From a virus, in the IMG/VR virus record IMGVR_UViG_3300009285_000433, positions 1 to 41,629 of that record: a DNA stretch of 41,629 bases; one strand, 5' to 3'. The notes beneath the pieces are model-generated. The model was given only the letters and a program-made list of their open reading frames with translations. It was not told where the DNA came from and did no database searches. Below, in pieces: positions 1 through 41,629 of this stretch. The position numbers were made by a program, and so were the translations under genes. The first letter of the stretch is position 1. Each line of letters opens with the position of its first letter.

Positions 1-2
1 AT

Positions 3-20
3 TTTTGACTCCTCCTTTTA
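3..20 (-). promoter_or_regulatory. Ribosome binding site of a gene cut off by the window start
   Basis: On the minus strand, AAAAGGAGGAGTCAAAAAT runs into base 1 and ends with the first two bases of a probable ATG. This implies that a leftward gene begins just outside the window, in the alternative context that precedes the 55 bp junction repeat. Confidence 0.35.
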
Positions 21-239
21 TAGTTGTAATTCATTTTCACCAGCCATCGCCCTGGACATTACGTTCGCCTTCCGGTTCACTCGGAGTGGTTACCGAGCCC
101 TGCGTTGGCATCCCCCGATTCCCCGGGTTTCCCCTTTCTTTCTGAGCGCCTAATCTCCCCCGCCCTTTCGGGTGGCTGGCTTTGCTCTTTTCGGGACTTA
201 CACCCCTTATTGGCTACTACTCACAATAGCTCAGTGGCC

Positions 240-351
240 GGTAGTTCTGTCCTCTGCCTATCTACAACTTTACAAAAAGTTCCGTCATAGCAGGACATCA
301 CTTAAATAGCTCCGTCTTTTCGGCTTCAGGTAGTCCTGCCCTCTGCCTATC
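240..351 (+). repeat. Imperfect tandem repeats in the left junction
   Basis: GGTAGTYCTGYCCTCTGCCTATC occurs at 240-262 and 329-351 (two differences over 23 bases), each preceded by AATAGCTC(A/C)GT. A shorter form (GGTAGTCCTGCCCT) is at the right end near 41498. Confidence 0.75.
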
Positions 352-415
352 GTGCTGTTAACCTTAGTCTAAGACTTAGTTAAAACCAAGCAACTAGCAG
401 TTTCACCCGCTTTCG

Positions 416-470
416 GCTTCGGGCAGGCTTGCTGGCTGTTCCTTACCCATTTATATCTCAGTCAACTTCC
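416..470 (+). repeat. 55 bp direct repeat, left copy (junction)
   Basis: Identical over 55 bases to the last 55 bases of the window; the flanking base on the left differs (g versus a). It ends inside an inverted repeat (GCTTGCTGG at 427-435 with CCAGCAAGC at 479-487). An exact 55 bp overlap is what a de Bruijn assembler with k=55 leaves at a graph junction, so it most likely marks where the genome closes on itself. Confidence 0.9.
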
Positions 471-500
471 CTGAGACACCAGCAAGCTATTCAACTGTCG

Positions 501-1175
501 TTAACTGGGTAACTGGAAGATTTCATTCTCATCCTCGACTATCTTGCCCAGCTTCAGCAGAGCATTGATAAAACTTTTGTCTGAGATGGAACGCTGGAAT
601 GCCGCATCTCTTCTTATCCCGGGGTCAGAAAAAGCCCACTTGTTAAACTGTGCTCTGGTCTTGCCGATGAGATTTTCTAGAGCATAGTCTGCTATAGATA
701 TAACACTACCAGTTACTTCTCCGCCAGCGCTGACGCCATCGATACTTTCCACAATCCAGACTGGTGTCGGCACTATCTTATCAGGGTATTCGCCGGGGTC
801 AGCATCCTTATTCCAGATTGGCTTGGGAGCTGGTCTGCCATCTTGCCCATCACAGAATACTAAGGTCACTGTTCTTCCTGTAACATCCTTGAGGTCTTCG
901 TCTGGAGAAAGTAACTTTGCTAGTGATGCGGCAAAGTAACCGAACCTTGACTTGTTCTTGTTTGACTCCCCCAAGTTGATTACCGCTGTAGGGAAGTTGT
1001 AGGGTGAGACAGAGACAACATTGTCCAGGTCTTTGAAGTTCAAGTCAATTCTCATACCTGCGTAGCCGGTGGCAGGAAACTTTCTGTAGCTGTCAAAGAC
1101 GCCAGAAAACTTCCTCAGCGGGTTGTCAAAGTCGCTATCCACTAATCCACGAATTGAAACTAGTTCATCGGCCAT
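501..1175 (-). CDS. Hypothetical protein, possible nucleic-acid-binding protein
   Basis: A 224-residue protein. The start is fixed by AAGGAGG seven bases before the ATG. It is the main product of the leftward promoter at 1373-1402 and the last left-arm gene before the junction. The sequence is a mixed alpha/beta protein without membrane segments; a central stretch (about residues 95-145) of alternating beta-type residues, acids and Pro/Gly could be OB-fold-like. Position in a replication/early region makes a single-stranded-DNA-binding role conceivable, but there is no diagnostic motif and no acidic SSB-type tail. Function unknown. Confidence 0.7.
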   Translation of the reverse strand: MADELVSIRGLVDSDFDNPLRKFSGVFDSYRKFPATGYAGMRIDLNFKDLDNVVSVSPYNFPTAVINLGESNKNKSRFGYFAASLAKLLSPDEDLKDVTGRTVTLVFCDGQDGRPAPKPIWNKDADPGEYPDKIVPTPVWIVESIDGVSAGGEVTGSVISIADYALENLIGKTRAQFNKWAFSDPGIRRDAAFQRSISDKSFINALLKLGKIVEDENEIFQLPS

Positions 1176-1252
1176 TCTTCATCCTCCTTAAATATAAGTT
1201 TATCTTCGTCGTCATTTTCCTCAAAGTCAGGCTTCTGCATCTCCGCATACAT
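1160..1252 (-). CDS. Possible 30-residue acidic leader peptide
   Basis: A short ORF (MYAEMQKPDFEENDDEDK...) preceded by GAGGAG four bases before the ATG. Its 3' end overlaps the start of the 224-residue gene, and its coding sequence contains that gene's ribosome site, so translation of the two could be coupled. Very acidic with a short tail. No homology recognised. Confidence 0.4.
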   Translation of the reverse strand: MYAEMQKPDFEENDDEDKLIFKEDEEWPMN

Positions 1253-1333
1253 TATCTCCTCGCTTGCTCTTTTCTTTCTTTCGTGTTCTTAAGTCCTCCT
1301 TTATGTAATTACTTACACATTGCTAAGACAAGT

Positions 1334-1348
1334 TCAACGCTTTTTCAT
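1334..1348 (-). other. Five-codon ORF (MKKR-stop) behind a strong ribosome site
   Basis: Immediately downstream of the leftward promoter at 1373-1402, GAGGAGG is followed seven bases later by ATG AAA AAG CGT TGA. This leaves a minimal ORF at the 5' end of a long leader. It may be a ribosome-loading or attenuation device, or chance. Confidence 0.25.
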
Positions 1349-1372
1349 CGCCACCTCCTCAGTTAATAGTCT

Positions 1373-1402
1373 ATTATACCACGAAGTATTAAGACAAGTC
1401 AA
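1373..1402 (-). promoter_or_regulatory. Sigma-70-type promoter, leftward (P1)
   Basis: Minus strand: TTGACT (1397-1402), 18-base spacer ending TGG, TATAAT (1373-1378). The TGG before the -10 makes it an extended -10 promoter. It drives the leader with the five-codon ORF, the 30-residue ORF and the 224-residue gene, and possibly reads through the circular junction into the right-arm genes. Confidence 0.8.
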
Positions 1403-1440
1403 ATCACAAAATACTTGAACGGAAATAAATATAATGAAAT

Positions 1441-1494
1441 ACCTGTATAGTTATAATATGATTATACATATAATTCATTACATATTACTTGAAG
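1441..1494 (+). promoter_or_regulatory. AT-rich control element, copy A
   Basis: One of three copies of a roughly 50 bp element whose core ATTATACATATAATTCATTA is an imperfect palindrome around CA (ATTATA/TATAAT). Copies A and C share 28 identical bases. Copy A lies between the end of the 157-residue gene and promoter P1, about 55 bases upstream of the P1 -35 box. It retains a TTGAAG on the plus strand without a matching -10. Confidence 0.65.
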
Positions 1495-1958
1495 TGTTTC
1501 CAGAAGTTATGTTCATCTTTCTCTTGTTGTAGTTGACGGTTACGCCTCTCCCTAAGTCGTGTCGCTGTATCTTTCTTCTTAATGAATTCTTCCACCATCT
1601 CAGGATACTCAGCAAGAACATAATCAGGAACTTCTTCTTCATCTTTAAGAGCTTCTAACACATAATAAGCATGAGGCTCAAGGAAGACAGTGCCTTCATC
1701 CTCATCCCACCTTGCGTCACTTAAGTCAATCATCATCTCCAGGAACTCAGCATAAGTAGACTCTTCCCCAGTCTCTTCATAGTTTGCTTCGCTAACGCTT
1801 ATGAATAGTTTCTCCTTTGCTCGTGGCGAGAGTTCAGTAAATAAAGGAAAAGACTGAGCAAACTCAGCTGAGGTCATTTGGTAAGGTAACTTCTTCATTG
1901 CCCAAACAGAGAATGAGCTAGGCGTTGCTTTCATCACTGTAGTATTCCTCCTCTTCAT
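1485..1958 (-). CDS. Acidic hypothetical protein with FW-type C-terminal tail
   Basis: 157 residues, rich in Glu/Asp in the middle and with a charged helical C-terminal third. No recognised domain. Its last residues, EHNFWKHFK, match a tail shared with three other early proteins (stops at 3414, 5375 and 5706), suggesting a common docking partner. The start overlaps the upstream stop by ATGA, so it is translationally coupled to the gene ending at 1955. Last gene of the leftward operon from the 6.9 kb promoter. Confidence 0.75.
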   Translation of the reverse strand: MKRRNTTVMKATPSSFSVWAMKKLPYQMTSAEFAQSFPLFTELSPRAKEKLFISVSEANYEETGEESTYAEFLEMMIDLSDARWDEDEGTVFLEPHAYYVLEALKDEEEVPDYVLAEYPEMVEEFIKKKDTATRLRERRNRQLQQEKDEHNFWKHFK

Positions 1959-2218
1959 CTAGGGGTGGGGGTCGAGCGCTGGCATGATTTCTTTCTCATT
2001 TTCTTTTCTGCTGAAACTCTTTCAACGAGCAGACTGATACGAGTCTCACATATAACTAGCTCAGACTTTGCGGTCTTGATAACCCAGTCTCTGTCCAGTA
2101 ATAACTTATGTCTAGCGGCAAGTTCAGGCTGTCTTACGATACCTAGTAGCTTAGTTCTTCTATGGCGTAGTCGCCTTAATTCACGCGTAGTTTCACTTGA
2201 GCGTCTTCTCATCATCAC
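1955..2218 (-). CDS. Small basic coiled hypothetical protein
   Basis: 87 residues, Arg/Lys-rich and helical, opening MMMRRRSS. GAGGAGGAGAGG precedes the ATG. Its stop shares ATGA with the next gene. The amphipathic, strongly basic composition would suit nucleic-acid binding, but no family was recognised. The opposite-strand frame over the same bases lacks a ribosome site. Confidence 0.65.
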   Translation of the reverse strand: MMMRRRSSETTRELRRLRHRRTKLLGIVRQPELAARHKLLLDRDWVIKTAKSELVICETRISLLVERVSAEKKMRKKSCQRSTPTPR

Positions 2219-2232
2219 CTCTCCTCCTCATC

Positions 2233-3066
2233 CTACGTTAGGTCTCTAATTGTTGGCTCATCTTCTTCAATGACGTCTCTATCAATTACTTCTGGATTAA
2301 GATTACTCCGATGCCACTTAACCGTAAAGCCGGGGATAAAGTTCTGAGCATTACGAGTCTTGCCAAAGTCCATCTTGACTATATCATTACCAGAAAATGG
2401 ATTAGTAATTCTCAGTCTGACGATAGTGTCCAGCCAATTATTCCAGTAGCTACTGCCCATTATCTCTTCAGCACCTAAGTCAACAACTTGGCCACTAGAG
2501 TCAGTCCTTGTCAGTCTGGCGTGGTGAATGATGATGAAGGTAGTATTATACCTTCTTCTAAGACTGTTGATATTACGCTGGAACTTCTTTACGTCATACT
2601 CGTCAGATATATGTCCTGCTACATATAGCATCAGCGGATCAAGAATTACTACCAACGGCAATTGAGGGTCATGAGCACGACGCCGGACTTCCTCAATGTT
2701 CTTAGTTAATTCTGCTAACCCATGTGAAGTGTCCAGCATAACATCATCTGTTGGAGTTGTGAAGAAGACGTTGGGAGATGACATACTGTTGCCCTGCTTA
2801 TACTTCACAAACCTATCTTTGAACAAAAGCTTTGGCAACTCTACCTGATGAGATAGGATTGTTGCTGATGATGTCTTGAACCCAAACCAGTCCTTACCGC
2901 TACCAATGCTGTAGGCGAGATGTAAAGTATTCATAGTCTTCCACGTCCCAGCAGCTCCAAACAGCATCATGACAGTGCCAGGAAACAGTATCCCTTCTTC
3001 AATAATAGCGTCTGGCCTGTAGTCTGGTTGCCATTGGAGTAACTGGTTCTCGCTATCAATGGTCAA
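2233..3066 (-). CDS. RepA/RecA-like P-loop ATPase, probable replicative helicase
   Basis: 277 residues of the AAA_25/RepA-like RecA fold. The Walker A region is GAAGTWKT (37-44): Lys43 and Thr44 are kept but the usual Gly before Lys is Trp, a variant of the GxxxTxKT kind met in this family. Walker B is VVILDP (Asp143). A His-His pair follows at 181-182 after a hydrophobic strand, then FGKTRNAQ near 235. These hexameric ATPases act as phage replicative helicases or recombination ATPases. No primase was recognised in the window, so its loading partner is unclear. It follows a zinc-ribbon gene with a four-base gap. Confidence 0.85.
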   Translation of the reverse strand: MTIDSENQLLQWQPDYRPDAIIEEGILFPGTVMMLFGAAGTWKTMNTLHLAYSIGSGKDWFGFKTSSATILSHQVELPKLLFKDRFVKYKQGNSMSSPNVFFTTPTDDVMLDTSHGLAELTKNIEEVRRRAHDPQLPLVVILDPLMLYVAGHISDEYDVKKFQRNINSLRRRYNTTFIIIHHARLTRTDSSGQVVDLGAEEIMGSSYWNNWLDTIVRLRITNPFSGNDIVKMDFGKTRNAQNFIPGFTVKWHRSNLNPEVIDRDVIEEDEPTIRDLT

Positions 3067-3070
3067 AACT

Positions 3071-3403
3071 TTAATCCTTACTAATTCTTTGCTGTGTGTT
3101 TGGAAGAACGAGTTTTACAACTTCAACTGTCTTTGCTACTTCACCCAGCGAGACTAAAACAGAATACATGCAGCCACATTTACAGCAGATGTCCCACGCA
3201 GTCTTGAAGAAGGGAAGTTTTGTTCCAGCAGGCTGTATTGCTACTGACTGTGGAGGTAATGGAATGCCTTCCCGCACTTGAAAATCAAAATGTATAATGT
3301 GCTCAGGAAGCAGCTTTTTCTCCTTCAACTCCCTCACTAAGTTCTCAAAGAATCTTTCTTCTGACTGACAACAGGGACATTGACTAACTTCTTGCTTGTT
3401 CAT
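3071..3403 (-). CDS. Zinc-ribbon hypothetical protein
   Basis: About 110 residues when started at MNKQEVSQ, chosen because AGGAGG lies just upstream; the longer frame from 3430 has no ribosome site. A CPCC pair near the N-terminus and CCKCGC near residue 75 could bind one zinc. It lies directly before the helicase-like ATPase, so a replication role is possible but not shown. Confidence 0.65.
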   Translation of the reverse strand: MNKQEVSQCPCCQSEERFFENLVRELKEKKLLPEHIIHFDFQVREGIPLPPQSVAIQPAGTKLPFFKTAWDICCKCGCMYSVLVSLGEVAKTVEVVKLVLPNTQQRISKD

Positions 3404-3413
3404 CTCTTTCCTC

Positions 3414-3701
3414 CTACTTAAACTGCTCAAAGAATTCTTTTCTCTGAGACTCCTGGATTATCTTTCTCCACTTAGAGATGGTTGTAGAGTCTACTCCTAT
3501 TCTTTTTTCTACTTCATAAATTGTCCCCTCCATAATAATGTTCTCCAATTTATTTTTGAATTTCATCTCAGTCAGTCGCATCAGAGTAGACTTTGGATAG
3601 GCAGAAGGAAGTTCTTCTATAGGCACTGGTTTTCTACTCAAGCGCTTGAACTCCACGCCTCTCTGCTTAAGTATCTTCTTTCTGATGTCTGACGGTCTCA
3701 A
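3414..3701 (-). CDS. HTH DNA-binding protein with FW-type C-terminal tail
   Basis: About 95 residues from a TTG start at 3701, chosen because GGAGG lies four bases upstream; the frame is open to another TTG at 3728. Residues 60-85 (EVEKRIGVDSTTISKWRKII) form a clear helix-turn-helix of the homeodomain-like or transposase-like kind. It ends RKEFFEQFK, a version of the tail shared with the proteins stopping at 1485, 5375 and 5706. A small regulator or DNA adaptor is likely. The upstream membrane-peptide gene stops within this gene's ribosome site, implying coupling. Confidence 0.65.
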   Translation of the reverse strand: MRPSDIRKKILKQRGVEFKRLSRKPVPIEELPSAYPKSTLMRLTEMKFKNKLENIIMEGTIYEVEKRIGVDSTTISKWRKIIQESQRKEFFEQFK

Positions 3702-3702
3702 A

Positions 3703-3786
3703 CTACCTCCACGACTGAATAGTAACAAAGTATAGAGCAGCGAGCATTAACCAGAACAAGATGACTACAATAACTAGTTTATACAA
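3703..3786 (-). CDS. 27-residue membrane peptide
   Basis: A TTG-started ORF whose start overlaps the stop of the upstream Cys-rich gene (TTGTATAA). It encodes one hydrophobic helix (VIVVILFWLMLAALYFV) followed by TIQSWR. AGGA lies eight bases upstream. The stop TAG falls between GGAGG and the TTG of the next gene. The layout supports translation, but the size calls for caution. Confidence 0.4.
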   Translation of the reverse strand: MYKLVIVVILFWLMLAALYFVTIQSWR

Positions 3787-4036
3787 CTCTACGTCCTAAT
3801 GAGACTTTATGTCCGCCTAGAACTCTTCGCTCCTGCTGTTCGCCATCCTCGTAACTTGTCCACCAAGCTGGATTTGAAGCGGAGCGAAGAATATCGGTAG
3901 CGCAGTTACTAGAATACAGAGCGCAATGCCCATCTCTCATGTGCCAGCAGTTAATACAAGTTCTTCTTTTGCTGACTAAGTCCTTCGCATAGACTGGGTT
4001 GCTAAGAAAGTTTTCTGATGACTTTATAGCTTCCAC
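3779..4036 (-). CDS. Small Cys-rich, probably zinc-binding protein
   Basis: 85 residues from a GTG start with AAGGAG seven bases upstream. A cluster CINCWHMRDGHCALYSSNC (about residues 27-45) offers four Cys for zinc. The C-terminal half is charged. No recognised family. It overlaps the preceding gene by about 35 bases. Confidence 0.6.
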   Translation of the reverse strand: MEAIKSSENFLSNPVYAKDLVSKRRTCINCWHMRDGHCALYSSNCATDILRSASNPAWWTSYEDGEQQERRVLGGHKVSLGRRVV

Positions 4037-4187
4037 TTCTTCTCTCCTTTCTATTTAGACTTATAATCTTGGGCTTGCCGTCAACAGTTCCAACTATGAC
4101 TTTCCGTGTGGGACTAGGCGTGAACTTACCAAAGAGTCTACCCGCCTTTGTTGGGGTGAGCGTTCTTTCTGAGTGTAACTCTTTCAT
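4002..4187 (-). CDS. Small basic hypothetical protein
   Basis: 61 residues, Lys/Arg-rich, without a recognised domain. The ATG has a very good ribosome site (AAGGAG, eight bases upstream), which is the main reason to accept it despite overlapping the upstream gene by 50 bases and the downstream one by about 35. Confidence 0.5.
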   Translation of the reverse strand: MKELHSERTLTPTKAGRLFGKFTPSPTRKVIVGTVDGKPKIISLNRKERRSGSYKVIRKLS

Positions 4188-4326
4188 TACTTAGTCTCCT
4201 TATAAGTATCCCTGCTTCTCCCATAGTCATTGGCTGTTCTTCTAGCGGGGCGTGAACCCCACACGCCATACAGAGCAGGGCAATGGTGTGAAGCTGACGT
4301 CCAGTAGCTAAGTCAGACTTGTTCAA
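4138..4326 (-). CDS. DUF3072-like small protein
   Basis: About 62 residues from a TTG at 4326 behind AGAGG and overlapping the upstream stop; an ATG at 4362 in the same frame lacks a ribosome site. The pattern ATGRQLxxIAxLCMACG followed by PLEEQPMTMGEAGxLIRRL resembles the small DUF3072 family found in phages and bacteria. Function unknown. Confidence 0.55.
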   Translation of the reverse strand: MNKSDLATGRQLHTIALLCMACGVHAPLEEQPMTMGEAGILIRRLSNERVTLRKNAHPNKGG

Positions 4327-4702
4327 GAAGCTTAACCTCTTTAGCGACAACTGTAACGTCATCTATTGGAGCATTACCGGTAAAGTGCCAGCGTGTCCCT
4401 CCCCAAGCAACCTCTTTTCTGAAAGCTACATGGAAGACAACGCCACCAGAATACTGCTGAATTATCTTAGCGACGGCAAGAGAAAGGCTGATATGAAAGC
4501 CAGTGGGATAAGTTCCCAAAAAGTCGACCATCTTTATAGGCTCTTTCTTCTTGTCTTTTGCGTAAGCGCCAACAAAAAGTTGAACCGCGTCACTTCCGCA
4601 TAGTCCAGTAAAGTATTCCATGGGCTCATCGCCATTACAGACTACTACCTTGTAGCCTCGCCGTTTTCTACTCCTGCCTTCAAAGATTTTAGCCAAACAC
4701 AT
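4313..4702 (-). CDS. Hypothetical protein of a recurrent phage type
   Basis: 129 residues beginning MCLAKIFEG; AAGGAGG lies nine bases before the ATG. A central TYPTGFHI followed by a helix, a strand with VAFRKEVAWGG and a closing VVAKEVKLLE recall a common phage accessory family built as MCL...GFH...VAKE, whose role is not established. Embedded in the early leftward operon. Confidence 0.6.
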   Translation of the reverse strand: MCLAKIFEGRSRKRRGYKVVVCNGDEPMEYFTGLCGSDAVQLFVGAYAKDKKKEPIKMVDFLGTYPTGFHISLSLAVAKIIQQYSGGVVFHVAFRKEVAWGGTRWHFTGNAPIDDVTVVAKEVKLLEQV

Positions 4703-4716
4703 CAGTCAATCCCTCC

Positions 4717-4866
4717 TTAAATAAAGATAATAATTATTCCGCCAATGAGCCAAATGGAAACTCTGATAACAAGAAGCTCAGATATTTCTTTGTCTGTAGA
4801 AGAGAATAACACAAGACCAACGCTAGTAATAAGTATTCCAACTATTAGCTTGATTATTTCAACCAT
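4717..4866 (-). CDS. 49-residue two-helix membrane protein
   Basis: The ATG overlaps the upstream stop as TAATG. Two hydrophobic segments (IIKLIVGILITSVGLVLF and LVIRVSIWLIGGIIIIFI) flank a short polar loop STDKEISE. The stop is followed at once by the AAGGAGG of the next gene. Early expression argues against a holin and more for a host-envelope or exclusion role; that is inference. Confidence 0.6.
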   Translation of the reverse strand: MVEIIKLIVGILITSVGLVLFSSTDKEISELLVIRVSIWLIGGIIIIFI

Positions 4867-5060
4867 TACTCTCTCTCCCATTCTGTTCTTGACCTGTCTC
4901 CTTCATACGGAGCAAAGCCAGTGCCGTAACATTCTTCACACTTGACCTGAGCCTCTGTCGTAACAAAGTCTCCATGAGCCGTCGAGTAGTGGTTGTAAAT
5001 TCTGACTGTGTAGCCTTTACCTCTACACTCCTGGCACTTTTTCCTTTCATCTTGTGGCAT
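4866..5060 (-). CDS. DnaJ-type zinc-finger miniprotein
   Basis: 64 residues with two CxxCxGxG-like units, CQECRGKG and CEECYGTG, the half-sites of the DnaJ central zinc finger, with no J domain or other DnaJ part. AGGAGG precedes the ATG. Phages often carry such stand-alone fingers; their partners are unknown. An alternative frame over the same bases (4859-5050) has no comparable motif. Confidence 0.7.
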   Translation of the reverse strand: MPQDERKKCQECRGKGYTVRIYNHYSTAHGDFVTTEAQVKCEECYGTGFAPYEGDRSRTEWERE

Positions 5061-5077
5061 CTCTTTTCCTCCTCTTC

Positions 5078-5359
5078 TTAGTATTCTAAGTCTCTAATAC
5101 TTAGATACGGTGTTTGATATCCAGACTTGATTGCTTCAAGAAGTTCTTGACTTGACCATTCTGTTCCGCATCCAGAACATCTCCACTTGTCAGTCTTAAA
5201 GTCAATATCCAAGATACTGCCACAATCAGGACAAGGTAACAATCCATGAATAAGTCTGATGTGGTCTCCGTCAAGGATGAAGCTAGATAGTTCTCTTCTA
5301 CGAATAACACCAGTTATATCGTCATTAGGCAGTTCTCGTAAGCTATCATACTTACTCAT
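5078..5359 (-). CDS. Zinc-ribbon protein
   Basis: 93 residues with CPDCGS near residue 43 and CSGCGTEW near residue 61, a classic four-Cys ribbon of the kind found in DNA-binding or transcription proteins. AGAGGG lies upstream of the ATG. Neighbours include another zinc ribbon and an HNH enzyme. Confidence 0.7.
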   Translation of the reverse strand: MSKYDSLRELPNDDITGVIRRRELSSFILDGDHIRLIHGLLPCPDCGSILDIDFKTDKWRCSGCGTEWSSQELLEAIKSGYQTPYLSIRDLEY

Positions 5360-5374
5360 ACGCCCTCTACTTCT

Positions 5375-5713
5375 TTAATCTTTGAATTGTCTCCAGAAAT
5401 CTTCCTCTTCCTTGTCAATTCTTCTTGGGTCTGCTTCGGATGACTCCTCTGCTGTAAACGATACATCACAATTAAAGCAGATACTAAACTGATGTCTTAC
5501 CCACTCAGTATTTCTTCCTCCGCAATAGGGACATCTTCTGTGAACTGCCAGATGGTCTTCTCCCCAAAGTTCCCTGTCTTCTTTTCTGTGTCGTATCTCA
5601 TAGTCGCTTACCTCGCCGTCAAAAAGACCAGCATAGTAAGGGTAGTCATAATACTTGTCTCGTTCCTCGCCAGGTGGTATTAGTATAAGTTCCGCAGCAG
5701 TCAACTTAGCCAT
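5375..5713 (-). CDS. Zinc-ribbon protein with FW-type C-terminal tail
   Basis: About 112 residues from the ATG at 5713, which overlaps the HNH gene's stop; an in-frame TTG lies one codon earlier. CPYCGG (about 62) and CFNCDV (about 79) make a zinc ribbon. It ends EEDFWRQFKD, nearly identical to the tail of the neighbouring HNH protein (KRFWRQFDG), though the bodies are unrelated. A shared interaction partner is the simplest explanation. Confidence 0.75.
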   Translation of the reverse strand: MAKLTAAELILIPPGEERDKYYDYPYYAGLFDGEVSDYEIRHRKEDRELWGEDHLAVHRRCPYCGGRNTEWVRHQFSICFNCDVSFTAEESSEADPRRIDKEEEDFWRQFKD

Positions 5714-5996
5714 CAAATTGTCTCCAGAAACGTTTCTCTCCAGAATGAATGTTATCCTTCACATGAAAGCGCTTGTGGCAGACTCGGTGAGTTAATACTC
5801 TATTACTCAAGTCATTGTTAGAGTGATTGTTATCTTTGTGATGCTCCGTTAATTGGTCAGAGCCTCTAGAGGGAAGGACATCTGACTTAGTAAAAGGAGC
5901 GTGACAAAGATAGCAAGCAGGCTGGCTCTGTTGTATGAGTAGCCAGAGTAAGTCCTTTAGTCTACTCTTCTCGTAAGAAGTCTTAGTCTTCCTCAT
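5706..5996 (-). CDS. HNH endonuclease with FW-type C-terminal tail
   Basis: 96 residues. CYLC (about 28-31), EHHKDNNHSNNDLSN (about 52-66) and HRVCHKRFH (about 71-79) give the HNH fold with its structural zinc and catalytic His. Such small enzymes nick or cut DNA; in phages they support packaging, host-DNA breakdown or homing. Here it sits in the early operon, not beside terminase, so a packaging role is less likely. The last residues KRFWRQFDG match the tail of three other early proteins. Confidence 0.8.
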   Translation of the reverse strand: MRKTKTSYEKSRLKDLLWLLIQQSQPACYLCHAPFTKSDVLPSRGSDQLTEHHKDNNHSNNDLSNRVLTHRVCHKRFHVKDNIHSGEKRFWRQFDG

Positions 5997-6141
5997 CCTT
6001 TACTTTTTCTGCTGAGATTTCCCACTCTGTAAAGTAAGCTTCGCCAAACTGCTTTTTGAATTCAACCAGCAATAACTGGTAGAGCTCCTCAGAAATGTCG
6101 TCTATGTCTAGTCTCAGTCTGCCAGTGGCTACTATCTCCAT
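5983..6141 (-). CDS. 52-residue hypothetical protein
   Basis: Begins MEIVATGRLRLDIDDISEEL; its ATG overlaps the end of the preceding gene by ten bases and its stop overlaps the HNH start by fourteen. Acidic C-terminus. The opening ATGRLRLDI resembles ATGQLRLQL in the protein encoded at 9568-9810, so both may belong to one small family. Function unknown. Confidence 0.6.
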   Translation of the reverse strand: MEIVATGRLRLDIDDISEELYQLLLVEFKKQFGEAYFTEWEISAEKVKDEED

Positions 6142-6311
6142 TGTCGTTCTATCTCCTCTTGACTTACTTTTCTGATGACTGGAGTTCCATTTCTCCTCAC
6201 AACAGACTTTTCCTTAGCTAAGGTATGCCGACACTGAGCATACTTAAGAGTGTTATCTCTTATCCTATCGGGAGCGTAAAGGATTGTATCAGATACATAG
6301 ATGTCAGCCAT
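6132..6311 (-). CDS. Small hypothetical protein
   Basis: 59 residues when started at MADIYVSDT, which has GGGAGGA upstream; the open frame extends to 6353 without a ribosome site. Basic, no recognised domain. Overlaps both neighbouring genes slightly, as is usual in this operon. Confidence 0.6.
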   Translation of the reverse strand: MADIYVSDTILYAPDRIRDNTLKYAQCRHTLAKEKSVVRRNGTPVIRKVSQEEIERQWR

Positions 6312-6543
6312 CTTGCTTCCTCCCAGTTTCCCAAGTTTGCCGAAAGACTTCAATACCTCCTATTTCCACTATAACTTGAATATGGTCGTGACCAACATGA
6401 AGGAATGCTCCACCATAATCGTTGTCTATTGTAGAAAAGATTACATTAGCATTAAGTATCTTACGAGACTCTAGTTTATCGCCTGGCTCGACTCTTGCCG
6501 AACTGATATAGCCTTTTACCATTGCCTTATCAATGTTATCCAT
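6304..6543 (-). CDS. Hypothetical protein
   Basis: 79 residues, mostly beta by composition; TAGGAGG lies five bases before the ATG and is formed partly by the stop of the upstream Cys-rich gene. No family recognised. Confidence 0.65.
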   Translation of the reverse strand: MDNIDKAMVKGYISSARVEPGDKLESRKILNANVIFSTIDNDYGGAFLHVGHDHIQVIVEIGGIEVFRQTWETGRKQDG

Positions 6544-6545
6544 TT

Positions 6546-6692
6546 TTACCTCCTACACTTGAGGGTCGCCACTTTACTAGCGAGCTGCGAAGTTCCGCAA
6601 GTCTCGTTGCTGTGCTTTGCCTGCCACTCTACAAGAGTAGCGGCATCGCATTGTCGCTTAGAGCAGTGCTTCTCTAGTGGACACTTAGTCAT
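6546..6692 (-). CDS. 48-residue Cys-containing protein
   Basis: Opens MTKCPLEKHCSKRQCDAATL; five Cys (4, 10, 15, 32, 46) suggest zinc binding. GGAGG is nine bases upstream of the ATG. Its 3' end carries the ribosome site of the next gene (AGGAGGTAA). Confidence 0.6.
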   Translation of the reverse strand: MTKCPLEKHCSKRQCDAATLVEWQAKHSNETCGTSQLASKVATLKCRR

Positions 6693-6713
6693 CAGTCATC
6701 ACCTCCTTTCTTC

Positions 6714-6866
6714 TTATTTATTTATGTCTATGACGGCTTTAGCGGCGGCTCTCTCAACTACTTCATCTTCTTTCTTTATTTGTTTGAGTGCTTCCTCGTA
6801 GCTAATATGAAGTGTCTCTGCTCTTATTAGCGCTAAAGCATGGTTTAGTCCTTTCTCAAGTTTCAT
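6714..6866 (-). CDS. 50-residue helical protein, first gene of the early operon
   Basis: Opens MKLEKGLNHALALIRAETLH and is predicted almost wholly helical. The ATG is only five bases after the -10 box of a consensus promoter and has no Shine-Dalgarno, so the message is probably leaderless. It heads a run of about twenty leftward overlapping genes. Function unknown. Confidence 0.6.
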   Translation of the reverse strand: MKLEKGLNHALALIRAETLHISYEEALKQIKKEDEVVERAAAKAVIDINK

Positions 6867-6871
6867 ACCTT

Positions 6872-6901
6872 ATTATACCACGCCAGTATCACCCATGTCA
6901 A
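6872..6901 (-). promoter_or_regulatory. Sigma-70-type promoter, leftward (P2)
   Basis: Minus strand: TTGACA (6896-6901), 18-base spacer ending TGG, TATAAT (6872-6877). Consensus -35 and extended -10. Transcription would start at or next to the ATG at 6866. Probable main promoter of the 1.5-6.9 kb operon. Confidence 0.85.
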
Positions 6902-7002
6902 ATAAGTTTACGCCGTCAACAAGTATTCCGGCAGATGGTGAAATGCCGTGTGTAGGCTCTAGCCTTACTGAACCAGTATGTCCTTATCTGAACGCAAAGA
7001 AA

Positions 7003-7034
7003 AAGGACTGGAATAGCAACTACTTCCAGTCCTT
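7003..7034 (-). terminator. Rho-independent terminator, leftward
   Basis: A perfect 11-base stem (AAGGACTGGAA at 7003-7013 with TTCCAGTCCTT at 7024-7034) around a 10-base loop, followed on the minus strand by a T-rich tract (CTTTTTCTTT). It ends the short transcript that begins at the promoter near 7.9 kb and carries the 211- and 44-residue genes. Confidence 0.85.
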
Positions 7035-7050
7035 CTTTCTTACTGCTTAG

Positions 7051-7185
7051 TTAGCAGTCTTCCTCTGCATCCTCTGCATCCTCTACATCAGGACTATTCA
7101 GATAATCCCTCATATAGCCAGCTTTAGCGATTGTATCAGGTGTAACCTCTTCAAAGCTTTCCAAGCACTCCTCAAGAGTTACCAT
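7051..7185 (-). CDS. 44-residue acidic protein
   Basis: The ATG overlaps the upstream stop as TAATG. Opens MVTLEECLESFEEV and ends in a repeated EDAEDAEED stretch. Directly followed by a terminator. Strong acidity could indicate DNA mimicry or simply an acidic tail; no family recognised. Confidence 0.6.
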   Translation of the reverse strand: MVTLEECLESFEEVTPDTIAKAGYMRDYLNSPDVEDAEDAEEDC

Positions 7186-7820
7186 TATATTCTCTTGGTG
7201 GCTTTACCCAGCGCCATTCTTACACGATTTCGCCAGCCTCCATTAGTAGAGTGCTCGTAGGCTTCGCGGTAAGTCGTGCCTGCTGGTAAGACTTGCTCCA
7301 CCTTGTCAATGGTGACGGTAGTCTCTTCATCAAGGTAGACTTCGTCTCCCACTTCACCAAGCATTGTCTCACTGCTGGGTAGTCCACTTACATAGCTGGA
7401 CTTGCCCGTGCCTCCGCCTTCACCAGACGCTTTGCGTGGCGCATTCTTCATCAGGCGACAGCCAAGACTCTTTTCGGAGCCTTCCACCTCGCCGAAGTCT
7501 CTGGCAAACCAGACTCCTTCGGCGCCGTCCAGAATGCCCTCCTTGAGCATATCATTGACCACAGCATTCAGCCTGGTCATGATAGTGACGGTTGTCGTCT
7601 TGAGCTGATTGACTAAAGCGTCTTTCTTTACCTTCTCTTCAGCCGCAACGGCTTTGGTATGAAGTCCAGACAGCTTACCCATCAGCTTCAGGTCTTTGGC
7701 TTCCCACGCCTTGCCAACAGCCTCCAGTAGCTGGTCAACAGAATACTTGGTGTAGTCAATTACAGCCACGGGTGCTACAGCTTTTGGCGTTACAACAGCC
7801 TCTTTCTTTTTATCCGCCAT
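7185..7820 (-). CDS. Hypothetical protein, stand-alone early transcript
   Basis: 211 residues started at MADKKKEAVV, chosen because GAGGAG precedes it and a promoter lies upstream; the frame stays open into the leader. The N-terminal third is Lys/Ala-rich, residues 35-100 are a probable coiled helix, and a Gly/Ser-rich linker (GEGGGTGKSS) precedes a basic C-terminal part ending GGWRNRVRMALGKATKRI. With its own promoter and terminator it is probably abundant, perhaps a DNA-binding or host-takeover protein; this is inference. Confidence 0.65.
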   Translation of the reverse strand: MADKKKEAVVTPKAVAPVAVIDYTKYSVDQLLEAVGKAWEAKDLKLMGKLSGLHTKAVAAEEKVKKDALVNQLKTTTVTIMTRLNAVVNDMLKEGILDGAEGVWFARDFGEVEGSEKSLGCRLMKNAPRKASGEGGGTGKSSYVSGLPSSETMLGEVGDEVYLDEETTVTIDKVEQVLPAGTTYREAYEHSTNGGWRNRVRMALGKATKRI

Positions 7821-7926
7821 ATTCTTTTTACTCCTCACAATGCTGGGAGTCAGCCTGTTGCCACTTGCTAACCCTCCTTCGGGTGATATACTAGGGTGAA
7901 CCTCTTCACCCCCACCCATTGATACC
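7821..7926 (-). promoter_or_regulatory. Structured leader with hairpin and four-residue ORF
   Basis: The leader contains a perfect 7-base hairpin (GGGTGAA/TTCACCC at 7894-7911), then AAGGAGG inside a smaller ACCC/GGGT stem, then GTG GCA ACA GGC TGA, a five-codon ORF. The real gene's own GAGGAG follows. A translational or attenuation control is possible. Confidence 0.4.
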
Positions 7927-7955
7927 ATCATACCACAGCCACAAAGGTATGTCAA
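7927..7955 (-). promoter_or_regulatory. Sigma-70-type promoter, leftward (P3)
   Basis: Minus strand: TTGACA (7950-7955), 17-base spacer ending TGG, TATGAT (7927-7932). Extended -10. Drives the 211-residue gene. Confidence 0.8.
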
Positions 7956-7998
7956 CCCCAGTGACGGGCAGTGTCAGTCATTGGCAGTGCCAACCTAT

Positions 7999-8154
7999 TC
8001 ATATAATCTCGCTCAAGCTCTTCCGTTTGCCCTTTTTCGTTGCCGCCCGGAAATATGGCGCAGTCCAACGGAGCCATTGGATAGCAGGGTTAGCAACTCC
8101 ATTTTCTGGCGTGACCAGCTTGAGTGCAGCTCTCTTGACCAGAGCTACTGCCAC
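7999..8154 (-). CDS. Possible 51-residue basic protein
   Basis: A GTG-started ORF behind a weak AAGG, opening VAVALVKRAALKLVTPENGV and ending in a Lys-rich stretch (TKKGKRKSLSEII). The amphipathic composition looks protein-like, but there is no nearby promoter or gene overlap. A longer rightward frame (7919-8254) covers the same bases and runs over promoter P3, so this reading is preferred but uncertain. Confidence 0.3.
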   Translation of the reverse strand: MAVALVKRAALKLVTPENGVANPAIQWLRWTAPYFRAATKKGKRKSLSEII

Positions 8155-8320
8155 CCTACAGCCTTATTGCTGTGTATTTTTTATTTTGGGTAGGTCTAAG
8201 AGGAATTATCTTTTTCTGAAAAACAGACTAGAATCTCAAGAGGCAAATGGATAATCTTGGCTAGCTGGCTAACAGAATACCTAACACAAGCTCCGTGACA
8301 AGAGTTTAGAGTCGGACAGA

Positions 8321-8491
8321 CTAGTTCAAGCTCTCTGGCAGTAATACAGTTACTCTGATGGGAACCGCTTCAGTGAGAAGTCTCATGCTCAGGGCAACAG
8401 GCTCAGCGTAACCTCCCCATATAGCAAAGAGCCATCCGTCAGTAAATGGGTGGTAAAGTTCAGTCCATTGTAAGTTTGTCAAGAATTCCAT
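8321..8491 (-). CDS. 56-residue hypothetical protein
   Basis: Opens MEFLTNLQWTELYHPFTDGW and overlaps the 3' end of the upstream 75-residue gene by 32 bases. AAGGAG lies four bases before the ATG. Aromatic N-terminal half and hydrophobic C-terminal half; no family recognised. Last gene of the transcript from the 10.4 kb promoter; 8155-8320 beyond it holds nothing I can name. Confidence 0.55.
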   Translation of the reverse strand: MEFLTNLQWTELYHPFTDGWLFAIWGGYAEPVALSMRLLTEAVPIRVTVLLPESLN

Positions 8492-8687
8492 TAGTCTCCT
8501 TCAAGCAGCGAACAAGTTTTCTGTAGGCTATCGCTTCATCCTCTAAGCGTGCCGGAGTTTCTACTATTTTCATTTTCTCTTCCTCAGTGTCTGCTCTTCT
8601 GATTTTAGACGCCGCAGCATGCGCTTCCAGAAGAGTTTCTCTCACTATCGCTTCCACTCCATCAATCAGTAGTTTTATTATTTCCAT
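8460..8687 (-). CDS. Small helical hypothetical protein
   Basis: 75 residues, nearly all predicted helix or coiled coil, opening MEIIKLLIDGVEAIV. The ATG overlaps the upstream gene's end by ten bases. No family recognised. Confidence 0.6.
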   Translation of the reverse strand: MEIIKLLIDGVEAIVRETLLEAHAAASKIRRADTEEEKMKIVETPARLEDEAIAYRKLVRCLKETNGILDKLTMD

Positions 8688-9103
8688 GATTCTGGCGCAC
8701 CTCCATACTCTTCAATTTCTACAACTAACTTATCCAGTAACCCAGTCATGTGTAGAATCTTTTCCATTCTCTTCCTTGTCGTCATCTCAATTTCAATTCT
8801 CTGCATTACACTTGCCCTCCTCCTCATAATTTTTAGTCTCCCTTCTTTGATGACGTCAGACATAATTCCTGCTTTTCGTCCTCTCCGTTCAGTATAGTGT
8901 CTTTGCCCAACTTCTATAACTGCTCTATCAATCCAACAGTGTGGGTCTTTAGCGTGAAAATGCATCATCTTCTTCCACGTTTTGTCGCTATTCCTAAGTT
9001 TCATATAGTAGAGACAGACTACTTGAAACTCCCCAGCTTCTATAAATTGCCCGCAGTAGTAGCATTTTACTCGTCTTCTAGTTATCCTTACCCAAACGTT
9101 CAA
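8678..9103 (-). CDS. PARP-type zinc-finger-like protein
   Basis: 141 residues from a TTG start behind AAGGGA. CYYC (about 14-17) with an H..HAKDPHCW stretch (about 49-57) gives a C2HC site resembling PARP-type zinc fingers, which bind DNA ends; the rest is a charged helical tail. The resemblance is by motif only. Confidence 0.6.
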   Translation of the reverse strand: MNVWVRITRRRVKCYYCGQFIEAGEFQVVCLYYMKLRNSDKTWKKMMHFHAKDPHCWIDRAVIEVGQRHYTERRGRKAGIMSDVIKEGRLKIMRRRASVMQRIEIEMTTRKRMEKILHMTGLLDKLVVEIEEYGGAPESWK

Positions 9104-9106
9104 AGT

Positions 9107-9385
9107 TTATCCCTTCAACCAGCGTTGAGCATTTCTCTGGCTCGTATGAAGGATTAAAGCTATATCTCCAACAGACACTTTATGTTTCCTTAGTTTTTTT
9201 GCTAAGTCAACATTCTTTTCTTTTCGTAACTGCGCTTTTGTCTTACTGTGTTCCATAGCAACACAGTAGTCATATGGACAGAAGTTGATGCAGAAGTCTA
9301 TTCCTTCTTTGCTTTCGGGGTCATATATTCCTTCATCCGCCATCGCTTCGCAGCGTTTCTTATTTATTGTTCTTTCTTCATCCAT
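9107..9385 (-). CDS. Cys-containing HTH protein
   Basis: About 92 residues from the ATG at 9385, behind GAGG. The N-terminal half has C(x3)C(x4)C (CINFCPYDYC), the C-terminal half a helix-turn-helix ending VSVGDIALILHTSQRNAQRW. A possible early regulator. An in-frame TTG two codons earlier is an alternative start. Confidence 0.6.
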   Translation of the reverse strand: MDEERTINKKRCEAMADEGIYDPESKEGIDFCINFCPYDYCVAMEHSKTKAQLRKEKNVDLAKKLRKHKVSVGDIALILHTSQRNAQRWLKG

Positions 9386-9409
9386 CCTCAAGTCCTCACA
9401 TTCGTATGG

Positions 9410-9571
9410 CTATGCTTCTTCGTCAACTATATGTCCAACACCAACACTCCACTTTTTTGCCAATTCTTTCCATCCCTTCTTTGTCCGCTCAGTTAATCCA
9501 CAAGTGTAGCACTTGAAGAATAGTCCGTCAAAGTAGACTCTGTTGAGCTCTCCACAGTTAGGACACTTCAT
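9410..9571 (-). CDS. 53-residue zinc ribbon
   Basis: Opens MKCPNCGELNRVYFDGLFFK and continues with CYTCGL: a compact four-Cys ribbon followed by a basic helix. The ATG overlaps the upstream stop (ATGA). Confidence 0.7.
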   Translation of the reverse strand: MKCPNCGELNRVYFDGLFFKCYTCGLTERTKKGWKELAKKWSVGVGHIVDEEA

Positions 9572-9810
9572 CTATCTATCCTGAAACTCCTACTAAGAGC
9601 AATGGGTTTATCTACTCCCCTGACTTTTAGCCCAAAATCTTCAGTCATCTTGATGATTTCATTAATAACTTCTGGGATGAAGACATCTTGTCCGTAGCCA
9701 TGAAACACTGACATCAGTCCATTTAGCTGGAGTCGCAGTTGCCCAGTTGCTTTCTGATATTGCTCATCATCTAGCCAGTGAATGTCGCCGTATTCGGAAG
9801 GTTTCTGCAT
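9568..9810 (-). CDS. Hypothetical protein
   Basis: 80 residues; AAGGAG is seven bases before the ATG. Contains ATGQLRLQLNGL, similar to the start of the 52-residue protein at 5983-6141. Directly downstream of the methyltransferase gene. Function unknown. Confidence 0.6.
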   Translation of the reverse strand: MQKPSEYGDIHWLDDEQYQKATGQLRLQLNGLMSVFHGYGQDVFIPEVINEIIKMTEDFGLKVRGVDKPIALSRSFRIDR

Positions 9811-9813
9811 TTG

Positions 9814-10437
9814 TTATCTCCTTAGTCTCCTCACTATTTGCTCACAGTTCTTCTCATCAATTTCTACACCAACTCCAATCCTGCCATTCTTCTTAGCACT
9901 GACCAGTGTTGTTCCACTTCCACAGAATGGGTCAAGCACAATACTACCAGGTAATGTAAGATGATTAATGAAGTAATCTGCCCACGATACATCTTTCTGC
10001 CACGGGTGAAGTGGTTTATAGATACCTTCTGTTCCTGTAGGTGTGAACGAGTCCGTCATCATTACTTTAGCAATTCCTTTACCCTTCACATACCACAGAT
10101 TAGGCATCCCCGTAACTTCAATCCCGAAGCCTTTCATCCTAGCGTGAGTAGTTGGCTGATTCATCCACACGACCCAATTCATTCTTAGCTTATTCCAGAA
10201 AAGTGCCGTAACCTCAGGAATTAGATATTGTCCAACTAGCGTAATAAGTGACGCCCCGAATTTCATTAGTCTGGGGGACTCGTCAGCCAACGTCTTATAT
10301 GCGTAGTAGTAAGTGTCCTTTGTGTATGGAGGGTCAGTCAATACTAGATCAACAAAGTCATTAGGTAACTGTTTCATTATATCTTTACAGTCTCCCAGAT
10401 AAAGTGTAGTGTCTTTGTCCTCGTAGTATATTTCCAT
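9814..10437 (-). CDS. DNA methyltransferase (N4/N6 amino type, class beta order)
   Basis: 207 residues from MEIYYEDKDT; the frame is open to 10494 but the promoter lies inside that extension, so the later ATG is used, probably leaderless. Catalytic DPPY is at 35-38 and the AdoMet motif FCGSGTT at 171-177, so catalytic motif precedes AdoMet motif with the target-recognition region between them. It would methylate adenine N6 or cytosine N4, most likely to protect phage DNA from host restriction or mark it for regulation; no cognate nuclease is adjacent. Confidence 0.85.
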   Translation of the reverse strand: MEIYYEDKDTTLYLGDCKDIMKQLPNDFVDLVLTDPPYTKDTYYYAYKTLADESPRLMKFGASLITLVGQYLIPEVTALFWNKLRMNWVVWMNQPTTHARMKGFGIEVTGMPNLWYVKGKGIAKVMMTDSFTPTGTEGIYKPLHPWQKDVSWADYFINHLTLPGSIVLDPFCGSGTTLVSAKKNGRIGVGVEIDEKNCEQIVRRLRR

Positions 10438-10446
10438 CTCATTATT

Positions 10447-10475
10447 ATTATACCATACATCCTCACCGTAGTCAA
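10447..10475 (-). promoter_or_regulatory. Sigma-70-type promoter, leftward (P4)
   Basis: Minus strand: TTGACT (10470-10475), 17-base spacer ending TGG, TATAAT (10447-10452). The ATG of the methyltransferase is nine bases after the -10, so the leader is 0-3 bases. Divergent to P5, with copy B of the control element between them. Confidence 0.85.
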
Positions 10476-10497
10476 GAGCAGTAAAATATAACAAAAC

Positions 10498-10549
10498 ATC
10501 TATATAGTTATATTATCATTATACATATAATTCATTATATTCTTTGACT
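10498..10549 (+). promoter_or_regulatory. AT-rich control element, copy B
   Basis: Second copy of the ATTATACATATAATTCATTA element, placed between the divergent promoters P4 and P5 and ending in the P5 -35 box. Ideal position for a shared operator or activator site that switches between early leftward and late rightward transcription. Confidence 0.7.
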
Positions 10550-10572
10550 GGAGCAGGTAAAGATGATATAAT
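10544..10572 (+). promoter_or_regulatory. Sigma-70-type promoter, rightward (P5)
   Basis: TTGACT (10544-10549), 17-base spacer ending TGA, TATAAT (10567-10572): extended -10. Probable start of the packaging and portal transcript. Confidence 0.85.
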
Positions 10573-10612
10573 GAATCTAGATAACTAGTAGTGTGGAGTT
10601 GTTAGGTGATGT

Positions 10613-11296
10613 ATGATTGAAAGAAGTCCTTTCCACAAAGAAGTAAGTCATGAAGCTTTACAGAAAACTGCGCTTCCTGAAATGGAAACTCCTGAAGAGA
10701 GCATTCCTAGAAGTCTTGTTCCTTGGAATCGAGATGACGATAGGTCTCGCTACTTAGGATTACGTTCCAGTGGATTTACAGTTCGTGAAGCTCTTGGTCT
10801 GATTGGAAAAGCCAAGAGCACATTATCACTATGGAGACATGACCCAGTTTTTCTTGACCTGGAAAATAACATTCCTGAGTTACGAAAGACTTTAGCTCTT
10901 GAGTATGCTAGCCTTGAGTTTCTTCGTAACTATCGTCTCATTCTGGAAAAGGATTTCCGAGTTATCAAGGGTAGTTTAACCAGAAAGACAATTATTGATG
11001 ATAAGGGAAATTCCCATGTAATTCCACAGGAATCTCAAGACTTCCAGTATCTGCTCAAAGCAAGAGTTCATTATACTCCTCAACAACTACAAGCAATTGA
11101 ACAACTGTTTAGTAAGGGTAATGGCAAAAGTGAGGAGTTTAACTGGACAGACTTTGTCCTTACAATGAGTAGAACAAAAGAAACAATTAAAGAAGAAGTT
11201 AAGATAGGGACAAGACATCGGCAAGAGTCTCAGTTAGCGACACTTGAAGAAGATTTGGAGGATTTACCCAGTGCGGAGAGCAACAGCAAAGAGTAG
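10613..11296 (+). CDS. Terminase small subunit (probable)
   Basis: 227 residues. An N-terminal HTH-like stretch (SGFTVREALGLIGKAKSTLSLW, about 53-74) is followed by a helical body and an acidic C-terminus. Size, HTH and position directly before the large terminase support the small-subunit call, the part that recognises viral DNA for packaging. First gene after promoter P5; the ribosome site is weak (TAGGTGAT). Confidence 0.7.
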   Translation: MIERSPFHKEVSHEALQKTALPEMETPEESIPRSLVPWNRDDDRSRYLGLRSSGFTVREALGLIGKAKSTLSLWRHDPVFLDLENNIPELRKTLALEYASLEFLRNYRLILEKDFRVIKGSLTRKTIIDDKGNSHVIPQESQDFQYLLKARVHYTPQQLQAIEQLFSKGNGKSEEFNWTDFVLTMSRTKETIKEEVKIGTRHRQESQLATLEEDLEDLPSAESNSKE

Positions 11297-11405
11297 AGCA
11301 GCTTCATCCCGTAATATAAGAAAAGCACAAGTTAGTCGTGTAAGAAGACATGAGCCCAGGCAACTAGGAAGGGTAAGAGCATTGAGACATAGAGGAGGAG
11401 TGTAA
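11271..11405 (+). CDS. Possible 44-residue Arg-rich protein between the terminase genes
   Basis: A GTG-started ORF with GGAGG nine bases upstream. It overlaps the end of the small-subunit gene by 26 bases and the large-subunit ATG as TAATG. Opens VRRATAKSRAASSRNIRKAQ; about a third of residues are Arg or Lys. It fills the only gap between the two terminase genes and carries the ribosome site of the second. It could bind DNA in packaging, or be a chance frame. Confidence 0.45.
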   Translation: MRRATAKSRAASSRNIRKAQVSRVRRHEPRQLGRVRALRHRGGV

Positions 11406-13015
11406 TGTCTCAGTCAGAAATTCAAGCGTTACTTACTGATAGAAGACGACTAATTGAGACTTTGATTCCGATAGAAAACAAAGATAGACAACTTGTGCCT
11501 TTTATTCTCAATCCTATACAGTCCGCAATGTTTGATACAGCTACGCCTCGTGATGTCTATGTGAAGCCATCTCAGGTGGGAGGCACTAGTCTTATCATGT
11601 GCGACTTCCTTCTTGACTGCCTAATGTTTAAGGGCACTACGTCAGTAATCATCAGCTATGATGAGTTCATTACAGGTAGGCTACTGAGGAAGGCTCAAGC
11701 ATTCTATGATAATACAGCAATGGTTATTCCGTCATTACCAAAGCTTCATCACAAGTCAGTTAGTGAAAAGACTTTCATCTTCGAGAACAGTCTTGGTGTT
11801 AAGCAAGGCGAGAGTAGTTTCTACATAGCTTCCGCTAAAGGATTTGCTATGCCTCGAGGCGAGCCAATTCATAACCTGCTTCTAGATGAGTTAGCGTTTT
11901 GGCCAGCTGGTGTTATTACTGACGCTTTTGCCGCTGCCTTAAATAGAGTGCCACTGAGACCAAATACAAAAGTAAGAATCTTGTCGACCCCTAATGGTGA
12001 GGACAATGATTTTTATGAAGTCTATATGACAGCAAAAGAAGGACGAGAACTTGGCAAGAGTGTATTCAAGGCGCACTTCTACCCCTGGTTCTTACTACCT
12101 GAATACAGTCTGCCAGCAGATAATGAGTTTGTCCTACCAGGAGACTCAGAGTCATTCCTTTCAGATTTTACTCCAGACGAGTTGAAGTTGTTACTTCGCT
12201 TCAGAGATTTAGGAATTGACATTCTAGAGGCAAGTAATAAGCTTAGATGGAGACGTTACAAGATCGCTGAGAGCAGTAGTCTTAAGAGAAGTGGTGAAAC
12301 CAGATTACTCTTTGGTCAGGAGTTTCCAGAGGATGACGTATCTTGCTTCCAGTCTGCTGCCGACGAGTGGTATCCGCATGAAGAAGTTAATAGACTTGCT
12401 AAGGATTGCTTTCCTCCTACTTCATTTTATCAGGGAGCAGATGTGTGGGCTCCGCCGGAAAATGGTCAGCAATACTTGATGGCTATAGACCCGGGACTTG
12501 GCAAGACTTCAGAGTCAGTTGCTACTGTCTGGCTATTTACAGAGGAAAAGTTTAAGCATTGCGCAACTTTCTCAGGATTATATGCTGGTAAAGAAATGGT
12601 AGACAAATGCGTCCCTATCGCTCGTTGGTATAATGACGCTACTATTGCTAATGAAGACTCACTAGATATTACTTCGCACCTAGTGGGTTATCCAAATCTT
12701 TATTACAGGACTGACCCTGTAACAGGAATGGTGGGAAAAGATATAGGGTGGCAGACTAACCCATCGACAAAAGTCTTTATGTGTAACGAGTTTAGCAGGT
12801 CACTATCTAAGATTGAGACTCATGACATAAGAATTCCTAGTCAATGCAGAAACATCAGAGAAGGCAAGTCTCGTGGTAGAGTCATCCCCGTTTCTGTAGG
12901 TGCTGATGACTACCACGACAGTGCAGCACTCGCAATAGTCTGTCGCGGCTCCATACAGATAGAACGAGGCTTTGTCGGGTCGAAAGGGTGGAATGAAGGA
13001 TGGGGACGAGGCTAG
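11405..13015 (+). CDS. terL: Terminase large subunit
   Basis: 536 residues, ATPase plus nuclease motor that packages DNA into the prohead. The P-loop region KPSQVGGTS (54-62) lacks Lys before Thr and has Lys at its start, a deviant Walker A usual in terminases. Walker B is LLLDE (158-162). The RNase-H-like nuclease domain shows MAIDPGLG near 360 and DDYHDSAALA near 500, holding the metal-binding Asp residues. Preceded by GAGGAGG and coupled by TAATG to the short Arg-rich frame. Confidence 0.92.
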   Translation: MSQSEIQALLTDRRRLIETLIPIENKDRQLVPFILNPIQSAMFDTATPRDVYVKPSQVGGTSLIMCDFLLDCLMFKGTTSVIISYDEFITGRLLRKAQAFYDNTAMVIPSLPKLHHKSVSEKTFIFENSLGVKQGESSFYIASAKGFAMPRGEPIHNLLLDELAFWPAGVITDAFAAALNRVPLRPNTKVRILSTPNGEDNDFYEVYMTAKEGRELGKSVFKAHFYPWFLLPEYSLPADNEFVLPGDSESFLSDFTPDELKLLLRFRDLGIDILEASNKLRWRRYKIAESSSLKRSGETRLLFGQEFPEDDVSCFQSAADEWYPHEEVNRLAKDCFPPTSFYQGADVWAPPENGQQYLMAIDPGLGKTSESVATVWLFTEEKFKHCATFSGLYAGKEMVDKCVPIARWYNDATIANEDSLDITSHLVGYPNLYYRTDPVTGMVGKDIGWQTNPSTKVFMCNEFSRSLSKIETHDIRIPSQCRNIREGKSRGRVIPVSVGADDYHDSAALAIVCRGSIQIERGFVGSKGWNEGWGRG

Positions 13016-13103
13016 ACAGCAATATAGTCTCTTCTCAATCCCTTCTCACCCTTCTCAATCTTTTCCCCAGAAAAGTTAAAATAGAACAATTAGGAGGAGT
13101 TAG
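13016..13103 (+). other. Short intergenic, pyrimidine-rich direct repeats
   Basis: 88 bases between terminase and portal genes with CTTCTCAATCCCTTCTCACCCTTCTCAATC-like repeats; the portal ribosome site TTAGGAGGAG is at its end. No promoter or terminator seen. Confidence 0.4.
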
Positions 13104-14762
13104 ATGGCGTTAGCAGCTAGCGAGATTGTAGCAAAGTCTGTAGCTCTTAAGCGTTATTGGGGAGTGCGCGACAAGAAGTTTAAAGAGTGGTATGGGCAAA
13201 TCAGAATGCTAGATACTCTTGCTCAGAGAGACATGGAGTCATTCGTGGGCAATGACCCAAGAGCTGCCTACAATCTTATCTCTTATATTCTGGAGCAGAA
13301 GATTCCACATAGATTTCCTCCCGGCATTCTTAGTGCTGAACAAGTTGCTCCTTCTGCTCAGCTTTCCAGCATGTTTGATACAATATGGGAAAACGTAACT
13401 GAAGACTACAGAGCTCGTGGCAGAAGATTCTTGAGAGACTTAGTAAGATTTCTCTTAGCCACAGGTTGGTATTCTGTATTTGCCGTTCCATCAGAAGATG
13501 GTTCATTCTTTGCTGCGGAAGTTTGGCATCCTATAACAGTCTACCCAACATGGACTGACATCTTATCAGAATGTGCTCATATCTTCAATCCAGGGAAGTC
13601 AGCAATTGAAAGCATGTCCGTAAGAAATGGGTGGAATCTTCAGTCTCCTCCTAGTGATAGCACTACTGTTTATGATTACTGGTGGGTGGAGCGTCAGACT
13701 GCTACTTTATCGGTTCATAATTCTATCATCATTGGTAATCAACAAGTTAAGCCAGACTTTGTTGAGACTCGTTTTACACGCATTCCAATCTTCATCGCTC
13801 CCTGTGGCGGATTACCTGATACTGGAGAGATGGCTGGAGATAACTGGAAAGCAGAGATTGGGCAGAGTTTCATTGCTACTAATGAGAATGTCTTGAAAAC
13901 ATTTAATAAGTGGTGGACTTTTATGATACAGTTGCTGAGAGATACTGCTCAGCCAAGAACATTTGAGAGGACTTCCAGCGCTAAACAGATTGTTCAACCT
14001 GAGACTTGGTATCGTAGAGGCGCTCACTACAAGATTGGTCTCCAAGATGAGATTGGCTTCATCAATCCTCCGCCAGTTCCTGTTGAACTCAGAAGCATGC
14101 AGTTAGACCTAGAAGCAATGCGAGATAGAGGCGGCCCAAGCAGTTCAATGTTTGGCAGTATCACTAACAGAATGACTGCCTACGCAATGAGTCAAGTTGC
14201 CGCCACTACAAATCAGTTAGCTAAGGATTTCCACTTGGGCATCATTGACTGCATCTCAGACATAGATAACTTCTTCTACAATCTCATTAAGGAGAATAAC
14301 TATAAGCCTTATGAGTTAGATTTACCACAAGGACTTCCTGAAGTTGCTAAGCTCACCGCTGAGTATGAACTGAGAATTCCTGGCGATCTTGTCCAGCGAG
14401 CCACTACTGCTCGTATGCTTAATCCAGAATTTGAACTTAGTGATGAGCGTATCATGGAAGAGCTATTCCCTGAGATAAAGAATCCTACGGAGGAACTTGC
14501 CAGAATAAGAGCAAGCAAAGCTCGTAAGCATCCCATCTATGCTATGATTAGTTTAGCTGAAGCACTTAAGCAAGAAGCCTTACTACTTCAAAATAGTGGG
14601 GATAGAGAAGGCGCCGAGCTTTATACAGCCGCAGCAGAACGTATGGAGCAGGAGATTATTGGTCAACAAGAGCAACAACCTGGACAAGCTACTCAACAAG
14701 TTGGAGTTAGGCCAGAAGTTTTACCGCCGTCTGAGCCTAGAGCGCCAAGAGGAGCAGTATAA
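13104..14762 (+). CDS. Portal protein
   Basis: 552 residues, usual portal length, placed directly after the large terminase and before the capsid cluster. Motif-level similarity is weak; the call rests on size, position and a mixed alpha/beta body with a long helical region (about 340-420, including NRMTAYAMSQVAATTNQLA) and a Gln/Pro-rich tail, as in other portals. It would form the dodecameric ring through which DNA enters and leaves the head. The stop overlaps the next ATG (TAATG). Confidence 0.8.
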   Translation: MALAASEIVAKSVALKRYWGVRDKKFKEWYGQIRMLDTLAQRDMESFVGNDPRAAYNLISYILEQKIPHRFPPGILSAEQVAPSAQLSSMFDTIWENVTEDYRARGRRFLRDLVRFLLATGWYSVFAVPSEDGSFFAAEVWHPITVYPTWTDILSECAHIFNPGKSAIESMSVRNGWNLQSPPSDSTTVYDYWWVERQTATLSVHNSIIIGNQQVKPDFVETRFTRIPIFIAPCGGLPDTGEMAGDNWKAEIGQSFIATNENVLKTFNKWWTFMIQLLRDTAQPRTFERTSSAKQIVQPETWYRRGAHYKIGLQDEIGFINPPPVPVELRSMQLDLEAMRDRGGPSSSMFGSITNRMTAYAMSQVAATTNQLAKDFHLGIIDCISDIDNFFYNLIKENNYKPYELDLPQGLPEVAKLTAEYELRIPGDLVQRATTARMLNPEFELSDERIMEELFPEIKNPTEELARIRASKARKHPIYAMISLAEALKQEALLLQNSGDREGAELYTAAAERMEQEIIGQQEQQPGQATQQVGVRPEVLPPSEPRAPRGAV

Positions 14763-17700
14763 TGCCAGAACCGAAGAATGGTGAACCTACAAAGTTTCCT
14801 TCACCTCCTGAGGCTTTTCAGCGTAACTTGGCTGACTGGTCGAAGCAATATCAGTTTTACTCAGGGAAAACGCAAGGAATACAGCAACAAATAACTTTGC
14901 TTACCGATGAGATGAATAGACTTATGCCACTTGCTGCCAAGCATGAAGAGCGTGTGGGACACGCAATTTTTACCGGAACTGAAGGTATCTTATTGACAGG
15001 TAGTCTTGTTACTCCTGAAATGAAAGCTGCTAAGAAGCGAATAGCAGAACTTGAACCTCAGCTAATTGTAGTTAATAATCAGTTTGTGGAAAACTTTTTC
15101 TTTCTTAACTTGTATAGTATTATTCCAGCGCTTATTAATGGAAAAGCTGTTAACTCTGTAGACGAGTCGTTGGCAGCAATCAGCACAGCAAATGTGTCTC
15201 CAGAAGTAGTCAAGGCCGCTAGAGAGCAGATTTCTGCCTTGCTTTCTTCTAGAGACAAGGGAACATTGCCATTTGGTCTTCCTGGAATAGACGAAGAGCC
15301 TGTTGTGGATTCTGAGATAGAATTGCCTCCACTTCAACCCCCTACCGAAAAGAAGATTGTTCCTCTATCGCTTCATCGTCTAACGATTGACGCTCTAATT
15401 AAGAGTTTAACTACTCCAAAGATTCCTGTAACTACAATGACAAAGGAAGAGTATAGTCAATTTCTTGCCGAGAAGAATTACAGTGCAGAAGATATTGACG
15501 CTGAGACTGAGATTACTGTTGAAAAGTTAGTAGCTGAGGCGCAGAATCGTAAGAGTATGCTTGACGCTTACGTGACAGAGTCAGCTAGGATGCCTTCACG
15601 GACTCTTTCAGATATACTTAAGATGACAATTGTTAATCCTCCTCTTGCCACTCTTGAAGCATTGGGTATCTACTACCAGCATACAAGTCAGCCAGCAAGT
15701 GGTTGGCTTTATGGTAGTCCCGACTTATTAGCCCAACAGATGCGTAGCATTATAACTCTAACTGGAGATGAGTCAAAATTTGCTAAAGAAGGAATTCCAG
15801 ATGTTGCCGCCGCTGTTCAGCAGTATATTAACATGCATCCAGAGGGCGGTAGAATGGCTGACGCTTACGCCTACGCGTGGAATAGATGGAAGGCTCCCGG
15901 CCCGCCAGTCCTAGACTTCATTCTCAAGTATATGATTATGGAAGGTGTTGTAGACCCTACAAACTTCTTAGGATGGGGTTACATTACGAAAGGACTGAGA
16001 GCGCTCGGCCCGGCTGGAAGAGTTCTTGCTGTAGGAAATGTAGCGTTAGGAGATGTTCTTGAAGCTCCATTTGATTTTGCTAAGTGGATAGGTAATAGTG
16101 TTATTCCTAAGACAATTCGTCAGCAAGCTACTATGTTTTCTCGCAACTCTGAGCAAGTCATTAAAGTAGCTTTCGAGAAGTATCACAACGGTAGTATTCC
16201 TCTTTATCAGATGAACTCTAAGCAACTTGAAGAAGCTGGTAAGTTTGCTCTTGCTCATCTTGCTAAGAATCCAACCGCTGACGATGATATGGCGTTAGCT
16301 GCCAAGGAATTACTTGTTCATGTCTATGTCAGTAAAAAGGACGTAACTGGATGGATGACTAGACTGAAAAGAATAGGCTCTGAGCCAATGGATGAGAAGC
16401 GTATTACTCCACAGACACTCAAGAACTTATCCGACATCTTTGAAAACGTCTTTAATAAGAAAACAACTGCTGTAGAGGAAGCAGGAAGTCTTCTGAAAGT
16501 TCTTGGCGTCATGGATGGTTCAGACGATGCTTATAAGCTGGCTGAGAGACTTCTCGTAGACCGTGCTAATTGGATTTTTGATAACGCCTTATCGTTTACT
16601 GCCGAAACGAATACAAGGAGAGCTTTATCAGCACTTAGTAATAAGCAGTCTAAGATATATGAAGCTATAGTATCTAATGACGTTCAGAAAGAGGCAATGA
16701 AAGCTGGTCGCTTTGCGCTCTTCACATATAACATTGAGCGTAAGTATGTTGGTTCTTGGGCGCACTACATTAACAGATATGTAATTAGGTCAGCAGCCGA
16801 TACTTATCTGACTTTTGCTGGCTACGGCTTTGGTAATGCTGGTGAAGACTTGTGGAGGTCATTACTTGGTGGAGTTAAGCCTGGTAGAGCAACTATTGAT
16901 GACATAGACACAGCCTTTATAGGATTGATGAGCGACCCAACACTTCGCGTCAGAGGCTTGTCTGAGATGATTGGGCAACTTCGTGAAGTAGATGAGTTTG
17001 CTTGGCATAACTGGATTTTGACTTTCTCTACTTTATGGGCAGGAGTTCCCACTTATCTTGTGTCAGGGGGAAAAGTTACTCCTCGTCAAGTTGGCGAGAA
17101 AGCAATGCAGTTCATGGTAGAGATGCCTGGTGCTTTCTCAGCAGATGTCAGAAGAAACTTTGTCTTAGGGAAGTTTGGTCAGATACTTGCCGAGACTGGC
17201 GGAGACACCTACAAGGCACTTGCTGATCTTGTTCCTCGTAAGTTACCAAGTGAATTAGACGGTGCGCAGAAATGGGTAAAAAGAAATCTTATCAGAGACT
17301 TGGATAACTTAATACTTTCGGGAAAACTTACAAGCGATAACATTGTGGCAATTGAGAGACTGAAAGCTCGTTATACTGTTGACAAGATTGTGGGGGCGGA
17401 AATCGATGACATACTTACGAGATACCCTGAGATTTCTCCATCTTCACGCAGTCTTACAAAGAGTGCTTATGCTGACCATTCTTTGATGAAGTCTTCTGAA
17501 TCTATTGACGCTCATATGAGACTTGTAGATGCTGAAGAAACTGACGATTTCCTTCGTAGTCCTGAGCGAGCCGTAGAAAACTTTGACAACCTCACTACTT
17601 ATCTTACATCACTAGAGGTTAAAAATCCCAAGGATATGGCAGAGTTAATTACTGCTATTCACAGGATGACAGTTACCTATAGTATGCTCCCCGACCAAGT

Positions 17701-20700
17701 AACGGCTAGAGCGACAATCAAGAGCAGAGGTCTTCCTATCGATGACAGACGATTACAGTTTGACACTGAGTCAGATAGAATTTATAGTTTCTTAGATAAA
17801 GCTGGCGTAGACATGGACAGAGTAGTGGATAGAATTAGTCAGACATCCAAAGGACTTAGATATTCTCCTAGTATTGATTGGAATACTGTATCATTTGTTG
17901 GCATTCCTGATTTGGCGTTAAGAGCAAATCTTCGTTCTATTGCGGATAAACTTCCGCTTGAAATAAAAAGTAATGTGCGTAGTATAGAAATCTCAGCAGA
18001 AAAAATTAAACGCCTTACTCCGGGGTCAGGCGCTCATTTTAACCCAAACAACGGTTCTATTGTTATAAGAGACGTTAAGATTGCTTCTGACCCTGTTACT
18101 TTAGAACACGAACTTGCTCATAGTTGGGTCTATAACAAGATAACTAATGAGGGCGACACGTTTCTTGCCGAATTTGCTGATAGTATTCTTGACTTAAAGA
18201 GTGCTAAAGCAATCTCAGCGAGGCGTGTAGATAACCCGAACGTAAGTTACAACGAATTTAAAGGTGTCCACGAGGATTTTTCTGTTCTCTTTTCTTCTTA
18301 CATTGAAACGCCAGAGAAGCTTACTAAAAGAGAACTTGCTTATTTTGAGAAAGTTCTCCCTAAGACTCTTCCTAGTGTTAAGGTGCCAGTTACTCAGCAA
18401 GCCGCTACTCAACGGTATCTGGATTTGGTTACTTCTGCTCATAAAGTGGTCAGAGACGCAAAAGCGCAAGATATTGTTTTTAGACAGTCATTCTTTGCTG
18501 ACGCTACTCAAAGAGACTTAAGAGACAATTCTTTTTGGAATAGATTCTACGCTAGTGAAATGTCTTATTGGAAGAATGTAAACAAGCAGATTGCTGTTAT
18601 CAATAGTCAGCTTCATCAAGCTATCGAGGATATAACAACAGCTTCTGGAAGAAGACGTCCAGCTCGTCCTGCTATCAAAGTTGTTGGCAGACCTCTTGCT
18701 CCTGCTGATGTTGCTAAGCTTGTTGGAACTAGAGGAGACGACCTCAGCAGAATGCTTCTAGATACGCTCATTCCAGAAGGCGACAAGGATTACTTTGTAG
18801 AATATGTCAGCGGCTTGGTTAGACAAGGCTACGATGAGGGCTTTGATAAGGCTTCCATTGGTGCTATATACGACCAGATAGCTGCCAGTATCCAAGTTGA
18901 CCCTAACAGCGCGTCCTGGTTTAGAATTAGACAGAAACAGGTAGAGTCAATGGGTCAGGACTTACATGACCTCTACAACGCTAAGCTACTCCCAAAAGAG
19001 CAGAAAGAAGCGATAGACAAACTAATTGATGAGACAGCAAAGAAAGCAGATGTAATTTTAGGTAGCGGAATTTTTAATAAAGAAGAGTGGGATAAGACTC
19101 GTCAGTCTGCTCTTGACGAGTCTCTTAAGTGGTTCTATAAGGAATATGTTGACTACTCTCACGCTAACGGATTGGATGCTATCATGACTCAGCTGTATCC
19201 TTTTTGGCGTTACGAAAGTCAACGTTGGCTCTGGTTACCTCGCTCATTTATTCGTCATCCTGGCACTTTAACTACTTGGGGAAGGTGGGAAGATAATACT
19301 GATTATGGCTATATTCACATTCCTGGCACTAGTATAGATATCAATCCAGCAAGAGGCACTGTTTACGGCCCGTGGAGTTCAAGATTGCTCAGGAGAGACT
19401 ATCCTGAATACTATGACGAACTTGAGGGTATGGGAGGTCTTGTAGGATTCTTTGATTTTGTCAGTCGTTACGGCTTCTACCCTAATGTTATCTTTGGAGC
19501 GCTTCAAGCTCAGTATGGAGGCTCTACAGGACAACTTGGCGGCATACTTCCATCAATAGCTTCCACTCCGCTCAACGCTATGATAGCAGCGTTTCCAGAT
19601 AACAAGCTTGTAGAGTTCATCTCTGAGCGAGTCTTTCCTGAGCAGTTTAGACAATACTTGACTGCTCGTGGTGTAGATGACTTAGGTGGCGATGGTTCGT
19701 TGCTTTATGCTAAGAGAAAAGCTGGGCAAGCAATTACTCTAGAAGAGGAAGCAATGTGGGCACAGGCTAGAAGGTCAACAGCACTTCATAGTGCTCTCTT
19801 TGAACAATTAGGATTTGCTCGTATGAAGAGCGACGAGTCTTACGCATTAGCTCAAGCGTCTACCGCATTTATTGAAGAACAATGGGGCTACACAGCAGAC
19901 CAGCAACGTCAACTTAGACTTAGGGATGAGAAGATATGGGATTTGATTGGAGGACTTGACCCTTGGGAAACTGCTATGTTACAGGAATTAGAGTTCTTCA
20001 AGTATAGTGGTAGTGCCAATCCTCTTCTGCCATCCTACAAGCAAGCGATACTTAACAATATAGAACTTGATTGGGCAGATGTAATGAGCTACTCAGAAGC
20101 ACAGGTAGTTGAGACTCAGTTACTTCAACAGGACTTTCTAGTCGGTTCCGAACGAGGTAGACTTGCTCCAGATGATTTCTTACATCGTGTCAGAGACCTA
20201 TACAGAAAGCGTCGTGAGTATATTGACGAAAAGACAAAAGCCAATCCTCTCATGTTACTAGAGAATAGAACTGACTTCTACGCAAAATATAAAGACCCAA
20301 TGCCTGTCCAGTCTCCTTACAACGAGCTCATGGATTTATACTTTAGCATAGAACTAGAGGATGCTGTTGACCCAGGCACTGGTGAGAGAACATTTGATTG
20401 GGATAAGTATTGGGCTAACAAGGGAATGATTGAAGATGCCATTCCAGAAGCAGACAAAGGTAAGTGGGATGCTTTCTTGTCTCGCCATACAATCCCGATA
20501 ATGCAGGTATGGCAAGATGTCTATAATACATACTTCAAGAAGTATTATGGCTTGTGGGATAGAATACTGAGCGCTTACTCAGATACAGAACAGCAACTTA
20601 TCAATGAATACTTGTTCCTAGAAAAGACTGGTCAGCAACTAGATAGACAAGCAATTATTAAAGATACTGTATCTGAGAAAGATGGTAAGCAACTTATCAG

Positions 20701-20866
20701 CAGTTTTCGCTCTCTTGTGTCCGACGAGCGAGAAGCGCTTCGCTACGCTAACCCTCATCTTGACGCTTGGCTCTTTTACTGGGGAAGAGTAAAGTCATTC
20801 AAGACTGCGAAAGCCGAAGAGACTTACAAACGACTTGCTAAGCAAACAGGAAGGAGGATTGATTAA
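14762..20866 (+). CDS. Giant virion-associated protein with HExxH metallopeptidase domain
   Basis: 2034 residues, about 15% of the genome, coupled to the portal gene by TAATG. A coiled N-terminus is followed by long helical regions. A glu-zincin-like site is present: HELAH at 1116-1120 and, about 50 residues later, HEDFSVLFSSYIETPEKL (1170-1187), in which Glu1171 would be the third zinc ligand. A conserved-looking YPFWRYESQRWLWL stretch lies near 1478. It resembles the class of large polyvalent phage proteins. Between portal and scaffold genes it is probably an internal virion protein injected with the DNA or a tail-tube substitute. No tape-measure pattern is obvious elsewhere. Confidence 0.75.
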   Translation: MPEPKNGEPTKFPSPPEAFQRNLADWSKQYQFYSGKTQGIQQQITLLTDEMNRLMPLAAKHEERVGHAIFTGTEGILLTGSLVTPEMKAAKKRIAELEPQLIVVNNQFVENFFFLNLYSIIPALINGKAVNSVDESLAAISTANVSPEVVKAAREQISALLSSRDKGTLPFGLPGIDEEPVVDSEIELPPLQPPTEKKIVPLSLHRLTIDALIKSLTTPKIPVTTMTKEEYSQFLAEKNYSAEDIDAETEITVEKLVAEAQNRKSMLDAYVTESARMPSRTLSDILKMTIVNPPLATLEALGIYYQHTSQPASGWLYGSPDLLAQQMRSIITLTGDESKFAKEGIPDVAAAVQQYINMHPEGGRMADAYAYAWNRWKAPGPPVLDFILKYMIMEGVVDPTNFLGWGYITKGLRALGPAGRVLAVGNVALGDVLEAPFDFAKWIGNSVIPKTIRQQATMFSRNSEQVIKVAFEKYHNGSIPLYQMNSKQLEEAGKFALAHLAKNPTADDDMALAAKELLVHVYVSKKDVTGWMTRLKRIGSEPMDEKRITPQTLKNLSDIFENVFNKKTTAVEEAGSLLKVLGVMDGSDDAYKLAERLLVDRANWIFDNALSFTAETNTRRALSALSNKQSKIYEAIVSNDVQKEAMKAGRFALFTYNIERKYVGSWAHYINRYVIRSAADTYLTFAGYGFGNAGEDLWRSLLGGVKPGRATIDDIDTAFIGLMSDPTLRVRGLSEMIGQLREVDEFAWHNWILTFSTLWAGVPTYLVSGGKVTPRQVGEKAMQFMVEMPGAFSADVRRNFVLGKFGQILAETGGDTYKALADLVPRKLPSELDGAQKWVKRNLIRDLDNLILSGKLTSDNIVAIERLKARYTVDKIVGAEIDDILTRYPEISPSSRSLTKSAYADHSLMKSSESIDAHMRLVDAEETDDFLRSPERAVENFDNLTTYLTSLEVKNPKDMAELITAIHRMTVTYSMLPDQVTARATIKSRGLPIDDRRLQFDTESDRIYSFLDKAGVDMDRVVDRISQTSKGLRYSPSIDWNTVSFVGIPDLALRANLRSIADKLPLEIKSNVRSIEISAEKIKRLTPGSGAHFNPNNGSIVIRDVKIASDPVTLEHELAHSWVYNKITNEGDTFLAEFADSILDLKSAKAISARRVDNPNVSYNEFKGVHEDFSVLFSSYIETPEKLTKRELAYFEKVLPKTLPSVKVPVTQQAATQRYLDLVTSAHKVVRDAKAQDIVFRQSFFADATQRDLRDNSFWNRFYASEMSYWKNVNKQIAVINSQLHQAIEDITTASGRRRPARPAIKVVGRPLAPADVAKLVGTRGDDLSRMLLDTLIPEGDKDYFVEYVSGLVRQGYDEGFDKASIGAIYDQIAASIQVDPNSASWFRIRQKQVESMGQDLHDLYNAKLLPKEQKEAIDKLIDETAKKADVILGSGIFNKEEWDKTRQSALDESLKWFYKEYVDYSHANGLDAIMTQLYPFWRYESQRWLWLPRSFIRHPGTLTTWGRWEDNTDYGYIHIPGTSIDINPARGTVYGPWSSRLLRRDYPEYYDELEGMGGLVGFFDFVSRYGFYPNVIFGALQAQYGGSTGQLGGILPSIASTPLNAMIAAFPDNKLVEFISERVFPEQFRQYLTARGVDDLGGDGSLLYAKRKAGQAITLEEEAMWAQARRSTALHSALFEQLGFARMKSDESYALAQASTAFIEEQWGYTADQQRQLRLRDEKIWDLIGGLDPWETAMLQELEFFKYSGSANPLLPSYKQAILNNIELDWADVMSYSEAQVVETQLLQQDFLVGSERGRLAPDDFLHRVRDLYRKRREYIDEKTKANPLMLLENRTDFYAKYKDPMPVQSPYNELMDLYFSIELEDAVDPGTGERTFDWDKYWANKGMIEDAIPEADKGKWDAFLSRHTIPIMQVWQDVYNTYFKKYYGLWDRILSAYSDTEQQLINEYLFLEKTGQQLDRQAIIKDTVSEKDGKQLISSFRSLVSDEREALRYANPHLDAWLFYWGRVKSFKTAKAEETYKRLAKQTGRRID

Positions 20867-20885
20867 TGAATAAATATATTTAATC

Positions 20886-20937
20886 ATCTGTATAATGATA
20901 ATATGATTATACATATAATTCATTATATATATTGAAG
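20886..20937 (+). promoter_or_regulatory. AT-rich control element, copy C
   Basis: Third copy; 28 bases (ATAATATGATTATACATATAATTCATTA) are identical with copy A. It ends in the -35 box of promoter P6 with the same six-base distance from core to -35 as copy B, so the two are arranged alike. Confidence 0.7.
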
Positions 20938-20960
20938 AGAGTCTGTAAGTAGTGTATAAT
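20932..20960 (+). promoter_or_regulatory. Sigma-70-type promoter, rightward (P6)
   Basis: TTGAAG (20932-20937), 17-base spacer, TATAAT (20955-20960). Gives the scaffold and capsid genes their own start, separate from the packaging genes, which would allow a high capsid dose. Confidence 0.8.
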
Positions 20961-20987
20961 AGATTTAGAAGATGGAGGTAAAGATAA

Positions 20988-21560
20988 ATGACTGATGAGT
21001 TGACCTACTCATTAGACAGTAAGGATGGCACTGTAATAGCGAAAGACAACAAGGGTGTTGAAGTTCGCTATGTTAAGGAGTCTGATTTACTGGCAATTAA
21101 GGGGAGCAAAGAGAGCGCTATTAAGGATGCTGAAACTGCTAAGACTCAGGCAATTGCTGACGCAACCAGCAAAGTTGAAGCAGAGCATCAGAAAGTTCTC
21201 CAAGCTGAGGCTAGAGTATCTAGTCTGGAAGAACAGATTAAGCAGGGTGGAGGAAGTGCTGCAGAGCTGGTAAAGGCAAAAGCAGACCTTGAGGCTACCA
21301 AGAAAAGTAGTGAGATGCTGGGCAACAAGCACCTGGAATTAAGGAGAAGTGTCATTGTAGCAACCTACGGCATTCCAATTACTACAGTAGCCACGAAAGA
21401 TTTGGCTGCTCTTGACCTATACGAGGAAGCATTGAAGGCTGTCATTGGGGATAAGAAATTAGGAAAATTTGCTATAGGTGGCGGAGGTGGAGCAAGTGCT
21501 CTTCAAGGTAAATCCCCAATTGAATTGGCTAGAGACGGCTACGCGTCCAGTAATAAGTAA
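20988..21560 (+). CDS. Scaffold-like protein
   Basis: 190 residues: a long coiled coil (about 35-115, rich in Ala/Glu/Lys/Gln), a short compact part, then a Gly-rich stretch (AIGGGGGASALQG) and a charged C-terminus. A coiled-coil protein immediately before the major capsid gene is the normal place of the scaffold that guides head assembly. First gene after promoter P6. Confidence 0.7.
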   Translation: MTDELTYSLDSKDGTVIAKDNKGVEVRYVKESDLLAIKGSKESAIKDAETAKTQAIADATSKVEAEHQKVLQAEARVSSLEEQIKQGGGSAAELVKAKADLEATKKSSEMLGNKHLELRRSVIVATYGIPITTVATKDLAALDLYEEALKAVIGDKKLGKFAIGGGGGASALQGKSPIELARDGYASSNK

Positions 21561-21577
21561 TAAGGAGGAGTAACACA

Positions 21578-22558
21578 ATGCCTTGGACATTAGCAGAACT
21601 CAGCAAGATAGAAACAGACCCACTGCGTAAGTCTGTCATTGATGGACTGATACTAGAGTCTAACTTGCTTGAGCTATTACCTTGGGAAACAATCGGTAAA
21701 CTTGCCACAACTGTAGTCCGCTACAAGGACTTACCATCCTTTGGCTACAGAAAGATAAATGAGGGCTTCGTTGAGTCTATTGGGCACTTTGAGCAGAAGG
21801 TGGAGACTATCAGTCTTGGTGGTCTTGACATCGATACTGACAAAGCAATTGCCCGTGCTAGTAACACTATCGCTGACGCCAGAGCAATTCAGCAGACAAT
21901 GGCTTTGAAGTCAGCTGCTTACCAGTTTAACTGGAAGTTCGTCGCTGGTAATCCTAACTCAGACCCAGAAGAGTTTAAGGGAATAAGACTTCGTGTAGAT
22001 AACATCTATGATGAAGGCTTTACTGACCAGAAGTTTGCCTGTAATGATGTTGATACAGGCATTCTGAACAGCTCAGCTACTATCCACGCTTTCTTGAATG
22101 ACCTGGACAAGCTGCTCTACGCCATTGATGGGCACAACCCAGATTTCCTGCTCATGAACAAGAAGATGTTGCTGGCACTCAGAGCGGCTCTGAGACAAGA
22201 GAAACTGCTGAACAATTCTCAGGATATGTTCGGCAGGGTCATCGACATGTATGGCGGCACCAGACTGATTGATATTGGAGTCAGAGCTGACCAGACAACT
22301 GAGATAATCCTGAACACTGAGACAGCTGCTGGAGCGGCTTCTGGAGGAACTGAATGCACCAGTATCTATGCTGTGAAGTTTGGCATAGGTGATAAGCTGT
22401 GGGGCATTCAGGAGTATCCAATGGAAATTACTGACTTAGGAGAGCTTCAGACAGCTCCAGTTTACCGCACTAGAGTAGACTGGCCTCATGGACTTGCCGG
22501 AGTAACTCCTCGCAGTATGGCTCGTATGTATGGCATAGTGCCAGACAACTCAGCCTAG
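21578..22558 (+). CDS. Major capsid protein
   Basis: 326 residues. N-terminal helix, then the pattern FGYRKINEGFVESIGHFEQK with ISLGGLDIDTDKAIA (about 48-85), DARAIQQTMALKSAAYQF and a long beta-rich C-terminal half, all typical of HK97-fold capsid proteins of podo- and siphoviruses in this gene position. Strong AAGGAGG upstream. It should be the most abundant virion protein. Confidence 0.85.
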   Translation: MPWTLAELSKIETDPLRKSVIDGLILESNLLELLPWETIGKLATTVVRYKDLPSFGYRKINEGFVESIGHFEQKVETISLGGLDIDTDKAIARASNTIADARAIQQTMALKSAAYQFNWKFVAGNPNSDPEEFKGIRLRVDNIYDEGFTDQKFACNDVDTGILNSSATIHAFLNDLDKLLYAIDGHNPDFLLMNKKMLLALRAALRQEKLLNNSQDMFGRVIDMYGGTRLIDIGVRADQTTEIILNTETAAGAASGGTECTSIYAVKFGIGDKLWGIQEYPMEITDLGELQTAPVYRTRVDWPHGLAGVTPRSMARMYGIVPDNSA

Positions 22559-22587
22559 TAGTAAGTAACGAATGAAGGAGAAAGAAA

Positions 22588-23277
22588 ATGCCATACGATG
22601 CTAACTTAGTTCTTAGAGGACACTACGCTGGAGCCTATGTAGACCTGGATGAGAATGACGCTGTCGCCACTTCCCCTACTGTTAACAGTGATGGAAATGG
22701 AGTGGTGGACTTAGGTGTAGCTGGGTCAGGAGCACTTGGGCTTGACTGTATAGTCCTGCTACACGATGACCCTACTACATACCTGGATACCTGCGACATA
22801 ATCATTCAAGACTCCGACCACTTAACTGATGGTTGGCAGAATCTACTATCATTCCCTCGTCTTTACTGTTATATGAGGGAAGTGCTTGTTACCGACGCTG
22901 CCACAGCTTTCTTGGGGACTGACATAGGACTAGTTCTGACAGCAACCGCAAATGGCGCTGTAGGAAACATAAGAGAAATCAGCAGGAACTTGTTGGTAAA
23001 GAACGCTGCTGGTAAAATCTTTGTTGAGATGACAGGAGCTGGAGACACCTACGCAACTGTTGGCGATACATTGACAGCTACAGCAGGAACAGGTGTCGGG
23101 ATACAAGGAGCTGCCGCCAGAAGAATCCAGACTATGGTAACACTTGTCCGCAGGTTTTCAACTCCTAAGCGCTATATCAGGTGTAGCATTACAGTATCCG
23201 CTGGCGGAAACTTTGGAGACGTGGACATACTGGTAACTGGTTCCCAACACAGCCACGTTAATAATCTTTATCATTAA
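22588..23277 (+). CDS. Capsid decoration-like protein, long paralogue
   Basis: 229 residues opening MPYDANLVLRG. The N-terminal part and the C-terminal VRRFSTPKRYIRCSITVSAGG match the next protein (VRRFDSNKEFIRAKIDI), but this copy has about 90 extra residues in the middle. Beta-rich and soluble, directly after the major capsid gene: a head decoration or cement protein is likely. Confidence 0.65.
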   Translation: MPYDANLVLRGHYAGAYVDLDENDAVATSPTVNSDGNGVVDLGVAGSGALGLDCIVLLHDDPTTYLDTCDIIIQDSDHLTDGWQNLLSFPRLYCYMREVLVTDAATAFLGTDIGLVLTATANGAVGNIREISRNLLVKNAAGKIFVEMTGAGDTYATVGDTLTATAGTGVGIQGAAARRIQTMVTLVRRFSTPKRYIRCSITVSAGGNFGDVDILVTGSQHSHVNNLYH

Positions 23278-23289
23278 GGAGGAAGGAAA

Positions 23290-23703
23290 ATGCCTTTTGA
23301 CGCGAACTTAGTTTTTCATGACGGCACAGAAATTACCGCTGACGTCACTCCAACCTCAGTAACCAGGACAAGTGGTAGTGCTGTGCTGAGTATCCCTGGC
23401 GGAACACCAGCAAAGGGTTTAGCTGCAGTGCTGATAGTAGGTGCTGACCTTGCTGAAGCTGGTGATACGCTCCTTGTAACTATTGAGGAGTGCGCTACAG
23501 TTAATGGCACTTATGTAGAAGTTGCCAGATTCCCTCTACTCACTAAGGGAACGGGCATGCCAGGAAGTTACGTCAGACGCTTTGACTCTAATAAGGAGTT
23601 CATCAGAGCCAAGATTGATATAACTGATAGTGACGCTGGAAGCGACTTCTCAGCAACGCTTGTTCACATCCTGTTAGCTTACCACCCATTCATTTTACTG
23701 TAG
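23290..23703 (+). CDS. Capsid decoration-like protein, short paralogue
   Basis: 137 residues opening MPFDANLVFHD; clearly related to its neighbour at both ends but without the central insertion. Beta-rich. Behind AAGGAGG. Tandem duplication is the simplest origin of the pair. Confidence 0.65.
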   Translation: MPFDANLVFHDGTEITADVTPTSVTRTSGSAVLSIPGGTPAKGLAAVLIVGADLAEAGDTLLVTIEECATVNGTYVEVARFPLLTKGTGMPGSYVRRFDSNKEFIRAKIDITDSDAGSDFSATLVHILLAYHPFILL

Positions 23704-23712
23704 GAGACGAAG

Positions 23713-24015
23713 ATGGTTAATACAGTTTATGGTTTTGAAGCTGGATACATCGTTACTACAGATGAACGTGGAAACAGGACTAGACATGCTATAGCTGACA
23801 TCTTAAGAGCAGCTGACATCCCAGCACTAACCTATACTCAGGTTTCTGCAATCAAGATACTGGCAAACCTTATCGTTGTCCTCATAAGAACTCTAATAGA
23901 CAAGGAAGTGTTGAACGAGTCTTTCCTTGAGGATGATGACTTTGACCTGGATGCTATCATCGCAGTAATTGAGAACATTGGAGGCTCCTACCATGAGCCT
24001 GATATTCTAGGATAG
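23713..24015 (+). CDS. Hypothetical virion-region protein
   Basis: 100 residues with a hydrophobic helix (about 46-64, IKILANLIVVLIRTLI) between an N-terminal beta part and an acidic C-terminus. Possibly a head-completion protein; no family recognised. Confidence 0.6.
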   Translation: MVNTVYGFEAGYIVTTDERGNRTRHAIADILRAADIPALTYTQVSAIKILANLIVVLIRTLIDKEVLNESFLEDDDFDLDAIIAVIENIGGSYHEPDILG

Positions 24016-24089
24016 TTCGCTTGCCCGGTCGATTAGGAGAGCGACAAGGATAGTCTGATTGGGATTAAGTTCTGAGTTAGCTATCCTAG
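24007..24089 (+). other. Long-range inverted repeat in the late transcript
   Basis: CTAGGATAG (24007-24015, covering the stop codon) pairs with CTATCCTAG (24081-24089). The loop contains further self-complementary pieces. It may be an RNA structure that sets mRNA stability or relative expression; no U-tract, so not a terminator. Confidence 0.4.
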
Positions 24090-24123
24090 GGCAATAAAAA
24101 GTAATACTAATAAGGAGGAAACA

Positions 24124-24735
24124 GTGCAGACTCTAATTCGTGGTCTTCTAAGAGGAACAACCACAGAAAAAACCTTCGGGGCTGCAGCACTTGGTGGAAT
24201 TCATAATGCTCCTAACGCCAGCCGCTTTGAGGAAGCAGTGGACAGAGGCAACGTCTTTGTTGTGGCTAACCAGTCTACTGTTACTACTCAGGCTGGGCTG
24301 TCCGCAACCACTCCTGCACTTACTATTGCTAACCGTGTTGGCAGTGGTAAGATTGTGAAGCTGTGGTTCGTGGCCTGCACCAGTCTAGTTGCTGCAGGCG
24401 CTGGTGCTGCCATCTATGGTTGTCTTGGCGGATACTCAGCTACAGCGGTAGTTGAGACCACTGCTGCTACAGTCAGGAATGCTAAGAACGGCGACGCAAC
24501 CGCTCCCACTGGTATAGCCTGTCTAGCAGTAGCGACTCTACCAGCAGCTCCAGTAGCTGTTCATCATCTTGGTGCTCAGACGACTGCCGCTATCACCACC
24601 AGTCCTGTTGGCGCTCACTACGAGCGTTGGCTTGACGGCTCCCTGTGGATACCTGCAGGGTATAACTACTCTATCCAGACTTCCACAGCTTCCACCCTGT
24701 TCTGCGAATACATCTTTGAAGTTCAGGATGCCTAG
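24124..24735 (+). CDS. Beta-rich virion protein
   Basis: 203 residues from a GTG with AAGGAGG upstream. Rich in Ala/Thr/Val/Gly. It reads like a jelly-roll or beta-sandwich structural protein (head fibre or decoration). No family recognised. Confidence 0.6.
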   Translation: MQTLIRGLLRGTTTEKTFGAAALGGIHNAPNASRFEEAVDRGNVFVVANQSTVTTQAGLSATTPALTIANRVGSGKIVKLWFVACTSLVAAGAGAAIYGCLGGYSATAVVETTAATVRNAKNGDATAPTGIACLAVATLPAAPVAVHHLGAQTTAAITTSPVGAHYERWLDGSLWIPAGYNYSIQTSTASTLFCEYIFEVQDA

Positions 24736-24763
24736 TCGCAGAACAACTTGACCAGAGTAACTT

Positions 24764-24799
24764 GGGAGTAGGATGAAGTAGCAACCTTATCCTACTCCC
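24764..24799 (+). other. Strong intergenic hairpin
   Basis: A perfect 11-base stem (GGGAGTAGGAT at 24764-24774 with ATCCTACTCCC at 24789-24799) between two late genes, followed by TCAATATAAGG rather than a T-run. More likely an RNA stability or processing element, or a partial terminator, than a full stop. Confidence 0.5.
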
Positions 24800-24822
24800 T
24801 CAATATAAGGAGGAAAGAGTAA

Positions 24823-25026
24823 ATGCCAAATCCAGAAATGATGAAGATAAGTAAAAGTAGCGGGGATGCGCAAAAGAAAGCTGCCATCTCTTCTTGTATC
24901 GCTACAGAAGTTAAGAATGGTCATCCGCAAGAACAAGCAGTAGCTATGTGTATGGAAATGATGCGGAAGCAGACTGGTGAGCCACAACCTGCTCCTCCTG
25001 AGTCTACTTCACCTGGAGGTGCTTAA
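24823..25026 (+). CDS. Small virion-region protein
   Basis: 67 residues opening MPNPEMMKISKSSGDAQKKA with a hydrophilic Pro-rich tail. The AQKKAAISSCIxxxVKNGHPQEQAVAMC pattern recurs in small proteins beside phage head genes. Role unknown. AAGGAGG upstream; the stop overlaps the next ATG. Confidence 0.6.
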   Translation: MPNPEMMKISKSSGDAQKKAAISSCIATEVKNGHPQEQAVAMCMEMMRKQTGEPQPAPPESTSPGGA

Positions 25027-25229
25027 TGACGTATCAAAGAGACCCTCTGACTAATCCAAATGTAGGAGTTCGCTCCTTTAAAGAAGATGTTGATGTCCAG
25101 AACTTTGCTTCTGTCATCGCAGCTATCGAGACTGCTACACATAATCTCCAGGAAGCTGTTGAAGAGTTGAAGAAAATCAGAACAGGGACTGGATTAATTC
25201 TTGGTCAGGAAATAGAGGAGGCTAAGTAA
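25026..25229 (+). CDS. Small helical virion-region protein
   Basis: 67 residues; coupled by TAATG to the gene before. The C-terminal half is a single long helix (FASVIAAIETATHNLQEAVE). No family recognised. Confidence 0.55.
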   Translation: MTYQRDPLTNPNVGVRSFKEDVDVQNFASVIAAIETATHNLQEAVEELKKIRTGTGLILGQEIEEAK

Positions 25230-25231
25230 AG

Positions 25232-25765
25232 ATGAGCCTAGAAGATATTGAACGAGCAATAGTAAACCTTAGTGAACAGACTGACAGACTCTCCCTACGA
25301 CAAGAGTTTATCTTTAAGCCATTCGGCAAAGGTATATTGACGACAGATGGCGTCCAGTATTCCACAGAAATTACTACATCCACGGATGTCTACGAAGTCG
25401 TTGAGACAATAACTCTTAAACAGCCTAACTTAACCATTTGGGAACTGTATGAACTAGAGTTTGGGCTGACGATGAGAATTAAGTCTAGTGGAGCTGCTGA
25501 GTCAGTCTTGTGGAAGTTTCAAGGCTCAGATAACAATACAGGTTGGGAAGATCTTATTGCTGAGCAAACAAGAGCAGCTAGCGCTGCTGCTTATGCTGAC
25601 ATATCAGCGCTTGGTAGATGGGCGCCTACAGGTCTTCTCAAAGGGCTTCAAAAGAACATTTATGTCAGAGGTGTAGTCAAGTCTGGCGCAGCTGCCGGAG
25701 AAACAGCCTCAGCAGGAATGAAGAGTTCCAGTTACGTCATTGTCAAGTATATGAAGAAGATATAG
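25232..25765 (+). CDS. Beta-rich structural protein
   Basis: 177 residues: short N-terminal helix (about 1-25), then an all-beta domain with a W-rich core (LTIWELYELEF, SVLWKFQGSDNNTGWEDL), like a phage head or tail fibre adhesion module. GAGGAGG upstream. Confidence 0.55.
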   Translation: MSLEDIERAIVNLSEQTDRLSLRQEFIFKPFGKGILTTDGVQYSTEITTSTDVYEVVETITLKQPNLTIWELYELEFGLTMRIKSSGAAESVLWKFQGSDNNTGWEDLIAEQTRAASAAAYADISALGRWAPTGLLKGLQKNIYVRGVVKSGAAAGETASAGMKSSSYVIVKYMKKI

Positions 25766-25782
25766 GAGAGCAACGCACGACA

Positions 25783-26490
25783 ATGCAGACACTTCTTGAA
25801 AGAGACCAGCAACTCAATCAGCTCGGTGAGTTTGGGCTAGACCCAAGCTTAGTGCTTTATCTTCCTTTATGGAAGAAAGATGGCTCCAGCTTTATGTCTG
25901 ATGACGCTTATGGGCATCTGGCTACGGTTACTGGTGCTACCTGGGGAAGCCAGGGCAGGACTTTCGATGGAGTCGATGACCTGATAGAAGCTAACACTGT
26001 AACCACTGGCGGCTTGTTCGGTGGCGCTCATACTCATATAGCGTGGGCTAAATTAACAGCTTGGGCTAACAACCGAAACATCTTTAATGCTGGGAAGACA
26101 TCAGCAACTAACTGGTTTTCTGGTATTGACTTTCTGGCTGCCGACAAATTGTTTTATGCCAGAACTAGGACAGAATTAGGCACTGCAAACAATGTAGGGT
26201 CGCTTCTAAGCTACAATAATGACAGCGCATTCCACTTCTTTGCTATGACAGTTGATGCGGATGGGAAGATAACTGATTTTAGTATTGATGGAGTAAGCCA
26301 GGGAAGTGCGACAACGAATACGCACGACCTATCATCTATTGACAAGTATTACATTGGACAGTTGCCCTGGACTTCAGCTAATATCAATCCGTGGAAAGGG
26401 ACTATCGGTGAGGTTTGGATTTATAACCGAGCCTTATCAGCGACCGAGACTGAGAAAAATCGTTCAGCCACAAGCTGGAGATATGTATAA
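25783..26490 (+). CDS. LamG/concanavalin-A-like lectin domain protein
   Basis: 235 residues from MQTLLERDQQ; the frame is open further left but overlaps the preceding gene, so the first ATG after it is used. YLPLW...YGHLATVTGATWGSQGRTFDGVDD, the IAWAKLTAW strand and the closing GTIGEVWIYNRALSATE are characteristic of the LamG/ConA sandwich. Such domains bind carbohydrate on the host surface or decorate the head. The ribosome site is distant and weak. Confidence 0.75.
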   Translation: MQTLLERDQQLNQLGEFGLDPSLVLYLPLWKKDGSSFMSDDAYGHLATVTGATWGSQGRTFDGVDDLIEANTVTTGGLFGGAHTHIAWAKLTAWANNRNIFNAGKTSATNWFSGIDFLAADKLFYARTRTELGTANNVGSLLSYNNDSAFHFFAMTVDADGKITDFSIDGVSQGSATTNTHDLSSIDKYYIGQLPWTSANINPWKGTIGEVWIYNRALSATETEKNRSATSWRYV

Positions 26491-26504
26491 AGAGGAGGTA
26501 ATAG

Positions 26505-26771
26505 ATGCCATACTTAAGAATACGGCAAGATACAGCAATACCCCTGACCAGTGATTTACCTGATAATGCTACACCATCACAGATTAAGGCAGCCTTACCG
26601 CAGGAGCTTCAAGACATCATTGTGGACTATTATCTGAAAATCAAAAAGTGGAAGTCCTACGCCGTCAAGATAAACGCTGGGCAAGTCAATGAGGAAGTAA
26701 GTATTACGGCAACTTATGAAATCTGTCGGCACGACATAGGAAAGCAATGCAGTCCTCAGAAAGAGATATAG
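26505..26771 (+). CDS. Hypothetical late protein
   Basis: 88 residues behind GAGGAGG, mixed charge. A central helix (QELQDIIVDYYLKIKKWKSY) and a short beta part. No family recognised. Confidence 0.55.
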   Translation: MPYLRIRQDTAIPLTSDLPDNATPSQIKAALPQELQDIIVDYYLKIKKWKSYAVKINAGQVNEEVSITATYEICRHDIGKQCSPQKEI

Positions 26772-26788
26772 TTAGAAGGAGATACAGA

Positions 26789-27028
26789 ATGTCCCCTAAT
26801 GGCGATGAATTACTTGATGACTTGAAACTGGAAAAAGTGATAAAGAACTGGACAGAGCCTGAGAAGTTTCTAGCTAGAACTATAATGGACGTAAAGAGAA
26901 CCTGTAATGAGCGCCAGTTCTGTTCTCCCTCAATTCAATTATCAAAGAAGCAAATAGCTTTAGGAACAGGCACTATAGGAATAATTAGCACAATTGTATC
27001 ACTTATCTTTGAGTTATTATCAAAGTAG
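26789..27028 (+). CDS. C-terminally anchored membrane protein, holin candidate
   Basis: 79 residues from MSPNGDELL, chosen for AAGGAG seven bases upstream; the frame extends left to 26747. A charged N-terminal domain with two Cys precedes one hydrophobic helix (QIALGTGTIGIISTIVSLIF) and a short end. A holin or virion membrane protein is possible. Confidence 0.5.
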   Translation: MSPNGDELLDDLKLEKVIKNWTEPEKFLARTIMDVKRTCNERQFCSPSIQLSKKQIALGTGTIGIISTIVSLIFELLSK

Positions 27029-27048
27029 TCAAGCAAGTTGAGGCAACG

Positions 27049-28182
27049 ATGGTAAGAACACTTAGTCCAGCATTACTCGCAGCGCAACAAGTGACATCCA
27101 GAACGTCAGCAGTTCGTGTTCTAATAAATGGTGTAGACTACTCCAGTCGTGTTCTCTTTATTGAGCATCACGAAGAGCCATACAGAGACTATGCTTCCAT
27201 CTTACTACAGAACAATGACAGAGGACTTGATAAGGTTTCTACGTTAGCCACTAACTTGCTTGGCTACAGATTCAGAATTGCTTACGGATACTTCACAGGT
27301 AGAATTGTTGCTGAACCCAACGGGGATGGCAGTGGTAATGAATATGTAGAGACAGCTGACTTGTGGGTAAAAGCTCAGAAGATGATTTCTAGCGAAGGAC
27401 AACTTGAGTGTGAGTTGTATTGCGAGGGACAATGGATGTATCTAAGAGAGCAATTACTCACTGTCCAAGCTGACCAAGTAGTAATTGCTAACCCCACGAA
27501 TAAAGAAGATGAAGGTTTCTTAGGTGATACCTTCAATGGGACTAAGACAGTCTATCAGCTGATACAGTCAGTGATTGTGAACGCTATGGGGTGGACACTT
27601 AATGCTTTTCCAGGGGCGCAAGATTATATCATAAATAGTTTCTACCCTGTCTACACACTTAGACCAATGGCAAGTGCTGCTGCCGTGCTTGCTGATGATG
27701 AAATGTCCTTAATAAAGATGACTAAATGTTACTTGCGAGCAAAGGCTAATCGGATTTGGGAAATTGTCTATCCTCAATCTAGCGACCCTGTTGACAGAAC
27801 ATTCTACTCAGACCAAGCGCCTTACTTCTATGAGTTTGCCGAGACGATAAACTTGATTACTCCTAACAGAGTTATAGTTATTGCTAACGACCCTAACGAT
27901 AAGTATCGCACTTTAGGGGCATGGCCTCAGCCTATAATGATAGGTGATACAGGTGCTTACAACGCTACTCATCCTGGGCAACCAGATGGCGGACATTATG
28001 ATGAAGTGTTAGAAGCAGAACTTGCCCCAACAATTACTATTCAAGAAGATGCTGACAACAGAGCTGAAGCAAGACTTGTTCGGAAAAAATCTGAGTCAAG
28101 AGCAGGTTACCTGATAACGTCACATGACTGCAGTATTGAACTTTATGACAAGGTGGAAGTAGAAGACCAGAGAGGGCATTAG
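27049..28182 (+). CDS. Tail or baseplate hub-like protein
   Basis: 377 residues. The N-terminal part resembles phage tail proteins that start with VRVLINGVDYSSRV. The C-terminal AEARLVRKKSESRAGYLITS followed by ELYDKVEVEDQRG recalls the last domain of gpD/gp44-like hub proteins. Probably part of the tail tip or nozzle in a short-tailed particle. Confidence 0.6.
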   Translation: MVRTLSPALLAAQQVTSRTSAVRVLINGVDYSSRVLFIEHHEEPYRDYASILLQNNDRGLDKVSTLATNLLGYRFRIAYGYFTGRIVAEPNGDGSGNEYVETADLWVKAQKMISSEGQLECELYCEGQWMYLREQLLTVQADQVVIANPTNKEDEGFLGDTFNGTKTVYQLIQSVIVNAMGWTLNAFPGAQDYIINSFYPVYTLRPMASAAAVLADDEMSLIKMTKCYLRAKANRIWEIVYPQSSDPVDRTFYSDQAPYFYEFAETINLITPNRVIVIANDPNDKYRTLGAWPQPIMIGDTGAYNATHPGQPDGGHYDEVLEAELAPTITIQEDADNRAEARLVRKKSESRAGYLITSHDCSIELYDKVEVEDQRGH

Positions 28183-28191
28183 GAGAGAACT

Positions 28192-30000
28192 GTGGCAATC
28201 GAGGACTTTACCACTTATACTGAGCTTGACCCAAATGGGCACTTGGCAAAAAGCGCAAGCCGAGTCACTTTTGCTTCATTGAACGGTGATGAGATTGCTT
28301 ATGTCTATAAGGACAAAGGCGTCGCTTACTTTACAGGGACTTTCACTTGCGACTTTACCTTAGTAATAACGCAACAATCAGCAGCGCCTTTGGGAGCTGT
28401 CATTGCTTTAACTAACGAAATAGGCGACTATCAGGCACTGATTACAGGTGGCGATAGTAACGCTTTCCTAGTTCAGTTAGCAACTGCAGGCGCAATTGGT
28501 AAGCTACAATTACAAGAAATACAAGGTGGCAATCCTATAGACTCTCCTGGCGCGTATACCTACGTCGCTGGCACTACTTATTATCTTAGGCTCAGAAGAG
28601 TTATGAGTGACGGAGCCTTCGGAACGCTTTACCTCTACATTTACAGCGATGCGGCTATGACAAACCTGCTCTCTACTCAATCCGTTGCTCAAAATGCTAC
28701 TAGTCAATTAACTTACAGGTATATTTATGCGGTCATGAGTCGTGACGCTAATCTCCCGACTTACACAATAAGCGGCTATGTAGAAAACTTAACAATTGTT
28801 CCTTCATCCGCACCTGTTGTAACTACACAAGCAGCCTCTTCTATAGCGAGCACTACCGCTACAGGACATGGAAATGTGGTTGAACTAGGGTCTCCAGCAG
28901 CGACTCAACATGGGCATATCTGGAGAGCTGGGGCAATTCCAACTATTTCAATCTACGATGGTATAACACAGAAAGGAGCACCAGCGTCAGTCGGTGCTTT
29001 CACGTCCAGTATGACTGGAATGACCCCCGCTACTCTTTATTACTATCGCTCATATATCACAAGTAGTTCTGGCACTTATTATGGAAGCTCCAGGACTTTC
29101 ACAACTTTGGCAACTGTTCCGACTGTTGAAACAGACCCAGTAACTAACATTACTACTGTAGCGGCTTTAGGACATGGTAAGATTGTAAGTAATGGTGGTA
29201 GCGCAGTTACTGAACATGGAGTGTGCTGGGGAACATCAGCAGACCCGACCATTGCTGGGAGTCATACTGAGGATGGGCCGACTGATGTTCTTGGAGGATT
29301 CTTCTCCTCCTTAACTGGGCTCAGTGCTGGAACAGTCTACTATGTAAGAGCCTATGCCACGAACAGTAATGGAACAGGCTACGGTGGCAATAGGTCATTT
29401 ACTACTTACAGCATTGGACTTCCCATCGTAACTACAGAAGCAGTGTCATCTATTGAAGATACTAACGCTGTAGGAAATGGCACGATAGAAAGTGATGGAG
29501 GAAGCAGTATTACAGCACACGGTGTATGCTGGTCAACTGAAGAGAATCCTGACTTAACAGACATTTTTACTGATAAGGGAACTGGAGAAGTTGGAGCATT
29601 TACTTCCGCCATGACAGGATTGACAGAGAATACTCAGTATTTTGTTAAAGCCTACGCTATAAATGGTAGTGGAGAAGCCTTCGGGGAGCAAGTAACTTTT
29701 TGGGCAAACAAAGGCACAGTTTTTCCAATTGAGCCAATTACCAGAGTTACTACAATCATCCACCGTTACGATAAGCGAGCAGGCGTCTATCAACTAGAGA
29801 TGTCGCTTGGAGATATTTCTTCAGCAGTTAATTTATCTTACTCGTTGACAGCAGGAAGAGCAACAGCCGCAAAGAAGCAGGAACAAGATGTTTTGTCAGT
29901 TATAGATGTAATTGTTGAAGAGAAGATGAATACAATTCAGAGAGAAATTGAAAGAAAGAAACGAATAACTGATTTAATCAAGAAGATTTCCGAACGCTAA
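28192..30000 (+). CDS. FN3-repeat tail fibre or surface protein
   Basis: 602 residues from a GTG behind AGGAGA. Residues 1-205 form a beta-rich ConA/LamG-like part. Three FN3-like repeats of about 100 residues follow (about 207-305, 309-405, 411-505), each with an HGxxW strand (QHGHIW, EHGVCW, AHGVCW) and a YYxRxY or YFVKAYA strand. A coiled coil closes the protein (about 550-602). The HGVCW type is common in surface proteins of Bacteroidota and other environmental phyla. Probably a receptor-binding fibre. Confidence 0.7.
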   Translation: MAIEDFTTYTELDPNGHLAKSASRVTFASLNGDEIAYVYKDKGVAYFTGTFTCDFTLVITQQSAAPLGAVIALTNEIGDYQALITGGDSNAFLVQLATAGAIGKLQLQEIQGGNPIDSPGAYTYVAGTTYYLRLRRVMSDGAFGTLYLYIYSDAAMTNLLSTQSVAQNATSQLTYRYIYAVMSRDANLPTYTISGYVENLTIVPSSAPVVTTQAASSIASTTATGHGNVVELGSPAATQHGHIWRAGAIPTISIYDGITQKGAPASVGAFTSSMTGMTPATLYYYRSYITSSSGTYYGSSRTFTTLATVPTVETDPVTNITTVAALGHGKIVSNGGSAVTEHGVCWGTSADPTIAGSHTEDGPTDVLGGFFSSLTGLSAGTVYYVRAYATNSNGTGYGGNRSFTTYSIGLPIVTTEAVSSIEDTNAVGNGTIESDGGSSITAHGVCWSTEENPDLTDIFTDKGTGEVGAFTSAMTGLTENTQYFVKAYAINGSGEAFGEQVTFWANKGTVFPIEPITRVTTIIHRYDKRAGVYQLEMSLGDISSAVNLSYSLTAGRATAAKKQEQDVLSVIDVIVEEKMNTIQREIERKKRITDLIKKISER

Positions 30001-30011
30001 CTGAGGCGATA

Positions 30012-30263
30012 ATGAAGAGGTTACAAGATTATGCTGAGTTTGAACAGAGAACGCCTCGTTACAAGCCAATTACTAGTCTTGAAACTGGCAGCTCTCTTAC
30101 CGCTACTAAGTATGTTAAGTTGGAGGACTTCTTAGCGATGCAGCAAACACTACAGGACAAGATAAATGAACAGACAAGTCTACTGGAGCATATACTGAAG
30201 GCGTTAAAGCTTCTAGTTATTGTAAAAGCTGAAGTAGATCCAGACGAGGAGGACGTAGACTAG
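30012..30263 (+). CDS. Small coiled-coil late protein
   Basis: 83 residues with a helical C-terminal half (FLAMQQTLQDKINEQTSLLE) and an acidic end. Directly before the membrane miniprotein, with overlapping stop and start. Possibly a fibre accessory or lysis regulator; unknown. Confidence 0.55.
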   Translation: MKRLQDYAEFEQRTPRYKPITSLETGSSLTATKYVKLEDFLAMQQTLQDKINEQTSLLEHILKALKLLVIVKAEVDPDEEDVD

Positions 30264-30418
30264 TGAAAAGATACACGATGCAGTTAATCTTTGGGCTTCC
30301 CATATTAGCATTTGCTATTAGTGCTATGGTATGGACGGATATAGATAGAGCATTTCTTGGTGGAATTATAGGAGGTTTCATTACTTATTTCTTTAGAAAG
30401 ACGCCTCCAAAGGAATAA
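30263..30418 (+). CDS. 51-residue two-helix membrane protein, holin candidate
   Basis: A GTG start overlaps the upstream stop (TAGTG), with GAGGAGG twelve bases before. Basic N-terminus, then LIFGLPILAFAISAMVWT and AFLGGIIGGFITYFF, then a short charged tail (RKTPPKE). Two-helix topology and late position fit a small holin, although no endolysin is adjacent. Confidence 0.6.
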   Translation: MKRYTMQLIFGLPILAFAISAMVWTDIDRAFLGGIIGGFITYFFRKTPPKE

Positions 30419-30470
30419 CTATTTTCATAAAGGGGGGGAGAGTTGAGAAGACTCAGAAAGGAGTAGATAG

Positions 30471-32519
30471 ATGACAAAGACAATTGCTCATTACCTTAGC
30501 GACCTCAGACTAGACTTGAAAGATTCAGGAGCACTTTGGAGTGACCCTGAACTGACTAGATGCGTGGAAAAGGCTGTAGCTGATTACAGTCGTTTTGTTC
30601 CTCGTGAGCTGAGTAAAGAAATAACTGTTGACGCTAAAGTAGAAGATGAATCATTTACTACTCCAACTGTTGAGGATACAGATTACTTTGTTACTACTTG
30701 GGACATCTCAGCAGTGAATGATGGCGGCACAGCAACAATGGCTAAGATAAAGCCTGATGTCCCTCGCCCTGTTCAGATAACAATCACTGATGCTAATACC
30801 AGTATTACTCAACTTGTCATCATCGTGAAGGGCTATGATGCTGACAACAAGTATATCGAAGAGTTCTTCTACTTAGAGGGGGGACTTGTTCAGACAGGAC
30901 AACACTACTTTTCCTTAGTGACTGAAGTTGAGATTGACGAGATAACAGGCAGAGGAGCTGCCGATACTGTGATAGTAGGCACAAGCAGTATAAATGGTAT
31001 CTATGTTCAGCTTGCCAATAAGCCAATCAAGTCAGGGTCAGAATCTATTACAGGAAGTGTGCTGGACACTGACTATGAAATGGATTACGCTGGTGGAAGA
31101 ATAGCAGTAAAGGCAAGCGGTAACTTAGTAGCAAATACAGTCTACACGATAGACTATATTAGAAGCAGACTTGACATTGACCTCTCTACAATCATTGACG
31201 ACCTTATTAGAGTTGATAGGGTGGAATATCCAGTAGGACAAGTTCCCCAGAAATTCTCAGACATGGAAGTTTGGGGAACTGTCCTGACGCTGACTGGGGG
31301 TCACGAATCTCAGAAAGAAGTTACTGACGCTGAGCATCTTGTTATCAAGTATCTCGCTGCTCACAGTGCTCCGAATGCTCAGTCTCCGGGCTCCTTTCCT
31401 AGTTATCTAGATACAACAATTCAGTTAGCCGCTTCAGCTTACGCCCTGTTTATCTACGCACTAAAACAAGAACATCAAGTGGCGACTGACTTAGCAAGTA
31501 GCAGAACTGCTCTTGGTAATTTAGCGACTGCGCATACTCTGGTAACGGCAGCGCTTGCTAAAGTAATTGTCTACTTGACTAACAATGCTGGGGAAGACGC
31601 TAAGTCTTGGTTGACTAAGATTACAACAGATATTGCTAGTTTAAGGACTGCTATTGTAACAGCGCTAGATGCCACTAATACTACACTTGATAGCGAAAGC
31701 TTTACAGCTGTCGTTACACATCTAGGAGAGGCTGATACTGCACTAGCAAAGATAACCACACACTTGACTACTGGAGCGACCAGTAGTAGTGGTATGCTTA
31801 CTCAGATAACTACAGATATCGCTTCTCTCAGAACAGCAATAACTACAGCACTGGCTGCTGTTGCTACAAATCTTGGATTAGTATTTACATCCTCACTAGA
31901 TAAGGCTGCGACAGGAGCAGAAGCACTTCTTGACACAGGCGACGACTTCATCGACGCTGTAAATGATGGTTCAAGAGTCGCTGAGAACTATAGAGAATTT
32001 TCACAAGCCCGAGCAGACATAGCTAATGCCAGACTTCAGACATCAGCAGTCTACGTTCAGGAAGCTCAATCCAGACTAAATAATTTAATAAGTTACATTT
32101 CTCAAGCTTCTGGCTGGACAGAGATTGCCAGAGGGTTCGCAGAGGAAGCAGCGCAAAGAATCTCAGAAACTAACATAATCATATCGCAAGCGCAAGCAGT
32201 ATCTATTCAAGCTAGTGGTTATATTCAGGAAGCCGTTGCTCGTCTAGACAATCTAAGAACTTACATTGAGCAGGCGAGAGGCTGGATAGAAATTGCTAGA
32301 GGCTTTGTAGAAGAGGCTGGTGGTCATATAGCTAACATGGACAGATACATAGCTGAGTCTGTTGAGTATCAAAAAGCTGCGGAAAGTGAGATGGGACTTG
32401 CTGACAGGTTCAGGCAGGAAGGAATTGAAAGAAGAAATGAAGCCTGGGCAATCTGGGCTAGTCCTCATCAGATAGCCCCAACTTACGCACTTGGACAAAG
32501 AAGTCAACAAAGTAGCTAG
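30471..32519 (+). CDS. Adaptor-headed coiled-coil fibre protein
   Basis: 682 residues. The first 45 (YLSDLRLDLKDSGALWSDPE with ExAVADYSRFVP) look like the head-tail adaptor (gp6-like) pattern. Residues 50-260 are beta-rich. From about 330 on the protein is a long helical rod with internal duplications: ITTDIASLRTAI occurs twice and ARGF(A/V)EEA twice. Probably attaches to the portal neck and projects as a fibre. Last gene of the rightward cluster. Confidence 0.65.
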   Translation: MTKTIAHYLSDLRLDLKDSGALWSDPELTRCVEKAVADYSRFVPRELSKEITVDAKVEDESFTTPTVEDTDYFVTTWDISAVNDGGTATMAKIKPDVPRPVQITITDANTSITQLVIIVKGYDADNKYIEEFFYLEGGLVQTGQHYFSLVTEVEIDEITGRGAADTVIVGTSSINGIYVQLANKPIKSGSESITGSVLDTDYEMDYAGGRIAVKASGNLVANTVYTIDYIRSRLDIDLSTIIDDLIRVDRVEYPVGQVPQKFSDMEVWGTVLTLTGGHESQKEVTDAEHLVIKYLAAHSAPNAQSPGSFPSYLDTTIQLAASAYALFIYALKQEHQVATDLASSRTALGNLATAHTLVTAALAKVIVYLTNNAGEDAKSWLTKITTDIASLRTAIVTALDATNTTLDSESFTAVVTHLGEADTALAKITTHLTTGATSSSGMLTQITTDIASLRTAITTALAAVATNLGLVFTSSLDKAATGAEALLDTGDDFIDAVNDGSRVAENYREFSQARADIANARLQTSAVYVQEAQSRLNNLISYISQASGWTEIARGFAEEAAQRISETNIIISQAQAVSIQASGYIQEAVARLDNLRTYIEQARGWIEIARGFVEEAGGHIANMDRYIAESVEYQKAAESEMGLADRFRQEGIERRNEAWAIWASPHQIAPTYALGQRSQQSS

Positions 32520-32620
32520 AAGGTTAGCTGGCTCAGGGATGAGTCAGTATCGGAGCTTCTGCTGACTAGTTGCCAGTTAGTGGAGGCTCTGATTGCTTAC
32601 TAACTCATTCATTATTACTG

Positions 32621-32878
32621 TTATTTCTGGCATTCTGAGCAATCTTCACAGCACTCAATCCCGCCAGCTAATGGGCAGTCGTTTCTTCTTTGCTTTTGAA
32701 GGAACTCTGTGTAAGTTTCACATTCCTGCCCTCCGTCAAGCAAGCACCACTTGTCCACTAAGTCGCACATATCTGCTCCCTCTATGTATTCGTCAGACTC
32801 AGCACAGTAACCACTAGTGTTGCGAGCGTTTGGGCATCTAGGATTGCTTGGGTAGATTTCACTTGTTGTAGTTGTCAT
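32621..32878 (-). CDS. Cys-rich small protein
   Basis: 85 residues with eleven Cys, the last four as CCEDCSEC, so probably one or two zinc sites. TAGGAG precedes the ATG. Last gene of the right-arm leftward cluster. Confidence 0.6.
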   Translation of the reverse strand: MTTTTSEIYPSNPRCPNARNTSGYCAESDEYIEGADMCDLVDKWCLLDGGQECETYTEFLQKQRRNDCPLAGGIECCEDCSECQK

Positions 32879-32893
32879 TTCTTTTACTCCTAT

Positions 32894-33136
32894 TCACATC
32901 CATCCGTTTCTTTTGCCGGACTCCCACATAGCCTTACACACAGCGGCAACTTGAATTAATTCCGTCTGCATCTCTGTCATTCTTGAATAGAGACTTCTAT
33001 TTAGAATTTCTGTTGAAAGTTCTCCAAGTTCTTCCGTAAGAATAGCTAACCAAATCGCTGGATGATGATTTTGCTCTCCCCACTTTTCATCTTGTCTCAC
33101 TCTTTCATCATTGATTAATTCTTCAAAGATTTTCAT
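32894..33136 (-). CDS. MazG-like nucleotide pyrophosphohydrolase
   Basis: 80 residues. ERVRQDEKWGEQNH, then LTEELGEL and a later ELIQVAAVCKAMW match small MazG-like all-alpha NTP pyrophosphatases; the EExGE helix carries metal-binding acids. These remove NTPs or (p)ppGpp-type nucleotides or modify the dNTP pool. AAAGGAG upstream. Confidence 0.75.
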   Translation of the reverse strand: MKIFEELINDERVRQDEKWGEQNHHPAIWLAILTEELGELSTEILNRSLYSRMTEMQTELIQVAAVCKAMWESGKRNGWM

Positions 33137-33158
33137 TTTTCTCCTTTATTAACTGTCG

Positions 33159-33308
33159 TCATTTGCTATCTTTTCCGTGCTTATAGCCATGTATAAAAGC
33201 GTCAGTAAATAACTTTCTCTCCATTTCTCTCTGTTTATCAAGAACATTATGAAGCCATGCCCAATGCTCTTGCGCAAGCTCTAATGAAGTTTTAAGTTTC
33301 TTTGTCAT
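33159..33308 (-). CDS. 49-residue phage protein (AQEHWxWL family type)
   Basis: Started at MTKKLKTSLELAQEHWAWL because AAAGGAGG lies just upstream; the frame extends to 33446 over another gene. It ends FIHGYKHGKDSK. The AQEHW...HGYKHG pattern recurs in small phage proteins of unknown role. Confidence 0.6.
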   Translation of the reverse strand: MTKKLKTSLELAQEHWAWLHNVLDKQREMERKLFTDAFIHGYKHGKDSK

Positions 33309-33328
33309 TTCCAATCCTCCTTTAACTT

Positions 33329-33472
33329 TTAAGAATGAGAAACATAAGAAAGGACTTTGAAAAGTAGAAGCAGAAACATTACCCACAAGACTCCCTGTAG
33401 TATCCACAGCCCTAGCATTTGCCAACAGTTTAAGCTTTCTCCCCATTCGTCAAGATTAAGTCTTTTGTTCAT
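33329..33472 (-). CDS. 47-residue membrane protein
   Basis: The ATG overlaps the polymerase stop (ATGA) behind GAGAGG. A polar N-terminus (MNKRLNLDEWGESLNCWQ) is followed by one long hydrophobic helix (MLGLWILQGVLWVMFLLLLF). Read with replication genes, so early. Confidence 0.6.
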   Translation of the reverse strand: MNKRLNLDEWGESLNCWQMLGLWILQGVLWVMFLLLLFKVLSYVSHS

Positions 33473-35181
33473 TTCCACCTCTCTGAGCGTTCTACATTAA
33501 CTGGAATTGGGACTGGAGCAAGTGTTTCTAACTTCTCTACTGGGAAGATTACGTCTCCGTCTGCTGTGATACTGTCGTGGACTGTTACAGCAAGAGGAAG
33601 CTTATGGTCGCTACAGATAACGAGCGCTCTCTTGATAACCTCACCGTCTGACCCGAGGATAGGGTAATTTGCTCCCTTCCTTTCCATCGCCTTAATGTCA
33701 AGTTTAATCTTTTTTCTTGTGGGGTCAAAAATAGACTTACCCCGTTCGTAAATCCATTCTTCAGGAATGGCAATTTGCCTACCGAAAAGTGTAGGAAGAC
33801 TCTTACCATTTTTGATACCATACCGCTTCGCTTCGTTTAGCCACTCGGCAGCATCTGGATAAGCTTCAAACCAGTCATCAATCAGTTCACTACACCATCT
33901 AAGATTCTTGGTCTTAAGCTGCTTGGCAAGCGTATGAGGGTCGCCCCCGTAAGGGATTACATAATTGACTATCTTGGAGATGCTACGTGGCTTATGGATT
34001 TTCCCTGCCGTGCTGAGATGAATATCTCCTCCGTCTTTACCATCATAGTAGACCCGCTTCATTTCAGCATCATTACTCATATACATCAAGAAACGAAGAT
34101 GAAGCTGACTATAATCAAGTGTTGTAAAGGTGCCCGTGTCAGGGATGAAGATATGCCTACAGTCTACTCCTATACGAGAGGACTCTGCAGGAATGTTCTG
34201 CATGTTGAAGTCGCTGGACTTAGTGCGTCCTACCTCAGTATCCAGTCCGTAGGATGTATAGATTCTTTCTTGATTTCTGAGCGGGTAAATATACTTAGTG
34301 AGAATACTGTTTGCTCTTTTATATCCTAGCACTACAGCAGCAAGAGGGTCATCCAGTAACTCTAAAGTTTCTTCATCAGTCTTTAACTGTTTTCTGGACT
34401 TAGTGAATGGGAGGAAGTTTCCTCTCTTGGCAAGAATATAGCCTGTCTGTAGTCCAGAACCAGGGTTGAAGTCAAACTCAGCGCACTTACTCTTATAGAA
34501 GTCTCTATCCTCTTCAAGACGCTTCTCCATCGCAAGTCTAGCTGTCTGGTCAATAGCTAGCCCTCTTTGGCTCATGTCAACAAGCACTGGCACGACTTTC
34601 ATCTCCGTGTCAAGATAGTCAGAGGACAAACTCAATGAAGCTATCTGTGGATGGAGATGGTGGTAGAGCGCTAGCGTTACCATAGCGTCATTAGCGCACT
34701 TCTTAGCAACAAGGTCATGTGGAAGTTCCAGCATGGACTTCGCGCCATACTCGGTCAGTAAGTCTCCAGCATCTTGTGCCTCTCTCCCTATTTCTTTAGC
34801 CAAGTCAGAAACTCTTGCGTGGGTGCGACCAAGCAGCCTCGCTTCAACAAGGATGTCAGCAATGTTACTCTCGTCAAATGAAAAGTTCTGGAAGATTAAA
34901 GGCATTACTCTTATATCAAACATGCAGTTTGCGAATACCTTTTTTATTGCTGGGTTCTGCATGAGAGACACAAGCATTTCAATCTCAAGGTCATACTCAG
35001 GATAGCAGTCAAACCACCAAGCTTCAAATGGACTAGTGGCAATGGCAAAGCCAATAGGAAGCTTCTCCTTCAAGCTGATAGTCTCCGTGTCCAAAGAGAT
35101 AATTTTGGGAGGATTATCTACCAGTTGCTGGTAGATAAGTTGCTTTGAAACTTGCCCGCCACCAAAATGTAGAACGGTCAT
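33469..35181 (-). CDS. polA: Family A DNA polymerase with 3'-5' exonuclease
   Basis: 570 residues: proofreading exonuclease (Asp31, Glu33, Asp89, Asp165) and polymerase, with no 5' nuclease. Thumb: TEVGRTKSSDFNMQNIP (315-331). Motif A is DYSQLHLR (Asp356), with His361 where Pol I has its steric-gate Glu. Motif B is R399...K403...Y407...YG411-412, with Tyr at the T7-like sugar-selectivity position. Motif C is HDS (535-537), not HDE. The Asp residues for two-metal catalysis are present, so it is probably active but divergent. Start overlaps a zinc-ribbon gene (ATGA). Confidence 0.93.
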   Translation of the reverse strand: MTVLHFGGGQVSKQLIYQQLVDNPPKIISLDTETISLKEKLPIGFAIATSPFEAWWFDCYPEYDLEIEMLVSLMQNPAIKKVFANCMFDIRVMPLIFQNFSFDESNIADILVEARLLGRTHARVSDLAKEIGREAQDAGDLLTEYGAKSMLELPHDLVAKKCANDAMVTLALYHHLHPQIASLSLSSDYLDTEMKVVPVLVDMSQRGLAIDQTARLAMEKRLEEDRDFYKSKCAEFDFNPGSGLQTGYILAKRGNFLPFTKSRKQLKTDEETLELLDDPLAAVVLGYKRANSILTKYIYPLRNQERIYTSYGLDTEVGRTKSSDFNMQNIPAESSRIGVDCRHIFIPDTGTFTTLDYSQLHLRFLMYMSNDAEMKRVYYDGKDGGDIHLSTAGKIHKPRSISKIVNYVIPYGGDPHTLAKQLKTKNLRWCSELIDDWFEAYPDAAEWLNEAKRYGIKNGKSLPTLFGRQIAIPEEWIYERGKSIFDPTRKKIKLDIKAMERKGANYPILGSDGEVIKRALVICSDHKLPLAVTVHDSITADGDVIFPVEKLETLAPVPIPVNVERSERWK

Positions 35182-35342
35182 ACTAGCACCGGCTTGTTGG
35201 GAGTTCCTGGCTCTTCAGGTCTTCTTTCTGTTCCGCAGTAAAGACAGTGCCATACAGTAGCAGATTCTCCATCAGGCACAGTATCCTCAGCGTGAGGAGT
35301 AATTGCTTGGCACTTCTTACACTTGAACGGATGAATCTTCAT
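35178..35342 (-). CDS. 54-residue zinc ribbon
   Basis: Opens MKIHPFKCKKCQAITPHAED; CxxC at 8-11 and CLYC at 33-36 give a four-Cys ribbon. The stop overlaps the polymerase start (GTATGA), so the two are coupled. Confidence 0.65.
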   Translation of the reverse strand: MKIHPFKCKKCQAITPHAEDTVPDGESATVWHCLYCGTERRPEEPGTPNKPVLV

Positions 35343-35348
35343 CTTTAC

Positions 35349-35501
35349 TTACTTCTTCCCCTGGGTTGTTCTTAGCATTTTATGGCATCTAATACAGAAG
35401 ACGCGTGTCCCAGAGAAGTCCCTGTCCATCATATTGTATAATACCTGAGTTACTTCTTTGTGCTTTCCTAGTAAACATTGTAGTTTTGTGATGATAATCA
35501 T
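35349..35501 (-). CDS. DUF1660-like miniprotein
   Basis: 50 residues: QCLLGKHK near the start and CIRCHKML later match the DUF1660 pattern (CxxxGHK...CxRCxK), a probable small zinc protein common in phages. AGGAGG upstream; the start overlaps the methyltransferase stop as TAATG. Confidence 0.65.
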   Translation of the reverse strand: MIIITKLQCLLGKHKEVTQVLYNMMDRDFSGTRVFCIRCHKMLRTTQGKK

Positions 35502-36316
35502 TAAGGCCTCCTTAGTGTAATTAAGTCCTCTTCGTCTACTGTTTCCAGTCCATGAGCTCGGTTTATTCCAGCATAGCCACCACCTCTAGCGAACCACTTA
35601 TTTCTTTCGGCCAACTCAAATCCAATCCTAATACAGTCTCTTTCCGCTCTATCACTAAGTCCAATTCTTTTTCCTGCTTCCATCCTGTCCTTGATGATGA
35701 TGGTCATCGTGCCGTCTATAGGTAAGGAGTCGTAGAATTTCTTATAGACTTTCTCCATCTTCTGGAAGTAGATAAAGTCATTCAAGTTACCTATGTTATC
35801 AGGATGTTTGGTGTAGAGCGTTGCTGACCCGTAACCTAAGTCAGTTGAGGTCTTATCCATCTTGCCATCAGCGTCTCCTTTCTTTTTCAACAATGAGCTA
35901 TATGGCGGGCTAAATATCATGTGTTTGAAGAGACCAGGTGGTAATGGAAGTATTCTGTTACAATCCCCTGGTATAAGCATAGCCATTTCATCAACGTTAG
36001 GAACAGTTCTACTTATACCCTTGATGTTCTGCTCAATTGTCTTTTGGAAGTGTTCCTCTAGTTCCATAAGAATAACTTTCCTTCCTATTGTGGTGGCGAC
36101 AAGTAAAGTGCCTGTGCCTCCGAAGGGGTCAAGTATCGTCTCACCTTCTTCACTGACAAGCTCTACCAGAGCTTTTATCATCAGCATGTTAGCTTTCGCA
36201 ATATGTTCTGTAGGGTCTGTAAAGGGGAAGAGAAGAGCTCTGATGTCTCTATCGCTGGGAAACAGAACTCTATCAGATTCATCTTTAGGATAGTCAGGAG
36301 CAAAAGTTTTACTCAT
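35501..36316 (-). CDS. DNA methyltransferase (amino type, SPPY motif)
   Basis: 271 residues with the AdoMet motif DPFGGTGT (63-70) before the catalytic SPPY (136-139), the opposite order to the methyltransferase at 9.8 kb. SPPY is typical of N4-cytosine and some N6-adenine enzymes. Likely role: protecting or marking phage DNA. Overlaps the upstream 62-residue gene (ATGAG). Confidence 0.8.
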   Translation of the reverse strand: MSKTFAPDYPKDESDRVLFPSDRDIRALLFPFTDPTEHIAKANMLMIKALVELVSEEGETILDPFGGTGTLLVATTIGRKVILMELEEHFQKTIEQNIKGISRTVPNVDEMAMLIPGDCNRILPLPPGLFKHMIFSPPYSSLLKKKGDADGKMDKTSTDLGYGSATLYTKHPDNIGNLNDFIYFQKMEKVYKKFYDSLPIDGTMTIIIKDRMEAGKRIGLSDRAERDCIRIGFELAERNKWFARGGGYAGINRAHGLETVDEEDLITLRRP

Positions 36317-36497
36317 TACAAATTTCTCTTGTAATCTTATCCGTCATATTCGCAAAGTGAACAGTCTCTATAAACCACTTATTCACTTCGCAAGAAGGAA
36401 GTTCTTGCGAAAGAATCTCCCTAATAATAGATTGGATAAGCTTTTCATCGAGAGACTTTTCGGGCTCTTCAGTTGGCTGCTTGTCGTAGACTCTCAT
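36309..36497 (-). CDS. Small hypothetical protein
   Basis: 62 residues, acidic and helical, between the HD nucleotidase and a methyltransferase; start and stop overlap both neighbours (ATGA, ATGAG). GGAGG upstream. No family recognised. Confidence 0.6.
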   Translation of the reverse strand: MRVYDKQPTEEPEKSLDEKLIQSIIREILSQELPSCEVNKWFIETVHFANMTDKITREICNE

Positions 36498-37030
36498 TGT
36501 TCAACTCCTCCATACATAAAGAATGCTATAATAAACTCTGTCCTTATCCGATCAGAACTAGATGGAATAATCTTTTCTGGAAGTGCTTTTGGCAGCGACT
36601 CCCAAAAACTGGATATTGCGGAGTCAGTAGCTATGTTCATCAGACTATCAGCTTCTGTCCTGAGAAGTATATTATCAGCCACTTTGACGTCAGGATGGTT
36701 ATAAGCTGCATCATATTTTTCGCAGATAACTTTCTGTATCTTTTCACCTATTCCTCCCATCCTGTAGCGTGTCTTCATTGGGCGATTGAGGTCTCCAGTG
36801 TAAGCCTCATGAGCATCGTGAAGTAGACCAGCTAATTTTAACTTTTCTGGTAGTATGTAGGAAACTCTAAGGGAGTGTTCAGCGACTGAGTAGAATTCTC
36901 TACAAGCTCCTGTAAATCTACAGATTAGAGAAAGATGATGAGCAATATCTTCTACGCAGATGGAGTCAGGTTTGGTGTCTGTGTAAGAGAAAAGCTTACC
37001 TGTATAAGTTTCAATGAAGTCATTTCTCAT
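36494..37030 (-). CDS. HD-domain phosphohydrolase, YfbR-like
   Basis: 178 residues. His31, YSVAEHS (His52), LLHDAHEAYTGD (His71-Asp72, Glu75) and LRTEAD (about 122-127) match YfbR-like HD hydrolases, which act as dNMP 5'-nucleotidases. Next to the polymerase cluster this suits dNTP-pool remodelling or base-modification support. Confidence 0.8.
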   Translation of the reverse strand: MRNDFIETYTGKLFSYTDTKPDSICVEDIAHHLSLICRFTGACREFYSVAEHSLRVSYILPEKLKLAGLLHDAHEAYTGDLNRPMKTRYRMGGIGEKIQKVICEKYDAAYNHPDVKVADNILLRTEADSLMNIATDSAISSFWESLPKALPEKIIPSSSDRIRTEFIIAFFMYGGVEQ

Positions 37031-37035
37031 CTTAG

Positions 37036-37845
37036 TTATAGTTCCACCCCTAATGCTGTCAACAGTTTTTGAGCAGTCAACTTCCCGACTCCCTCTATTC
37101 TCACTAGCTCAGCCACGCTAGCGAATGCCAAGTCATAGATAGACTTATAACCAGCGTTGTAGATGGCTGTCGCTTTCTTCTCCCCTATGTCAATGTGGTA
37201 GATGATGCTGAGTGCCATCAGTCCTCTGATGAAAGGATTCTGTTCCCGAATGCTGATACGCTTACCTTCCTCATCTTTTTCCCCTAGAGTAATACGAGGA
37301 ATGTAGTAGCGATTCAATGTCTTATGCTCAGACTCAGGCTTCTGGCAATTGTGATAAATAGAAGCTATTGCCTTTGCTGTCCCCACATAATTCCAAGTCT
37401 GGAAAGTAGAGACTCCTGCTTCCCTTAGTCTATATAACCAAGCGAAGAGTAAGTCGGCGCCAACATCATAAGCATGCTCGCTAAACAGGTAACCATTAGG
37501 AGCAACTCTGTATGAGAAGAGTATAGATGACCTACTTCTCATTCTGATACTGACAGACTCTAAACTCTTGTCCTTTCGTGTGACTGGAGTATCTGTAATG
37601 ACTCCTTCAATTATCATATTGTTGTCGTCAGCTGACTCGTAGTAGCGTCTTATTTCGTCTTCCATTGAGTCTATGTTACTGAGTAATTCTCCTGCCTGAA
37701 CACGATTGAACTGGACAGTGCCTTGTTCTCCGCCAAAGTAGTAGTCAGCTCTTGACGACTGGTTTAATGGCAAGACAGAAACAGGAGCAGATTGCTCTAA
37801 TAGATGAACAATCTCCTCAGGCTCAGCGCTGTCAATTAGAATCAT
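37036..37845 (-). CDS. ERCC4-like nuclease with helix-hairpin-helix
   Basis: 269 residues. N-terminal MILIDSAEP and ADYYFGG (about 34-40) with a following core resemble ERCC4/XPF-type nuclease folds, but where the family has ERKxxxD this protein has QFNRVQAGELL, so the catalytic Lys/Arg set is altered. The C-terminal part (about 215-265, IGEKKATAIYNAG...VRIEGVGKLTAQKLL) is a double helix-hairpin-helix DNA-binding domain. It may be a Holliday-junction or flap nuclease, or an inactive adaptor. Confidence 0.65.
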   Translation of the reverse strand: MILIDSAEPEEIVHLLEQSAPVSVLPLNQSSRADYYFGGEQGTVQFNRVQAGELLSNIDSMEDEIRRYYESADDNNMIIEGVITDTPVTRKDKSLESVSIRMRSRSSILFSYRVAPNGYLFSEHAYDVGADLLFAWLYRLREAGVSTFQTWNYVGTAKAIASIYHNCQKPESEHKTLNRYYIPRITLGEKDEEGKRISIREQNPFIRGLMALSIIYHIDIGEKKATAIYNAGYKSIYDLAFASVAELVRIEGVGKLTAQKLLTALGVEL

Positions 37846-37851
37846 TTCTGT

Positions 37852-38766
37852 CTACCCTTCTCCTCTTACCGTAGACTGTAATTCAAGAAGCCCAGTGTAA
37901 TCAGGAGTTGGAAGTTCTCGTCCTACCGCCTTCATCCCCATTCCAGCAAGTCCGCATTTCAGACTGACCTTAGCTCTTGGCACAGGCTTGTTGTAGTCTG
38001 GATTTCCAACACCTTTCATTATTTCTCGTCTCTTGTCAATCTCAGTGTAGCACCACAGCACGATGTCATCTAGAGTTACTGTATGCTTGAAGCCGTCAGG
38101 TTCAACTTCGCCAGTAGCGTATGACTCAAGCCTTTCCCCAATAAGCCTGTTAGCATAGATGTCCTTTGGGTAGTGAGTCATAACTAGATTCTTTCCCATT
38201 GAGCGAACAGTATAGATAAGGTCTCTCATGCGATTGTTGGGAAACTCTACTGGCTGGAGTTTCTCCCTGAAGTCTTTGTGGTCAGGCTTGATACCTTGAG
38301 AAATCTGTATCTCTTGCTTCTCCTGTAGTAATGAAGAGTGACAGATAGTCCAGAGTTGCGTAGCAGAGTCTAACATAATTGTTTTGACACCAGCGACTCT
38401 TCCTACCGTTACAATGTCAGTAACTATTTCCTGCCACAATTCCTTAACGCCAGTTACTTGACGCGGGAAGCGCACAGTTACTCCCGGCTGTTTCTGAATA
38501 CCAAGTATCTTGTCTAGCTGAATAGGGGCAAGATATGACTTGGAGACTACATCCAAATCAGCCCACTTCAACTTACTGATGTCTTCTTCAGCATCACACT
38601 TCCTGATTCGCAGAGGTTTACCGCTTTTCTTAGCTTCATCTTCTAGTCTCCATATTGCTCGGTCAAAGCCGCCCAAGTCTAAGTCAAGATGAAACAGCGG
38701 CTTAGGAAAAGACAAGCCAACACTAGACTTGCCTGAACCCTCAATGCCCCATAACGAGATTATCAT
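37852..38766 (-). CDS. Sak4-like RecA-fold ATPase
   Basis: About 304 residues from MIISLWGIEG, chosen for AGGAGG ten bases upstream; an in-frame start lies seven codons earlier. Walker A GIEGSGKSS (7-15) and a strand TIMLDSATQLW (Walker B, about 134-144) define the AAA_24/Sak4 type. Sak4 proteins are single-strand annealing or RecA-like recombinases of phages. It lies between an ERCC4-like and a Cas4-like nuclease, a typical recombination module. Confidence 0.8.
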   Translation of the reverse strand: MIISLWGIEGSGKSSVGLSFPKPLFHLDLDLGGFDRAIWRLEDEAKKSGKPLRIRKCDAEEDISKLKWADLDVVSKSYLAPIQLDKILGIQKQPGVTVRFPRQVTGVKELWQEIVTDIVTVGRVAGVKTIMLDSATQLWTICHSSLLQEKQEIQISQGIKPDHKDFREKLQPVEFPNNRMRDLIYTVRSMGKNLVMTHYPKDIYANRLIGERLESYATGEVEPDGFKHTVTLDDIVLWCYTEIDKRREIMKGVGNPDYNKPVPRAKVSLKCGLAGMGMKAVGRELPTPDYTGLLELQSTVRGEG

Positions 38767-38780
38767 ATAGTTATTTCCTC

Positions 38781-39551
38781 CTACCAAAGTTCCTTTATAT
38801 CTTTCTCTGCTCGTTCAAAGTCAACAGCTACTCCTTGCCTGATAGCGCCCAACCCCTCCCCCGTAGGAGAGTGAGAAGTGCTCCCTTGCTTACTGCTCAT
38901 CATAACAATAGAGTCGCACAACATTCTATATCTACAGTTCTCGCAAGCCCACTTAGCAACTGTTGTAAATGGAGTGGGAACTGTCTCCGTTGCCAAAGCA
39001 TTCTTGTATAAGTCTCTTCTTGAGATTATCCATCTCCAATTCTCTTCAAGCTCTTCCTGCTCAAAGTAGATTGTTTCTGAGATAATCTTGGCAGTAGGTC
39101 TTTCAGCTAGGTAGATAACCGCCAAGTCATAAGAGTCTTTCCCCCTGATACAGGCGCCGCCCATCATGTATGTAATCCAAGTATCAGGCAGGCCGCCTTC
39201 TTGATACCGCTTGACCCCTGCCCTAGTAGATTTCATCTCAACCAGTCGCTCTATACCAGTTATACTTATCGGTATAACGCCATCAGGTCTATAAGTTACC
39301 TCGTCTTTTACATATAGCGGAGTAGCTGTAGATGAGTGAGTCATTACTTCTTGTAAGCCATAGCCAGTAGCGAAAAGTAGCAGCTCAGTATCAGTTGGCT
39401 CAATGAAAGCTTTTAGGTCAAGATAAGCTTTTGTGAGACAGTAATTCAGCGAAGATAAATGAATCCCTTCACGAGGCTCAAGAAGCTTATATTTCTCAGC
39501 AAGACTGTCTAAGATAATTCTGTCTAGTTCTGGGTTAAGTTCTCTTCTCAT
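38781..39551 (-). CDS. Cas4-like PD-(D/E)xK exonuclease with Fe-S cysteines
   Basis: 256 residues from MRRELNPELD, whose ATG overlaps the DUF4326 stop (ATGA). PDG (Asp90) and EMK (Glu105-Lys107) are the nuclease core. Cys38 with Cys203, Cys206 and Cys212 (WACENCRYRMLC) reproduce the one-plus-three cysteine arrangement of Cas4/AddB iron-sulphur nucleases. With the neighbouring ATPase it likely processes DNA ends for recombination. No CRISPR array is nearby. Confidence 0.8.
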   Translation of the reverse strand: MRRELNPELDRIILDSLAEKYKLLEPREGIHLSSLNYCLTKAYLDLKAFIEPTDTELLLFATGYGLQEVMTHSSTATPLYVKDEVTYRPDGVIPISITGIERLVEMKSTRAGVKRYQEGGLPDTWITYMMGGACIRGKDSYDLAVIYLAERPTAKIISETIYFEQEELEENWRWIISRRDLYKNALATETVPTPFTTVAKWACENCRYRMLCDSIVMMSSKQGSTSHSPTGEGLGAIRQGVAVDFERAEKDIKELW

Positions 39552-39814
39552 CTGTTTGCCAACTCCAACAGAACATCTGCGTGGCAAGGTAAAGGAGAAC
39601 ACCAGCAGACTAAGTCTTTACCACGAAGTTCTCTAATTGGCAATTTGGTTCCAGTCTTTAGCCTTTCCAGTAAGTAGTCTCTATATTTCTGGATAACCTC
39701 TTCTCTGGTTCCATCTTTATCTATGGTAAAAGGATTGCCCCACTTACTTGGTCTGCCAACATAAATCGCATCTGGTGGTATCTGGTCAGTCCGTTTGTTA
39801 AGAACTTTCGGCAT
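39548..39814 (-). CDS. DUF4326 protein
   Basis: About 88 residues. YVGRPSKWGNPF, a following helix and LRGKDLVCWCSPLPCHADVL are diagnostic of DUF4326, a small phage/bacterial family of unknown biochemical function with conserved Cys/His. AAGGAGG upstream; ATG at 39814 is preferred to the ATG lying within that site. Confidence 0.8.
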   Translation of the reverse strand: MPKVLNKRTDQIPPDAIYVGRPSKWGNPFTIDKDGTREEVIQKYRDYLLERLKTGTKLPIRELRGKDLVCWCSPLPCHADVLLELANR

Positions 39815-39841
39815 TACCATCCTCCTTATAGGCTCAGTTTG

Positions 39842-40177
39842 TCATAGTTTCTCCAGTCCCTCTCTTATCTCGTGAACCCTTCTTTTCATCTCAGGGAACT
39901 CCACTGCCGCCCATGTCTCCAGGTCTTGGAGCTTCTCAATGGCTGAGATTATAGATTCTCTTTCTAGCCTCCTACCCTCAATGACACCTTTTTTGAAGTC
40001 TAAATAGTCGGGATTAAACATCCGGTCAATCTCTTCGGGTGATTTCCAACCAGCTTCTTTGACGAGGGCAAGGATTTTGGCAGTCTTATCCATTATCTCA
40101 AACCAACTAACAGATGGAGGCCGCTTATAGAATAAATCACCTATTTGTTTTCTCAGTTTCTTTTCCGCTTCACTCAT
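39842..40177 (-). CDS. Helical hypothetical protein
   Basis: 111 residues, nearly all helix, charged. AAAGGGGG upstream. No family recognised. Confidence 0.55.
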   Translation of the reverse strand: MSEAEKKLRKQIGDLFYKRPPSVSWFEIMDKTAKILALVKEAGWKSPEEIDRMFNPDYLDFKKGVIEGRRLERESIISAIEKLQDLETWAAVEFPEMKRRVHEIREGLEKL

Positions 40178-40190
40178 CTTTTACCCCCTT

Positions 40191-40382
40191 TCATTCTTTG
40201 CCCCAACGAATTAGAACATTCAGAACTGAAAGAACAACATCAACAAGGGCTAAAGGGATAGATAGAATTATTAAAGGTAGTCCAATGTAGATAGGCTTAC
40301 GCCAGCACCAGACCGCCCATTGGACATAATACGGGGCAGGGTCAACGGAATCCCCTAGCTTTACGAATGCTTTCCACTTCAT
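40191..40382 (-). CDS. Small membrane protein
   Basis: 63 residues: a soluble N-terminus (about 1-30, with two Trp-rich pieces) and one long hydrophobic segment (IYIGLPLIILSIPLALVDVV) with LSVLNVLIRWG behind it. The ATG overlaps the upstream stop (ATGA) behind AGGAGG. Early membrane protein of unknown role. Confidence 0.6.
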   Translation of the reverse strand: MKWKAFVKLGDSVDPAPYYVQWAVWCWRKPIYIGLPLIILSIPLALVDVVLSVLNVLIRWGKE

Positions 40383-40594
40383 TTATTTCCTCCTAGTTTA
40401 GTCCGTAGCTCTGAGTATCTAGTCCTACAAGAATAACACCAGCCTCCTCCTAAAGTCGGTTCGCCACAAGCACCGCATTCTCCACAATCATCAGGTAGGT
40501 ATCCGCTCCTGTCGTATTCACCTTGTGGGGACATCTGAAGTCGCATATACTCCGCTTTCTCTTCCCTAGATAGGTTATTCCAAGAAAGGCTCAT
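40379..40594 (-). CDS. Zinc-ribbon protein
   Basis: 71 residues with CGECGACG (about 37-44) and CYSC (about 53-56). Strong GAGGAGG upstream. Charged helical N-terminus. Confidence 0.65.
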   Translation of the reverse strand: MSLSWNNLSREEKAEYMRLQMSPQGEYDRSGYLPDDCGECGACGEPTLGGGWCYSCRTRYSELRTKLGGNK

Positions 40595-40827
40595 CAGTAT
40601 TCTCCTCCTCTTCTTTATTTAGGCTTCAGGTGAGAGCTGGCTACTGGTATAAACTAACCCCAGCTTTGCTCAACTGCCTTGCTGCCCTCACCCTCTGCCT
40701 TAGCCTGAGCCTACTATGGGCGCTCCGCCATCGTTACATCAAACACGGTCTAGCGTAACACCTTTGACTGATTAGTAACCATCACCTCTTAGTCTCAACT
40801 TTTCCAGTATCCATCAGCTCAGGCTTT
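40595..40827. other. Junction region, inner part, no gene seen
   Basis: About 230 bases sharing words with the left end (aggcttcagg, ccctctgcct) and an inverted partner of the right-end motif ccatcacctctt. No promoter, RNA or convincing frame found; the best leftward -35/-10 match is poor. Confidence 0.4.
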
Positions 40828-40860
40828 GCCAGACTTATCTCGTCTTTGTCTAGCTCTTGT
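40828..40860 (+). repeat. Direct repeat R1, copy 1
   Basis: 33 bases (GCCAGACTTATCTCGTCTTT then GTCTAGCTCTTGT), identical to copy 3 and one base from copy 2. It forms the stop codon and last codons of the 60-residue gene on the minus strand. Confidence 0.85.
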
Positions 40861-41032
40861 CCAATCTCTCCGCTTCTAGTCTCATCCCTCTAGCAATACA
40901 CCTAGCCATTAGTTCCACAAGGTCTTCCCAACGTCTATCGCCACCTTTATCAGAAAGTATTAGGTCATACTCAGAATATTCAGGAAGGTCTCTAACCAGC
41001 ACTTTACTTATATCCTCTTCAGACAATTTCAT
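40850..41032 (-). CDS. 60-residue hypothetical protein inside the junction
   Basis: Opens MKLSEEDISKVLVRDLPEYS; AAGGAGAGAAA precedes the ATG. Acidic N-terminus, basic helical C-terminus. Its last codons lie in repeat R1, so the end of the gene may have been changed by repeat recombination. The only convincing gene between 40.6 kb and the closing junction. Confidence 0.6.
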   Translation of the reverse strand: MKLSEEDISKVLVRDLPEYSEYDLILSDKGGDRRWEDLVELMARCIARGMRLEAERLDKS

Positions 41033-41182
41033 TTTCTCTCCTTCCTTAATCTCTATAGCCAGACTCTTTGTGAATAGAGGTTGGTAGCCCGCTTTAAGCC
41101 AGCAGTTTAAGCTAAATGCGGCATTAGCACTACCATAAAGGACTAAGATTAAGACCGAATCCTGTCTTTACCTCTATCCTTC

Positions 41183-41221
41183 GCCAGACTTATCTCGTCT
41201 TTGTCTGGCTCTTGTCAGGCG
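41183..41221 (+). repeat. Direct repeat R1, copy 2
   Basis: Same unit as at 41349 with g for a in GTCTGGC and the same CAGGCG extension. In this copy GCCAGAC/GTCTGGC makes a perfect 7-base stem. Confidence 0.85.
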
Positions 41222-41348
41222 ACCCCTTTCACAAGGGTAGGATGAGACCTGATGGTGAGCAAGCCCCAGGACGAAGGAACCCACAACCCGAAGGCTGCTG
41301 CCGCCTTTACGGTGGCCTTTGCTTGACCCTGCGCTTGCCTGCTCCTTC

Positions 41349-41387
41349 GCCAGACTTATCTCGTCTTTGTCTAGCTCTTGTCAGGCG
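41349..41387 (+). repeat. Direct repeat R1, copy 3
   Basis: Third copy; with copy 2 it shares an extended unit of about 45 bases (TCCTTC before and CAGGCG after). Read on the minus strand all copies encode TRARQRRDKSG in one frame, and the single base difference is silent in that frame. Confidence 0.85.
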
Positions 41388-41574
41388 CTCCTGTTTGGAG
41401 ATTTGAGACCTGAACCTACCAGCCAGTAGCCTAGTAGTTAACGCTTAATGGCTACGCATCTTGCTACTCAATTTCCCCTAGCCCTTTCGGGTGGCTGGTA
41501 GTCCTGCCCTTAGCCAAGAGGTGATGGCTGCTACTTGCGTCTTTGCTTTCGCTCCACCAAACACGAAACCCTTA

Positions 41575-41629
41575 GCTTCGGGCAGGCTTGCTGGCTGTTC
41601 CTTACCCATTTATATCTCAGTCAACTTCC
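41575..41629 (+). repeat. 55 bp direct repeat, right copy (junction)
   Basis: Identical to 416-470. Joining the two copies places base 471 directly after the right end, closing a circle of about 41.2 kb and leaving 1-415 as an alternative branch. Confidence 0.9.

Follow-up and report, generated by a model that had tools for sequence, protein, structure and literature searches.

Four leftward genes near one end of a 41.6-kb virus record from an uncultured phage (IMG/VR record IMGVR_UViG_3300009285_000433, whose whole stretch of 41,629 nucleotides is called the window here) encode an acidic protein, an HTH protein, a zinc-ribbon protein, and an HNH endonuclease, which have different bodies and end in nearly the same short peptide. 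The question raised by this locus is whether such a common ending reflects a shared function or has another origin. In the window, the early and the replication genes are oriented leftward and the structural genes rightward, and the four tail-carrying proteins are probably early, a label that follows from gene content and order. The endings described in an earlier note (HNFWKHFK, KEFFEQFK, EDFWRQFKD, and KRFWRQFDG) were all recovered on the minus strand at the gene ends where that note had placed them (Table 1). Judging from their starts and ribosome sites, the four genes look real, including the HNH gene, which has a weak ribosome site at its start (5996) and overlaps its upstream neighbour.

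Table 1. Tail-carrying genes and associated features, in window coordinates
Feature	Positions	Strand	Length	C-terminal tail	Remarks
Acidic protein	1485..1934	-	149 aa	HNFWKHFK	ATG start at 1934 with good Shine-Dalgarno GGAGG
Acidic tail codons	1485..1508	-			AAC TTC TGG AAA CAC TTC AAG TAA; the last ones abut and partly overlap a 98-nt element
AAA_25 helicase-like ATPase	2233..3066	-			PF13481, E 1.8e-19; gene neighbour of the HTH protein
HTH protein	3414..3701	-	95 aa	KEFFEQFK	TTG start at 3701 with good Shine-Dalgarno GGAGG
Zinc-ribbon protein	5375..5713	-	112 aa	EDFWRQFKD	CPYCG...CFNC read in the sequence
Direct repeat D9, copy in zinc-ribbon gene end	5385..5408	-	24 nt
HNH endonuclease	5706..5996	-	96 aa	KRFWRQFDG	phrog_1271, E 2.7e-6
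Direct repeat D9, copy in HNH gene end	5716..5739	-	24 nt		21/24 bases equal to the other copy (88%)

The likeness of the four tails is real, and chance is an unlikely source of it. For all counts given here, genes were called by a simple script without a trained gene finder. In the 69 window proteins so called, F[WF]xxF occurs five times, and four of these occurrences are separated from the C-terminus by only one or two residues (4 tailed genes among 69 observed, 0.027 expected). When all pairs of ten-residue tails were aligned, the highest-scoring quartet genome-wide consisted of exactly these proteins, with a score of 170 that was reached in none of 2,000 whole-protein shuffles (maximum 123) and in none of 2,000 tail-only shuffles (maximum 142). 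The best triple left after removal of the HNH copy was equalled in one of 2,000 shuffles, and that left after removal of the zinc-ribbon copy in 13 of 2,000. A harsher test, in which any three-position motif may be chosen, gave a family-wise value of approximately 0.02 (9 of 500 shuffles). The concern that the motif might be equally common at ordinary phage C-termini was not borne out, as an F[WF]xxF tail was present in only 2 of 841 genes from related contigs (compared with 4 of 69 in the window; Fisher p 4e-4) and in none of the 249 called genes of T4. One of the two genes in the relatives is the HTH orthologue and the other, which encodes a non-HTH protein in contig L030, is likely a chance case; apart from it, the tail is carried in the relatives by the HTH protein only. 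Broader aromatic motifs were not enriched at the C-termini of the relatives (14 seen, 12.7 expected), and a literature search for such a tail motif found nothing.

At the DNA level, the claim that the codons differ between copies, and that no DNA repeat is involved, is only partly right. The DNA of the HTH tail is clearly distinct from that of the other copies (8-9 of 15 nt), whereas the tails of the HNH and zinc-ribbon genes share 14 of 15 core nucleotides and fall within the 24-nt direct repeat, and the zinc-ribbon and acidic tails match at 13 of 15, where both differences alter the residue (R to K and Q to H) and none is synonymous. Among the three FW copies, codons are identical wherever the residues agree, save for a single synonymous change in the last Phe. 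Because of this match of 13-14 of 15 core nucleotides, together with the 24-nt repeat, the three FW copies may derive from one recent DNA source. The DNA likeness of the acidic gene to the others stops at the tail, and only 7-14 of the 30 nt upstream of it match. The related claim that the tails are not only a ribosome site stands for three copies, whereas the tail codons of the HNH gene do double as the ribosome site of the next gene: they contain the TGGAG of the zinc-ribbon gene and overlap its start at 5713. A ribosome-site explanation for all four tails was rejected, since it fits the HNH copy only. The tail DNA pattern found no match in viral_contigs, a result that is little informative because the pattern is very narrow. 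A 98-nt AT-rich element lies between genes at three places in the window (1427-1524, 10484-10581, and 20872-20969); its first copy adjoins the acidic gene and overlaps the gene's end in part, and the second and third lead into good sigma-70-like promoters of rightward genes (TTGACT-N17-TATAAT and TTGAAG-N17-TATAAT).

The conservation of the tail is weak. The acidic protein matched nothing in Pfam or PHROG and had no homologue in viral_contigs or the phage collection; a viral_contigs match in L001 was spurious and represented an unrelated repetitive bacterial-type frame. The zinc-ribbon protein gave only weak matches to Lar and zinc-ribbon families and no homologue in the same two collections; a match in L012 was discarded as a frame antisense to a structural gene. 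Its structural model is of too low quality to be relied on (mean pLDDT 43) and gives the tail a helical shape with low confidence. The HNH protein had no homologue in viral_contigs and one weak partial match in the phage collection.

The HTH protein is the carrier for which relatives are available. By using the AAA_25 helicase as a query, 17 related viral contigs were found, and at nearly all of these loci the helicase has an HTH homologue a short distance upstream, giving 18 distinct members with the window protein (alignment A7). Both HTH similarity and gene position make the window protein a clear member of this family. FFxxF is present in 3 of the 18 members, namely the window protein and its two closest relatives, and is no family-wide feature: it is terminal in L015/G002 (KEFFAQFE) and is followed by further residues in L014/G001 (SAFFDTFQ). 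Overall identity of these two homologues to the window protein is only 44-52%. The members in L022, L030, L025, L026, and L036 lack FFxxF and end with the HTH or shortly beyond it, so that the comparison of homologues proposed in the earlier note yields retention in the two closest and absence from these five. Most other members have a different C-terminus; they carry a zinc-containing segment and finish with, for example, ELWDLVxLKKEE. MAFFT aligns this ending with FFxxF; the two endings may be related, and are too short for proof. The conserved segment NLPxCxxC...CxxGxC with an aromatic-LV-KKEE end is seen in L005, L017, L027-L029, and L031-L034, and an NCBIfam scan of two such members gave no match above the cut-off. 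In an AlphaFold2 model of the HTH protein built from A7 (five helices, mean pLDDT 84.7), FFEQF closes the helix of residues 72 to 92 and appears as a helix cap, not as a free tail. No significant match to the HTH protein emerged from the PDB, whether by fold or by sequence, and scanning genomes with alignments of the HTH protein and the helicase found no relatives. The tail is tentatively read as lineage-specific and as partly spread by short DNA duplication.

Similar tails on unrelated DNA-acting proteins have a precedent in phage T4, in which the hydrophobic, acidic C-termini of gp43, gp55, and gp33 bind the gp45 clamp and can replace one another (PMC2988020). Read directly, these end in SLDFLFG, SLDFLYEAND, and TLDFLL, respectively. 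As in the window, the extreme C-terminus is short, alike between proteins, and composed of hydrophobic and charged residues; however, the T4 motif (S/T)LDFL(F/Y/L) is acidic, whereas the window motif F(W/F)xxF is accompanied by basic residues and has no SLDFLF-like sequence. T4 also has a known clamp, whereas a Pfam scan of about 30 window proteins, which left out several small ones, revealed no clamp family; a host clamp is a possible partner. Since the sequence differs and no clamp is present among the proteins scanned, the window tails are kept out of the T4-type clamp tails, although by analogy they may work like them. Under the same scoring, the best tail pair reached 37 in the window and 21 in T4, where the small offset allowed penalises gp55. 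The T4 tails are thus less alike than those of the window, which makes the likeness in the window compatible with docking and short of proof of it. Bacterial SSB and T7 gp2.5 also use a terminal peptide of aromatic and charged residues as an interaction site; there, a single hub bears the tail and is bound through it by many partners, whereas in the window several proteins bear it.

Our leading interpretation, held tentatively and at somewhat less than even chance, is one already put forward in the earlier note, namely that the four tails are C-terminal docking peptides for one common partner. Each tail would form a short amphipathic helix, with F-W-x-x-F on one face and charged flanks, and binding to the common partner would gather several DNA-acting proteins on one replication or transcription factor. 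The HTH tail would be the oldest copy, short local duplication could have created or spread the others, and all would have been retained because they bind something; a first guess for the partner is the AAA_25 ATPase, which is usually encoded beside the HTH gene. In favor of docking are the alignment score far above shuffles, the triple that survives loss of either the HNH or the zinc-ribbon copy, the confinement of the motif to protein ends, its retention in the closest HTH relatives despite their low overall identity, and the T4 precedent. Against it stand three carriers for which no homologues were found, distant HTH homologues that lack the tail, the further residues after it in one close relative, its placement in the HTH model as the last part of a long helix, its restriction to the HTH protein in the relatives (except for L030), the lack of a clamp among the scanned proteins, and the two copies that lie inside a DNA repeat, one of which doubles as a ribosome site. 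The earlier interpretation is hence upheld in that the protein-level likeness is real and no general property of phage C-termini, and weakened by the tailless HTH homologues and by the share of the likeness that lies at the DNA level. Because three carriers are without found relatives and the HTH protein keeps the peptide in its closest relatives only, the shared docking signal is a proposal drawn from the likeness. The main rival, which appears only slightly less likely, is that the tails share no function. In that case, the HNH and zinc-ribbon copies would be a short DNA duplication kept partly for the ribosome site, the HTH copy a clade-specific helix end of its family, and the acidic copy a further DNA copy or a coincidence. 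The 88% identity of the repeat, the single synonymous change among the three FW copies, the ribosome site within the HNH tail codons, and the place of FFxxF in the HTH helix all fit this explanation, but the triple is still significant after the HNH/zinc-ribbon pair is collapsed to one, and the acidic likeness stops at the tail and coincides exactly with the end of the gene. Docking and this rival are not distinguished by the data.

Other explanations are less probable. The tail could be a self-association or folding element, packed onto its own protein or forming dimers with no common partner, which we consider improbable: it continues the last helix in the HTH model and is also helical, at low confidence, in the zinc-ribbon model, but the same FWRQF pentamer would not be expected from unrelated folds, and several HTH homologues stop before it. 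Hydrophobic C-termini can act as degrons, and a signal directing short-lived early proteins to a host protease would suit the probable early timing of the carriers; however, the ends K, KD, and DG are unlike ssrA-type tags, and the proteins of the relatives lack the tail except for the HTH one, which leaves this explanation, the alternative offered in the earlier note, unsupported and very unlikely. A similarly slight probability is given to pure chance picked out by eye, which has in its favor the 9 of 500 shuffles with an equally rare three-position motif and is nearly excluded by the alignment-based tests.

A bolder form of the docking interpretation, which we regard as unlikely, is that this lineage has its own docking code, in which an FWxxF helix on DNA-binding, zinc-ribbon, and nuclease proteins leads to one hub and has spread as a gene-end cassette of 15-24 nt. 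If the tails do dock to one partner, they would tie four proteins of unknown or unclear role to one pathway and offer a route to the hub, just as the sliding clamp was reached through the T4 tails, and they would illustrate how a binding peptide can pass between neighbouring genes as a very short piece of DNA.

Several features elsewhere in the window were also observed. A 224-aa protein adjoining the replication genes (501-1175) is kept in three related contigs and had no match in Pfam and PHROG scans; from its position alone, it is possibly a single-strand DNA-binding protein. In L007, a different HNH-like protein with EEEKDFWDSL near its N-terminus is encoded upstream of the homologue of this protein (plus strand, within 1-450). 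An exact 55-nt repeat near both record ends (416-470 and 41575-41629), surrounded by many short GC-rich repeats, may be related to the genome ends or to circularity. Finally, an Rfam DUF3800-VII RNA (61 bits) was detected on the minus strand at 41253-41343, with a 45-nt repeat on either side (41177-41221 and 41343-41387).
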